Both the position numbers and the translations under genes were made by a program. The notes beneath the pieces are model-generated. The model saw only the letters and a list, made by a program, of their open reading frames with translations. It had not been told where the DNA came from and did not search any database. This document shows, in pieces, positions 1-64,000 of a stretch of DNA of 64,000 nucleotides (position 1 is its first letter; the number at the start of each line of letters is the position of its first letter). This stretch comes from Owenia fusiformis (taxonomy: Eukaryota; Annelida; Polychaeta; Sabellida; Oweniidae): assembly GCA_903813345.2 (NCBI GenBank), contig CAIIXF020000001.1:58204270-58268269 (forward strand), read 5' to 3'.

Positions 1-322
1 ATAATGGCAGATGACTCTCAGACTGAAAATCAGAAATTCTCTCATATCATGACTGGTGTTAGGTTGTGCACCTGCACCTGAAGTATTTCCCATATTAAAA
101 CAGTTGTGACGTGATTTGCTATATTTAAATACCGTTCCGGGTGGCAGGGACCCGGTATTAAAAAATATTCAGAAAAGTAGCTAAATTTTATTAGTTTCTG
201 TTGAAACTTATACACAAAGTTGTTTAGATATTGATCTTTATTATCTGAAAGTTTCATGTAATTACATTAGAAAATAGCAAAGTTAGAGCGGGGCGTCCAA
301 GACTTTTGGATCACCCCTCGTA
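1..322. mobile_element. Right part of a TACGAGGGG-ended MITE (left end not visible)
   Basis: Positions 293-322 read in reverse as TACGAGGGGTGATCCAAAAG and on through GTCTTGGACGCCCC, a mariner-type terminal repeat ending in TA. The matching left end is not seen, so it is either lost or before the window. The rest of 1-290 shows nothing I can name. Confidence 0.45.
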
Positions 323-324
323 TT

Positions 325-636
325 TTAGTTTTAGTCGCCTTGCTGATATTGTGATATCAATGAAATGTTAGCTAAGTTCTTTTCAACCTCTCTTAATTGC
401 CAGCTTTAGTTGAGCAATTTTCTAGATTGGGTGCCTTTATACAATCTCCTGGAGATCTTCCAATACCCTATACTCACAGGGGTTTGCATCAGGGCTATTA
501 TCAGTTCAGGAACATTTTGCAAATTATGCTTATTTCTCATGGCACACCACATGGTATGCAAATTATGATTTAATATCAAAAATTAAAAAAGTTAGAGCAT
601 TTTGAAAAAAAAGTGGTGTTTTTTTGGCCCACCCTG
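325..636 (-). mobile_element. Truncated copy of the CAGGGTGGGCC mariner-type MITE
   Basis: In reverse it starts CAGGGTGGGCCAAAAAAAC at 636 and continues with sequence closely similar to the whole copy at 40471-41074 (shared CAATACCCTATACTCAC, CTTAATTGCCAGCTTTAGTT). Its other end is missing, next to the TACGAGGGG end at 322. Confidence 0.75.
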
Positions 637-639
637 TAT

Positions 640-1020
640 ATATAAGTAAAAATAAGAAGAACTAATAAAATACGTTTGAAAATCTAAACATGTTTCTTTA
701 TTCCTCAGTAGATTTTTCAAAAATGAGAACAAGAGGTATACAGGTAAGTATGACGTAATATTAATATAATTAATTAAACGTCATGGAAACCAATAAACAA
801 TTTATTTGTTTAGTTTTGGTTTAAGATATATACAGGTAAGTATGACGTAATATAAATATAATCCGCATATATAGTAACCAATAAACAATTTATTTGTTTA
901 TTTTTGGTTTAAAAATATACAGGTAAAAAGGTATATGACGTAATATTAATACAATTAATTATTGTCAGTAGTATTTATCCATCACGTACAATTTAACCGT
1001 TACATGTATAGTAACTATAC
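640..1020 (-). repeat. PLE tail, inverted left arm
   Basis: Reverse complement of 3442-3720 with extra sequence. It holds about three units of roughly 90 bp, each with AAACAAATAAATTGTTTATTGG and TTACGTCATA...CCTGTATA. It ends with a hammerhead-like motif and the GTATTTTATTAGTTCTTC tail. Confidence 0.8.
674..721 (-). ncRNA. Hammerhead-ribozyme-like motif in PLE tail (copy 1)
   Basis: On the minus strand: stem I strand TTTGAAAAATCTA, core CTGAGGA (fits CUGANGA), a 5 nt spacer, GAAAC, AT, GTT (NUH cleavage triplet), then stem I strand TAGATTTTCAAAC. Stem I pairs over 12 positions with one bulged A. Stem III would be only AC/GU closed by two bases and stem II is nearly absent. PLEs are known to carry minimal type I hammerheads. 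Activity is not shown. Confidence 0.6.
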
Positions 1021-1060
1021 TATACTATACTATACTATACTATATATATATATATATATA
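1021..1060. repeat. TATAC/TA microsatellite
   Basis: TATAC repeated about five times, then a TA run, directly at the left end of the TACGAGGG MITE. Confidence 0.85.
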
Positions 1061-2088
1061 TACGAGGGTTGATCACAAAGTTCTCATAATATCTCTCTAA
1101 TTTCTTTATTTTTCAATATATTCTAATGAAATTTTCACAGAATGTGCAGCATAGAATGTCTTATCAATTCAGCAAAAAATATTTAGTTTAACAGAAATAT
1201 TAAATAAGAAATGGTTGCCATGGTAACGGCAAATCAAGGCACCTGGGGCAAATAAAAGTAATTGAGAGAATGGCTCAAATTAACCATGTTAACACACATA
1301 ATAAACTCTCATAAATTACCAAACACGTTAAAATGTTAACTTGAATATGTTGTAAAGTGCTTTTACTATTAAAAAAATTGATCATGTGAATTGTGTGATG
1401 TCATAGGGGATGCTTCCATGCTTCATTAGATGTGATACCAGAGTCTGAGTCTCAAAGCTAATGATCAGAAATGACTGAGGAAGAGAATGCAATAGATACA
1501 GAGATCTTCAGAAAAATATAATTCATACTGATAAAAGTTATGTTAAGTTTGTAAGATCCTTTGGTCAGACTAAACATGATTTAAAACAAATATATTGCTA
1601 AGATATCAACAAAATTACACCCTGTGTGTGGTCTGTACATGTCAAAAATGAACTAAAGGGGCAAAATCAATTTTCCTCAGGATATTTGACAAAACAGTCA
1701 TGTGGTCTAACAGTCACTACTAATGAAGCATAACAATCATCCAATATGGGATCACACAATTCACATGACCACTATAATAGTTCACAACAGTCAAGAGCAC
1801 ATATTATTTGACAATTTACTGTGTTTGATAGCTTATTTGACAACTTTTTATGTATTTAAACATGATTAATGAGGGCTATTTTAGCTGTGTTTTTTATTTG
1901 CCCCGGGTGCCTTGATTTCAAGTTACTATGGCAACCATTTCTTATTTAATGTTTCTGTTATTCTAAATATTTTTTGCTGGATTAATAAAACATTCGGTGC
2001 TGCACATTCTGTGAAAATTCCATCGGAAAATATTGAAAAATGAAGAAATTAGAGAGATATTATGAGAACTTTATGATCAACCCTCGTA
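1061..2088. mobile_element. TACGAGGG MITE with very long inverted arms
   Basis: Left end TACGAGGGTTGATCACAAAG, right end its inverted copy with one change in the first 30 bp. Arms of about 370 bp each (1061-1440, 1715-2088, with gaps) leave a centre of about 270 bp with no transposase. Flanking TA and ends are mariner-like. It is inserted in a TA-rich stretch of the PLE. Confidence 0.8.
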
Positions 2089-2124
2089 TATAAGTCAGCA
2101 CAGTATATATATATACTGATATCA

Positions 2125-3441
2125 CGTGGTTACCCCAGAGGCCTGATACACGATGCAATCAAAAAAGCCAGAGAATATACTAGACATGATCTACTATACA
2201 GAAACAACAATGACAACAAAAAGGGTGATAAAAAAATCCCTTTTATTTCAACATTCAACCCTAGAAACCCAGACTTGTTTTCAACTTTAAAAGAAAATGC
2301 AGTTGTTCTTAAAGGAATATTCCTTGCCAGACCCTTTCTCTCTTGATATGGTAGCTATAATCATATACATTGTATATAGTTTCCATATTTAGCAAAACAT
2401 GGGAAAATGTTTTAATATGGTCAATATTGATCATTTAAAAATCTAGTGCTTATTTCCAGTGATCTGCCATCTTTTAAGATTTCTTGCAGGAAGTGATGTC
2501 ATCAACTCTCAACTTCTATAACCTTGCCCATAACAGTATAGGAAAGTAGCACAAAATCACTTCTAGACAAGTGATCATTACTTTCTGTGCAAAAATATTT
2601 TCAGGGCTTGTCAACTTAGAATAAAAGAAGAGATTTTCAGAAGGATTAAATAAGATACAAAGTTGAAAAATAATATTTAGCTGGTTTTGTAATTCTTAAT
2701 AGCTCCTCACCTAATGCTATATGCAAAGTTGAGAGTCGATGACATCACTTCCTGTGTGAAATTTTAGAAGATGGCAGCTTACTGGAATTGAGCATCACAT
2801 TTCTAAGTGATCAAATTTGACCATATCAAAACATTTTTGCGTGTTTTGCTAAACATGGCAAGCATATATATGGTTATAGCTACCATATGAGGAGAGAGAT
2901 GGTTTGGCAAGGAATATTCCTTTAACAATGATAAAAAAATGAGAGACGTGATCACTAAAAAAACATTTTTAAAGAGTAAACGTCAAAGCAGAAACTTGAA
3001 AAGAATCATAACTTCTTCTGCTTTCAAATCTAATAAAGAGGATATAACTGTGATAAAATGTGAAAAACCAAGATGTGGCTGCTGTGTTCATATTTCTAAT
3101 GATATTAAATACAATTAGGCAAAACATTCAACGCCAAAGTATCAATGAATTGTTAATCAAGAAACGTATTATATGCCATGAAATGTGTTGGATGTAACGA
3201 GATTTACATTGGACAAACGGGTGACAAACTTTCGAACAGGGTCCGGGTCCATAAGCAACAAATTCTTGACCCTACTGTCCGTATGTTGCCAGTAAGCGAG
3301 CATATTGATAATTGTGCTACTGGACATGAACCAAAATTCACAATTATGCCTTTTTTTAAATTTCATGAAGACGATATCGAACAAAGAATCGCCATGGAAA
3401 ATCATTTTATTAACATTTTTCAACCCAAACTAAACAAATAA
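2125..3441 (+). pseudogene. PLE C-terminal coding remnant with GIY-YIG endonuclease domain
   Basis: The 3178-3441 part reads CVGCNEIYIGQTGDKLSNRV, then HKQQI, SEHIDNC, and ENHFINIFQPKLNK. This is a GIY-YIG fold with a CxxC just before YIGQT and the closing Glu-Asn/His segment, typical of PLE C-termini. Upstream (from about 2130) PRGLIHDAIKKAR, PFISTFNPRNPDLF and KCEKPRCGCC match the linker between PLE reverse transcriptase and endonuclease. It is interrupted by the TTAA-flanked MITE and is not a whole gene. Confidence 0.85.
2309..2925. mobile_element. TTAA-flanked MITE (piggyBac- or Kolobok-type) inside the PLE
   Basis: TTAA at 2309-2312 and 2922-2925 bounds a 609 bp element with ends AGGAATATTCCTTGCCA in inverted orientation. 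The terminal inverted similarity goes on for about 200-230 bp (shared GGTAGCTATAA, AGGAAGTGATGTCATC, GACTCTCAACTT-type blocks). There is no coding capacity. TTAA duplication is typical of piggyBac and Kolobok transposases. Confidence 0.8.
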
Positions 3442-3720
3442 ATTGTTTATTGGTTACTATACATGTAACGGTTAAATTGTACGTGATTGATAAATACTAC
3501 TGACAATAATTAATTGTATTTATATTACGTCATATACCTTTTTACCTGTATATTTTAAACCAAAAAATAAACAAATAAATTGTTTATTGGTTACTATATA
3601 AGCGGATTATATTTATATTACGTCATACTTACCTGTATATATCTTAAACCAAAACTAAACAAATAAATTGTTTAGATTTTCAAACGTATTTTATTAGTTC
3701 TTCTTATTTTTACTTATATA
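3442..3720 (+). repeat. PLE tail, right arm
   Basis: Directly follows the GIY-YIG stop. It has two to three units of the same 3' sequence as the left arm and the same GTATTTTATTAGTTCTTC end. It lacks the stretch that carries the hammerhead core in the left arm; the join is at TGTTTA. Confidence 0.8.
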
Positions 3721-3769
3721 TATATATATATGATAAAAAGATAAATACATGTAAACAAAATATGAAAAG

Positions 3770-3816
3770 ATTTAAAAACTAGACATGTTTCTATATTTCC
3801 TCAGTAGTTTTTAAAT
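3770..3816 (-). ncRNA. Hammerhead-ribozyme-like motif in PLE tail (copy 2)
   Basis: On the minus strand: ATTTAAAAACTA, CTGAGGA, a 6 nt spacer, GAAAC, AT, GTC (cleavage triplet), TAGTTTTTAAAT. Stem I is a perfect 12 bp helix whose sequence differs from copy 1 on both strands together (compensatory change), while the core is identical. Stem II and stem III are as short as in copy 1. Confidence 0.65.
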
Positions 3817-3905
3817 TTTTATAACAATTCAACAGTTTAATTGTATGCAATATATGTGACGTCATCGTATTAATTACCATAGTGATCTAACCAGAAATTA
3901 AATCT

Positions 3906-4067
3906 TTATTTATCTAATTTTGGTTTAAAAACATTAATAAAGTGTTTTTCCATTTCCAGTCTATACAAAACATCATCATTATTGAATTTATAAAAAGGCA
4001 TGACCTTAAATTTAGGTGATACATTTTTAGCGCAATTATCTATGTGTTCGCTGACCGGCAGCATAAC
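3906..4067 (-). pseudogene. Second PLE GIY-YIG C-terminal fragment
   Basis: Reads VMLPVSEHIDNCAKNVSPKF then KVMPFYKFNNDDV and EMEKHFINVFKPKLDK-stop, parallel to the end of the plus-strand copy but clearly diverged (about half identical). So it is a different PLE family member, truncated upstream at about 4067. Confidence 0.8.
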
Positions 4068-5039
4068 CTCTCTGGAGAATGAAAAATGGGAAAATTTGGA
4101 GTCATAAGAATAAATTCAAGTAACATGTCTTATCATGTCTTATATACACGTGATCCCCCCCTCCATCCACTCCCCCCTCCATCCAATATTAACTTATTTT
4201 GAAAATCTTTTGTATAACGCATTGAAACTAACTTTAGAAAGTGAGCAATGTCATTAGTATTGTGAAAATAACGTCCCTTATACCTATTTATTCCAGGTCG
4301 TGTAGACCATTGTTGCCCGATTTATAGCAAAAACATTGACTTTTGCACGTTGGTGATGATGCGCCTTTTTTAATAGATCTCATATCTTAGAAGGGTATCA
4401 GTTCAAAAAAAATACTAGATGACCTAACATATTTTGCCATGCACTGCGCCTATTCATTTGGCGATTCAGTTGTAAATTTACTCTTGAAAAAATAAATCTT
4501 CCAAATTTGTTGAGTTTTCTTGCAGAAATCGCCTAATCCCCCCTCCATCCATTTTGTACGATCACCGGGCGTGATACCGCCGTGTTTACATTAGGGGATT
4601 AGAAGAGTTTACTTTTATTTAGGTATGCAAGCAATATCAATATTAGGCCTTCATGCATATCCTCGTGTGTACAATCAGCATGCCCTTCAATATTATATAA
4701 ACCAGGCTATTCAAGTACTACATAATGTACACTATTTATGTGTGTACTACATGGGAATACGATTCCCTGGGAAACAAAACACAAATACTTTTTATATGTT
4801 CAAAATGAGCCATTTGATTGATGCATACACTTAATAGCTCATTAATAACATCTACAAAGTATATCTAATAGTAATTTTCAATTTCAATGGTGAAACTTGC
4901 CTGTTTACGATTATACGGGAAATCAACATGGGACGAAGATTGTTCACCTTCCTGACTTACCTCTGAAGCCTGTACCTTGTAATCTCTTTATATAGGTTAG
5001 CGAGAGCGCTGCGCCTGCGCAGTTTTAAACTTTGGCGCA
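4068..5039. other. Gene-free stretch between PLE and minisatellite
   Basis: AT-rich, with two CCCCCCTCCATCCA pyrimidine tracts at about 4145-4185 and 4538-4552. No gene, transposon end or RNA recognised. Confidence 0.5.
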
Positions 5040-7128
5040 CACTTTAAGTCCATTTACCCTGTTTACTGAACCTTTGGTCGACCACGAACCCTGTTTATTC
5101 AAGCCATTGACATGTCAACCATCCAACCTATTTACTCAAGCCATGGAAATGTCAACCATCCACACTGTTTATTCAAGCTATTGACATGTCAACCATGAAT
5201 CATGTTTACTCAAACTTTGGTCAACCATTTTAAGTCCATTTAACCTGTTTACTCAACCTTTGGTCAACCATGAACCCTGTTTATTCAAGCCATTGACATG
5301 TCCACCGTGAACCCTTTTTACTCAAGCCATTGAAATGTCAACCATCAACCCTGTTTATTCAAGCCATTGAAATATCAACCACCAACCCTATTATTCAAGC
5401 CATTGAAATATCAACCACCAACCATTTATTCAAGCCATTGAAATGTCAACCATCAACCGTTTATTCAAGATATTGTCATGTCAACTACGAACCATGTTTT
5501 CTCAATCCATTGACATGGGTTTATTTAAGCCATTTAAATGTCAACCATCAACCGTTTATTCAAGACATTGTCATGTCAACTATGAACCATGTTTTCTCAA
5601 TCTATTGACATGGCAACCATCAACCCGGTTTATTCAAGCCATTGTCATGTCAAACACCAACCCTGTTTATTCAAGCCATTGAAATATCAACCACCAACCG
5701 TTTATTCAAGCCATTGAAATGTCAACCATCAACCGTTTATTCAAGATATTGTCATGTCAACTACGAACCATGTTTTCTCAATCCATTGACATGGGTTTAT
5801 TTAAGCCATTTAAATGTCAACCATCAACCGTTTATTCAAGACATTGTCATGTCAACTATGAACCATGTTTTCTCAATCTATTGACATGGCAACCATCAAC
5901 CCGGTTTATTCAAGCCATTGTCATGTCAAACACCAACCCTGTTTATTCAAGCCATTGACATGTCAAACACCAACCCTGTTTATTTAAGCCATTGAAATGT
6001 CAACCATCAACCGTTTATTCAAGATATTGTCATGTCAACTACGAACCATGTTTTCTCAATCCATTGACATTGCAACCATCAACCCGATTTATTCAAGACA
6101 TTGAAATGTCAACCACCAACCCCTGTTTATTTAAGCCATTTATATGTCAACCATCAACCGTTTATTCAAGACATTGTCATGTCAACTATGAACCATGTTT
6201 TCTCAATCCATTGACATGGCAACCATCAACCTGGTTTATTCAAGCCATTGAAATGTCAACTACCAACCCTATTTTTCAAGCCATTGAAATGTCAAAAACC
6301 AACCCTGTTTATTCAAGCCATTGAAATGTCAAAAACCAACCCTGTTTATTCAAGCCATTGAAATGTCAACCATCAACCGTTTATTCAAGACATATGTCAA
6401 CTATGAACCATGTTTTCTCAATCCATTGACATGGCAACCATCAACCCGGTTTATTCAAGCCATTGAAATGTCAACCATCAACCGTTTATTCAAGACATTG
6501 TCATGTCAACTATGAACCATGTTTTCTCAATCCATTGACATGGCAACCATCAACCCGGTTTATTCAAGCCATTGAAATGTCAACCATCAACCGTTTATTC
6601 AAGACATTGTCATGTCAACTATGAACCATGTTTATTCAAGCCATTGACATGTCAAACACCAACCCTGTTTATTCAAGCCATTGAAATGTCAACTACCAAC
6701 CCTATTTTTCAAGCCATTGACATGTCAAACACCAACCCTGTTTATTCAAGCCATTGTCATGTCAAACACCAACCCTGTTTATTCAAGCCATTGACATGTC
6801 AAACACCAACCCTGTTTATTTAAGCCATTGAAATGTCAACCATCAACTGTTTATTCAAGACATTGTCATGTCAACTATGAACCATGTTTTCTCAATCCAT
6901 TGACATGGCAACCATCAACCGTTTATTCAAGACATTTTCATGTCAACTTTGAACCGTTTACTCAAGACATTGTCATGTTAGCCATGAACCCTATTTTCTC
7001 AAACCTTGGTCAACCATTTACCATATCTACTCAAACACTGGTCATTGGCCAACCAGAAGCCCTGTTCACTCAAGTCATCAACACTGGTCAATTCAACTAC
7101 AAACCCTGTTTACTCAAAAGTCATATCC
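5040..7128. repeat. Minisatellite of 35-37 bp units with higher-order structure
   Basis: About 55 head-to-tail units of the type CAACCATCAACC / GTTTATTCAAGCCATTGA / CATGT. Sub-variants (CGTTTATTCAAGACATTGTC, ATGTTTTCTCAATCCATTGA) recur in order. A block of about 276 bp, eight units, is repeated almost exactly (5443-5718 and 5719-5994). The frames left open across it (repeating MKCQPSTVYSRHCHVNYEPC) come from the repeat and are not taken as genes. Confidence 0.93.
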
Positions 7129-7259
7129 AATGAATGAATATACATGTACTGATAAAGATCTTACCTTCAGTCTCTTTATTTGGTCAAAATCCGCTAAACA
7201 AACGAAGGATCTTCTATTTCTAAAAGAAATCTTTTTTTTCGCAGTTTCCTTCCTGGAAG

Positions 7260-7667
7260 TTGATTTCCGACAGAAATAGTATGAGATATGTGATATGGTT
7301 AGACAATTTGTTGCTCGCTTCTGACACAGGAAGTTGTATTAAGTCCTTTTTGGGCCCTAACGGCCTTCTGCCCTCCCCCAATCTCACACAGCAGTCCCTA
7401 GGAAGATACAGTGCCACACCCCTTGCGGTTAGGACTTGTTCTTGTTCAAATGAGTCTATTGAAGACGAGCAGCACTCTCTAATTGACTGTCCCTTACATC
7501 AAACATTATGTTTTAACCTTTTTCAAAGAGCCAGAGATACAATTCCTGACTTTGAAAACCTTTCATCATTAGGGAAATACTGCAATACATGTAAAATGTG
7601 CACCCCCTCATTACAACGTATACTAGCAAAGACAATTGGTATCATGATGACAAATAGACTCTTATAA
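7260..7667 (+). pseudogene. Probable LINE reverse-transcriptase C-terminal fragment
   Basis: An open stretch of about 135 codons with RTCSCSNESIEDEQHSLIDC then PLHQTLCFNLF. The C-x-C...E-x-x-H...C-P pattern is that of the cysteine/histidine region after the reverse transcriptase in many non-LTR retrotransposons. It has no natural start codon and no upstream RT motifs, so it is a 5'-truncated remnant. An unrelated hypothetical protein cannot be excluded. Confidence 0.45.
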
Positions 7668-9973
7668 TTTAAAACTATTCTTCAATGTTATGAAATGTTA
7701 AAAGTCTCTCATAAGCCGGTGCCGGCTGGGCTGTTTGTTTTATCATTAATAATTTTAGTGCAAAACATGTTATATATTAATTGTATTTATTGTATGTGAT
7801 ATATTAAACAGCGTGAGACTCTAATAAATGAGTATGTACTGTATTTGCAGCAATGATGCATTGAGCAGAGGAAATGTGGAAATTTTTCATGACGAACGCA
7901 GTATACAGATCATGACCATGACAAGCCAAAATTAATCATACATACATATTTTAATCTTTAACATTTTCACAAATAAATAGAAAAATGTTCCAATTTTTAT
8001 TGGCCCACCCTGTACATTGCAAAAAACATTATCTTTTTTTCTTAGGGATTTTCTCAGAGATGTATGCCTCCAATATTGGTATGCTTGGACGACCTCCTCA
8101 GACACCTATCAGATGAGGTGTGTAAGGGGGGGGGGTCACAAGGATAAGACTATGTTTTTTGCAAAACATTACCTGTCATGCTTTTCTGACATTCATGATA
8201 TTTTTGTTTATTTGGCCCTAATTTGGAAAAGTATGTTTCCTTGCAGGGCTCTCCATCTTTGCACACTCCGGTCTTCTCTGCGTTCATCGACCAATTGGAG
8301 CCGAGTAAACGAAGATGAGGGCTCTCACCAGAAAATATTTAGGGTGTTGTGCAAACATCTTCACTTCAGCATAATTGTTCTATTGTGATAAATCATATTT
8401 ATGTTATATTTCATTCTTTTTACAAGCTATTATACGCTAGATGCTGTGCCAGTCTAAAACCCTGGCGAAAGCACTGCCTTAGTCTCCCTGGCCTGAATTT
8501 GGATATTTCTGCATTTTAAATTTTCCGTTCAAGTACATGTATGTCAAATCTCTGTCCAGATAATTAGACTCTGGATTGTAAGGGAAATGTAGGCATGCAT
8601 TGTTTGAAATGTTTAGCACTTTCTATCTTTTGATGATAACCTTGGATTTTAGCCCATTTTTAGAGATACTTCTCTGTTGCTGTTGGCCAGCTGTCAATCA
8701 GATTCAGATCTAGAAACTTCATCTACCCCCCCCCCCTTCTTGTAACATTATTGATACATGATAAGGCTAGTTTGATGCTCTGATAGTTTGCCTATCAGGC
8801 TAATATTGTGACATTGCCATTTATGGTCAGTGCTGGAAGATAATATGAGTCAATAATGGAACATGAGTCACCCAATAGTTCATCAGACCCAAATAGACAA
8901 ACAAGAACAACAAAAACATATATGAATACAAATAAAGAAACCACATAATATATCTAAATATACATTCAGTAATAACATAAAATTCAACATCCTACATGTG
9001 TGTCTAGGCTAACATGAATTTTGAAATGATAGAGAAATTTCAATTTGTAGCCAGTTTTCAACCAGTTTCCTACTGGAAATTTATATAAATATTACAATGG
9101 TAATTTATAGCTATTTAGAATTCAACATAACTTTGAAGTAGTGTATATGACTGAGCCTTTATAACTACACCACAAATACTATAAAAACAAACTCCAACGA
9201 CTTGCAATGAACTTGTTATCTGACAAAGAAAGTTTCAATTTTTCTGATGATGGGCGCTGCCATCTTGGATTTGAACCCGGAAATAAGGTTTTCGGAGTCC
9301 AGGCCCTAACTGCCAATAAGTACACAATGCAAATTGATGGATCGGTATCCAAGATGGTAACCAGAATATACCTCAGTCCTGAGATGTAAAACGCGAGGCA
9401 TTCATGCATAAATAAAGAAGAAAACGTACCTTTAGTCTGTGACAACTTCCTAGTGGAAAGAGGGCGTAAAACTTCAAAACGAGGTGCAGCATGGGAAATA
9501 AAGGCGCGAAATTTAAAAGCATAAAAACTTTCTCTTGATGGGTTTGAGCAAGGGAAATTGATGCCAATATGCAGTGACAGGGGCAAATATTGCAAATATT
9601 GATATCATCTGAGGGATACTACTCAGATTATCCCGACACATGTGAATAACGACATTATTACATGGTCAAATAAGGTTGAAAATGAAAAATGTATCATCCA
9701 TATCATCACGTGATCATCCCTGATATCACCCTTTTAATCCCGATATCCCCAATATCATCCCTATCCCAAATAATGTGATTTATCACTTGCTATTATAGGC
9801 CTATACCTGATATTGCTCAGACCATTGTATACTATATCATGTTTAAGCAAGGGTCTATATTTCCCTGTGGAAACGACTCATAATTACCAACGGGGAACAC
9901 AAAGCTTAGAAGACACTGACAGGATAGGAATTGATCATTCCTTGAGTTGTCCTTATTGTGTTTGTCGTTAATA
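7668..9973. other. Gene-free stretch with one orphan MITE end
   Basis: Holds an isolated TTGGCCCACCCTGTA (about 8000-8014), like the end of the CAGGGTGGGCC MITE but without a partner. Also a G run (8127-8135), a C run (8727-8735) and short ORFs with no recognisable product. Confidence 0.5.
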
Positions 9974-10730
9974 TCAGGTGTCCCAAAAAATGAGCCACTT
10001 TTTGACAATAATTTTCTCGGGAACTGATGAACCAAATCCAATGAAAATTTGCATGAAGTAGCCTAAGAGTATTATTAACAAGTTGTAAAAATATGAATAA
10101 TATCAAATTAATTTTGTGAGAACTAACAAATTAAAAATAGCATGTCAAAAATTCCCATATCGGAGTTCTGATATGAATCTTCTATAGTGTTTGTACCAGC
10201 TATCATCTACGCACGCTCGGTCTTCACTGCGTTCGATGGAAGTCGAGTGATTTCTGATAAATTCTTTTCATTCATCCCAAATATCCAAAATCCAATTCAT
10301 TCTCAAATTCATTGGAGGTGATATTGTTGGAATAAATACGGAAAAGTATTTTTGCATTCTAAAATACACACATAATATGAGATCAATCTCTTACATATTT
10401 ATGGCACTAGCAGAAGATACCCTGAAGTGTCTCGGGTAAAGTTTTCAAAGAATTTGGTTTATCTATTGCTGAGAAATTACTTGTCAAATTGCTTCCCATT
10501 TTTTGGTAGAAACGCTATAAAGTTCTCAATTCGTTTCTCCGGTATGGGCTATTATGACATGCTATCTTGAATTTCTTAGTACTCACATAACCTTTCCTTT
10601 ATCTTTTTCATGATTTTATACCTTGCTACCGATACTCTTGGGCTACGCTGTACAAATTTTCATTGAATTTGGTTGATCAGTTGCTGAGATAATACTTGTC
10701 AAAAAGTGGGTCATTTTTTGGGACACCCAA
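9974..10730. mobile_element. Mariner-type MITE with GGTGTCCCAAAAAATGA ends
   Basis: Left TCAGGTGTCCCAAAAAATGA and right inverted TTGGGTGTCCCAAAAAATGA, flanked by TA on each side. The inverted similarity extends about 110 bp (shared CCACTTTTTGACAA, AACTGATGAACCAAAT-like and TTCATTG blocks). Length is 757 bp with no transposase. Confidence 0.75.
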
Positions 10731-11492
10731 TATATCGTACATAAATTGTTCCCCATCCGATTTATTTGGGGACTTCTTGAAGGTGTCTGATTCTATAGAT
10801 GGTTGGGAAGTGTCGGAATTCCAGTCATAGGCCCTTTTATACATCAATGCCCGGGCATTCATGTAACTTGATCTACTCGCTTATTGCCTGTATCCCAGGA
10901 TATTATAACACTTCACTGCAAACATTTGAACTGTTCATTCGCAAATTATTCACCTTATTTGAGGCATATAGTGATGAGTTCATTAAAAAAAACTAATGGC
11001 GTCGACACCCGTAACGACCTCTTGGCCGTGGGTTTTACTTTAATTTTGACCTTGACGATTAATTCAACGATGCGTTGGAGTTTATCATCATCCGATAAAT
11101 CAAAGTTGATGTAAACTTTTGTTATGCAACTATATTATCTCTAAAAACATCCTAAGGTCAAGTATGGATTATTTCCGAATAATAGATGACATATCAAGCT
11201 ACCCTGCGCGCAGAGTCTAGTTATACTACCCTCTGCTGCCTAGTATTGGATGAATACTAGTATAGTACATAACACTACTAGTACTACTAGGCTCTACTAG
11301 AATATAGTACATAACACTACTATTAACAGTTTAGTAGCCCCGCCCCCATGCCCTATACCCGTTACAGCCTGGGTCATAAATAATTTCAAATTAAGAAGCG
11401 AAGTCAAACTGACGAATGCAAAGGGTAATATGAAGCTGGGTTAAGAAATTGATTTGCTTACAGCCACCGTGAACAACGAGCTTTACTGACTA
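10731..11492. other. Gene-free stretch
   Basis: Contains CTAGTA-rich simple sequence at about 11253-11325 (repeated ACTACTAGTA and ATAGTACATAACACTACTA). No gene recognised. Confidence 0.5.
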
Positions 11493-11914
11493 GGCCTAGA
11501 TGCGAGTAGAAATAATCTTAATTTACATTATAAAATAATCAAAATTCAGTCAAAGTGATGTTATATTTGAAACCTACGTGTAAAAGTACATTTAGAAATA
11601 TGGTTTCGAAAATTGTTTCTCAACTTTGAAAATTCAATTTTTTTTGAAAATGTTACTTCTAGTTCGGGTTGATTCCCCATAGACCCCATGTTACAAAATC
11701 ACAAAAAAGTGAAATATCTTTTTTTTATAATGGACAGATAATATTTTCTTTTACTGGACATATTTTGATTTGCATAACTATTAGATACATAAGGGTTATA
11801 TAAAATTTGAAACACTAAAACAGATGTAATTCAAGTAAAAGGGAACTTTCTACTATATCCGCCATGCTATCTGACCCGAACGAGCCACCCGGTGGTAAAA
11901 CTGATAACTACCTA
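11493..11914 (+). mobile_element. Harbinger-like MITE, diverged copy
   Basis: Inverted relative of the copy at 12927-13364. It starts TAGATGCGAGTAGAAATAATC and shares long blocks (ATTCCCCATAGACCCCATG, GACAGATAATATTTT). Its right terminal repeat has decayed. Confidence 0.7.
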
Positions 11915-12926
11915 AAATCGTTTCAGGTGTGGCTGCCATCTATACAATTCGTTATATTAAATTATTTGATTTGATTTGAAAACTATATTTATTCTGTGTA
12001 GCTCTATCAGTATAGGACTGGTCTTCTTAGAGGCCCAGGAAGACGCCTGATGCCTCAGTCACATTTGACGGGTTGACGACGTCTTCAGATAATCAAATGC
12101 AGTAAAATGATAACATTTTCAGCGATTGAATAATGATTCACATCACACTAAAGATACGCTGTTTCGCAAGTACATTTTGCGTTGCAGTTAATGAAATTCT
12201 GAAAAATATCAAAAAGACATAAATAACAGAAAAACCGTTACCCCATCGTGATGAACCATGACATCTCATTTCTCCTCAGCGCTGGGATGTTTCAGGTGAA
12301 ACAGAAAGATGCCATGAGTATCACAATGCCGTTACCCAAAAATCCCCAAACCCGCTAGATTAGAGCCATTAACAGTGAGGTCAATACGTAGAAAAAACTT
12401 CATATCTCAATTATAGATGGCATTTAAGCGTTTTATTTAGAGTTTCATCAAATTCAACCGTGTGCTCTTTATCACATGGTATATGTCATAAAATGTATCA
12501 CCTTATTTTCATCCTAATCAATATTAGGTATAATCCATTCACTTAGTGAAGTTACATTAGATTATATAAAAAACATGTATTTCCTTATATTAGAAGAATT
12601 CTTGTCAATTTTTGGACCGTTTTGCACAGAGTCTCGTCAAGGAATCCCACATCCATCTTTTTCACTTCTAAAGTAAAAGTGATAAAGGTTATGCATGTTG
12701 GAAGAGGGTGGTCTTGGGCTGAGAATCATCGATATTTTCTTTTTTCATGGCATATCAGTATAATGTATCAATTAGTGCCATTCAAAACAATTTTGATTGA
12801 TAAACATAAACCTATCCTGCTAATCTCAGTGCAACTTGGGCCAATTGAGTCGTGCACCAAACCTCTCACCTTATGGTTGGTCACAAAAGGCTCAATGTCA
12901 TGCATGTTCTCACAACGGTCTAATTA
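11915..12926. other. Gene-free stretch between the two Harbinger-like copies
   Basis: AT-rich. No transposon ends, gene or RNA recognised. Confidence 0.5.
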
Positions 12927-13364
12927 CCCAGATGCGAGTAGGTAGTTACGAGTTTCACCACCAGGTGGCTGATTCGGGTCAATTAACATGGCAGGTATAC
13001 AAGAAAGTTCCCTTAAACTTGAATATTATCAATTTAAGTGGCTCAATTTTCATGTAACCCTTATGTGTCTTATTCCTATACTAATAAAAATATGTCCAGT
13101 AAAGCAAAATATTATCTGTCTACTAAAAGAAAAGATATTTCATTTTTTGTGATTGTATAGCATGGGGTCTATGGGGAATCTCCCCGAGCTAGAAGTCACA
13201 TTTTCAAAGAAAATTAATTTTTCAAAGTTGATAAACACTTTTTAAAACCACATTTCTACATAGAAAGATGTGATTTTACATGTAGATTTCAAATATGATA
13301 TTACTTTGACTGGATTTTGAAGTTTTAATGACATAAAACAAGATTATTTCTACTCGCATCTGGG
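12927..13364 (-). mobile_element. Harbinger-like MITE, 438 bp, TTA target duplication
   Basis: Ends CCCAGATGCGAGTAG in inverted orientation (15 bp, exact), flanked by TTA at 12924-12926 and 13365-13367. The 3-bp TTA/TWA duplication is typical of PIF/Harbinger. No coding capacity. Confidence 0.8.
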
Positions 13365-14235
13365 TTATTCAACCTAGAACCATGGATTTCTGTACTTCTT
13401 AAGTTGTCAGTTTGTATGAAGGCCATGCGTTCCTTAACAAACCATGTATTTCAGTATTCAAGGATGCACAATCGTATATAATGATTGTTTTCAAACTGTT
13501 TTATAGAGATGATAAAACTTAATGTATGAATGATCTGCAAGACATTTATAATTTGTCGCTTTTTATGCAGGGCCGCCAAGCATTTAATACCCTATAAATC
13601 AGAGGCGAGCAAAATCTGTTTAGTTGAATTCCTAGAGTTAAAATTTCTATACTTAGGGCAATATTTGTCAATACACAGCCCTTGGAAAACAGAAATATTA
13701 ATCGTATGATTCTAGAGATTTTTGTCACTTTTTGGATATCTTTCACAATACAATTACAATTATTCGTCATGCGTTGTCAATGTCATCTGGTACAAGATGC
13801 AATAGGTTCATAGGCTATCTGAGAAACATGATAATATATTGAGTTTTGCGCCTTTTTGGCAAAGTGTATTCTCAAGCCCTTGGCTGTATGGATGTCAGTC
13901 ATCGCTGTATGAATAGCCAGAGAAAATCAAATAGAAATAGAGAAAAATAATCAACACTTTCAATGGTCTCTACTTACAGTGTTTAAACGTTTTGTTAATG
14001 ATTCTTAAATTTTATGTGAAGGTCTGCCAAAGAAAGTATTAAAGCTGCAACGTAAAACCTCAAAATTCTATACTAAGCTGCGGTAAAATAGCATATGCTT
14101 AAAAAGTGCAATTAAAGAAAAAACAAGTTCATTAAATATTTCAGTTTGGAAAAACTCAAGTTTAGCCTGCTAATATTGAAACAAAACGCACGTGTTCGCT
14201 AATTAATGTGAAAGGGAGGGGTTTATTGGATTAAA
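13365..14235. other. Gene-free stretch upstream of RBM24
   Basis: No transposon or gene recognised. Distal promoter elements may lie here but none stands out. Confidence 0.5.
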
Positions 14236-14262
14236 GAGGCGGGATTACGTGACGTCACCAAT
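14236..14262 (+). promoter_or_regulatory. Candidate RBM24 core promoter: GC-box-like site, palindromic CRE and CCAAT box
   Basis: GAGGCGGG (14236-14243) is followed by a perfect TGACGTCA (14250-14257) and at once by CCAAT (14258-14262), about 340 bp upstream of the RBM24 start codon. CREB/ATF binding to TGACGTCA and NF-Y binding to CCAAT are established; their use here is inference. No clear TATA box was seen just downstream. Confidence 0.55.
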
Positions 14263-14289
14263 CCGTTATTAGGCCAGCCAACCATGAGT

Positions 14290-14599
14290 GTTGTAGAATC
14301 GGCTTAGAAAGTTATAACAGAAGAGAAGCAACGAGACTTTATTAAGCACGATAACTAGTTGAGGCAACACAGTAATGACCATTTGGACTAGCAACTAAGG
14401 AACACAAAGTGAAATTCTACCATCTTTAGCACAGATCTAAGTTGAGAACTTCACTCAAAGTTACAAATTCATTTAGCTGAAGAAGATCAGAAGGGGGAAT
14501 TAAAACGACGTTGTTAATATATCTGATATCAATCACATAACACGAACTGCATTTGCTCAATCTGCTGTGAAGGACAGAAAGACATTTATAACTAATAAA
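14290..14599 (+). other. RBM24: Probable RBM24 5' untranslated region
   Basis: This lies between the CRE/CCAAT pair and the start codon. A short upstream ORF (14284-14307, MSVVESA-stop) begins only 22 bp after the CCAAT box, so it is probably upstream of the transcription start. The true start site cannot be read from sequence. Confidence 0.45.
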
Positions 14600-14770
14600 A
14601 TGGCTCTTGTAACTCAGAAAGATACCACATTCACCAAGATCTTCGTTGGAGGACTCCCATACCACACAACAGACGCTTCCCTCCGGGAATTCTTTGAACA
14701 CTTTGGAGAGATCGAAGAAGCAGTGGTCATTACAGATAGACAGACTGGAAAAAGCAGAGGATATGGCTTT
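14600..14770 (+). CDS. RBM24: RBM24 coding exon 1 (first two-thirds of the RRM)
   Basis: Encodes residues 1-57, from [18 protein letters not shown] to SRGYGF. It ends in phase 0 at the donor GTAAGT (14771). The sequence through YHTTDASLR and [20 protein letters not shown] is nearly identical to the vertebrate RBM24 RRM. Confidence 0.97.
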
Positions 14771-17700
14771 GTAAGTATATTTCACTTGTTGGACCTTCCT
14801 TTGAACCATTTGCTGAATTAGCCAGGTTGACATTGAAACCATTTGGCTTAATAACTAATCAAAAGTACATTGACTGTTATTGCGTGTTTGTCGCAGTTGG
14901 GTCATAGTTACTCAGTTTCACAGTTTCTTTTATAGTGACAAGTTTACTCTGAACAACATAATACACAGGAAAAGTTCAATCCAAAAATCTGAGATCATCA
15001 TATCCACATGTACTTCAAGTGTAGAGCACACGCTTTATATCTAGGTCTACCTAACCATAAACCACAAGGAGGTCTGCTAAAAACAGAAACCTGATATTCA
15101 AGATCCATTATTGGGGTATCAATATCAACATATCCGTGATCTGTTCAGTCACACCCGTCCTCTTCTAGTTTCATAACCATCGTGAGTTACATTACAAAAA
15201 CAAATCATATAAAACACACTTAGAGAGATAGCCTCACCATTGATTTTTATGTTCCACCATCCTGATAAATACCAAATGAAAATTGTTCCTGAATTTAACT
15301 TTACATTTATTTCAATTTTGGGCTCATGAAATAGCTGGGTGGTTTGTTCTGGTGAATTACTGATTGTTACGGGCTATTTGGGCCTAGGTAGCTCATCTAA
15401 TTCTTCATCTAAATAGTCGTTCGGAATGCTCTACTAAATGGTTCATCCTTGCATATGGATTTATACCTATCTTGTTTCACTTGCTCAACATTTGGTTAAC
15501 TCTTCTTCAACTGTTCTCGGTGTATGCTCAAGACACTAAGTCGAGTAATTACACTGGATATTTCCACTCTACTTTTCCAGGCCTGTTTTTCAACTTTTTA
15601 TGGTCTTAATGTAACGCAGATCAGAGGCCAGAAAATTCTTTGTTTTCTTTATCTCTAAGAGGAACATATGGAGAGATTTCTTAGTGACATGGAAAGTGAA
15701 CGGAAAGACATAGCCTTGGGGATGACCCTGTTATGTCGGTGACCTGTCCGTGTCAATCAAACCAGTTACTGGAATTTCTATATTAGTGCATCTGCCTGTA
15801 AGTTCAGTACAAAATGCAGAAGCTAAATTCAATTAACGAGTAAGTTCTGAAGTTTCTTGCTGCCAGTATGATTTTAACAGTTTAAGTAGCCCCGTCGATT
15901 GCAAGTTTTGTCTGTGGATCATCAAAACCTCAAATCATCTAACCCATCTGTTTTGAAAAGCTAGATTTCATCTTTAATGGTGCTTATCTTGATGCGTTTT
16001 CAGCTTTGAGTAGTACGAATCGGGCCAGAGGAACCTCATAAGCGATATAATATGCTATTTGTCACCTATGGTGTTAGTCATGAAGGCTGTACAAACACAG
16101 AACGTAAACATTAGTTGATGTGCCTTTGATATTCTTGATAAGAACATCTTCTGTAGTTAGGAAACGATTTCTGTTTAATTTCATAAATAATTTAATAAAA
16201 TCCCTGCACAATTCTGTCTCAGTCATATTGAAGCATGTAAACTCGTATTTGAGATGAGTTTCAAAATTCACAGGAATTCTTGCACATTGGTATTCAGTTC
16301 TTTTATCTTGGGTTATCGTGTGAACATTGCCCGAGCTTTTACATTAAACTTCTAGATGGATCATCGTTTTGGATCAGGTTTCCCTCATGAGGGTGCTCTA
16401 CAGATAATTTCAATCACTGCCCAAACAGCCTCCTGGCAGGGGTCGGATAAACAAAATCAAAATCAAATGATAAAATGATAGCCAACAGATTCATTTATGC
16501 ATAATATGAAGGCAACTTGGTCAAGTTAGTTTCAGAGCATTCTATCTTACCTGATATAATTTAAAAAAATCAAATTTAATGGCAAAAGCATATTCAATAC
16601 GAGCAGCTAAAATTGTAGGCCAAGGTTTTTGGTTGGAAAATAAATACCAGACAGAAGATGTGCGCATTACAGACATCTTTGGTAATAATTCCAGAAACTC
16701 CTTCAACATGATGGTTGTTTGAACCTATTTAGGTATCTTTGAGGCTAAAACATAATCATTTAAAGGTTCGTGGTTCCAAAAATCTTCAAGCGTTGTATAA
16801 TCAACAGGTTCCAATGTTGTTTGCTCAGCTTTCCGAATGATCTGCCACTTGATAACAAGATATTGTGAGGATTTCTACATTTTGAAATTTCCCAAAATAA
16901 CCCAGTTGTAAAAATGTAAGTTGAAGAACAAGAGTTGGCAACATGACTGCTGATTGTGAATGAATATCTCTATCTAGGATTAATGTAATTCGAACAGCTG
17001 ATCTTAGGCAAGGTGGGCAGGTAGGGGTAGAGTTGAAATGGTGTAGTGACTTCTGATGTAAACATTCCAATCTATATGTCAGCCATTGCGGTAGATTGGC
17101 TAATGATATAGAAGCTTCTTTGGCGCATCGTGTGCTTCTGTTCTGGTATTAGCATTTTTCGCACTACTCACACCTAGATTAATTCAAAAGTATCCAGTGA
17201 TAATTTACATCCAGGAAACAGGATATTGATAAGAAAATAAATCAATTTTAATTCTGAATTACAGATGTCGATATCAGCAACAATATTAATTGCCTTTAAA
17301 TTTAAAAAATCAAAGCTTTGAATGTGCAATCAGTTTAATCCTATAACAAATTAAACTGTTAATGTCAGCATCTCTCAGTTTGACATCTAAATGAATAAAA
17401 CTGAAAAGGATAAACCAACAATGACCAATCGTAATAATTAGCATGCTTTCTATTAGTTTCCTAAAGTCCTTATAATAACATTAATCACAAGTTAATTATC
17501 TGCTAAATGTAAATGGAAACAGCGGATTAAAGCATGTGGAGAATTGACAGTTGTACCTGGATTGAGATGAAAGCAAATGTAAGGTTATCATTTTGAAGCA
17601 GGTATAATATTTTGGTAGCTTCCTAATTTAGAGAAAATGTGTTACAGTTATCTTTTAAGCTTATTCTCACCCCGTTGGCCCACATGATGTTATCATTGTG

Positions 17701-20700
17701 TTTTTCTTTGAACCCATAATTGATTAAAGATGATGGAAAATCTAAAAATAAATATGCTCAACATGTATTATGTGAACTGTTTTTCAATGCGTCTATCTTA
17801 ATTTGAACCCATGATATGAATACATTCGTGGATTTCTTTTTTAAGTTCGGACCCTCCCAAACAAGCAATGCATTGACTTTCTAAAATAGTACAAGTAAAA
17901 TATGATCTGATTTCAACTTTCTGAACAAAAGCTCTATTAGAAGTACAAACTACACGTGGCTTATCTATAATCAATGTAATATTTTCTTTTTGCTATTCAA
18001 GTGTACATTTAGTCTTAGAGTTAATATAATAGTTGACTTCAAAGTCGGGCTAGACACATATTTACTTGAACTGGGTGCTGTTTGCATATGTCCGTTTGGG
18101 GCAGGGGTAGTTTACCAGAGACAGACCCTGGGAATGAACCACAACTCTCCAAGTGAAAGAACCACAAATTGTATGGGATGAAAAGGTGATGAAAACCGCA
18201 CTATTGACAAACACTTATTGATCAATGCCCCTAGGCCCAAACGCTGATCAATGGATTCTGAGGGAGGGGGTTGTATTCTAAGCTGTCATCTGGTTCATAA
18301 ACTGTTCAAAACAGCATAAAACTGATATTTGCCCTCAATGATAATCTTAGGACATTCTCATGAAAATGGTAATTCTTGTGAGTTCTATGACCCCTCCTTT
18401 CTCTATGTTGGGGTAACAAGGAAATATCACATAAGTCTCGCGCCCATCCCAATCTTTGGATGGATACATGGATAAAATGAACACCGTGGCAACGGAGACG
18501 CAAGACTGGTGTTTTGGTCTTATTTTTACACTATAGAAAAGGAAGATATTTTCTGAACTGTCTAAACTGCATTTCACATTTATTTTCCATTCCGAAGAAA
18601 TGAACGGAATGCAAGGTGTGAGAATATCAGTGTCATGCGGCTAAAAGACCTGAGGCGTTGAAATTGAAGAAAAAATTGATACATAAATACTAGTAGTTGA
18701 TATAACATCTATGAGTTTAATAGCAATATTGTGCATAGACCCGAGTATAAATGATCCCCGGGGAATAAAATTAATTACCACCTCTCTGATGTTCCTCATG
18801 AAAAACCCTTCTAAAATATTAAAATCCCGTCAAATGAATTAATACAAATCTTACCCAGAAAGGTTTGATAAAATAACTTTTGACGAAATACTAAATAGAT
18901 TGATTTCATTATCGAATACCTTTGTTAATTTAGTTCTTTCTTGTTGTTTCGCATCATTATGGAACGTGACCTTTCGAGGCTGGGATCTTAATAACTTGGA
19001 ACATCATCTTTCGGAATCTCATATAAAAATAAACGTCAAAATGTCTTGTGGCAAAACTTAGTCATCTTGCTGCGAAAGTATGATGAACAATGTGAACGCT
19101 GGAATACTTGGGTTACGTTAATTCATTACCCAATGGCAACGCTCTTTGGATTTGGTCCATTTCCCCTTACTTCTGTTAATTCCGGAACAACACTGGGTCA
19201 CATGTTAAGATTTCTAATATATTGACCTGTACTCTCTTTCCCAAACTAAAGGTATATATAGTAAATACCAATAACAGTCTTAAAGCAACAATGCATTATA
19301 TAATCAACTAGCCATTTTGTATCAGAATTACCTATTTATTAAGTTCCACACAAAATCCGCAAATATAAGCTAGAGTGTTAATATTTTTCCAAGAGATTTT
19401 AGTACCATTCATAGAATCTCTAAGGTTGGGTTCAGAGACCACGTGCGATACATAGGCCTATGTCAAATGAATGACTAAACAAACCTGGCCCATACTGTTA
19501 AAGTAGTGTATTCCTTTCACTTACACACATTGATAGAACATGACGAACCCGATCCACGTTGTTTCAAAACGTTGCTCGTTGTATAGGCTTGGGTAACAGA
19601 AGTACGGGATGAACTCCCGTCTCCATAGCTATCAGTAAAGACGTTATCAAAGCTGAAAAACAAGCTTATTCTCTCATCTTCAGAAACGTTTGGTGTATCT
19701 ATTTTATAGACCATGTTGTATCATCCCTCATTTTTATCTTTTAGAAGTTTGGCAAAACGTTTGCAATAAAAGCAGAAAGGTAACATATCTTAGATAAATT
19801 GTTTAAATTACAACTTAAATATTTATAATCAGGATGGCATACATCTGCTTTTCCGCTACTAGGTTCTGTCTCTTTGGGCAAGAGATAGCGGGAAAATTCA
19901 GATTTTTTTATGAAATATCCAGGTTTTTGCATTCGTATGTTCATTTAGTCATTGGATCTGCGTTTCTTTGAAACAAGCCTGAAACATTCATTACAGTTAT
20001 GTGCCATTTTCAAGTTCGATTTTGGAGTGTCATCTCCCTGTAATGTTCTAGGCTATGACACCCAGAGTAAGTTTTGGGCTGTTTTAAAAATATCATTTGC
20101 ATAGGAAGATTATGAACCATTCAAATGACAGATTGGGCAATAGATTCACTAATATGTTAAAATTAAATTCCATATGTTGCACTGAAATGAGTGTATGTAG
20201 AGTTAGATTGTCGCAGGGAGTTGTCATATTGCTGTTACTCAAAAAACATATAGAATTAATGAGAACACTATTCGGTGTATTCCTTATGGTATTTCCAATC
20301 ACAAATGTTTGTTTTATTTATTCATCAATCGCTTTCAGAGTTGTAATGCATAGCGCTTCCATTGTTTTGTTGTAATAAATTATTTACAGGTATAATTTGT
20401 TCTTGAATTATTTAGTGATTGAGTCTTGTGGAACTTGCGTGTTAGGAACCAACGCTCTACTGTACTATTGTCTATATTACTCTATTGAGTATAAACGATC
20501 TATATAGTCATAGAGGGGCCTTTAAATACTAGGAATCGTCTAGAATTAAGCAATCAATCAAGCAATCAATCAATCAATGAATTAAGCGATCAGTCAACCA
20601 ATCAAGGGATCACACTCCAACCAGACTTTTTCTCAACTCAATAGGTAAAGGTACTTTACAAACAAAATATATGGAACCACTCCGTGGAATAATGAACAAC

Positions 20701-23700
20701 AATAACTACCATGTTATCCACGTTTGAACAATCAATAAGAATATTTTTGTTGCATGATATCATTATTGCACCAAACATCATTAATTACATCATAATGCTG
20801 TTATGTCGTGGCATGTAATCCAGCATAAATGTCATATACCTGAATAAAGTTATCATGCATAACCAATCTAAAGTAATAGTGGCACGCTTACGCATTGTCA
20901 AATTTCGATTGTTGTCATCATAACGAAAATCACTAAAGAGTTCAAGTGTACCAAACAACCTTTTATAGAATTTACCCAACTAAATATAAAAACGGGTTGT
21001 TAATTATACCTGCTGAACATTGTGTGTCACCATTGTGTGTCACCAAAATCCTATAATTATGAATACATTATCGTTTCATGTGTTCCAAAATGACCATTTT
21101 GTCTAATCAGATACTCCATACAAATCATGATCATACAAATCATTGAAATGACCGATCATCCCGTATGTCTACCAAATAATCGATCATTATGTATCTTTAC
21201 TGAAATGACCTCTATGTTGTTTGCTGATCGATCATATTGTATGTTTTCCTGAAATGACCAATCATTTTGTGTCTTCCAGGTGACGATGACTGAAAGAACG
21301 GCTGCAGAAAGAGCATGCAAAGAAGCCAACCCCGTTATAGATGGCAGGAAAGCCAATGTCAACCTCGCCTACCTAGGTGCCAAACCACGAGGTATAACTC
21401 CAGGTACAGTAAATCATCATAGATCTCCCTTAAAACTCGTCCTAATAATACTAGAGTTTCTGGAGATTCTAAGAAGATATAACCTGAATGAAACACGTGT
21501 ACTCATTTAACTTGAACCATTCAGTTAGTCTTGCACATGCAAGTTTCTGCCCCTCCTCCCCATATATTTCCCATAAACAATGCTTAAGACTTGAAGGGAG
21601 AAATTCTAGAGTACCATTACGTCATCTTCTAATTTAGATGTCATTCTGAAACGTGTGAAAAACAATGAACATTTGTGACATGCCGTTGTCGTAAGTCAAC
21701 TGAACATGAGTGGCATGAGTAGATAGGCAAACATGAGTACACAGGACCTCCACTTGAACTCATGTTCCTTTGAAGATCTTCGCACTCAAAACTCAGAATC
21801 TGATTCTACCAGACTATATGTGCAATTTCTTGATCATGGTGAATATCTGGGATGGAGAGAACCTTCATCATCTAGGTGTATATGAACAAAGATGGAAATA
21901 TCTTCGTTTTCACAGATCAGGAATGATTTGATTCTAGTAGTCTAAACGTAAAGTATGTCTTAATTATGGTGTAAATGGACCAAGGTGAAAACAGATAAGG
22001 TCAGTGTAGTATGGTGTAAATGATGGTAAGGAATCTTTGGGGATTTCTTCTGTTTATCTCTGAGCCATCAGTTCTTTTTACCACAGCAGTAGGTCTATAT
22101 AATAAGCCTCAACATCCTCCACATCGCTTCTACTAATTAGTGCATCCACAAATTCCTACCAGAATTTTACTGGACAATCCACATACCTAGTATCGTTATT
22201 TCTTTGATGGAAAGGTATATGTTGAACGAAACTGGTTTTTCTGTGTTAAGATTTCTCCCCTGAGCATATTTCTTGCATGTTTCTGGCGCTGGAAGTTAAA
22301 CAAAACCCGAAGACAGCTGCCTAGTACATAAAGCAGCAGCTTCTTGGCTATACTTGCTACACGTGTTGCCGAAACTATGCGCAAGTTAGAAATGAAGATT
22401 TCGCCATACCTGTTCACCATTTCCAAATAGTGATGTTTTTGAGCTGTTGGAGCCAAGCATAGTTTCTGTTGATTTCACAAGCAATGGTTCTCATGTATGT
22501 TGTAAACAGGTACACATCTTGAAATCTTTGTTAAGATGTAACTCTCCCCAATCCTACTTCTTAACTATAGACGAATGCTTACTCGGTAATGACAATGTCA
22601 AAGTAGATGCCTCCACATCTGGGCCACTTTTATGGCTGAAATGACCCATGGTCTTGTGGTTTTGGATTGTGGGGTTCGGTCTTGAACGATGGCTAAAGTG
22701 AGGTCATTTGACACTGTTGTATATATGCTACACATAAGATCTTTGGTTGGAATTTTGTATTTCTTTTCTTATACTAGTACCTGGTTTTCGATGTTCTGAG
22801 GGCGTTACCATTTTCTATTTTATTGGTTATCTCCATCGTCCATTATGGGTGACCATTGTGTTTACGTATATGTAGATCACATGGATCATGACGTAATTTA
22901 AGTAATAAGTGTTCATCGAAATGCTATATTTTACACAGACATATTGGATGAGTGAGAGATGTGCTGAAAGTAGGAAAAGCACGTGTTAGTGTTGTTGTTT
23001 AGCATATGGCATCAATTATTTCCTGGGATATGTCAGTCCCCAACTATCCTGATAAGGGCCTAGTTTACAAGGTATTGGCCAGGGAACATGTGTTCATTCA
23101 TTGGCAGGATGCTAATACAGAAGCTAGCGATGTCTTCTTTCTTCTGTTCCTTGAGGAAGCCCATGTTTAAAATAACACATACCATGAGTGTCAGAGCCAA
23201 GTACATAAGATGAAGCTCTCTTTTAAGAAGCAAATCAATTCATTAGAATAGGTATGCAGTATAACACCATGATTGTGAAGTTCATTCTAATTTTTGTATT
23301 CTTTGAAATATCATCCTATTAGTACATATCATAGGCTTTAATGTTTTCACGAGAAGCTTAGTCTTTGATTCAAGACAATTATTATTAGATTCGGAAAATG
23401 AGTTCACTGAATGTTCTTTAATTTCATTCAACTTTAATTTCATCTAAAATTGATAAAGCCATTGAAATTAAATCCGCTTTTGGTAGATTATCCCGATGGC
23501 GGATTATATCAATAGACGAGACAATATTCACAAGAATAATGTGCCAGCTAAGTGCCTAGAATGAAATGTGATTATGGTCCGCGATCCAAATCTTGTATAT
23601 AAACCCAGAAAAATTGAGCACTCAATTGTAGCATTGAAGTAGAACAAAGTTCGATTCTTTAGAAATCTCACCATTCATAATTTGGCTTTAAGGATTCCAA

Positions 23701-26700
23701 GCAATAATGAAAAAGAACTCCAAATGGGCCTTAAACTGATTGCGTATGAAGCAATGGGAATATAAAATAACAAAATAGACTTAAGTACCCAGTATTTTCT
23801 AATTTCAATAGGTTTTTTCCATAGGTAAATGTGAGCAATGCTTTGGCGCTATATTGACTTAATAAATCAAATATTTTCACAATCTCCAGTCTCGGATTGT
23901 CCAAATTCATGTTGAGTCATAAAAATCTATTATATGCTGGCCAAAGTAAACCTTCATTTCATAATATGAACTGTTTTCCAATCTTGACACCAATGAAATA
24001 TAATTCTCCAATAGGTTATGAGATTAGCTAATGTTTTCCTTTCTACAATTGTTTGTCTTACAACAGAATTTATATTTACTTAAAGTGGCTAATAGAAAAT
24101 AATTTTCAGAAATAATTACCCCCCAGTACAACAGAGTGTAATCTTTTTTGGGATGTCAGTTCCATTCCTATTTCACCAACTTCTACTTTGACAGTTTCTC
24201 AGTTTCTTGTAGTCCAGTACTTTCATTGATATCAAATACAGGTTACAAAGCTGCATCCCAATTGCCCCAATTGCCTCACTAATCACTTTGTCTTGTCTTT
24301 CAGCACTGCCATTGACGCTTAAGGCGGGTTACCCAGCATCAGCACTGGCGGGAATACAAGGACAGTATGGGTAAGTATCTAAATGAGAATACAGAGGAAC
24401 TTTAAAGGTGGTGATTCTACTCACCATCAATGGCATAATGTTAAAGATGCAACAAGAGACTGAATTATACAAGTACCAACTTGCCCTCACGAAGTGATTT
24501 AATCACATCTGCTTTTCCACAGAAAAACTACCTGGTTCAATTATCTGGAAAACATGTCAACCATGAAGTAAAAATGTACTTTTTGTCAAAAAAACTTAAA
24601 AGAATCTTTACTGTATACTACCCAAAGTCGACCGACCCTCAAAATGCTCGGCCTGTTGTTTTGAATTGTAAATAGTTAAACATTACAGGATAACAACTTC
24701 CATAAACACATTTCAATCCGATTTATTTTTTAACAATTTAATGCCATAATAGATCTTCCAGAACTCTTGCATTCTGCTTTATGCGTTCAACTTTTATACT
24801 TATTGTGGATTTACGACCAGGTGGCTGTTGGCTTTCTTTGGTATGTACTAATTTCTATGAAAATATATATGACTGTTTTAAGTTTTACGATCTCAGTCGG
24901 CAATAATATAACGGTAAAGTAAAGGTCTACATTGCTCCCAAAGTTCAACAAGTTTTTTCATGTATTGGAACTCAGGTCCAAAAGAAAAGTTCCACGATAC
25001 AAAGCCATTATAATAGTTTGTTTACAAAAATTCAAAAGGAGAATATCATTTTTCATAGCAAGACACTTGTGTCTATATAACTACTGAAAAGGTATTGTTA
25101 GATTAAATGTTGAATTAGTGAGTGGTTCTGTCTAGAAAAAGTGAAAAAGAGAGAGAGTTTAGGATCTCAATATTAAAAAGTTACTACTCCGCCTTTGAGT
25201 ACAGCCAAACATTAAAACCTCCATTAGCTACGCATCTAAAGTACAAAATATTCACAATGTGTTGATGATATTGATATTCCAAATAATGCACGTCAAAGTA
25301 TTGATGCAATAATTGATGATGTCGCATGTAATGTGAAAGGGATACCAAGTGACCTCGATCGTTCACCTTCAACTTTGATGGTTTCGTATGTCCATTGATT
25401 GTGCAACACCGAAGACTAGTCAAATACATTAGTGTGAAAGCTAATAACGTTACATTAGTTCAATATTTCAGTAAGGTATATACAAATATTGTATCTTCTA
25501 TACTTTACATTGAAAATAAATAAATGAAAATGTGTGAGACATCTCATTAGGTTGATGATCCGATCAATAAAACTCTTGACCTATTTATTTACCTTTATGT
25601 TATACTCATGGCTAATAAAATCAGTGCATTATATATTGGGGTGTCACCCTTTGGGTTTTCTTATTGGGGTCCACAAGATTGGGTTTTTTATATTGCAATT
25701 TGAACCGAATGAGGAATAGGGATTGTTTTAAGGACACTTGGGCTACTGTTCAAGGTTGGTTCCATTTTAATAATATCGTTAGTCAGGATTCCACATTGTT
25801 GTACGTGCAAAGGAACATATTTAAAAACATTCAACTAAGAATATACAGTTAAATGAAGTACAAATCATATTGTTATATATACATTTTAAATGGCTTGCCA
25901 AATAAGACGTTTGTAGTACTTTACACTTGTATATGTGGTCGTAGAATCTTTTGTTGCCTTTTGCAAAGAGTTTGCACACAAGTAGGCAAATGTAAATATT
26001 CTATAAAATGTTTGATTTAACATTGAAGAAATATGTAACAATACTCTAACCCTCTCTCTCTCTCTTTAAACGTGCCCTAAACAATCTGTTTAATGAGCAA
26101 GTGCCAATGCTGTATGGATTTGGTTTAACTTCGAAGTCATTGCCCCTCTCCTGAAAACTTAGTCAAGCTCAAGGTCATCACTAGTACCTCGATGTAAAGT
26201 TAATTACATCGTATGTAGGATGTAGACAAATCTTTCCTTGGGTGGTTATCACATATTCAGTATATTTTTGGTTTTGGAGAGTCAATGAATTCCCTAAAAC
26301 CATTTCACAACTTAGTCCATCTAAACCTGATAAAGCTAGGATGATCTTGGTTTATATTCATAAGACCATGAGAGAGTGGTTTCCATTGAGAGTTCTATGT
26401 AATCACTCGACGTATGTTTTGTTCTCTGCAGTCAAAGACTGGAGTGGTCTAATTAGGAATTTTGTATGCATACGATCCCTCCATCAGACATTTATAATAC
26501 AAACACATCTGGTAGTAGATATAAAACACACACGTTCACACAGCGAATGAAAGGCGAGTGCCATCGACCGCACAATTCACCTGATAAGACAGTTGTGATG
26601 AAATTGAAATTTCGACTTTTGCTCCCAAGAAAGTCGAATCTGCCAATAGTTTCAGCAAAAGGACATGTATTGATAGTTATTGAGAAACTGTCTTGTATCA

Positions 26701-29700
26701 ACTTTTTTATTGGATGCTAATCTAAACGATTGTTTATACCATTTTCACATTATTTTGATAGCCCTGAAGTGGGTAACTGTACATCAGAAATAGGCGAATA
26801 TCGCAAACGGCAACACCATCAGCCTCTTCAGGCACTCAGTCCTCTCATCTGACAATTGACCAAGACCGGGAGACAATGGATTACATATTTTTCATTAGAA
26901 TATACACGTTAAGAGTTAGTTAATTCTACTTTGAAGTGCTTTGAGTTGGTATCTTAGGGCAATCAATGCTCCAATATAAATTGCCTTTGCCAAACCTAAA
27001 GACAATGCAAATGAGAAGACTAAATCAATAGTTGAAGAGGAGATCCATACCATGGTATGTGAGGACCTCGCACATAATGAACAACGAATAGTTTTAAAAT
27101 GTGTGAAGCACACAGAATATGATGGCAGCACTTGCTAGACATACAAATAACAAATATAGATTGTTACGAGCTGCTGTGTTTAAAAAGTGTCAGCCATATT
27201 CTATTTTGGAATCCATTGATCTGTCTCATGTGTGGATTGCGCTATTTCATGTTTCAACATAGCGTTGAGTGCCACGTTGCCTTTAGAAAAATAGGTCTAT
27301 GTAGTTCAATCAGTTTTAGAGAATGGCCAGCCGAATCCCCACCTGAATATATTATGCTTGTTAATATTGTGAATTGTATCAACATCGTCATGTAAGCAGT
27401 TATTGTCAGGTATTGTCATCGACTATGTGATTGTTTAGAAGCTTCCTGGCCCTATTGTTTGTTGTATCGACCTATATTTGGCATTTGTCTGTATCACATG
27501 CGTGGTGATCTTTCAACAGAGTATACTCGTTCCCAAGCCCCGCGAACTGATCAATGGGAATTTATTGATAAAGCAATAAAAGCTTCACGTAAACCGGATT
27601 TGTGTAATAGTCATACTTTCATACTTAGTCAATTACCTGACTGTACCAATATTTGCAAAATTTTTAACCTAATGAATTGATGTTTAAATGCATCCTTTTG
27701 ATAATCTGAACAAGAGAACAAATTTTCTATTATATCAACTTATATAATGATACACCACCCATCTCGATTAAGGTTTCGGTTGTTTTAACCCTTTATGGAA
27801 GTGGCACCAACCAGTCTTTGAAAACATGAATAGTATGCTGCAATGATTCCGAAACTCAGACAACACCATTTTACTTCAACTGTAAATTATGGGCAGATCA
27901 ATCCACTATCCACTAAGGTGTCTTAACACCTCAAGGGGTAGTCTTGTTAGCACTGATCTTGTGGAGATGCGAAGACACTAGATACTCATATGTCTTATTA
28001 CACAGCGCGCAATGGTGTCTGATTCCAAAAATCACTGTTTCTCAAATACGATTTTGTTTAACATTTCAGGGTTAAAGAATATCTCTTTCTTGACTCGCTT
28101 GATGAACTAGAGAAGGTGGATAGCTTAGTTCAGGTGCGCACTTGGTAGTCTAATATTACCAATTAGTAATGCCTTTTGGCGGATAGGGTTCTTCCTCCGT
28201 CACAATGTTTTTCTTCTGATCTAGACGATAGCTATGTCATATGATAGTATCATCTTTTTCAACATTCCTGAGTTGTATGTGGGTCAATCGGCCACGTATT
28301 CAATTTACGATCAGAGAATGTGAGGAACTATAACATTTGAAGGTTCAATTATTCAATTATGAGTCAATTCTTTTCAAATATCAAGTTTTGACCACCATGT
28401 TTCACAACCAAGCTCGTCTTTTACTGCGGGTCATTTTGTATTTATATTCAACTTTGTTAAACGTTTCAAATGGATCAAATATGTATTGACAAGATTTTAA
28501 AGATTTTCACCGATAAACCTCCTTGTTGAAATAAGATTGATATATATTTCAACATTTATTAAGCATTTTAATGACACGAATCTGTGAACATTATAGAACT
28601 GTTTGAAATATAAATGGATAACATATTGCATTTGATCAAAAGCTTTGCATGGGTCGTACTATTTGATAATGGCGCAATTCAAACAATGCGTTTTCATTCC
28701 GGATTAAGCATGTAATACGGTAAGCCTGTCTGCCAACAATTCTCTCTTTCAACAATTAAATTATATTAAGTTTGGGCACTTAATATCATATAGTCATAAG
28801 CAAAGGTATAATAGCCCAAACAGAATAGCTTATCGTGACAACAAACCTCTATAACAATATTATAATGAGAAAACGAGAAAGAAGTATAATGCCTATAATA
28901 TCCCCAGAGGGTATGACCCTCTACATAATCGTAAGTTTAAAGAACTTACATAACACTCGCAACAGGTTAATCAATCATTTGCACTAGAACAACGAACGAA
29001 AGAAAACTTTGAATATTTGGCGATTCTTTCTTTACCCTAAAACCAGAACTTTGGATCATGTTGTTGGTAAAATAAGCGATTTTGTTGACAGAAGGATGCA
29101 AGACCCTTAAGATATAAAAAATAGGAAGCGAGTGGATCGAAAATAGAACAATGGTTAAAGCAATGATTTTCAATAGAATGTCAATAATTTATAGTTTTCT
29201 GTAGAATAGAACCTCTTGAAATGCTTATCATGCTGTGTATCGAGACTAGACTTATAAAATATAGATTAATAAAACATGGCAATCTACACATCATTCTAAC
29301 AACCAATACATCTGTACAAAACAATGTACATTAATCATTAAATCACCATATTAAATTATTCAATACGAATTTGTAGTCGATTGAGTGATCGTTCACTTCC
29401 AATTATTCAATTATGATCTCATGAATGTGGACCACAAGACGCAATGAATGTATTTTCACACCCGAATGTATTGGGCGACAGGACTTGATTTGTTGTGGAT
29501 AACATCGGAGTATCTCTCATTTTTAATACAAAGCAGAGTTTATTGGTAAATCAGTTCCACACGCTTCGGCTCTCGTACAATGAAACATATGCTGATAACA
29601 CGTCGTTCCATAAATTGACCATAAACGACATTAACATCCTTTTTGACCACGCCAGGGCGCTGAAATAGCCAACAGATAGTAGGTTAATCAAAAAGGACCA

Positions 29701-32700
29701 TTGCTCCCAATCTATCTATTTTAGTGCTCATTTGTCCTTAGAAGTTTACTAGTTGTAAAAAGTAACATCTCCATAGTTGATTTGTGTGTTATCTTTAGAA
29801 GGTGCATTGAGCCAATATGTTGATCATAAAGCGCCAGTCACAACGTTTCTATCCCTGTGAAGTTTATCAAGAAACTGCGATATCATAAGATAGCAATGAA
29901 TAATGTAATCATTCGTAACTAAATAACTAACCTTGGTTACTCTAAAAGTACTGGCATGAACTGGGAGAATGTTGGAGAGCATGACCTAGTTGGGAACGAT
30001 GTAATGTACGTTTCGTTATCTCATCTTTCGTTTCATAGAAGCATCATCGTTGTAATTAGTTAAAGTTCCACGAATCCAAGAAATGCAAAAAATGAGAGTG
30101 ATATCTTAAGCAATTCAAAAAGACAAATTAATGGAAGTAGTTACGGCAGACAGGTACTTTGTCAGGATGCCACTGTTGCAAACTTTTAGTTAGATAAGGT
30201 TAGCGGATATAAGAACACCCCGGAGAAAGGTTTTGCCAGATATCCATGCTAAGTAAGGGAAACGCCATGTACGGAATGATAAGATAACACTACATGTAAC
30301 AGAGCCTTAATTAGAAAGAACTGGCTTTGACAAAGATTCCTCGAGCCCCTGCATAAAGAAGCTTGTAACGAGGTGCAGTTTCGGCCATAAAAACCAATGT
30401 AGGTAATGAAGATAAGCGATGATTCTGGGGGTTTATGGATTGGATATCCAAATTGATGCGACTGGTTGTGTTTTACTGCATGGTCGTTTGATATCATCGC
30501 TGATAACAGCTGTTTTATTGACCAACATTGCAAATTGGGGTAGATGATCCCAGCTGATGTTTTACTGTGTTTTAACATCTTTTCTCTTATTTGTTATGGT
30601 TCACCCAAGCCCTGCTATGATATTTTATAGCTTTGCAAAGACAACGTCTGGCCAGTAGATAAAATGGAACAAAAACATGAAAATGAGAAAGTGTATGTTG
30701 AGTGAATATAAGTGTTTCTTGTCGGCTCTGGAGACCACGTGGATTGAGTGACCTAAAAATATAGGACTTTGTGTTGTTGGTTATCTAGTTGGCATCTTGT
30801 AATCACTGTTCCACGCATCTGTTTCTGGCATCCTGTGTCTTGTCTCTACAGTCCTTCAGACAAAGGGAGTCAAATGGCCTGGGAACAGCTGATCATATAT
30901 AGCAGTGAATCTATAAGTCACATCCTGGGCATATACCTGTGTTTCTTAGCATGGAAAAGATGACACTCATTAAACTAATGAGTTGCCAGAATATATGAAT
31001 AATCATTAACCATATAGTGAATTTCGTGAGAGATAAGTTTTAGATTGTTTGGTATCATGTCGCATACTACTGTCTAAATGAATAGACGCAAATAAAGAAT
31101 ACATACATACTACAGTTTGTAGTTTTGGGCGTTGAAAATAATTGTATAAAAAGTCAAGCACACCCCATTCTCCAATGTCCACTTGCTCCTCCAGAAGGTG
31201 TGTACGCTATATGGGAGGGGATACTAACACAAGAGGTTGATGCGCAGGATGAAGTTACATGTAAAGGTAGATGTATCTGGAAAACAATGATCCATCCCTT
31301 AGTGTTTGGAGAGATACACGAGGCTAGGTTTCTGGGGTCAGTAAAAGTAAGAAAAGTCTGAACAACCAGATAGCAATGCTGACAGACAATGACAGCAACA
31401 ACACTTTAATAACTATTTAGTCTTTATATCATGATAGAGGTTAACTATGTCATCTATAATCCGCACTATATACATATCAGCTCCTACAGAAGCTTAGTTT
31501 CACCTAGAAATTCTTCGATTAACCTTCGTCATGAGATAATCCGTTATTCCAGCAAGAAGCAAGAAGAATTTGATTGTGTTTCACAATGTCTAAATTTATA
31601 TGATGAGTAGTGATGGGTGTTTTGACTTGTATTACACAGGGGTTCAGAAAGAGAACTTCGTTGGTAATAATTGTTTTGAATCCTCAGTTCATTGACTTAG
31701 AAAATGCCGTGGTAGTGTGAGGCACGTGTTTTTGTTTCTGATCATGGTTATGAGAAATAAGCAAAGTATGTTCAGTGGCAAAGCGCAGGAAGAATCTTCC
31801 AAATGTAAAGGTTATATTTTGGCCATAGAGGTTATGAGCCAGTGATTGGAAAGACAGAAGAAAGTTCGTGTTTGTATGTTTATAGAGCAATCCCAGAGAA
31901 GGCTTATGATCTGGTATGGAATCCATTATTACTGAAACAGAAGCTGCTCCTCGTTTGTTAGTAGTAGTATGTGAGGTGTTTGGCAGAGTCCCATGTATTC
32001 AGGTAAAAGAAACCCCTGCAAATATGTTTGCCATATCACTGTCGCCTCTGATTCGCTTTAGATCATGGAGCAACCTAAATATCTTGTAGCTTAGTAATGG
32101 GATTATCAGTTGAAAGCTAAGATGGCGTAATACAAACAACAACAACAGGGAATTTCCCATGATGAATCCAAAGCTATCTCTAAGATTGCCACCCCTAATA
32201 AATTTACACACCATCACAACGGGGTTAGTTCTTCATAATTCTAGGATTCTGGACAAGTAAACACATGTTCTTGCCATAATGACAGCATACATCAAAGCCC
32301 AGCATTAATCCTCAAAAAATGAAAGTTTGAGTGGAGTTTGGAATTTATTTGAGCATATGCAGAGCGCTGAGTAGAAAGATGATCGGGAAAAAGCAGACGA
32401 TATATCAGAAGTGATTGATGATCCTATGTGTATGTCTATCGAGTTGCCATCTCTCATGATTTATTCATCCAGCATACGTTCGTCATTTATACTTGCTCAT
32501 GTAGCAACCATATATATACACCAAAATCTGTCAAATTGGTCACAAGTCAATCTGTAACCGTGGTCATTTCAGACGATAATATAAGATCAGGTGAATGTTT
32601 AGATTCGCTAGGTCATTGTGTTCCTGCAAGGGAATTCCAAATGGGATGTTCCATCAATCTATTCCCTCTAACTTATTCGACCTTATTCTTTTTAATGACA

Positions 32701-35700
32701 TACTTCCCAAATGAATTTAGTCGTGAAGCTAACTATGATGACCTTTATAGAAGGTATTCAAACATTCGTTCATTTCCTTAAGAAATAGAGAGTGTTAACT
32801 TAAAAACCATCATATTTCTGACACTTTTGTTGCTACAAATGAAAACAAATGACCAACATCTGTGGCCATCCCTTTGAAGTAAACCATCTTTATATATTTG
32901 CAACAGAGAAACTTCCATTTTCCAGGCATTATTGGGAACTTTTCAAATGCTGCCTATATATCAAATACAGGAACTTGCAATCATTGCCGTAAGAGCGTTC
33001 AGAAATGTTGCATCCAATGACGTATTTCTTATTGTATCTACTTAATATGGTAGGATCCTAGCACTTCAATAAAGATAAAAAGATGTCGACACCAATGCAT
33101 TTCTCTATTTCTTTCAGAATGGTTATTAACCCACCCAATCTTCTCAGGAATTTTATTCGTTTTCCTTATCGCAAAAATTCACCATAACACTTACACATGA
33201 CGTCATTAAAGAGAGAAGGGATATGTAAGATGGGAAAAAGACATGGCGGTATCTTATCTTTTTTTACCCATACACATGGACCCAAGTACAACAGACTTTG
33301 CCAGAGAAACATGTACTTAATTTTAGACGCAGCGATTATTAATACCCACCACATATGCTGGTGATTAAGACCTGCGTTTGGATGTTTTTAATATTGATAA
33401 TAGAAAACAATCACGTGGAAGCAATTTAGTCTCATTTAATTAATCGTTAATCCATTAATCCGTCTATTTACTCATTCCTCCCCTCTGTATTAAGCGTTTA
33501 TCTTGGGGTGCGCACAAAGTAATGTACAGTTATTCACACACAACCACAACAGATATCCCAATAAATATAAACACATTCCATAGATTCCACGTCAATTTTA
33601 AGTGAGGTAACATCATATACAGTAAAACATGACAATGTGAGCAATATTTAAATCAGACTGTAGTTTAGTGAATGTTTGATCGAAGTGTTTGGGTTGCTGA
33701 AACTTTGTATAATTGCTGTCTCCTTGTTGCATCTTTTAACACACATCAAACTCATGTTCGAGGTATGATGATGAGATGATCCAGCGAGTAATGATAACAA
33801 TTTGTAGTTTATACATTTATTCAAAAACAATATACATTAAGTAAAATCAGATAAGAATGTTAAACGTTTTATTGGCATGTTTCATATATTTTATCACGTG
33901 ATTGTATAGAATATTATAATTGGTTAGTACCATGTTATTTTTGCTTTTAGATTGCAGTCCACCGTTACAATCGTTACTTATTTGCTTGTGGTGCAGCATT
34001 GAAGAAGGAAAACTGTAGATTAATCTACTGTATTGTTATACAATCTCATCTTGTACTGTTTTATGACATTGAAGTAATGTTTTGTTTCTCTCATTTAGCA
34101 GAGGAGCCTAAACAACGATGGAGTAGTTGCCTAGCAACCGTTCCCTAGCAACGCGCACATACAAGACGGTATAGTTGCCTGACGACAAGGTGGAGGGAAA
34201 TGTATGCTGTGTTATATTTCACACGTGCCCCATCTTCTCAGTCCTTCTGCCACGTTTTGTTGTTTCACATTGCCGAGTATTGTGTAGATACGTTTATGTG
34301 TCACGTGGTGTAAGACACGGGTGGCAAACGGACCACGGTGGCGGCTAGATGTGTGACGTTTGCTGTGTTTTGCTACTGCGCTGTATTTTGGGTTACGTCT
34401 ATATAGTCACAGCTTTGTGTTACTGAACCATTTCTAAAATCCTTTGGGGGATCTTATTTTACGTAGACGTTAAGCATTATCTCTCTTTAGAAGTCTCCGA
34501 CTGTTTTTCCCTCTGAGTGTATGTTAAGATTTCTCCAAACGTGACTTACCACCCGGCGATAATATTTCAGGTTTCCACACCTACAAAATCAATATTTAAT
34601 AATATAATATGATAGCATTGATATAACATTAATCAAATTTATACCATTGTGTCAACGTAACCCAAATACAGTGCTAGTCTGTGTTGTATATACATTTTAT
34701 ATAAAACCTAACCTGGAGTAGATGGCAGAAAGATGTAATAACCAATGACCTTGACCTTGTATTAAAGCAACACTCTGGGGTTGAATCGCTCAGTGTGGTT
34801 TAATAAATTGCTGTGGTTGATTTGAAACCAAAACCAAAACTATTTGAACCTCAATTTAACAAAATTATCTAAATTATACGTCATCAGTAATAGTAAAATT
34901 AGTTTTCATTTTAAATTTAATATAACCATTCTCTCTTAAAATAATATTTGTAGTATTCCAGAGATGATTAAAGTAGCCAGAAAAATTGTTAGAAGAATTT
35001 GGTTTGCATGATATATTATCTTTGAGATGAGTGCCTTGTTTTCTACGATAATAGCTATCTTGGCTTCTTTCCGAGTTTTATGGTTTTGGCATGAGAGTGG
35101 TTCTATAGCTTGTTGCCGTAGTAACGAGGGTAGCAACTCTATTCTGAAGCAAATCTTATTAAAGTAGGTCGGTTAGAGCTGCCTATCAATGCTTGGGTCA
35201 AGAGCCATCGTGACGACCCGTTTGATAGACACGTGGTTAGAGAGCTATCCAACCCTAGGTGTGATGCACATATGTCCCCATGTCTAATTCTCAATTTCTA
35301 CAGTAGGGGCCAGTGTTCAGAGGGACAGTGATTATAAGAGGGGCTGAGTAACCCTACTCAACAGTTGCACACACTTATCATACGTGAAACATCTGCGCCT
35401 TTAGATCAGGGAACTTCTCAAAATACAAAATAGGAACAACATTTCTACATTCATTATATTCACCAAATTTTAAATATAAACCAGTAACAAGCAATTTCCT
35501 GACGACCAGACGCTTGGACAAGTATGTTAAAGTCTGATTGTCTGTTTCCATGTTTTCAAAATATATATGCATCACACTAAGTTTAGGATAGCGGTGTTGT
35601 TTTTATTTCTTTTAGTTTGTTGTATATCTAACCTGTTTTGTGAAGTTTGAGAAGTCTCCACTGATACAAAGAGCACGATTATATCTTGGTATTTTGGGTG

Positions 35701-36052
35701 TTTTGCTTCCTCTCACCTTGGCTATCTATTTGCTTCCAGTGTGCCGCAGTACATCTACCCCAGTGCGTTGGTAGCAGCATCACCTACTACGGGCGGTGTA
35801 ATGCCAGCTGGTCTATCACAATCGCCACTATCACCAACAACAGGGGCAGGCTACTTCGACTATACCACATATGCCAACCAGGTCGCTAACCAGTATGCAG
35901 AGGCGGCCGCCGGGTACCCATTCGCAGCTCAGGGTTATGCAGCAGCCGCTCAAGCTGCTTACACATACGGCATCCCACAACCTCTATCTGCGGGGTCAGC
36001 AGCTGCCGCCGCTCTATATCAACCACAGCAGCTCCAAGAGCGGCTACAATAA
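14600..36052 (+). CDS. RBM24: RBM24/RBM38-family RNA-binding protein, whole coding region (4 exons)
   Basis: Coding exons are 14600-14770, 21280-21403, 24304-24370 and 35740-36052, giving 675 nt or 224 residues plus a stop. One RRM covers about residues 12-90: RNP2 is IFVGGL (14-19) and RNP1 is KSRGYGFV (51-58), which spans the exon 1/2 junction. The C-terminal half is low-complexity, rich in Ala, Tyr, Gln and Pro, and ends [11 protein letters not shown], close to the end of vertebrate RBM24. The length fits the family (about 236-239 residues in human RBM24 and RBM38). Known family members (RBM24, RBM38/RNPC1, worm SUP-12) bind GU-rich RNA and control muscle splicing, mRNA stability and translation in nucleus and cytoplasm. 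The ATG at 14600 is chosen because it gives the family N-terminus and has A at -3 and G at +4. RBM24 versus RBM38 cannot be separated; this is probably the single pre-duplication ortholog. Confidence 0.96.
20548..20603. repeat. CAAT-type simple repeat
   Basis: Imperfect tandem copies of AATC/CAAT (CAATCAATCAATCAATGAAT and variants) inside RBM24 intron 1. Confidence 0.8.
21019..21044 (+). promoter_or_regulatory. Tandem GTGTG-bearing 13-mer in RBM24 intron 1
   Basis: The 13-mer ATTGTGTGTCACC occurs twice head to tail (21019-21031, 21032-21044), about 235 bp upstream of exon 2. GUGUG is the established core recognised by SUP-12/RBM24/RBM38 RRMs, so the gene's own product could bind its pre-mRNA here. 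That use is inference. Confidence 0.35.
21090..21278 (+). repeat. Degenerate tandem repeat leading into the exon 2 acceptor
   Basis: Four or so diverged copies of a unit of about 50 bp contain GAAATGACC, then GATCAT, then TTGTATGT or TTGTGTCT. The last copy's TTGTGTCTTCCAG forms the exon 2 3' splice site. Confidence 0.55.
21280..21403 (+). CDS. RBM24: RBM24 coding exon 2 (end of the RRM)
   Basis: Follows the acceptor TGTCTTCCAG and encodes residues 58-98, starting [37 protein letters not shown] (conserved beta3, helix 2 and beta4). It ends in phase 1 at CCAG|GTACAG. The [12 protein letters not shown] stretch is a hallmark of RBM24/38. Confidence 0.97.
21404..24303 (+). other. RBM24: RBM24 intron 2
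   Basis: A 2.9 kb intron with GTACAG donor and TTTCAG acceptor. I see no transposon, conserved exon or other structured element in it. Confidence 0.85.
24304..24370 (+). CDS. RBM24: RBM24 coding exon 3 (short linker exon)
   Basis: Acceptor TTGTCTTTCAG and donor GG|GTAAGT bound a 67 nt exon. It takes the phase-1 base from exon 2 and leaves phase 2. It encodes residues 99-120, about [22 protein letters not shown], a hydrophobic linker after the RRM. Its small size and place match the third exon of vertebrate RBM24. Confidence 0.93.
34097..34110 (+). other. Strong NAGNAG acceptor in RBM24 intron 3, possible alternative last exon
   Basis: A pyrimidine-rich tract (TTTTGTTTCTCTC) ends in TTTAGCAG, a tandem acceptor. 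Spliced from exon 3 (phase 2), either AG would add only GRGA or GGA before the TAA at 34108-34110, giving an isoform with the RRM but no Ala/Tyr-rich tail. There is no transcript evidence, so this is a candidate only. Confidence 0.25.
34126..34153 (+). promoter_or_regulatory. Two adjoining RFX X-box-like palindromes
   Basis: GTTGCCTAGCAAC (34126-34138) matches the RFX consensus GTNRCC-N0-3-RGYAAC. It is followed directly by GTTCCCTAGCAAC (34140-34152), with one mismatch in the left half. A third half site, GTTGCC, lies about 20 bp further on. They sit in a GC-richer island with CACGTG at about 34303, inside RBM24 intron 3. Confidence 0.5.
35740..36052 (+). CDS. RBM24: RBM24 coding exon 4 (Ala/Tyr/Gln-rich C-terminus and stop)
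   Basis: Acceptor TTGCTTCCAG; completes the split Gly codon (121), then [19 protein letters not shown] and on to [11 protein letters not shown]-stop at 36050-36052. It has several alanine runs and repeated Tyr-bearing motifs ([20 protein letters not shown]), the composition seen in the C-terminal region of vertebrate RBM24/38. Local GC content is clearly above the flanks. Confidence 0.96.
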
Positions 36053-37705
36053 TACATGCCCTATAGGACAAATCAAAATATATATAGAAGGGCAGTATTA
36101 GATAAGCTGCCCGGGCCACTAGTTGTACATAATGTCAGGTAGCTTCTGTACAGACGTCAGACGCCTGCAGACGACACTTAAATGTGATCTCTACTATGCA
36201 AAGAGCCAACATTGGGTATTTCACGACTTCAGGTAGTCAACGGAAAGGATGAATATAGAACAACGAACTTTTATATATTATGAACACATTGTTATACTTC
36301 TTATTAATTTAATATGTTCCTGTTATCCTACTGGTTCCCAAGTGGTTACGTGAATTGTTACCAAGGCGACCAGTAGAGAGTGTTTGACAATCAGTTTATT
36401 ATTTAATTAATTAAGAAATCTATGTCTGGAGGGGCCAAGGTTCCCGTGTTGTTGTGAACGCTGAGAGAAGGTATGCCCAGAAACAGTGGATGCTTCTGTG
36501 ACCATGGATGATAAATCAAAGCTTAGAGAACTTTCATAGACTGTACCAGTCAAGAAATGGCAGATTTTTAGCCACATTTTGTACTTGATTTTATATTTGA
36601 GCAAAATTTTTCGTATTTGAATGGCCCTTTCTATTATCGTCCATGTGTATACAATAAACCTAGAAACAGCTGAAAATCCGCCACGATTCCAACACAAATG
36701 ATCAGTGAAGGATCTTAGAGCTAACATGTTTTAGAAAGTTATTTTACCAAAAATGCTCGAATTTTAGTTTTAAGAGACAGCATTCTAGGTCTAGTCAGTT
36801 GTTCAGATACTACTTACCAGTTGGAATCATAGATAGCTCAGTAGACAGTTACGTCATGAATACAGACTGACACACCAACATATTTCATTAACCTGTAAAA
36901 TAAACACATGTAAAAACGTAGATTCTTACACCGTTATAGATATAGTAAGGAGTAAATAATAAGAATTTAAATATAAGTATTACTACATGTATATAGAGGG
37001 ACACAAGAAGAGAATGTATGTAAGCATGGATACAGATATAATGTATAGGACTTACTTGTGACCTTAAAACAGCTTCAAAGATAGCTTTTGGCCCGCATTT
37101 TGCAGCTATAAAGGGAAATGTCATGACATTTAGTTGAACCTCAGAGGGGGTAAATTAGTAGGGCAATCGTTCTTTCATATTATGTGAAATGTGGGCCATT
37201 GAGGGAACAACTTTATGCTATATTAACTTATTATTTAAATTCACATTTAGGAGATCATCCACTGTAGAATAGATGTAGTTATGAAACAAAATTTTATCAA
37301 TTTAAAATTGTAGTTTATATACATATTCATTGTAGTTAGAAAAATCTCCTAAGTTATTCATCTATCAAGTATTTTAATATTTTAACTCCTGCAGTATGTC
37401 TGACAAGATTGAGATATTATATATATATATGTACATTTCTGTCTTGTAATGTTATCATTTTTAGGAAAATATGATATAAATATACTCCCTCTCCTGCTTT
37501 TAATATACGTCTCTGTAAAATAGTTCCAGCGCACTATTTATAGTTAAGTGAAAGGTCTGGGTGGCGGAAGAATCTCTCTGTAATTATTGTCCAACACCAA
37601 GTCACCAGACCTTAAATGAATAAATAACTTAATGAAATAAATAACAATTGTACAAAAATGTAACTATATTTATAGGCAAATAAAATGCCTTACAATTCAT
37701 AAACG
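36053..37705 (+). other. RBM24: RBM24 3' untranslated region
   Basis: Runs from the stop codon to a cluster of three AATAAA hexamers. It is AT-rich with a short TA run near 37418 and no competing gene. The length of about 1.65 kb is inferred from the first good poly(A) cluster; an earlier end is possible. Confidence 0.55.
37619..37684 (+). terminator. Clustered polyadenylation signals of RBM24
   Basis: AATAAA occurs at 37619-37624, 37636-37641 and 37679-37684, followed by a T-rich stretch (GTATTTTGTTGC). This is the most convincing poly(A) site downstream of the RBM24 stop. Confidence 0.6.
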
Positions 37706-39462
37706 CTTGTATTTTGTTGCTTAATTTATGCTATCATTTGGCAATGATGGTTCTAGACAGCATTTAAGAAGAATCCATCCATAAAAGGATGTGATTAATG
37801 TTGTACTTTTAAAACATAGCATTCTCAATCAAATCTATTTCTTTTTCCTTATTATTTGGTAAACAAATGTGCATTAATTTCGGATCACTTATCTGAGAAG
37901 TGATGGCATTTAGTAAATATCGATAAATAAAAAACCAATCCCTGTATAAATGTTTCATTAATCATTTAGATAATCAAATGAAACCCGCAAAATTGAAACA
38001 AACAATACTTACGTTACATTAATTGACTTTACTGGAAATACAGGGTCACCAAAAAGCGCGACCCTCTAATTTTCGAATATATTTTCATTGGGAATTTTCT
38101 CGTTAAGATTGACACGTGCTCGATGACGTAAAACAGTCATGTAATTATTGCATCGATTTTGAGATTTAGAATCCGCACCAAATCTTATCTGTGTCATAAT
38201 TTGAGTCATTTCTGGATTGCTTTCATTGTTAGTATTAATGATACATCCTATTAACGCACTTTGTACATATTTAGAAATCTTGATCATTTGGAGGACACTC
38301 GCAAATATAGATTTCTAAACGTTGTTTTGATTGATTTGGCGTGAGAGCAATCCTGAACGAAAAACGTGTCTCTGAATCTCAAAAACTTGATGCAATATAA
38401 GGATACTTCTGTTTTGTTCATTGAACACTCTGTCATATACAACACTGGGTGTTGGGTCACCATGTACAATTTTAGAAAATTCCAGAAAATCAATTGGTAA
38501 CTCTAAGATGCCCACCATATGCGTTCAAATCTCTCATAAAATCCATCAACTAATAGGAGATGAATCAAAATGGCCAGCCATACTTATTTCGCCTATAATC
38601 CAGTATGACTAACATTGTGATTTTATAAACATCATATTCTTACTTGACCCATACCTGATGTCTGTAGCCTGGTGTCCATTTGGTGCAAGAATGATACAGC
38701 AGCTCATTTTATTTCCGAACGCTTAACAAAATCATGAGAGGAAGTAGACACGATCGAGTTGAGAGCTAGTTTCGAAAGAATTGTCACAATATTCTGACTT
38801 CATTTTAGAATAATTTGTCGATTTGTAAGGCATGTAAGGTCATCTGGCAAAAAGTGAATAAAGGGACCTTATTCAATTCTAATGAATCTGGAAATGTCTG
38901 CTTATTAAATCTTAAATAACTTCCCAATTGATTAGGCCCTAGAATTGTCAGGAAATCGATATGTTTTTTCAAAATATTTTCTTCGGAGCTTGAATGACAA
39001 TTTTTTATTATTTTGACTTGAAGGATGGCTTTACCGTTAGTTATAGTTATACTGTGGACCTCTAATGGGATTGGGATGGGGTGTCAATACACAGGCCATG
39101 AAAAACGAGGAATCTGGATCATTGAACCTCCTCAACCCCCCCCCCCTTAACAGAGGATAGACGACACCAGACAATCCTCATCCAGAGGAAATACTACATA
39201 CCAATTTAATGGACTTCTGATAACAATCTTGCAAAAATAAAAACAAAGTATCGAGCTCACTTTTACCCGTTATTGAGAAGAGATACAACATAGCTTAACC
39301 ATCAAATCAAAATATACAAAATTATCAGAAAACTACATCTAAGATTTTAGAAAAGGTTACATTCGGCAAATGCTTTTTAGTGGTGTCAAAACATCATAAC
39401 GTACTAATGCTAAAACACCTTAATCAACAACACTAGAAAGCAGCAACTCCACGGAGTAGTAA
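37706..39462. other. Gene-free stretch downstream of RBM24
   Basis: AT-rich intergenic DNA with a C run at about 39137-39147. Nothing else recognised. Confidence 0.5.
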
Positions 39463-40138
39463 ATCCCACCGAACAAAACATGTTTTGATGAATAGCGGTC
39501 ATCTTGAACATCTTCGTGTTGAACAGAGCTCCTTTGTCCCTAGGTATCAGCATATAAAATTATAACCAAATCCGTCCACTGGTATTTGAGTTACTAAACA
39601 TAACGTTAAGAAAATTGGTGGCCATTTTGAAATTCCGCTGCCATCCTGAAATGTTTTCTTGAGCAGAGCTCCTTTGTCTCTAGGCATCAGCATATAAAAT
39701 TTGAACCAAATCCGTCAACTGGTATTTCAGTTATCAAAGATTACGTTCTGTTACAAAGTATGGCGGCCATTTTGAAATCCAGCTGCCATCTTGAAAATCC
39801 CTTCTCGACCAGAGCTCCTGTGTCTCTTGGCATCAGCATATGGAATTGAACCAAATCCGTCCACTGGTATTTGAGTTATCAAAGATTACGTTTTTTACGA
39901 AAAATGGCAGCCATTTTGAAATCCAGATGCCACCTTGAACCTAGGCATCAGCATATAAAAGGATAGGTATCGATATGGTGAACTGAATTCAACAATGTTT
40001 TTCTCTTAAACCAATTATTGAAAACATTCTGTAAAAAAACACGGTCCTTTTAGTAATTTTGACTGATTGGCAACAATTTAATGCAAAAATTATTTATATA
40101 TATTTTATATAACTGTTTTTGTTAACATTTTATAGCAT

Positions 40139-40352
40139 AAACAACGTTTTCTTAGACCTCTCAATATTACAGTTATACAAAGGAAATTTTGGTTGAATTA
40201 ACAAAAAGTATTCAGAAACTTAAAACAAAACCCCCCAAAATAGATAAAACTTAAGATAACCCTTTTATTTCATTAACAAGATACTTTTTTAAAATCAACC
40301 AAACTTTCCTTTGTACAATTACAATATTGAGAGACCTAAACACATTGTGTTT
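40139..40352. repeat. Hairpin within the middle nested element
   Basis: Arms sharing AGACCTCTCAATATT, ACAAAGGAAA and TTTGGTTGA in inverted order, about 65-70 bp each at about 85 percent, with a loop of about 70 bp. Confidence 0.7.
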
Positions 40353-40470
40353 ATGTCGTTTTGTTCCAATGAGGTTCGGATAGATGTTTCATTTCATTCC
40401 GAACATATGATACCAAGAACGAGAGAGGTGTCTGATGTGTTTTCTAAAACAATATAGAGAAAAGTGTATA

Positions 40471-41074
40471 CAGGGTGGGCCAAAAAACGCCACTTTTTTA
40501 AAAATGCTATAACTTTTTTAACTTTGGATATAAAATCATAATTTGCATACTGAATGAAACTTGAGGATGCTATCTTGCCATGGATTATGAATTGTACACT
40601 TTTACTTAAACAAAATATGTCACCAGCGCCTCACTTACACATCTCATGCCATGAGAAATAAACAAAACTTTCAAAATGTTTCTGAGCTGACTAATGACCA
40701 CCAAGCTAATAGTCCTGATGCAATCCCCAGTGAGTATAGGGTATTGGAAGGTTTCCAAGAGATGGTATGAACCCACCCAATCTAAAAAATTACCCAACTA
40801 AAGCTGGCAATTAAGACAGGTTGAAAGAAACTTAGCCAACATTTCACTGATACTGCTATATTAGCAAGGCAACCAAGACTAAAAGCTCTCATCAAAGAGG
40901 GTGGCGGACCAATTGAACTCCTCTTTTAGATCAAATATAATCCAAGTTGAAGGACCTGTTACATTATTATTACTAAGAACCCCTGGCACAATATGACTGC
41001 AAAATTTGGGGTATATAGGTTGGAAAATAAAAAAGTTAGTGTCTTGAAAAAGTGGCGTTTTTTGGCCCACCCTG
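40471..41074. mobile_element. CAGGGTGGGCC mariner-type MITE, whole copy, innermost of the nest
   Basis: Left CAGGGTGGGCCAAAAAACGC and right its exact inverse, GCGTTTTTTGGCCCACCCTG, continuing as CCACTTTTT; flanked by TA (TATA) on both sides. Length 604 bp with no transposase. Related to the truncated copy at 325-636. Confidence 0.88.
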
Positions 41075-41525
41075 TATATACAATTCAAATTATAATGTTA
41101 CCATCCAAAAGATGACCATTAAATTGACGATGCGTAAAATTTTCAGAATATTTTGATGACTGGTTAAGAAGAAACGCGTGTTCAAAAAGTTCACCATATC
41201 GATACCACTCCTTTTAGTGACCATCTTGAAAATCTCTTCTTCAGCAAAGCTCCCTTTTGTCCCTCGGCATCATTATATAAATTTTAAGCCAAATCCGTGA
41301 ACTAGTATTTGAGTTACCAAAGATTACATTTTTACGAAAAATGGCGACCCTGAATTGAGCGGCCATCTTGCAAATTTTTTCTCGAACAGAGGTCCTACAC
41401 CCTTAAGCCTATAAAATTTGAAACAAATCCGTCGACAAGTACTAGTATTTGAGTTATGGCCCCAACACACGAAATGACGGACGGACGGCTTCTCTATATC
41501 CCCCTCAAACTTCGTTCGGTGGGAT

Positions 41526-44500
41526 AAATATTATATTAATGATTGATTGGCATAAGCACATTTATTAATAGTTTGACATCGTATATCTGAAAAGGGAGTT
41601 TTGTCTACACTCAGGATAGAATTTTAATGGATGCCCCTTGGGCCCGGGGTAACTAAGAATGGGCACACTTATTTCTTATATACACTTATAAATACTGTTC
41701 ACACGATGCTTTTTGCGATAAAACTATATGAACAGACCCTTTATCATTATACATGTAATCTATATTATGGCCGCTTCATTGGTCGTATGAAGAGATACGA
41801 TGAAAATCATTCTCCGAGCGCAGGGCTTTAGACATCATCAACACCATCCTTCCTTCATTGGGAAGAACTAAATAACAGTGTCATAACTAGTGCTGCCTGT
41901 GTTCGAAGGAAATGCAATGAATGATGAGTATCAGAATGAATCTTTACGACCATTGGCACTCATCATATGTTCAGAACACAGTGGGCTTCCAATCACTTTT
42001 TGTTCTCTTCTCATAAATTCGAATATCAGGTTTTGAAGCAATCTAGACTTACGGTGAGACTGAGATTGACGCCTATGTGAAGTCCTAAGCCAAATGGTTT
42101 CTAGAGACCTCTGCCAAGACAAAGCTGTATGTACGAGAGAAGCTGAGGAAGTATTCAAGAATGTCATTACACCTGTCCGATAGCCTTACACACAAGTATT
42201 TTAGAACATGTTTTTCCACCTGTCTCTAATTACAACATATTTTATCTGGAGTATATTGCAAGATTTTTAAGAGAACATACAAAAATAATTTGTGACTGAT
42301 TAATTATAGCACAGTATGCAACTTAAACCGAGGCCCGTTGGCCGGTTATTTAGCTCATATGCAAGAAACAAGTGCATTAAATCAGCTCATACTTGTCATC
42401 CCATTAACCTACCATCTTACGTGACTACACTATCAACCCTATCAAATACCGGAGGAGTCTGATCAACTCTGTTTTTGGGCAAGCCCTCTAACATCTGCTT
42501 GAGTTTAATCCCTGAAAGTAGGAGGAGTGAGACTGCTGATGAAGCATGTTAGTAGCCAGGACTGTTACAGCATCTATGATGTTTTAAAACTACAACATAG
42601 TATTGACTAAAACAAATGGAGGCATTATCTTCTTTTCAGTAAAATACTTAAGATCTAAAGCTGGCACGGTGCAAAAGTTCAGGATATATGAAGTATGTTT
42701 GAATGGTCCTTATCCATGGCTCTGAAAGATTTAACATCTTAGATTATACAAGAAAAGTATGATTAAACCATCAATAGTAGCCAACCTACTTTTGGCCAAA
42801 CTTTATTCGTATTTATTTACCAGTTTCCAGCTTATCCCCCATATGGAGTGGTTTAGAAATAGGTGGCACCACACGAAACGAAGTGACGCATGGGCCATAA
42901 CAAATGATTTCCTGCTTCCCCTCCAATTTGAAGACGGCAAATGAATTAGTCATATCAATATCACTATCACCCAATTTATGTTCCTTCAATTTATTGCAGA
43001 ACAGTGAGAGTATGATGCCAAGTTTGCCACCTTGAATCCAGACAAAGCCCGAATAATATTATTTTCATTTTCACATAATTTGTTTTTCATGTTTTCCAGG
43101 TACAAATAGAAAAACATGGAAATGGTAAGGTGGTGGGGTTAGGTAAGGTCTTGAAATTGATATGACCATACAGGTCCATTTGGATGTTACATACTCTCCC
43201 CTTAATAAGTCTGGAAACCAGAATCGTGGCAGGTTTTGGTGAAAAAAATTCACAAAACACTAGGCCAATATGGATTCATGACATTAAAAGATTGAATTGA
43301 AAGGCTCTTTTGGGAATCTCTTGAACAGTTACTATACACATATAAGACACTAATTTCAATATGGACCAAATAATGTCATTGTGTATTCAAGTAAGAGCAG
43401 AGACATACATTTTGAATTAAAAGGCATAGAGTATTTCATATTTGCAGATTTTGATATTTTTTTCATTTCTAGTTTTGCAAAAAATTCAAATAATGACAAA
43501 CTTTTCAAAATGGAAGGGAGTGTATGTCCGTAATTTTTAAACGCTCGCGCAATTTAGCTTCATCTGTCACGGTATGTAACTATCTTCGCGAGGAAATGCA
43601 TGGTATTCGAGTACATATGAATTCATGACTGAGTCAATTAAGAAACGTGCAAGGATTCACCGTAAATAAAACATAGCTTTAAACTATATTCGATTTATGA
43701 ATGTATTTTCTACATACGATAGGGATGTACATATGCTTATGTCTATCTCTGTCATTCAAATTCATGGACATTGTAGTGCAGCAGTGCCCAGTCGTTAGTC
43801 TGTCCAGTTTCTCATAAAGTACACAACTATCCACCCATTCACCCTTTCACCTGACTATGATACATGTATCAATTAACAGCTTCAGCAACAAGAACATGTC
43901 TGGCTAAGATTGTGGTACGTTTTCCCAACTGAAAAAATGTGAGCCTTATCCAGTTATTAATATAAGGGGGGATAAAATAAAAAAGTAATCCTACTTTGTT
44001 TGCAATATTTTAGCTACGAGGAGGGATGTTTTCATTCTAGAGCAACCAGTTGAGGTTATTCAAGTTTCAAAGAAAGCCATCAAAAAACTTTTGTTGATTG
44101 TTTAATGACAATGCGATCACAAGATGGGTAAAAACAAAAAGCAGACAACGAAGCAGACAAAACATGCAGTTTCAATAGATGTTATTTCAAAGTCCGAGAA
44201 TTACCAACTCAACCTTACAAAAAATTATCGTATGACGTGAGAGCTTGTAACATCACTATTTTATATCACCGTTAAGAAAATAATCATAACTCGCAATCAG
44301 TCATCGATGTAATACGAATATAGATTCCTACTTAAGAAAAATAGACCTCTGACGCTCCCCCTTTCAACCTAACAAGGACATTACAAAGATCATCATTAAA
44401 CAAGTTGAAGAAAAACGCTCTTCAGATAAAATTAATGGCCCACTTACAGATAATACAATGAGGTTTGCTGTTTTGGCCAGAACAGAAAAGTATTTTATTG

Positions 44501-44629
44501 AAATAATCAAGACCTTGTTTCGTTTGAAGACGTTAATGGTGGAGATAACCATCCATATATTTCTACTTCCCGTACTCTCAATAGTGTTTGACTATTTGTA
44601 TCAAATTGTTTATTTTGTTGTGATTGTAT
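41526..44629. other. Gene-free stretch
   Basis: No gene, transposon end or structured repeat recognised in about 3.1 kb. Open frames of 60-80 codons show no known domains. Confidence 0.5.
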
Positions 44630-44905
44630 TGTAATGTGTCGTGCATGTTGTAGTGTTGTATTTGTACTGTATCGTATCGTATTGTATTGTTCTACTTGTG
44701 ATGTTTCATATCGTATTGTAGTATGTTGTACTTCTGTTGTATCGTATCGTATTGTATTGTTCTACTTGTGATGTTTCATGTTGTATTGTACTATGTTGTA
44801 CTTATGTTGCATCGTGTCGTATTGTATTGTTCTACTTGTGATGTTTCATGTCGTATTGTACTATGTTGTACTTGTGTTGCATCGTGTCGTATTGTATTAT
44901 TTTAT
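44630..44905. repeat. Tandem repeat, unit about 70 bp
   Basis: About 3.5 copies, with TTCTACTTGTGATGTTTCAT recurring at about 44690, 44760 and 44831, joined by GTATCGTATTGTATTGT-type sequence. Strongly T-rich on this strand. Confidence 0.88.
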
Positions 44906-45004
44906 GCTGTGTACTAGTGCATTGTGCATTGTTTAACACGCTACATACCAGTGGTAAGTGGTAAAGTATAGTTGACACATTGTCACACTCCGCACGTACA
45001 AGAG

Positions 45005-45445
45005 GTAAACTTTTTTTGACACATAACCATGTTGCATTCTCTTTGACACACAACATGCCAGAGATGAACTATATTTGATACATAGCACCACTCTCTTGGA
45101 CACACAATATACCAGAGATAAACTATATTTGATACATAACACCATTCTCTTCGACACACAATATACCAGAGATAAACTGTATTTGACACGTAGCATCATT
45201 CTCTTGGACACACAATATACCAAAGATAAACTATATTTGACACGTAGCATCATTCTCTTGGACACACAATATACCAAAGATAAACTATATTTGACACGTA
45301 GCATCATTCTCTTGGACACACAATATACCAAAGATAAACTATATTTGACACGTAGCATCATTCTCTTGGACACACAGCTTGACACATTACACAATTCTCT
45401 TGGACACACGACATACAACAGATGAAGTATATTTGACACGTAGCA
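45005..45445. repeat. Tandem repeat, unit 54 bp
   Basis: About eight units containing TTCTCTTGGACACACAATAT, ACCAAAGATAAACTATATTT and GACACGTAGCATCA. As 54 is a multiple of three, frames stay open on both strands (168 codons minus, 116 plus). There is no start context or known domain, so I do not call genes. Confidence 0.9.
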
Positions 45446-46482
45446 TCAGCACTACGTGTTAAACAATGTTTATAGTCCGAAAACTGTTTTTCCGACCTGT
45501 GTTATTCATGGCAATTTTTGAGTGATACGGTATGAACTTGATTTACCCTACACAACATTTAAACACATTAAAATTTCAGAAATTCAAAAAAGTTCATGGA
45601 ATCAGAGATTCTTCACAAACTCGACCAAAGCCAGGGATCTCAAGATGCAAGGTTAAACTAATTCTAGTTGACTGACTGGGGTTAACTTATGTCCAATTAA
45701 AACACATCTTTAGATAAGAAAATCATCTATATCACTCCCATGAAGGCAGGAAAGTCTGGATTCTATTTGTTTTTCATACCAGTAGACCAAACGAGGGATC
45801 AGCAATTGAGGCTTGATTACAGGTAATAGGCTATGGTCAGTGCGGTGGTCTGGCATATAGGGGGTCCACATGATGATAGCTATCCACTTCTAAAGGCAGA
45901 TGCTCGAAAGCAATATAAATATACAATTTATACAAGAATTATATTAACTAATTACATGACATGAGCATGAAGAAATTTCTGGCTTCTGGTTATTCCCTTT
46001 CATGTCTATTTTCTAAAAAACCATAATGCACACTTTATTTCAGGAAAACTGAAGATTTTCAGAATAATGTGTTATCTTTCTATAAGAATGGTTACCATTA
46101 TTATTTGGGAGGATTTAAACATATTTCACCCATTTTTGCACTTTGAATCCATTATAACTTCACCATATTGTATTTGAGATTGTAAGGAATAGATTGGTAG
46201 GTCAATCTGATTCTGCCTTCAATAAATACCCAGAATCTAAAAACTAAATAGGGAGACTTTTTTGGTCTAATTTTTGAATCGGATATTAATAAGAGCCTAT
46301 TTAAGTCATACTTCGAATATGTATACTTTTGGCGAGTTCCATCAGTGTTCCCTATGAACAGGTTATTTCATAGATCGATGTCACCAATTGCCACATGATG
46401 AAGTCTTGGGAAATACACACGACCTTGAACTAGAAACAAATGACTTTGAAATGGAAACAAAGAACACTGAGCCGAATACAAA
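45446..46482. other. Gene-free stretch with a dispersed repeat
   Basis: About 46100-46232 resembles 59100-59272 (shared ATTATTTGGGAG, TTTGCACTTTGAAT-like, ATATTGTATTTGAGATTGTA, CTGATTCTGC). Otherwise nothing recognised. Confidence 0.5.
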
Positions 46483-46905
46483 GATTCAAGAAAGAATCAG
46501 AAATTGAAAGCCTCAATTGGAAACAAATGATTTTTAACTGGAACAAAGAGATCTAAAATGAAATGACACTGAACTAAATTTAAGCAAATGACCTTATACT
46601 GTAAACAAAGAGCCTTCTGTGGAAAACAACAATTTGAACTGCCGAAGAAAACAATGAAGGGGATGAAAGGAAGATACAAAAAAACGTTCAAAAAAAGATT
46701 CAAGAAAGAATAAGAATTTGAAAGCCTCAATTGGAAACAAATGATTTTTAACTGGAATAAAACGATCTTAAATGAAATGACATTGAACTTTAAGCATATA
46801 ACCTTATACTGTAAACAAAGAGCCTTGTGTGGAAAACAAGAATTTGAACTGCCGAAGAAAACAATGAAGGAGATGAAAGGAAGATACAAAGAAATGAACG
46901 TGATT
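46483..46905. repeat. Tandem duplication, unit 214 bp
   Basis: Two copies (46483-46696, 46697-46905) at about 90 percent identity, sharing GATTCAAGAAAGAAT, GAAAGCCTCAATTGGAAACA and GAAGAAAACAATGAAGG. The reverse-strand open frame across both copies encodes a repeated Phe/Leu-rich peptide with no domain match I know. Confidence 0.85.
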
Positions 46906-47964
46906 TCATTATTGCATTCCCGGGCCTCCTGTTTGCTTCGATGCTAGTGAAACTCTCCAAACCAACGCATCTCTATTCAGATTTGAGAACAAATAGCCTT
47001 GATTCAAGTGGAAACAGCCAATTCAGAAGAAAACAATGATCTGGCATCACATATGATTCCTGGCCTAAAGACAACACATCTCACGTCGAGTATACAAACA
47101 GAGCAAGTTGACACAGTTAACATACAACAGACAAACAATAGGTTGAACATGTTAACATAAGAGTTACACATGTATGCGTAAATAATATAAAACAACATAT
47201 CATCTGTTGAACAGATTTCTAAATTGAATTCCGATATTCACCTAATTTTCAGTAATCTTTGGTCGAGACCAAAGGCGACGGTTATAAGTAGGTAGCTAAT
47301 TGTGGCCATGTTTTTCGCTTATAAGTGTGCATGGTGTCAGATTCAACTTCTATCTCAAACATGTTCTTAATGGCTCATCCATCCTATATATCTAGTATAG
47401 ACCTTAGGCACTTTGTAAAGCACCTCATTTAGACATTACTAATGCAAACTCGCCTTCTATTAGGCTTCCCGATATCACAAACCCATCACCGAAAGTTAAA
47501 ATTTCAAAACAGAAATAAACGCGGGGTGATTCACCGACTTAAATTATCAGGCTGGTGGCCTTGAATGTAGCCTTGCTGCTCGTATTGTATTTCTTATGAG
47601 TCTTGGCATTCACGGATGAGTGTATAACTTTATAGAGATTGAGTTCTTCAGGTAATCATAATCAGACCATATTTTTACAATTTTGTATTCTGGCAGTACT
47701 GATATCCTATTTAACACATCTGTCTGTCCTAAATGATTTTCACCATCCACATTATATTTTATTTCGGTTATTGGAAATCTTATTTTATAAAATAGTCAGA
47801 TGTAATGCTGTCACATGTAGGATTCATTTCAAGTCGGTAATTCCCAGGTTATTCTTGATCATTTGGTATAGAACAATATTTTAACTGGTCCGTCATTTTG
47901 TTATAATACACTTTGCATTCGTCTGGCTTTGTAACTGAGACTTTAACAAACTGGCCAGTGGCAG
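46906..47964. other. Gene-free stretch
   Basis: Contains a short inverted repeat CTTTGGTC-GA-GACCAAAG (47257-47274). Nothing else recognised. Confidence 0.5.
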
Positions 47965-48291
47965 TGGCGGATCCAGGAACCAACAAGGGGGGGGGGGCCC
48001 AAAATTGAGAATATAGAAAAACCCTCCGCGCTTGCGCGGAAAAAAATTTTGGGCCCCTAAAACCAAAAAAGTGGGCCCAAATTTTGAAAATTTGAGGCCC
48101 ATTTTCTTCCAAATTTGGCCTAAATTAAAAAAATAAGGCCTTAGAAGGCCCGATAATGACCAAAAGGCCCACTTTTTGGGGCCTTAAGGCCTTTTTTGGC
48201 CTAAAATTTTTTTGGGCCCAACTTCTTTTTTTTTTGGGCCAACCTTAGGGGGGGGGCCCGGGCCCCATGGGCCCCCCCCCCGGATCCGCCA
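47965..48291. mobile_element. Palindromic GGATCC-ended repeat (MITE-like)
   Basis: Ends TGGCGGATCC and GGATCCGCCA in inverted order. The inside is almost wholly made of G-runs, C-runs and repeated GGCCC, AAGGCC and TTTTGG blocks, including a run of nine or more G and its mirror C run. No coding capacity. The target duplication is unclear, so the superfamily (possibly hAT) is not fixed. Confidence 0.7.
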
Positions 48292-48534
48292 TAGAGTGGT
48301 CCACAAATCCTTTTAGCACGAGCTTCTATTGTTGGTTGCAGCTAATGGAATTGACTATTTGGGCTTCAGTTCATTTTTTTAAATGAAACTCCTTAGGAAT
48401 TTTAACTTCACATTTATTCAAGCATTTCAGAAAATACACATCTGACGTGCACGGACCTGGAACAGCATCTATGGATTTAAATCTCATATTTCTTATTCAA
48501 GCATTTCAGAAAATAAGATCTCAGACCATACAAG

Positions 48535-48855
48535 GGAAAATGACGCGACCATGTTGGGAAAATGGCGCGACCATGTTGGAAAAATGACTCTACCTTAATC
48601 GGGAAAATGATGCGACCGTGTTGGGAAAATGAAGTGACCGTATCGGGAAAATGACGCGACCATGTTGGAAAAATGACGCGACCACGTTGGGAAAATGATG
48701 CGACCATATCTGGAAATGTCTGGGAATATGGAGACAAAGTGGGTGAAAATGACGCGACCATGTCGGGAAAACGACGCGACCATATCGGGGAAAATGATGT
48801 GACCGTGTCGAGAAATGACGTGACCGTGTCGAGAAATGACGTAAACATGTCTCAC
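48535..48855. repeat. Tandem repeat, unit about 22 bp
   Basis: About 14 imperfect units of GGAAAATGACGCGACCATGT plus TG or CG. CG dinucleotides within GACGCGACC are frequent in an otherwise CpG-poor region. Confidence 0.9.
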
Positions 48856-50510
48856 CTGGAGTATTGTGGATATTAATGAGAGGGGGCATAAATGATGCAA
48901 TAGTTAAGTTTGTTTTATGGAATTAGTGATATCATGTACAGCAATTAAACCTTACCCCAACAAACAGACACCATGGGCAATACTGGAATAGATATAAACC
49001 TACAAACAAAATCTTAGTTGTTATGATTTTACACGAAAACACTCTCGACAACCGTAAACAATAAATTGTCAGTATGGAGTTGATGCTACGATTGATAAAC
49101 CATCCAGACAAATCAATATATTTCATAAGTCATTATTAGTGTGAGATAGGAATTTGAAGGTATGAGGTAAAATGTTTGTCAGGGTATGAATCTTTAGCTT
49201 ATGGTGTTTATATTGCAGCTATGCACTCCACACTTCCCATATTTTATCACTTACTCACAATCTTATTACATTCTATCTGCTACCCACCCTGCTCTATTAT
49301 GTACAGTTACCTGATCATTCCATCGCTTTATTTTTGTTTTTTGAATAAAAGAGAGCTTCACCTGCTTACTGCACACTAGGCTCTAGTCCCAGTGAATTCC
49401 AAAATATAGTCTTGCCTCAAGCCCTCGTGACCCTCCTACACACCTCGACTCATGTAGGTGGGGTGGTCCATAGACTTGATGCAAGACTACCAAATTTTAA
49501 AACAATCAATAATCCTGATTCATTCAGGCAAGTGAACAGTAAAATAGAATTCAAATAAAGATATAATCAGAACCCAATGATAAATGTCATCAGATTTTGG
49601 TAATTAAAACCAGAAAAGCTAACATAGCTTTATCATAGACATCTTTAAAGTTGCTTTACAAGAAAAACAAAACAAAAGAATATGAATAATAATTTCGGTT
49701 GCTTGTAACAGGGTTTAAAAGGACAGTGCCTTTACTGATACAATACACATTATCAATAATCTTGAGAAATGGGTTTATCTCCCAAAAACAAACATGGTTT
49801 TATTACATCATCTTTGTTTTTGGAAATTAACCTAATTTTTCATTACATTATTATTATCAACATAATTGATAATGAGTATCATAAACGTACTATAACCTAA
49901 TTAAACTTGATAATCGTAGATAATCTAAGGTGAAATATTGCATAACTGACTCAAAACATCGCTTTGTTTACAAACAATATTAGATGCATTACATAACTAT
50001 TTCCTGGATGAAAAGGAATTGAGCAAACCAGAGATAAACATATTATTTTATTAAGTACACATCCAGCCACCCATGAACTTATTATTTTGAATCAAATACA
50101 TAATAAAACTTGAAGAACGATAGATGGAATGTAAATAGATTTGTGCGATCTCAAAATAAATGACACTTTCAAATACTCCGACTTTCTGCCTAACAAGAAA
50201 AGAGTTTTTCTTTGGTAAACAAACAGCTAGGGGATGGGGAATCAATTCCCATGCCTATTATCCTATATAGGGGGGGGCAAAATTTCTTTCAAAATCATGC
50301 AGTTTTTCACCATTCTGACTGTTTTTTGAGTGATTTTTGGCCAAATTTGCCAAAGTGAACCCCTCCTAGAATTTTTTGGAAGAGTGAACCCCCTTGGGAA
50401 ATTCTGGCTACCGGCCTGCTATATCTAATACATTAATCCTACATATGGTTCCAAGGTACCGTTTCCAATAATTTGAATTTGCTTTAAAAGAGAGCTTTAT
50501 CTACCTAATT
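48856..50510. other. Gene-free stretch
   Basis: AT-rich, with a G run near 50270. No gene or element with clear ends. Confidence 0.5.
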
Positions 50511-51107
50511 TACGAGGGTTGTTCAATAAGTACTGATACAAGTGCTTCCATTTTTCATGTGTCAGGGAATCAAGACAGAATCTTTAAGAATTGAAGGCAA
50601 TATGTGTGTCCTTTACTGACCAAATATTATGAATTAATTCTAAGTTACAGCAAATTATATATGAATGATACCTGGAGCTGTTTTTATCCTTATCATAAGT
50701 TGCTAAAATATCTAAAACTCTATTTCAATGTATAGTATAAGGCCATTAATTTATGCTGTTTCTTAATATATCAGAGGCATATCTCACAACCGGGGTTCTA
50801 TCAGACCATGAATTTTACTTTACTTTTTCTCCTCCGATTTTAAATCATTTCCTAGTATCTTTCGATCCACTACAAGAAGTGTCAGTCTTACAAAAATCCG
50901 CTAGAAAGATTTGAACTAATATAAAGTGACAAATGAAAAGTAAAAAGAGTTTGGAATACCCTCAACAATATATTCTACATTAATATTGATGTAACTTTAA
51001 AAGCACTTAGAAAATCATAATATTTGGTCACCATAAAGAAAATTTTATTTAGATTCCTTTCAAAAAATGAGACCATTTGTTTTAGTATTTATTGAATCAC
51101 CCTCGTA
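50511..51107. mobile_element. TACGAGGG-type MITE, 597 bp
   Basis: Left TACGAGGGTTGTTCAATAAG and right inverted TACGAGGGTGATTCAATAAA. The ends agree over about 35 bp with few differences. No transposase. It shares only the outermost bases with the 1061-2088 element, so it is a different subfamily. Confidence 0.75.
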
Positions 51108-52669
51108 CTAGGCTCTGACACTGTGGGAAGATTAAGATTAAATCCTAAAATTAAATGTAAATAAATTAATGTGTTCAAAGTAACAATATAGTTCCTGAAG
51201 CATAACTCGGTATACCAATCTGTCAATCAACTAGCCAGAAGTACATTACAAGAAAAGTGTACAAAGTTAAGTCTGTTGTCCTCTTATTATGACATCATGA
51301 TTACCATGGTTACAACAAAGGAGACTGTCATGGTAATGTACCCTTGTATATGTCCATCAGAGGGAGTCACATTTGGTACAGTTTTAATTATATTTATAAA
51401 GGTGTCTGATAAAGTACTGGGCTACACATGGCCACCAGGTAGTATAGCAGTGATATAAGATTAGATATCTAAAAACACAGTAAGTGATATGATAACATAC
51501 CACCAGATTTCTCCCTTACTTCTAAACAAAATCTTGCAACTTAAAAAATATATAATAACATTTTTGTAGGATTGTGCAATACTGTTAGCAATTACCTTAA
51601 TAATGGAGGTTGGTATACAAAAACTGGAAAACTTTGCATTTATGTACAATGAATTCATAAATCGGATAAGAGCACGTGCGATGAATCTCATCCTGAATTT
51701 AGGTTAAGTAATTAATTGTGATGTAGGGAAAACATTTGAGCATATTTAGCCACATCCTTCCCTATCTTCTCTCAAGTGGGGGCCTCACTTGACTGTGCGA
51801 GACCTCCAAGGCAATTAATGAGTACGGCTTAACTACTACCTTATGGCTTGGCCTTGAAACTAACAGTAACACACCGTGATGGAATACACATATTAATATT
51901 ACATTAAACATTAATAAATATTGGCATCTAAAATATTCAGAATTAAATTCTTGAGAAAGTAGAGATTTTGTCACTTCGATTCGTTATAGCAATTCCCAAA
52001 TAATTTGCTGTTGAATGCATGTGTACCATCAATGCTTTGGTTCATTTCTATCAGAGACATTTTATGTCTCTGTTTCTGATCACAAGGTATGATATCTTTT
52101 ATGCAACAACTTATTATTTGGTGAAACCATTGAATTAAAAACATTCTATTAACAATACATTTTCATAGTTCGCTTCACACATTTTCCCCAAACAGACAAA
52201 ACAATACATAACCTTCAAACAGAATTATGCACAATACATTAAATATGAACCGGAAAATTTATAGACAATGTATCTGGAAGATGATAGCACACTTAAAAAC
52301 ATTCCAAATGATAGCAGCTGGCAAGGCTGATCCATCATATGTCTACCAATAAATATTTCAAAAGACAAAACAGAATAGTTAATTATATAAATGGCTTTCT
52401 ACTTTAATTGTAAGGTAAAATCATTTGATATTTTCTGCTGACAAAAGATGGCATTGTCAATGTTCTGTAAAGGAAGAATTACCAGGAAACAAGATCAATG
52501 AATTAATGAATTCTGTAGATGTATTTTGTATGAATGGCTCGACAAAGCACCCTGTGACTTCTTTGTGCAAGGAATGGTCAATACCTAATGCTTCCTAACA
52601 GGCTAACAATTGATCTTTTTTTGCTCTCAGAACACAAACACAGAGACAAACAATGATAAGCTTTGGGTG
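51108..52669. other. Gene-free stretch downstream of TBRG4
   Basis: AT-rich, with a small hairpin AGAGACAT-TTT-ATGTCTCT (about 52052-52070). Nothing else recognised. Confidence 0.5.
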
Positions 52670-52692
52670 AAATCTGCAACGCCTACAGACTC

Positions 52693-52698
52693 TTTATT
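52693..52698 (-). terminator. Polyadenylation signal of TBRG4
   Basis: AATAAA on the minus strand about 190 bp past the TBRG4 stop, the first canonical hexamer downstream. The 3'UTR therefore probably runs from 52890 to about 52670. Confidence 0.6.
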
Positions 52699-52890
52699 GT
52701 ATTAATTTTCACACAAGCCTGTTGGTTTTAATTGAATTGGATATTTATATTGATTAAACATAACTCTTTCAATTCTAATGTCCACAATTAAATCAACAAT
52801 AAATAACAATATACACATACAGAACTTTTCCCCATCAGGATGACACTGTTGTGCAAAAATCTTAACTAAAATCACCTAAGTTGAGATTGG

Positions 52891-52980
52891 TCAGGAAGAG
52901 ACTGCTGCATGAATTTTTCCCTGGAGATATTGTACTCTGCTTAAAGTAGTGGTCAGCTTGCTGTATTCAAAAAAGGGAAC
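52891..52980 (-). CDS. TBRG4: TBRG4 coding exon 6 (end of RAP domain and stop)
   Basis: Acceptor TTATTTTCAG, then VPFFEYSKLTTTLSRVQYLQ, GKIHAAVSS and TGA at 52893-52891. It matches [20 protein letters not shown] of human TBRG4. The RAP Trp after VPFFE is replaced by Tyr. Confidence 0.94.
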   Translation of the reverse strand, partial: VPFFEYSKLTTTLSRVQYLQGKIHAAVSS

Positions 52981-55900
52981 CTGAAAATAAAAATAAATTC
53001 AAATAATCTTTTATTGCAATTTGAAAAGTTATTCCATTTTGTTGAGGTGAATACACATTCATTTTTCATTTGATATATTTTTGAGGAATATGCAAAATGT
53101 ACAAAAATGTATCCAATCGTTTAAGAAAACAAAGGACTGGACTCAACTCCATAAATCAATCAATAAAACAAGCCCTTGACATGCAGGAATTGAGCTTGGG
53201 AGGTACTTGGCGTCAATGTCCTCAAATAAGAGAATAGGTAATCAATCTAAATAAGAACTTGTTGAAGATGATAAAATGAATGGAAAAATAGTTACTTGTG
53301 TTGTTTGGCATTATCCTTCAGGAAATATGTGCCATTTTTTTTATTTTCATTGTCTCCAAGAATGTAAATGAGAACTAAAATCTCAATGAAAAAAATATCT
53401 GAGAGGGGAGTTAACTGTAAAAATAGCATCTTGATATGAACTGCTACTAGGCAATGTCTATTTGAATAATAATATGGTTATGGTCATAACTGCCAGTGAG
53501 ACATCTATAATTGAATCTAAAACATATTAAGACATTACGGATCTTACATAACAGTCAAGTGTAGGAAATATGGATACCCATGATTGTAAGAATGTTTACT
53601 GAAGGACACATAACCTTTTTGGTAAAAGCATTTAATTGATTTAATCAATATTTTGATTGTGATTTATATCATTTCAATACAACCCGATACAGTTTCACAT
53701 GAATTGAAAGTTTCATTGAAGAAACTTGATTTATGTTAAACCTTAAACCAATTCATTTAAAATTCATATTTAATTTATTATACCATCAACTTGTATTTGA
53801 GTTATCAAATATTACAGTTTTTCACAAAATATGGACAGAAAAGCCATATTGAAAATTCTTTCTTGAACAGAGGTTAAATTCTGAAGCACCCTAGCCTATT
53901 AAATATCGACCAAATGACAATCATTTTGAATTCAGCAGTTATCATGAAAAAACTTTATTGAGCAGAGGTTATAGTATCCTAAGGCATTTGAACCAAATCC
54001 TTCAACTGGTATTTGGGTTATCAATGATTACATTATTACTCAATATGGTGGCCATTTTAAATTGAGTGGCCATGTTAAAAATTCCTTCTTGATTGAATGA
54101 CCAGCCTGCAAAATTTGAACCAAATCCATCAATTGGTATTTTAGTTATCACCCATAGAGACAGACAAACAGACAGATGGCTTCTCTATCCTCCCAGACTA
54201 TGTTCCATGGGATAAATCATGCATTTTCAAATCCCTTCGTAACACGAAGATGCACACCCTCAATGTTTGATGGTTCATATAATCAATTACATACCTCAAC
54301 CATAGTGTAGCCCTCATTGGTGAGCTGTCTGATAGACAAGGCATTGAGACCATTTGGCACAACCACCTTCAACGTCATATCACTGAAGTCAAGAACTTTA
54401 ACAGCTAGCCTAAAACAAAAACTCAGAATAAATATGTAGCCTAATTCAATATATTTTGTTAGTGATTTAGAGTTTTCAGTATATTAGGATTGTCAATTTT
54501 TTTAAATGCTTTAAAAATTGGTTTGACTTGATAATATCAAATTTTGTGTTTTCAATAATCTAGGATATTGGGGACTTCCTAGGTTTGGCAAATTTTAGCA
54601 AAATCCCATCAAATACAACAAGATAATGATGTAAACCATAAGTGATAAAAGCAGGAAGTTCACCTCAAGACTTCCATAAAAACAATACCAGCAACGTTAA
54701 CTTGTAAATCAATTGCACAAATACCTCAAATATTCAATATTCTCATACTTACCTAAACACATTCTGACCCTCTTGCATTGCTTGGTCTTGGTCCCCTTGT
54801 ATTGATGACTCATGATCTTCCAGCTTCAGAGGGCGACCTTCACTATCTACTATCAACTCAATGTCTGAAATAGTATTTTACGTTGCATGATATAAGCTAT
54901 TTATGACAGTGGCGCTTTTTAGAATTTCACATTTTTATATAAAAAATTCATTTTTGCCATCAAGTTAACATAACGTGTGAAAAAAATTCTGACCTGTTTT
55001 TCGCACATTAAAACTTCACTCCACAAGAAGTTTCAGATGACTAGCTCATCTCAATGCACATTTATGAGAGTTACAAAATGTGTCATCTATTCCTTTTCTG
55101 GCACAACTGGATCTTACACTAAAAATGATACCCACCTTTTGTAACATAATTAATAATGGAAATAAGTTACAATGATTTTATCAATGACAACTACATTATT
55201 TTGTGTTTAATTGAATGGACTTCATTTCCCTGAAAGAATTAGCCCAAATCATTAGTATTTACAAAGTTATGTTGATAAAGCTGGGTGGCATTTTTTGTAG
55301 TAGAATCCATGTTTGTCTACAAAGGAATGGACGACATTTAGAGCAAATGTTGTAACACTCATAAAATTTGACCCACTTGAAAAACCAAAGGATGACAGTA
55401 TATGTCTATAGACAAACAAGTTATGCAACATAAAGTGGGTGTCACCCTGTATTACATGAAACTGGGCTGATACTATTTGCATGCATCACTATGGTTTACC
55501 TATATGATAGCCTCTAGAGCTAGAAGTGTTCCAATTGAAGTACTTCTCACTGGGCACAATGTGCCTCAGATCAGACAGGACAAACAACGCCAGGTTGGAA
55601 GGACGAGCTTTACTCTGAAATTGTTAGAATAAAACATGTAAATTAGAGTACCGTGTGCATGTAAATAATGAGTTTCAAAACTAGTAAATGAACTAACAAA
55701 AACAGTTAATTTACATGGAGCAAATAATGACTTCTTGGTAGTGGTTCAGAAATATTCATGGATATGCCCAGGGGTTTCACTCAAATATACCTCTTAATAC
55801 CTACATGCCACACCAAATAGACCCTCTTTTTAAGCATCCCAATCCCCTTTCAATATGCAACTATATAGAACATGTTGCTTTCATATTACAAAATACAAGA

Positions 55901-57558
55901 ACAACATTAATATCTGCTGAGCATTTTACACTTCAAAATGCAATTCCATTCAACATTAAATTACTCCTAGTAAACTGCATGAAATCTGCTTTAGTAATAG
56001 AAGACATTGTTTTACCTGGCTATGAGAGTTGTTGATGTTGTTATTGTCTTTGAGGTAAGGTCCCTCATAGTCGGTCAATTCACCCATGGCACAATTATTG
56101 ACATCCTTTAACTTGCTTTGTATAGTCATTAATTTAACAACATCATGCTCTGAAATAAGAATTGATTCAATCGTAAGAATGACAAATTCAGTCTAGTTGA
56201 ATTCCTCACGTTGAACTGCATATTCATAGCTAAGGTGAAATATGTAAATTGGCATTTCATATTGTTAAATACATACCTTGTAGTAGGGCGTGAAACTCCT
56301 TGTCAAGAACAGTTGAGGCAGTAATGGCATTTGCCTTCTCCAGAACACACAGCGACCAGACAACATCTAACCAAAGCTTAGGCTGCTCATGTCGTATATG
56401 CTCAACTCTATTCAACAAAGACCCAAGGTTATCATCAACAGCAGAAGGCATGTAATTCACAGCTCCGCACGTTACAATCATTGCAGCAATCTCATTGGCA
56501 GTTCCCTCAGGCATCGAGATTTGTTTCCCGAGCAATTCTAACAATTCAACATGTCGCCATTTTAGCAACCCAAGTGAAACAATAATTGAAGTACGTACTT
56601 TGCTTGTTGAGATGTCGGTATACAGTAATTTTTCTGATATTTTATCTAGCAGTGTTTCATCATATATTGAGAGTCTACAACATGAGTAGAGTAGATTCAT
56701 GATCTGGACATCACTTAGGGGTAGTGTGTTGTTATTCAGGTGATACACAATGCTTCGTTTCAATGATGCATTTCTCCTTCCGCTCTTGGCCTGCTGATAG
56801 AGGACTCTGTAGAGGTCTAAACTAGACATTCGCTCAATAAGATCTAAAGCACGGAGTTCCAATTTTTCGTAAATATCACTTCCTGTTGAATTTCCATTAA
56901 ATTGCCTCTGCGCAAAGTACATGAAAGAAACAATGTCTTTTGGATTCGATATATCAAGCCATCTCTTATCCAGCCAGCTAATTGCATCAGCGTTTAGTTT
57001 TTTCTGTCGAGAATTCTTCTCTTTGAGCTCATACATTGTCAAAACTTTGAGGAGGTGTCGCATTGGCATATTCTTCATTACAAATGTCACTTGTGTTTCT
57101 AAGGACTCAATAATGAAATCCTCAGACTCAACAAGAGCTAACAAGGACTCTAGATTCCGCAACAAATCAACAGTTTCCATATGTATTGCCTTTGAATGTA
57201 AAACTTTCTTAATCTCGACAAAATAGGGATCATTTGTCAAGTAGCGTCCAACTTGGATTTTGAACTCATTAACAGAGTTCAACTCAGCTAATTTTTGAAG
57301 GAAGAGCGTTATAACGGGAACTGAGAGATTTGACAGAGCTGGTGTAACCAGGGAGGAAACATCCTTAGCTTGTGTGATACGTCTATGTGACTCTGCATCA
57401 ATAACACCTGACTTTGCCTCTGTTGCGATTGTATGTAAGTATCTTGATTTTATTTCACAATTCAACCTTCTGTGTATAATTGGTGCCCGAACAGTACAGT
57501 TTCTCATCAGGTTGATGCCCCATTTTAAAGGACGTCCTGCAATGATGGTGAATGACAT
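52891..57558 (-). CDS. TBRG4: FAST kinase domain-containing protein 4 (TBRG4-like), whole coding region (6 exons)
   Basis: Exons in coding order are 57558-56277, 56149-56016, 55614-55500, 54864-54753, 54409-54295 and 52980-52891. Together they give 1848 nt, 615 residues plus stop, close to human TBRG4 at 631. The N-terminus (MSFTIIAGRPLKWG... with many Arg) looks like a mitochondrial presequence. Helical FAST-type repeats follow. WLDVVWSLCVLEKA near residues 402-415 and EFHALLQ match TBRG4. The C-terminus is a RAP domain (about 550-610) with LTNEGYTMVEVPFFEYSKL and YLQGKI. FASTKD4 is known to bind and stabilise a subset of mitochondrial mRNAs. The start at 57558 is chosen because an acceptor (TTTTGCAG|GATGTC) lies one base before the ATG, so a 5'UTR exon lies upstream. 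FASTKD4 is preferred over FASTKD1/2/3/5 from the pre-RAP motifs. Confidence 0.94.
52981..54294 (-). other. TBRG4: Last intron of TBRG4
   Basis: A 1.3 kb intron. Besides ordinary AT-rich sequence it carries a diverged copy of the ATCCCACCGAAC-ended repeat family at about 53783-54213. Confidence 0.85.
53783..54213. mobile_element. Partial copy of the ATCCCACCGAAC-ended family
   Basis: Diverged subunits with CAACTGGTATTTGGGTTATC, AATATGGTGGCCATTTTAAA and GATGGCTTCTCTATCC, ending CATGGGAT. The left end is missing. It lies in the last TBRG4 intron. Confidence 0.7.
54295..54409 (-). CDS. TBRG4: TBRG4 coding exon 5 (RAP domain, first part)
   Basis: Acceptor TGTTTTAG, donor TTGAG|GTATGT, 115 nt, phase 2 to 0. 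Encodes RLAVKVLDFSDMTLKVVVPN then GLNALSIRQLTNEGYTMVE, the start of the RAP fold with its conserved Gly-Tyr before the VPFFE strand. Confidence 0.93.
54753..54864 (-). CDS. TBRG4: TBRG4 coding exon 4
   Basis: Acceptor CTATTTCAG, donor TTAG|GTAAGT, 112 nt, phase 1 to 2. Encodes DIELIVDSEGRPLKLEDHES then a Gln-rich linker. DIELIVDSEGRPL parallels the DAEVLLDSDGEFLP segment of TBRG4. Confidence 0.92.
55500..55614 (-). CDS. TBRG4: TBRG4 coding exon 3
   Basis: Acceptor AATTTCAG, donor ATAG|GTAAAC, 115 nt, phase 0 to 1. Encodes SKARPSNLALFVLSDLRHIV then PSEKYFNWNTSSSRGYHI, the start of the FAST_2-like region. Confidence 0.92.
56016..56149 (-). CDS. TBRG4: TBRG4 coding exon 2
   Basis: Acceptor TTATTTCAG, donor CCAG|GTAAAA, 134 nt. 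It joins in frame (phase 1 to 0) and encodes EHDVVKLMTIQSKLKDVNNC then GELTDYEGPYL. Human TBRG4 has a similar KLLHIN...YPEYSGPLL segment at this place. Confidence 0.92.
56277..57558 (-). CDS. TBRG4: TBRG4 coding exon 1
   Basis: Encodes residues 1-427 and ends in phase 1 at CAAG|GTATGT. It holds the presequence and the helical FAST-repeat body, for example NNLGSLLNRVEHIRH-type helices and KLWLDVVWSLCVLEKAN. Codons upstream of 57558 belong to the intron acceptor and should not be translated. Confidence 0.95.
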
Positions 57559-57997
57559 CCTGCAAAACACAAAGGGTAAGTAATATATGAGGTGATATCA
57601 CCACCAATTGATCTATGATGCTTAGAGCTTGTCGAATATTAAAACATTGTATCAAGAAGAAAACTGGATGGTGGATGCTATTGCCTACCTCATCAATCTT
57701 CAGTTGAACTAATTACCCGGTAATTGGAATTGATTTGGAACAATTTATGAGATTTTGGAGATAATGGTCCTAAATCTTTAGATTGTGATTCAATTGTCAA
57801 ATCAGGTTCAATCAATGTCAATCACATTTTATATTAACATTTTTTTTAGTTTAGTTTAGACTCTAGATGTATTTCAATGTATTTTTTCGTCAATCAAATC
57901 TAGAAATTAAGATTTTGTTTGTACAGGGTGTCCAAGAAGTAACGTCAATGACCCTGGCATTTTGTCATTTATGCTTCAAATGTCATGAAACTTGGTC

Positions 57998-58545
57998 TAG
58001 ACAGGTTCCAATTCTAATAATTCAAGTTTTTGAGGCATTTTTAGAAAAAGCAACAGACCTATTTTCACTCGATCAATGTTTCATGCTGATAAAGATATTA
58101 AAAGATGACAGCTCAACGGGGTGGTCACGACACTGAATTTTGGCATTTTTACCCCCCTAGGAAAATATTTTAGGGGGTACTATGAAACTAGTTCATAACT
58201 CAAAGGATATATGAGCTATTGTTCTGAGTTGTACACCATACATTGCTAGTACAAATATGAATACTATCCTAAAGTTATAGGTTGATACCCTTATTGGTCT
58301 CAGAAAAGATACAATAAACAGGAAAAAGATACGCAATTTTTGTCTTGCCAATTTTATATTTGTAGCTTCAAGCAAAATATGACAGCTTTAAACAGCTCAT
58401 AGTAGTATTCTAAAAACATTTCCAAGCTATGTGCGGTATTGTAATACATCTATTTTAGTTATGAAGTACTATTTTGTAATTTTAATATGACTTTATAGTG
58501 CCCTACCTCTGGAAAATTGAAGAAAGTGGATGTGGTGAATTTTAT
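57998..58545 (+). repeat. Left long inverted arm of the composite element
   Basis: Matches 61615-62170 in reverse; shared blocks include AGATATTAAAAGATGACAGC, TTTTACCCCCCTAGGA, GTTCATAACTCAAAGGATAT and GTGCCCTACC. Confidence 0.85.
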
Positions 58546-61500
58546 CGTTTTGCAGCATTAAGTTAGAAACATGTATTGATAGACACCAAATCAATAAATT
58601 CATACCATCATCAAATGTTAGGTGACATTCTAATTCATTTATTACTAGAATATAGGACTTAAGATATTTTATATGTAAGTTTTCAATTTAGTACATGTAT
58701 CATAATGAAATCTAGTGTGATCACATACTAGAGAGGACATTGACATAAAGTCTAAACATTATAATCATCAATTGATCTCATTTGAGCAACTAGACTATGG
58801 TGGTCATCATGCACAAGTAATGTACTTCAGTGCCCCATGTACTAGGGCACGAGTCATTTGAGCCATATATACCTCCTTTACAACCCATTCAGAAGGGTCA
58901 TTTACAATGTGCAAAACATGGCAAAAGTTCCGTAAAACTGTTAGTTCTCATTATCTGACCATATAGCAGAGTCCTCATTAAGCCATGATGCATCACAGCC
59001 ATATGTTAGAAAAGTAGCTAAGAATCTTTTTTATTAACCAAAGATGACTTTCCCACTGATGGTGCCTCACACTTGTATAACTTAGTGTAACTTATTTATT
59101 ATTATTTGGGAGAATTTGAACATTTCCCCCTTTTTACACTTTGAATTTTAAACAACATTACCAATAAATAATTTATATTGTGGATCTTTTGGGAGATATT
59201 ATATTTGAGATTGTACTTTCAATTGCTTTCAATTTTGTTTACATAGATCTGATTCTGCATTTAAATACCAAGACGTCAGTTTACTTCAACTGTCATGACT
59301 AAAGCATTTGATAGTATTTACATAATAATGTTATAAAGGAGCATGTAGGTTATCGCAAACAACTTCAGAAAATGGTCCTTTTTCCATATAGCTTTGAAAT
59401 CTCGTTAAGGTCTTGTTTTTAATGAGATTTTAGGAGATCAGCATTTTTAACCATTAAAAACTAACGTTTTCTTCCATCTGATGGCATATTTGAATTCTGT
59501 GAGTAATTCTCTATCAAAACAACTTTGATTTGCACTGTTATTTACCATTATTCAAATTCTAATGATTTTCTGGTTGTCTAAAAAAGGTCGGGCTAAATCC
59601 CCATTGACAAAATGCTGAAAAACCTTCCATTGACAAAATGCTGAAAAACCTTTAAAAGTTCATTTACTCTTACAAGGATCACAATTTTAATGTGAAATCA
59701 CAATCCACATGTCAATAAGATCATATAGTTACATTCCAATGATGTTTTAAGTTGATCCAAATGGAATAACTTCTTGATGCCATCTATTTTCCATTTATAT
59801 AAAAAAGGTCAATTCTAACTTGAATTATGAATATTTTCTGACCATGAACATTGGTATATCTTTTAGATCTATTCATTATCTTCAAGAAGAGTAAATATAA
59901 TGATTAATCAGACCTGAGTGATATTAAAGGGAATGGCCCAATCAACATACTTTTTAGTAAAAATGATGACCTAGTTTTTACCAAAGATGCAACCTTTAAT
60001 TATATTGTTGGATGCATAATTAAAATATGCTTTGAGACATGTTATATTTCCTAAGAGGAAAAGTGGATTGCTCCAGGGACTTTAAAAGACACTGAATTTG
60101 GATGACCAAAATGAACTGAAACCAATGGACAGCATGAATTTTTTCAAAGGGGAAATAACATGGGGAACACTAATCTTAGGGGAATTCAGTTTCTTTTCAA
60201 GAGCTATTTGATACATTAAAATAAAGAATAGTAATGCATCAAACATTGTTAAAATGATTCCATTTTTGGTGAAAATGAGGTCAACAACTTTAAAAAAATA
60301 TATTGATGGGTTGATTGCTAGTGAAATATCTACGAGTCCAATTGACTTTATTATCAAATTAAATATGCGCATGTCAAATTTGGCCGACGAACACTGATTG
60401 GGGCGGTGAGTTCACAGGTTTATTTTAGTTTGAAAGAGTGAAGACGAAGCTCTTTTTTAAGAAGTGAAGTCAAACGAATGCAAAGGGTAACCAAATTTTT
60501 GACATGTCTTCAAATACAATAGTATTTTCTTCATAAGATAGAGTGTCACTTATTGATTGACCTGAGATCGTATCATATCTTTATGACATAGAAGCGAAAT
60601 AGCCATATTGATCTTTAATGAATGTTGTTTGCTACTTTTCGACAATTTAGTCAAAATTTGGGGGTTTGGGGAAGGGGTGCAATTAGGTTAAAAACGTGAT
60701 TAACCTGATTCAGACTATCCTTAAATGAGCACTGAGTCATCCGAGAGCATAACTTTTCCAAAACATGTTAGTGTTATTTTTGGACCACTCACATTAATAT
60801 TTCGTCTAATTTTCCCTCAGAGTTTCCTCATCATTGTCCAAATCTTTGGCCATATTTGTTGAGATATATGAATGTTCATTATTAAAATCTTGCCTTCCTT
60901 TGCAGTTGGAGAAGACTCGGTATTAGGTGTTATAAGTCCCAGACCACGATAAATAAAAAAACAAAAAAAACAAAATGACATAGAACTGATAAACATTTTC
61001 TCTTGTGCGTGTCAGCCATGGTCTACCAAATTAATTGCTATTCGGTGGGAAGAAACTCATTTTTCAGTTTCCATTTTAATTTCCTGACAAATAGAGCGAT
61101 CATCCCAGCATTTTTTCTATGATCTATGTGTCGCCATAGCAACTTCTGTTTTAGAGAACAATAAAACAATAGAAAAGATTACTTTACCATAATTCTAATC
61201 ATCCTACATTGTAGACATATTTAGAATTAAAAATATGAAGAGAATGACAAAACCTCTTAAAACACATTTCTTAGGAAACAAATAGTGTGGTATTCTTGTT
61301 ACTATGGCAACAGAGTTTTTTCTTTTTGTCATACAGATTACCTATCATACCAGGACCAAATCCTGAAAATTTGAATTCAGTATCTTCATTAGTATCTTAG
61401 ATATATAGGTTTCTTATAGTATCCCCTGCAGATTTCATCGGAGTATAAGGAAAATGCTCTGAAGAGGGATGCCCAAGAATGCCACTTAACAGTTCTGGTA

Positions 61501-61614
61501 TTTTTGAGGTCCCAACCCTCTATTCATGGGAATAGTTAACCATTGTAAAGCTACTCATGGTAAACTGACAGAATTGATTGTATCTTCAACTAAGAAGTCA
61601 ATAAAATGTTAAAA
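58546..61614. other. Spacer of the composite element
   Basis: AT-rich with no gene. It holds a 26 bp tandem duplicate (CCATTGACAAAATGCTGAAA..., about 59602-59653), the dispersed repeat at 59100-59272, and X-box-like palindromes at 61130-61143 and 61298-61311. A short match (GAATGCAAAGGGTAA) is shared with about 11418. Confidence 0.5.
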
Positions 61615-62170
61615 CCAGAAGAAAACCACACCAACTTTCTTCTATTTACCAGGGGTAGGGCACTATAAAGTCATATTAAAATTACAAAATAGTACTTCAT
61701 CACTATAATAGATGTATTACAATATCACACATAGCTTGGGAATGTTGTTAGAATACTACTTTGAGCTGTTAAAGTTATCATATTTTGCTTGAAGCTACAA
61801 ATATAAAATAAGCAAGAAAAAATGACAAAAATTGCATATTTTTTTTCTAATAAATTGTATTTTTTCGAAACCAACAAAGATATCAACCTATAACTTAAGG
61901 ATAGTATTCATCTCTGTACTAACAATGTATGCTGTAGAACTCAGAACAATAGTTTATATATCCTTTGAGTTATGAACTAATATTATAGTACCCCCTAAGA
62001 TAATCTCCTAGGGGGGTAAAAACGCTAAAATTCAGTGTCGTGACCACCTCGTTGAGCTGTCATCTTTTAATATCTTTATCAGCATGAAAAACTGATCCAG
62101 AAAAAATAGGTCTGTTGCTTTTTCTAAAAAATGCCTCATAAACTTTTTCCCTTGAGATATTCTGAAATTG
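61615..62170 (-). repeat. Right long inverted arm of the composite element
   Basis: Inverted partner of 57998-58545. After it the right arm carries an additional unit that the left arm lacks. Confidence 0.85.
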
Positions 62171-62171
62171 G

Positions 62172-63098
62172 AACCTGTCTAGTCAGAATGTTCCTTGTAC
62201 ATTTATAAATATAAATATGAAGTATGGAGTTACTAGCATTTGATTGGCTGCTTTTATGGTTACCATAGTAACACAAGTGCATGGACCCCGGGGCAGCTCT
62301 GCAATCCGTAAGATCTTTGGAAAATAAAATAACCATAAACACTAGTTTTGAAGTGTACATCTTTTATTTATAATATGACCACAAATATAATGTTTTCAAC
62401 TACACATCATTCATTCCTAATATAGCTGTTGCTGGCGTTATATTAGTGTTATATTAAAATTTATTGAATGTTACTCTACATAATCACCACCAAGTTCCAC
62501 ACATCTCTGGTGTCTTCTTACCCACTCCAAGAAAACTCTATTGAAACCACCAGAGCTCATTTCTGCAAGGGATGACAGAACAGAGCTCTTAAGTTCCTCG
62601 TTTGAAGAGAAAGACTGTCCCGCAAGTTTAGCCTTCAGTGCACCATAAAGATAGAAGTCACTAGGGGCCAAATCAGGCGAATATGGAGCTTGTTCAAGTA
62701 GGGGTATTCCTAGTATCTCAATTACTTCCATGGTGTTCCTGGCCTTGTGAACGGGGGCATTGTCCCAGTGCAGTGAAAGGCGCAATCCATGTCCAAGAGA
62801 CAGAAAACATATTATGATGTCATAAAGTACTCCAAAGAAGTGTTACCATGGTAACTCCCAATAAACAATAAAACTGTTAAGATTTGAAAAAGTCCCAAGA
62901 CATTGCATTTCATTTTTGCCAAAGGTTTTACCTTATAATAACCTGATTTACATAATATTTACCAGGTACATTCTGAACTGCCTCGGGGTCCATGCACTTG
63001 TGTTACTATGGCAACCATAAAATCGGCCAATCAAATGCCAGTCACTCCATACTTCGTATTGATATGTATAAATGTACAAGGAACATTCTGACCAAGTT
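62172..63098 (-). mobile_element. Inner inverted-repeat mariner unit in the right arm
   Basis: Ends GTCAGAATGTTCCTTGTACA, inverted at 62172-62297 and 62985-63098 over about 120 bp at about 88 percent (shared GAAGTATGGAGT, GCATTTGATTGGC, CACAAGTGCATGGACCCC). It surrounds a truncated mariner transposase. The left arm shows the corresponding place without this unit (GGTC|TAGACAGG). Confidence 0.75.
62471..62785 (-). pseudogene. Mariner transposase, C-terminal fragment
   Basis: About 105 codons reading LHWDNAPVHKARN, then PYSPDLAPSDFYLYGALKAK, and RRHQRCVELGGDYVE-stop. This carries the second catalytic Asp (WDNAP) and, 34 residues on, the third (APSDF), the D34D pattern of mariner. Full-length mariner transposases have about 345 residues, so the DNA-binding domain and first Asp are missing. 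No ATG opens the frame. Transposition enzyme remnant, inactive. Confidence 0.9.
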
Positions 63099-63183
63099 TC
63101 ATGACATTTGAAGCAAAAATGACAAAATGCCAGGGTCATTGACGTTACTTCTTGGACACCCTGTAAATGCCACTGTCACTTAC

Positions 63184-63300
63184 CTTCCAGGATTTACTAA
63201 AAGCTCACAGATATAACAGTTACTTTGTTTGGTCAATCACGAGGCATAAGCACACTATCCAAGAGAAATTAAATTAAGTGTCAAAATGAATTATTTCCTC
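63184..63300 (-). other. Candidate 5'UTR exon of TBRG4 (3' edge at 63184)
   Basis: The coding exon of TBRG4 begins one base after an acceptor, so a non-coding first exon must exist upstream on the minus strand. A full-consensus donor, CTGGAAG|GTAAGTGACAG, lies at 63184/63183, just outside the right end of the composite transposon. The upper edge and promoter are not visible. Other donors in the region could serve. Confidence 0.25.
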
Positions 63301-64000
63301 ATAAGTTCAGGATATTTAATATTTTGATACGAAAAATTACCGAATACATGTGAAACTCGATTCTTGGTTCATTGATTTTATATTCCGTGGGTCTGTGAAA
63401 TATGAATCTTCAATATTTTGGTCCCAATAAAATTAGTGCATCAGCAAAACATTCCTCAGTATTTATTTATTTATGTGTGTTTTGGAATTTTTGGTGAGGT
63501 AATAAGACCAAAACTCGCAATTCAAATTGTGATGTGGAAAAATGGTGGGCATATGATTTCAAATTTTATGATTACGACATGACCAGTTGTTCATGCAGGA
63601 ATATATCTTTCATGGAAGGCCACGATACAGTGGCCTTAGAAGAAGGTAAATCTCTATACCTGATTGAATGCCGTATAGTTACTCACGTCGAGAGCTACCA
63701 TGTTAGATTTTGAAAGTATAGCTCTCTATCGCTAGAATCAACAGCTTAAGAGTCACAATTCTTCAGCTGGGAGATCCTCACGATGGAGAGCTATACTTTC
63801 AAAATCTAAGTAGCTCTCGACGGGAGTAACCGTATAGGATTTACAGGCGTCCGATTGAATGGCCTCTTGAAAATTCTCTAATTTTTACATGGGGAATCCT
63901 CAAAGGTGGTGAACTGGCTCTTTTAAATATTTCATTTGTAAATATGGTATAAATGGTTTAACGTTGCACAGTTTAATTCAAAAATCACATATAAATGAGT
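63301..64000. other. Gene-free stretch at window end
   Basis: Apart from the hairpin nothing is recognised. The TBRG4 promoter may lie here if the 63184 donor is used, but no CCAAT or CRE site stands out. Confidence 0.4.
63671..63838. repeat. Long hairpin near the window end
   Basis: Arms 63671-63731 and 63781-63838 share CGTATAG, GTCGAGAGCTAC, TTAGATTTTGAAAGTATAGC and TCTC-ATCG in inverted order, with three to five mismatches or gaps. The loop is about 49 bp. No transposase or terminal target duplication was seen. Confidence 0.8.

Follow-up and report, generated by a model that had tools for sequence, protein, structure and literature searches.

The tails of Penelope-like elements (PLEs) in the genome of Owenia fusiformis carry a small RNA motif with the core of a hammerhead ribozyme, a covarying stem I and a preference for palindromic centres, in which a stem II with a G-C base is lacking and which stands at both ends of one of these elements. 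Two copies of this motif lie on the minus strand of the window, by which we mean the whole stretch of 64,000 nt that was analysed. We consider the motif, with a probability of about 0.6, to be a natural, dimer-forming variant of the type I hammerhead that lacks stem II and processes PLE RNA through a predicted cleavage. As such, stem-II-less PLE motifs would provide a test, in nature, of the minimal size of a hammerhead, and a set of families that keeps core, stem I and palindrome without stem II shows which of the parts evolution retains.

The mechanism that we infer includes cleavage, use of the dimer in the cell and help from the PLE protein. In this model, a selected type I hammerhead variant would reside in the terminal repeats of a set of PLEs, with stem I closing the motif, CUGANGA and GAAA forming the core, and a linker of 5-12 nt, unpaired or with few pairs, standing in place of stem II. 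Stem III would form between two copies via a self-complementary hexamer (ACAUGU, ACUAGU or ACCGGU), and two ribozymes, for example those in the 5' and 3' terminal repeats of one transcript, would thus pair as a double hammerhead. This structure would cut after position 17 and release unit-length RNAs from tandem or read-through transcripts, and a PLE protein may assist the dimeric ribozyme.

Sites in the window

A preliminary description of the DNA, made from the sequence alone, had reported two minus-strand sites with a hammerhead core and a stem I, and the sequence reads exactly so at both places (Table 1). Their assignment to PLE tails is likewise borne out, as site 2 lies near the end of a GIY-YIG open reading frame (ORF) and the tail of site 1 is 99% identical to both ends of an element with reverse transcriptase (RT) and GIY-YIG domains at locus L031. 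The ORF end near site 2, the stop codon of which is located 101 nt upstream of the ribozyme motif, shares 65% identity with positions 36-87 of the family A GIY-YIG query, and has no Pfam match on its own.

Table 1. Features of the window, with positions counted from its first letter and minus-strand parts given in the direction of reading.
Feature	Position	Strand	Basis or remark
Site 1, PLE family A ribozyme motif	674..721	minus	sequence; leave-out covariance model E 0.00067
Site 1 stem I, 5' and 3' strands	721-709, 686-674	minus	8 contiguous pairs, 1 bulged A, 4 more pairs
Site 1 core, CTGAGGA and GAAA	708-702, 696-693	minus	
Site 1 linker, ATAAA	701-697	minus	unpaired
Site 1 palindrome, ACATGT	693-688	minus	last A of GAAA shared
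Site 1 position 17, T	687	minus	predicted cleavage between 687 and 686
Family A 3' tail, from the predicted cut (beginning of next unit) to the insertion end	644..686	minus	conserved in family A copies
88-bp tandem repeat of family A 3' UTR, upstream of ribozyme motif	737..926	minus	Tandem Repeats Finder
Site 2, PLE family B ribozyme motif	3770..3816	minus	sequence; leave-out covariance model E 0.32
Site 2 stem I, 5' and 3' strands	3816-3805, 3781-3770	minus	12 contiguous pairs
Site 2 core, CTGAGGA and GAAA	3804-3798, 3791-3788	minus	
Site 2 linker, AATATA	3797-3792	minus	
Site 2 palindrome	3788-3783	minus	last A of GAAA shared
Site 2 position 17, C	3782	minus	predicted cleavage between 3782 and 3781
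Family B PLE ORF, C-terminal end on the GIY-YIG side	3909..4085	minus	59 codons
GIY-YIG endonuclease fragment from a further copy of family A, in opposite orientation	3163..3438	plus	Pfam PF01541, E 1.8e-06
3' UTR and tail of the opposite-orientation family A copy, without ribozyme core	3439..3720	plus	sequence comparison

For the bare core pattern, the window has two occurrences where 0.34 would be expected by chance, and since two sites were also reached in 4 of 100 shuffles, the core by itself is suggestive only. A covariance model built from 14 sequences of other families, with families A, B and D excluded, recovered both sites (E values for 64 kb in Table 1), and gave no further match in the 64-kb window up to E 10. 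The preliminary description had proposed a check with the Rfam hammerhead models; these matched neither site, even at E 10. Rfam gave nothing on the whole window, no hammerhead in positions 600-4000 at E 10 and none in nine family loci even at E 10, while a genome search with RF00163 left no match among 73 scored of 48314 first-look candidates. Surveys based on Rfam would thus miss stem-II-less elements of this kind.

Several other features of the window were recorded. At 3664-3690 on the plus strand, a PLE 3' UTR and the tail meet within TGTTTA, a shared stretch across the predicted cleavage site, and the core is lost; the junction is located in this 6-nt microhomology and is no proof of cleavage. 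Two long inverted-repeat elements adjoin PLE fragments at 1057-2092 and 2306-2928, with arms of 255 nt (85%) and of 143 and 65 nt (83-88%), and a degenerate array of a 37-bp satellite with longer repeat periods extends over 5043-7017.

Relatives in the host genome

Relatives were sought by pattern searches of the host genome (498 Mb), each accompanied by a reversed-pattern control. The pattern CTGANGA-N3..12-GAAACATGTH gave 66 sites against 26 in the control, the TA-centre pattern 37 against 27, the CG/GC-centre pattern 14 against 6, and the pattern with a free centre 178 against 153, and as the last three of these counts are near those of the controls, raw counts are no proof in themselves. 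The centres of the 178 sites were AT in 66, TA in 37, CG in 13 and GC in one, with 61 non-palindromic. When the flanks of all 66 AT, 37 TA and 14 CG/GC sites were read, a stem I (at least 4/5 pairs) was present in 93 of the 117 palindromic sites; the remaining 24 look like chance sites or broken copies, and one of the 93, with a 3-nt linker (L134), is probably a chance site as well.

Sorted by eye, the 93 stem-I sites fall into at least eight tail families, A to H. Family A has the 5-nt linker AUAAA, found in 28 genome sites with stem I, and families B (AAUAUA) and E (UUUGAA) have linkers of 6 nt. The linkers are 8 nt long in families F (AUAAAAGU) and H (UUUAAAAU), 9 nt in D (AGGAAUAAC) and G (UUUGAACAA), and 11-12 nt in C (UUUUUAAAUAAA).

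Head-to-head inverted ribozyme pairs were seen in families B, C and H (L026, 1500-1560; L194; C5:7674562-7674699), including nine family C loci which were apparently amplified together. A separate repeat, perhaps a SINE, carries CTGATGA-GGTTTAGCAACC-GAAAC, that is, a core and a stem II without the palindromic stem III (L068); at L095 one stem II letter is changed.

Core and stem I

The central claim of the preliminary description, a hammerhead-like core with a covarying stem I, holds beyond the two window copies for at least eight families, and the compensatory stem I pairing for which it had proposed to look in other copies was found at all five inner pairs. In an alignment of 20 sequences hand-picked across the families, 19 of them with a palindromic centre, 95% of the cells of the inner five pairs are paired; the corresponding share is 63.4% in shuffles and does not exceed 62% when the partner strand is slid. 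All five pairs have changes on both sides, amounting to 37 double-change cells against 12.4 in shuffles, although the families are related, so that the counts are not independent and the covariation events are fewer than the cells. Without families A, B and D, 3 of 5 pairs covary among 14 sequences (13 cells against 3.4). As a further control, stem I halves were re-paired with those of other sites, and in the AT class 548 of 2326 such combinations pass, compared with 47 of the 66 true sites; in the TA (1321/1960) and CG (812/1419) classes this control is weak because the families share GUU/AAC.

Position 7 of the hammerhead core is a free position. Its letters at the 93 sites are A in 44, G in 44, T in four and C in one, and the G which had first been thought unusual is therefore as common as A. 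The core letters CUGANGA/GAAA and a position 17 other than G were imposed by the search pattern, and their constancy is thus partly ascertained; the core was also recovered, in sense and partly decayed, in PLE tails by a one-mismatch search together with the covariance model. With G at position 17, the genome holds 29 sites, and a family linker is present in one of them (family B, C1:1954215), compared with the 93 stem-I sites that have T, A or C there, which is a modest test as there are only eight families at the family level. Separately, a repeat of about nine copies with variants, CTGATGACTGGTTTAAGAGAAACGTGTG, has a hammerhead-like core with G at position 17 (for example C1:10478312, C1:16770856, C7:13726650).

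Absence of stem II

At the base of stem II (10.1/11.1), a G-C pair occurs in none of the 93 sites, where the letters are AA in 36, UA in 29, UU in 13, AU in 12, UG in two and AC in one. The almost absent stem II that had been noted in the window copies is therefore general: counted contiguously from the core, there are no stem II pairs in 50 sites, one in 18, two in 16 and three in nine, the last all belonging to family C and all made of A-U pairs. Folded alone, the linkers gave no structure in any of ten sequences. A search of the host genome for sites with a G-C closed stem II returned 44, against 59 in the control; flanks were read for 30 of these 44, where a stem II of 3-5 pairs is present in a few and GAAAC-NN-GU with a self-complementary centre in none. 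The only search that covered hammerheads with a longer stem III was the one with RF00163.

A9 and the linker together read as the polyadenylation signal AATAAA at window positions 697-702 (minus strand) and at loci of families A, C and F, in all 46 of the 93 sites with a stem I, and this overlap may possibly serve two functions.

The missing helix could have been replaced by pairing of the linker elsewhere in the element, a pseudoknot that would complete the ribozyme in another topology. Linkers are A/U-rich and tails U-rich, and matches of 4-7 pairs exist in all eight families tested, yet own-tail matches are no better than those to the tails of other families (mean 5.4 against 5.7, permutation p 0.84; 60 nt either side), and we regard this arrangement as very improbable.

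Another reading starts from the same absence and holds that stem II decayed in an ancestral, dead lineage, with the families related by descent alone and no present selection on the motif. Many copies are indeed truncated or old, and some palindromes and stems are broken. The families differ, however, in stem I and palindrome in compensating ways, which decay does not produce, and copies of families A and E contain long open frames, such that we find this explanation improbable. The alternative raised in the preliminary description, that the window motif is a decaying one, fares no better, given that the stem-II-less form is common to all families found, including A and E with open frames of 825 and 800 codons.

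Palindrome and dimer folding

Real copies tend to have self-complementary centres, a tendency that pairing of the hexamer with its counterpart in a second copy would predict. Among the first 100 listed of the 178 sites, for which the flanks were read and which include 39 of the 61 non-palindromic sites, a stem I was found in 52 of the 61 sites with self-complementary centres and in 6 of the 39 others (Fisher p 2e-12). With distinct core strings counted once, again in the first 100 of 178, the figures are 17 of 26 palindromic and 6 of 36 non-palindromic (p 1e-4). Among the six non-palindromic sites with stem I are broken copies from families A, C and F. The centres of the 20 aligned sequences are AU in nine, UA in seven, CG in three and other in one, where 19 of 20 palindromic is a biased figure since these sequences were hand-picked, and the 100-site test supplies the unbiased one.

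Within one site, stem III comprises two pairs around a 2-nt centre, and in the dimer it comprises six. A single copy would have neither a stable stem II nor a stable stem III, because a two-nucleotide hairpin loop cannot close the latter. Families A, B, E, F and H were cofolded, and the unconstrained cofold of two F copies is exactly the double hammerhead, with stem I, a six-pair stem III, a free position 17 and open linkers (-22.7 against 2 x -8.7 kcal/mol). Two A copies form the same helices, but A14 additionally pairs with U17 over each cut site (-19.0 against 2 x -5.0), and for B, E and H other dimers win and no complete double hammerhead was obtained. Thus the palindrome preference, together with the cofold of F and in part that of A, makes the dimer proposed in the preliminary description likely, and is consistent with a motif that would work only as a dimer.

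Link to Penelope-like elements

A GIY-YIG query gave 37 matches in the host genome, and 1-kb stretches downstream of 19 of them were taken, three of which are known family A loci. Families E and F were first found in these 19 stretches by the one-mismatch motif search. The covariance model has a match in 10 of the 19, all in sense, which is a result on placement and not an independent score, because every one of these families went into the model and decayed copies are among the 10. Most of the tail families were observed next to the ends of Penelope-like ORFs; for D and H no adjoining ORF end was seen.

At L031 the motif stands at both ends of one element, with the C3 of the two copies at 7301 and 2709 flanking ORF1 and ORF2; the placement at both ends is known from this locus, the other families having been seen at the 3' end only. 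Here, ORF2 is an open RT-GIY-YIG frame of 825 codons (Pfam RVT_1, E 6.6e-08; GIY-YIG, E 5.5e-06), and an upstream frame of 463 codons, at 5788-7173 on the minus strand, overlaps the RT-endonuclease frame and matches no Pfam family at E 0.01. The distance from the stop codon to C3 is 823 nt in L031 and 318 nt in two other copies, a difference that suggests an insertion. In family E, one copy has an open frame of 800 codons beside the ribozyme motif.

Where element copies begin

The 5' ends of element copies were compiled from 37 of 40 rows for E/G, 38 of 50 for C, 41 of 55 for A and 30 of 31 for H, after dropping rows that end before the cut, inverted halves (nine in C) and repeat-unit matches (14 in A). 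Ends that lie 8-3 nt before C3, at the outer edge of stem I, account for 10 of 30 in E/G, 8 of 34 in C, 6 of 21 in H and none of 16 in A. Those within 1 nt of the predicted cut amount to none of 30 in E/G, 3 of 34 in C (at two loci), 1 of 16 in A and none of 21 in H. In family C, 17 of 34 informative 5' ends fall inside the core, largely owing to one amplified inverted repeat, which also makes up most of the peak at +3 (11 rows). The remaining ends are scattered. As few 5' ends lie at the cut, uncleaved RNA is the usual template of the copies and cleaved RNA a rare one at best.

Short copies consisting of ribozyme motif and tail that start at or near the outer stem I edge belong to families C, E/G and H (L121, L125, L127, L145, L149, L011, L019, L062, L001, L039, L005, L002, L128 and L148), and this edge is possibly a transcription start. 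We tentatively entertain a more specific form of the hammerhead reading, which we think has a smaller chance of being right than of being wrong, in which the motif is a natural counterpart of the engineered minizyme, is completed only by palindrome-paired copies, probably on its own protein, and is transcribed from the outer stem I edge, so that the ribozyme would form the very 5' end of the RNA.

Two loci were considered as retro-copies of cleaved RNA. L177 (C1:18065720-18065980) contains two tandem 40-nt units, both of which start at the predicted cleavage site and reach the end of the tail; a partial unit of 9 nt that starts likewise precedes the pair, and the left edge is ambiguous because ATGTA immediately precedes the first unit. 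At L176, the core seems to have been deleted between the two strands of stem I. Neither these loci nor the 5' ends support retro-copies as a proof of cleavage.

The prevalence of uncleaved templates bears on the idea that a former ribozyme has been kept as a structural signal, in which palindrome and stem I pairing between two RNAs, or between the two ends of a single one, would aid binding of the PLE protein or the start of reverse transcription, and nothing is cut. It agrees with the loss of stem II, with the share of copies in E/G, C and H that starts at the outer stem I edge, and with the pairing of position 17 in the lowest-energy dimer of family A; moreover, a PLE protein from Anolis inserts RNA equally well with a dead hammerhead, and a dimeric PLE protein is predicted (PMC11167929). 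Such a signal needs stem I and the palindrome, but not the exact CUGANGA/GAAA with a free position 7 and a scarce G17, an argument that is limited by the core letters being part of the search pattern. On balance we judge a purely structural role unlikely, and retain the hammerhead with predicted cleavage as the preferred reading.

Comparison with known systems

According to the passages of the literature that were available, the known PLE hammerheads lack helix III and tertiary contacts, and their role is unknown (PMC6155905, PMC7761336, PMC6466107, PMC7229834) and has been termed a mystery (PMC7761336). As described in reviews of the work of Lunse, Weinberg and Breaker (2017), they lie in the terminal repeats of PLEs, have the type I topology and a diminished stem III that includes a palindrome, occur in tandem copies and are modelled as dimers, in all of which they resemble the motif presented here. 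By the same review descriptions, what they lose is helix III and tertiary contacts and not stem II, whereas here stem II is absent or has 1-3 pairs with no G-C base. The PLE hammerhead of Anolis differs from the families here in keeping stem II and loop II; in vitro it requires its PLE protein in order to cleave, and insertion does not depend on this cleavage (PMC11167929).

In engineered minizymes, helix II is replaced by a linker of 4-5 nt between A9 and G12, and they cleave, usually less well (PMC544870). The likeness is confined to family A, with its unpaired 5-nt A9-G12 linker, the linkers of the other families being longer; furthermore, the minizyme is a designed trans-cleaving oligonucleotide, whereas the motif here is genomic and has a palindromic stem III. 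The open-licence literature, from the scope of which the main papers on PLE hammerheads (2014, 2017) are excluded, yielded in the portions available no natural minizyme or stem-II-less hammerhead.

The hammerheads of avocado sunblotch viroid and of newt and axolotl have a weak stem III and are active as double hammerheads, as is proposed here, but they are not PLE elements. Helices I and II are not clearly delimited in the viroid, and in one axolotl class a helix II is kept, unlike here, though it is weaker and has a U-U mismatch at its base. Maxizymes dimerise through a shared helix II, whereas the helix shared in the motif here would be stem III. The maxizyme is a dimer of stem-II-less hammerheads, and the two units proposed to dimerise here lack stem II likewise (PMC10766806). 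Compared with these systems, the motif would represent a new variant of the PLE hammerhead, with a missing stem II common to all families found, and would act through a predicted cleavage.
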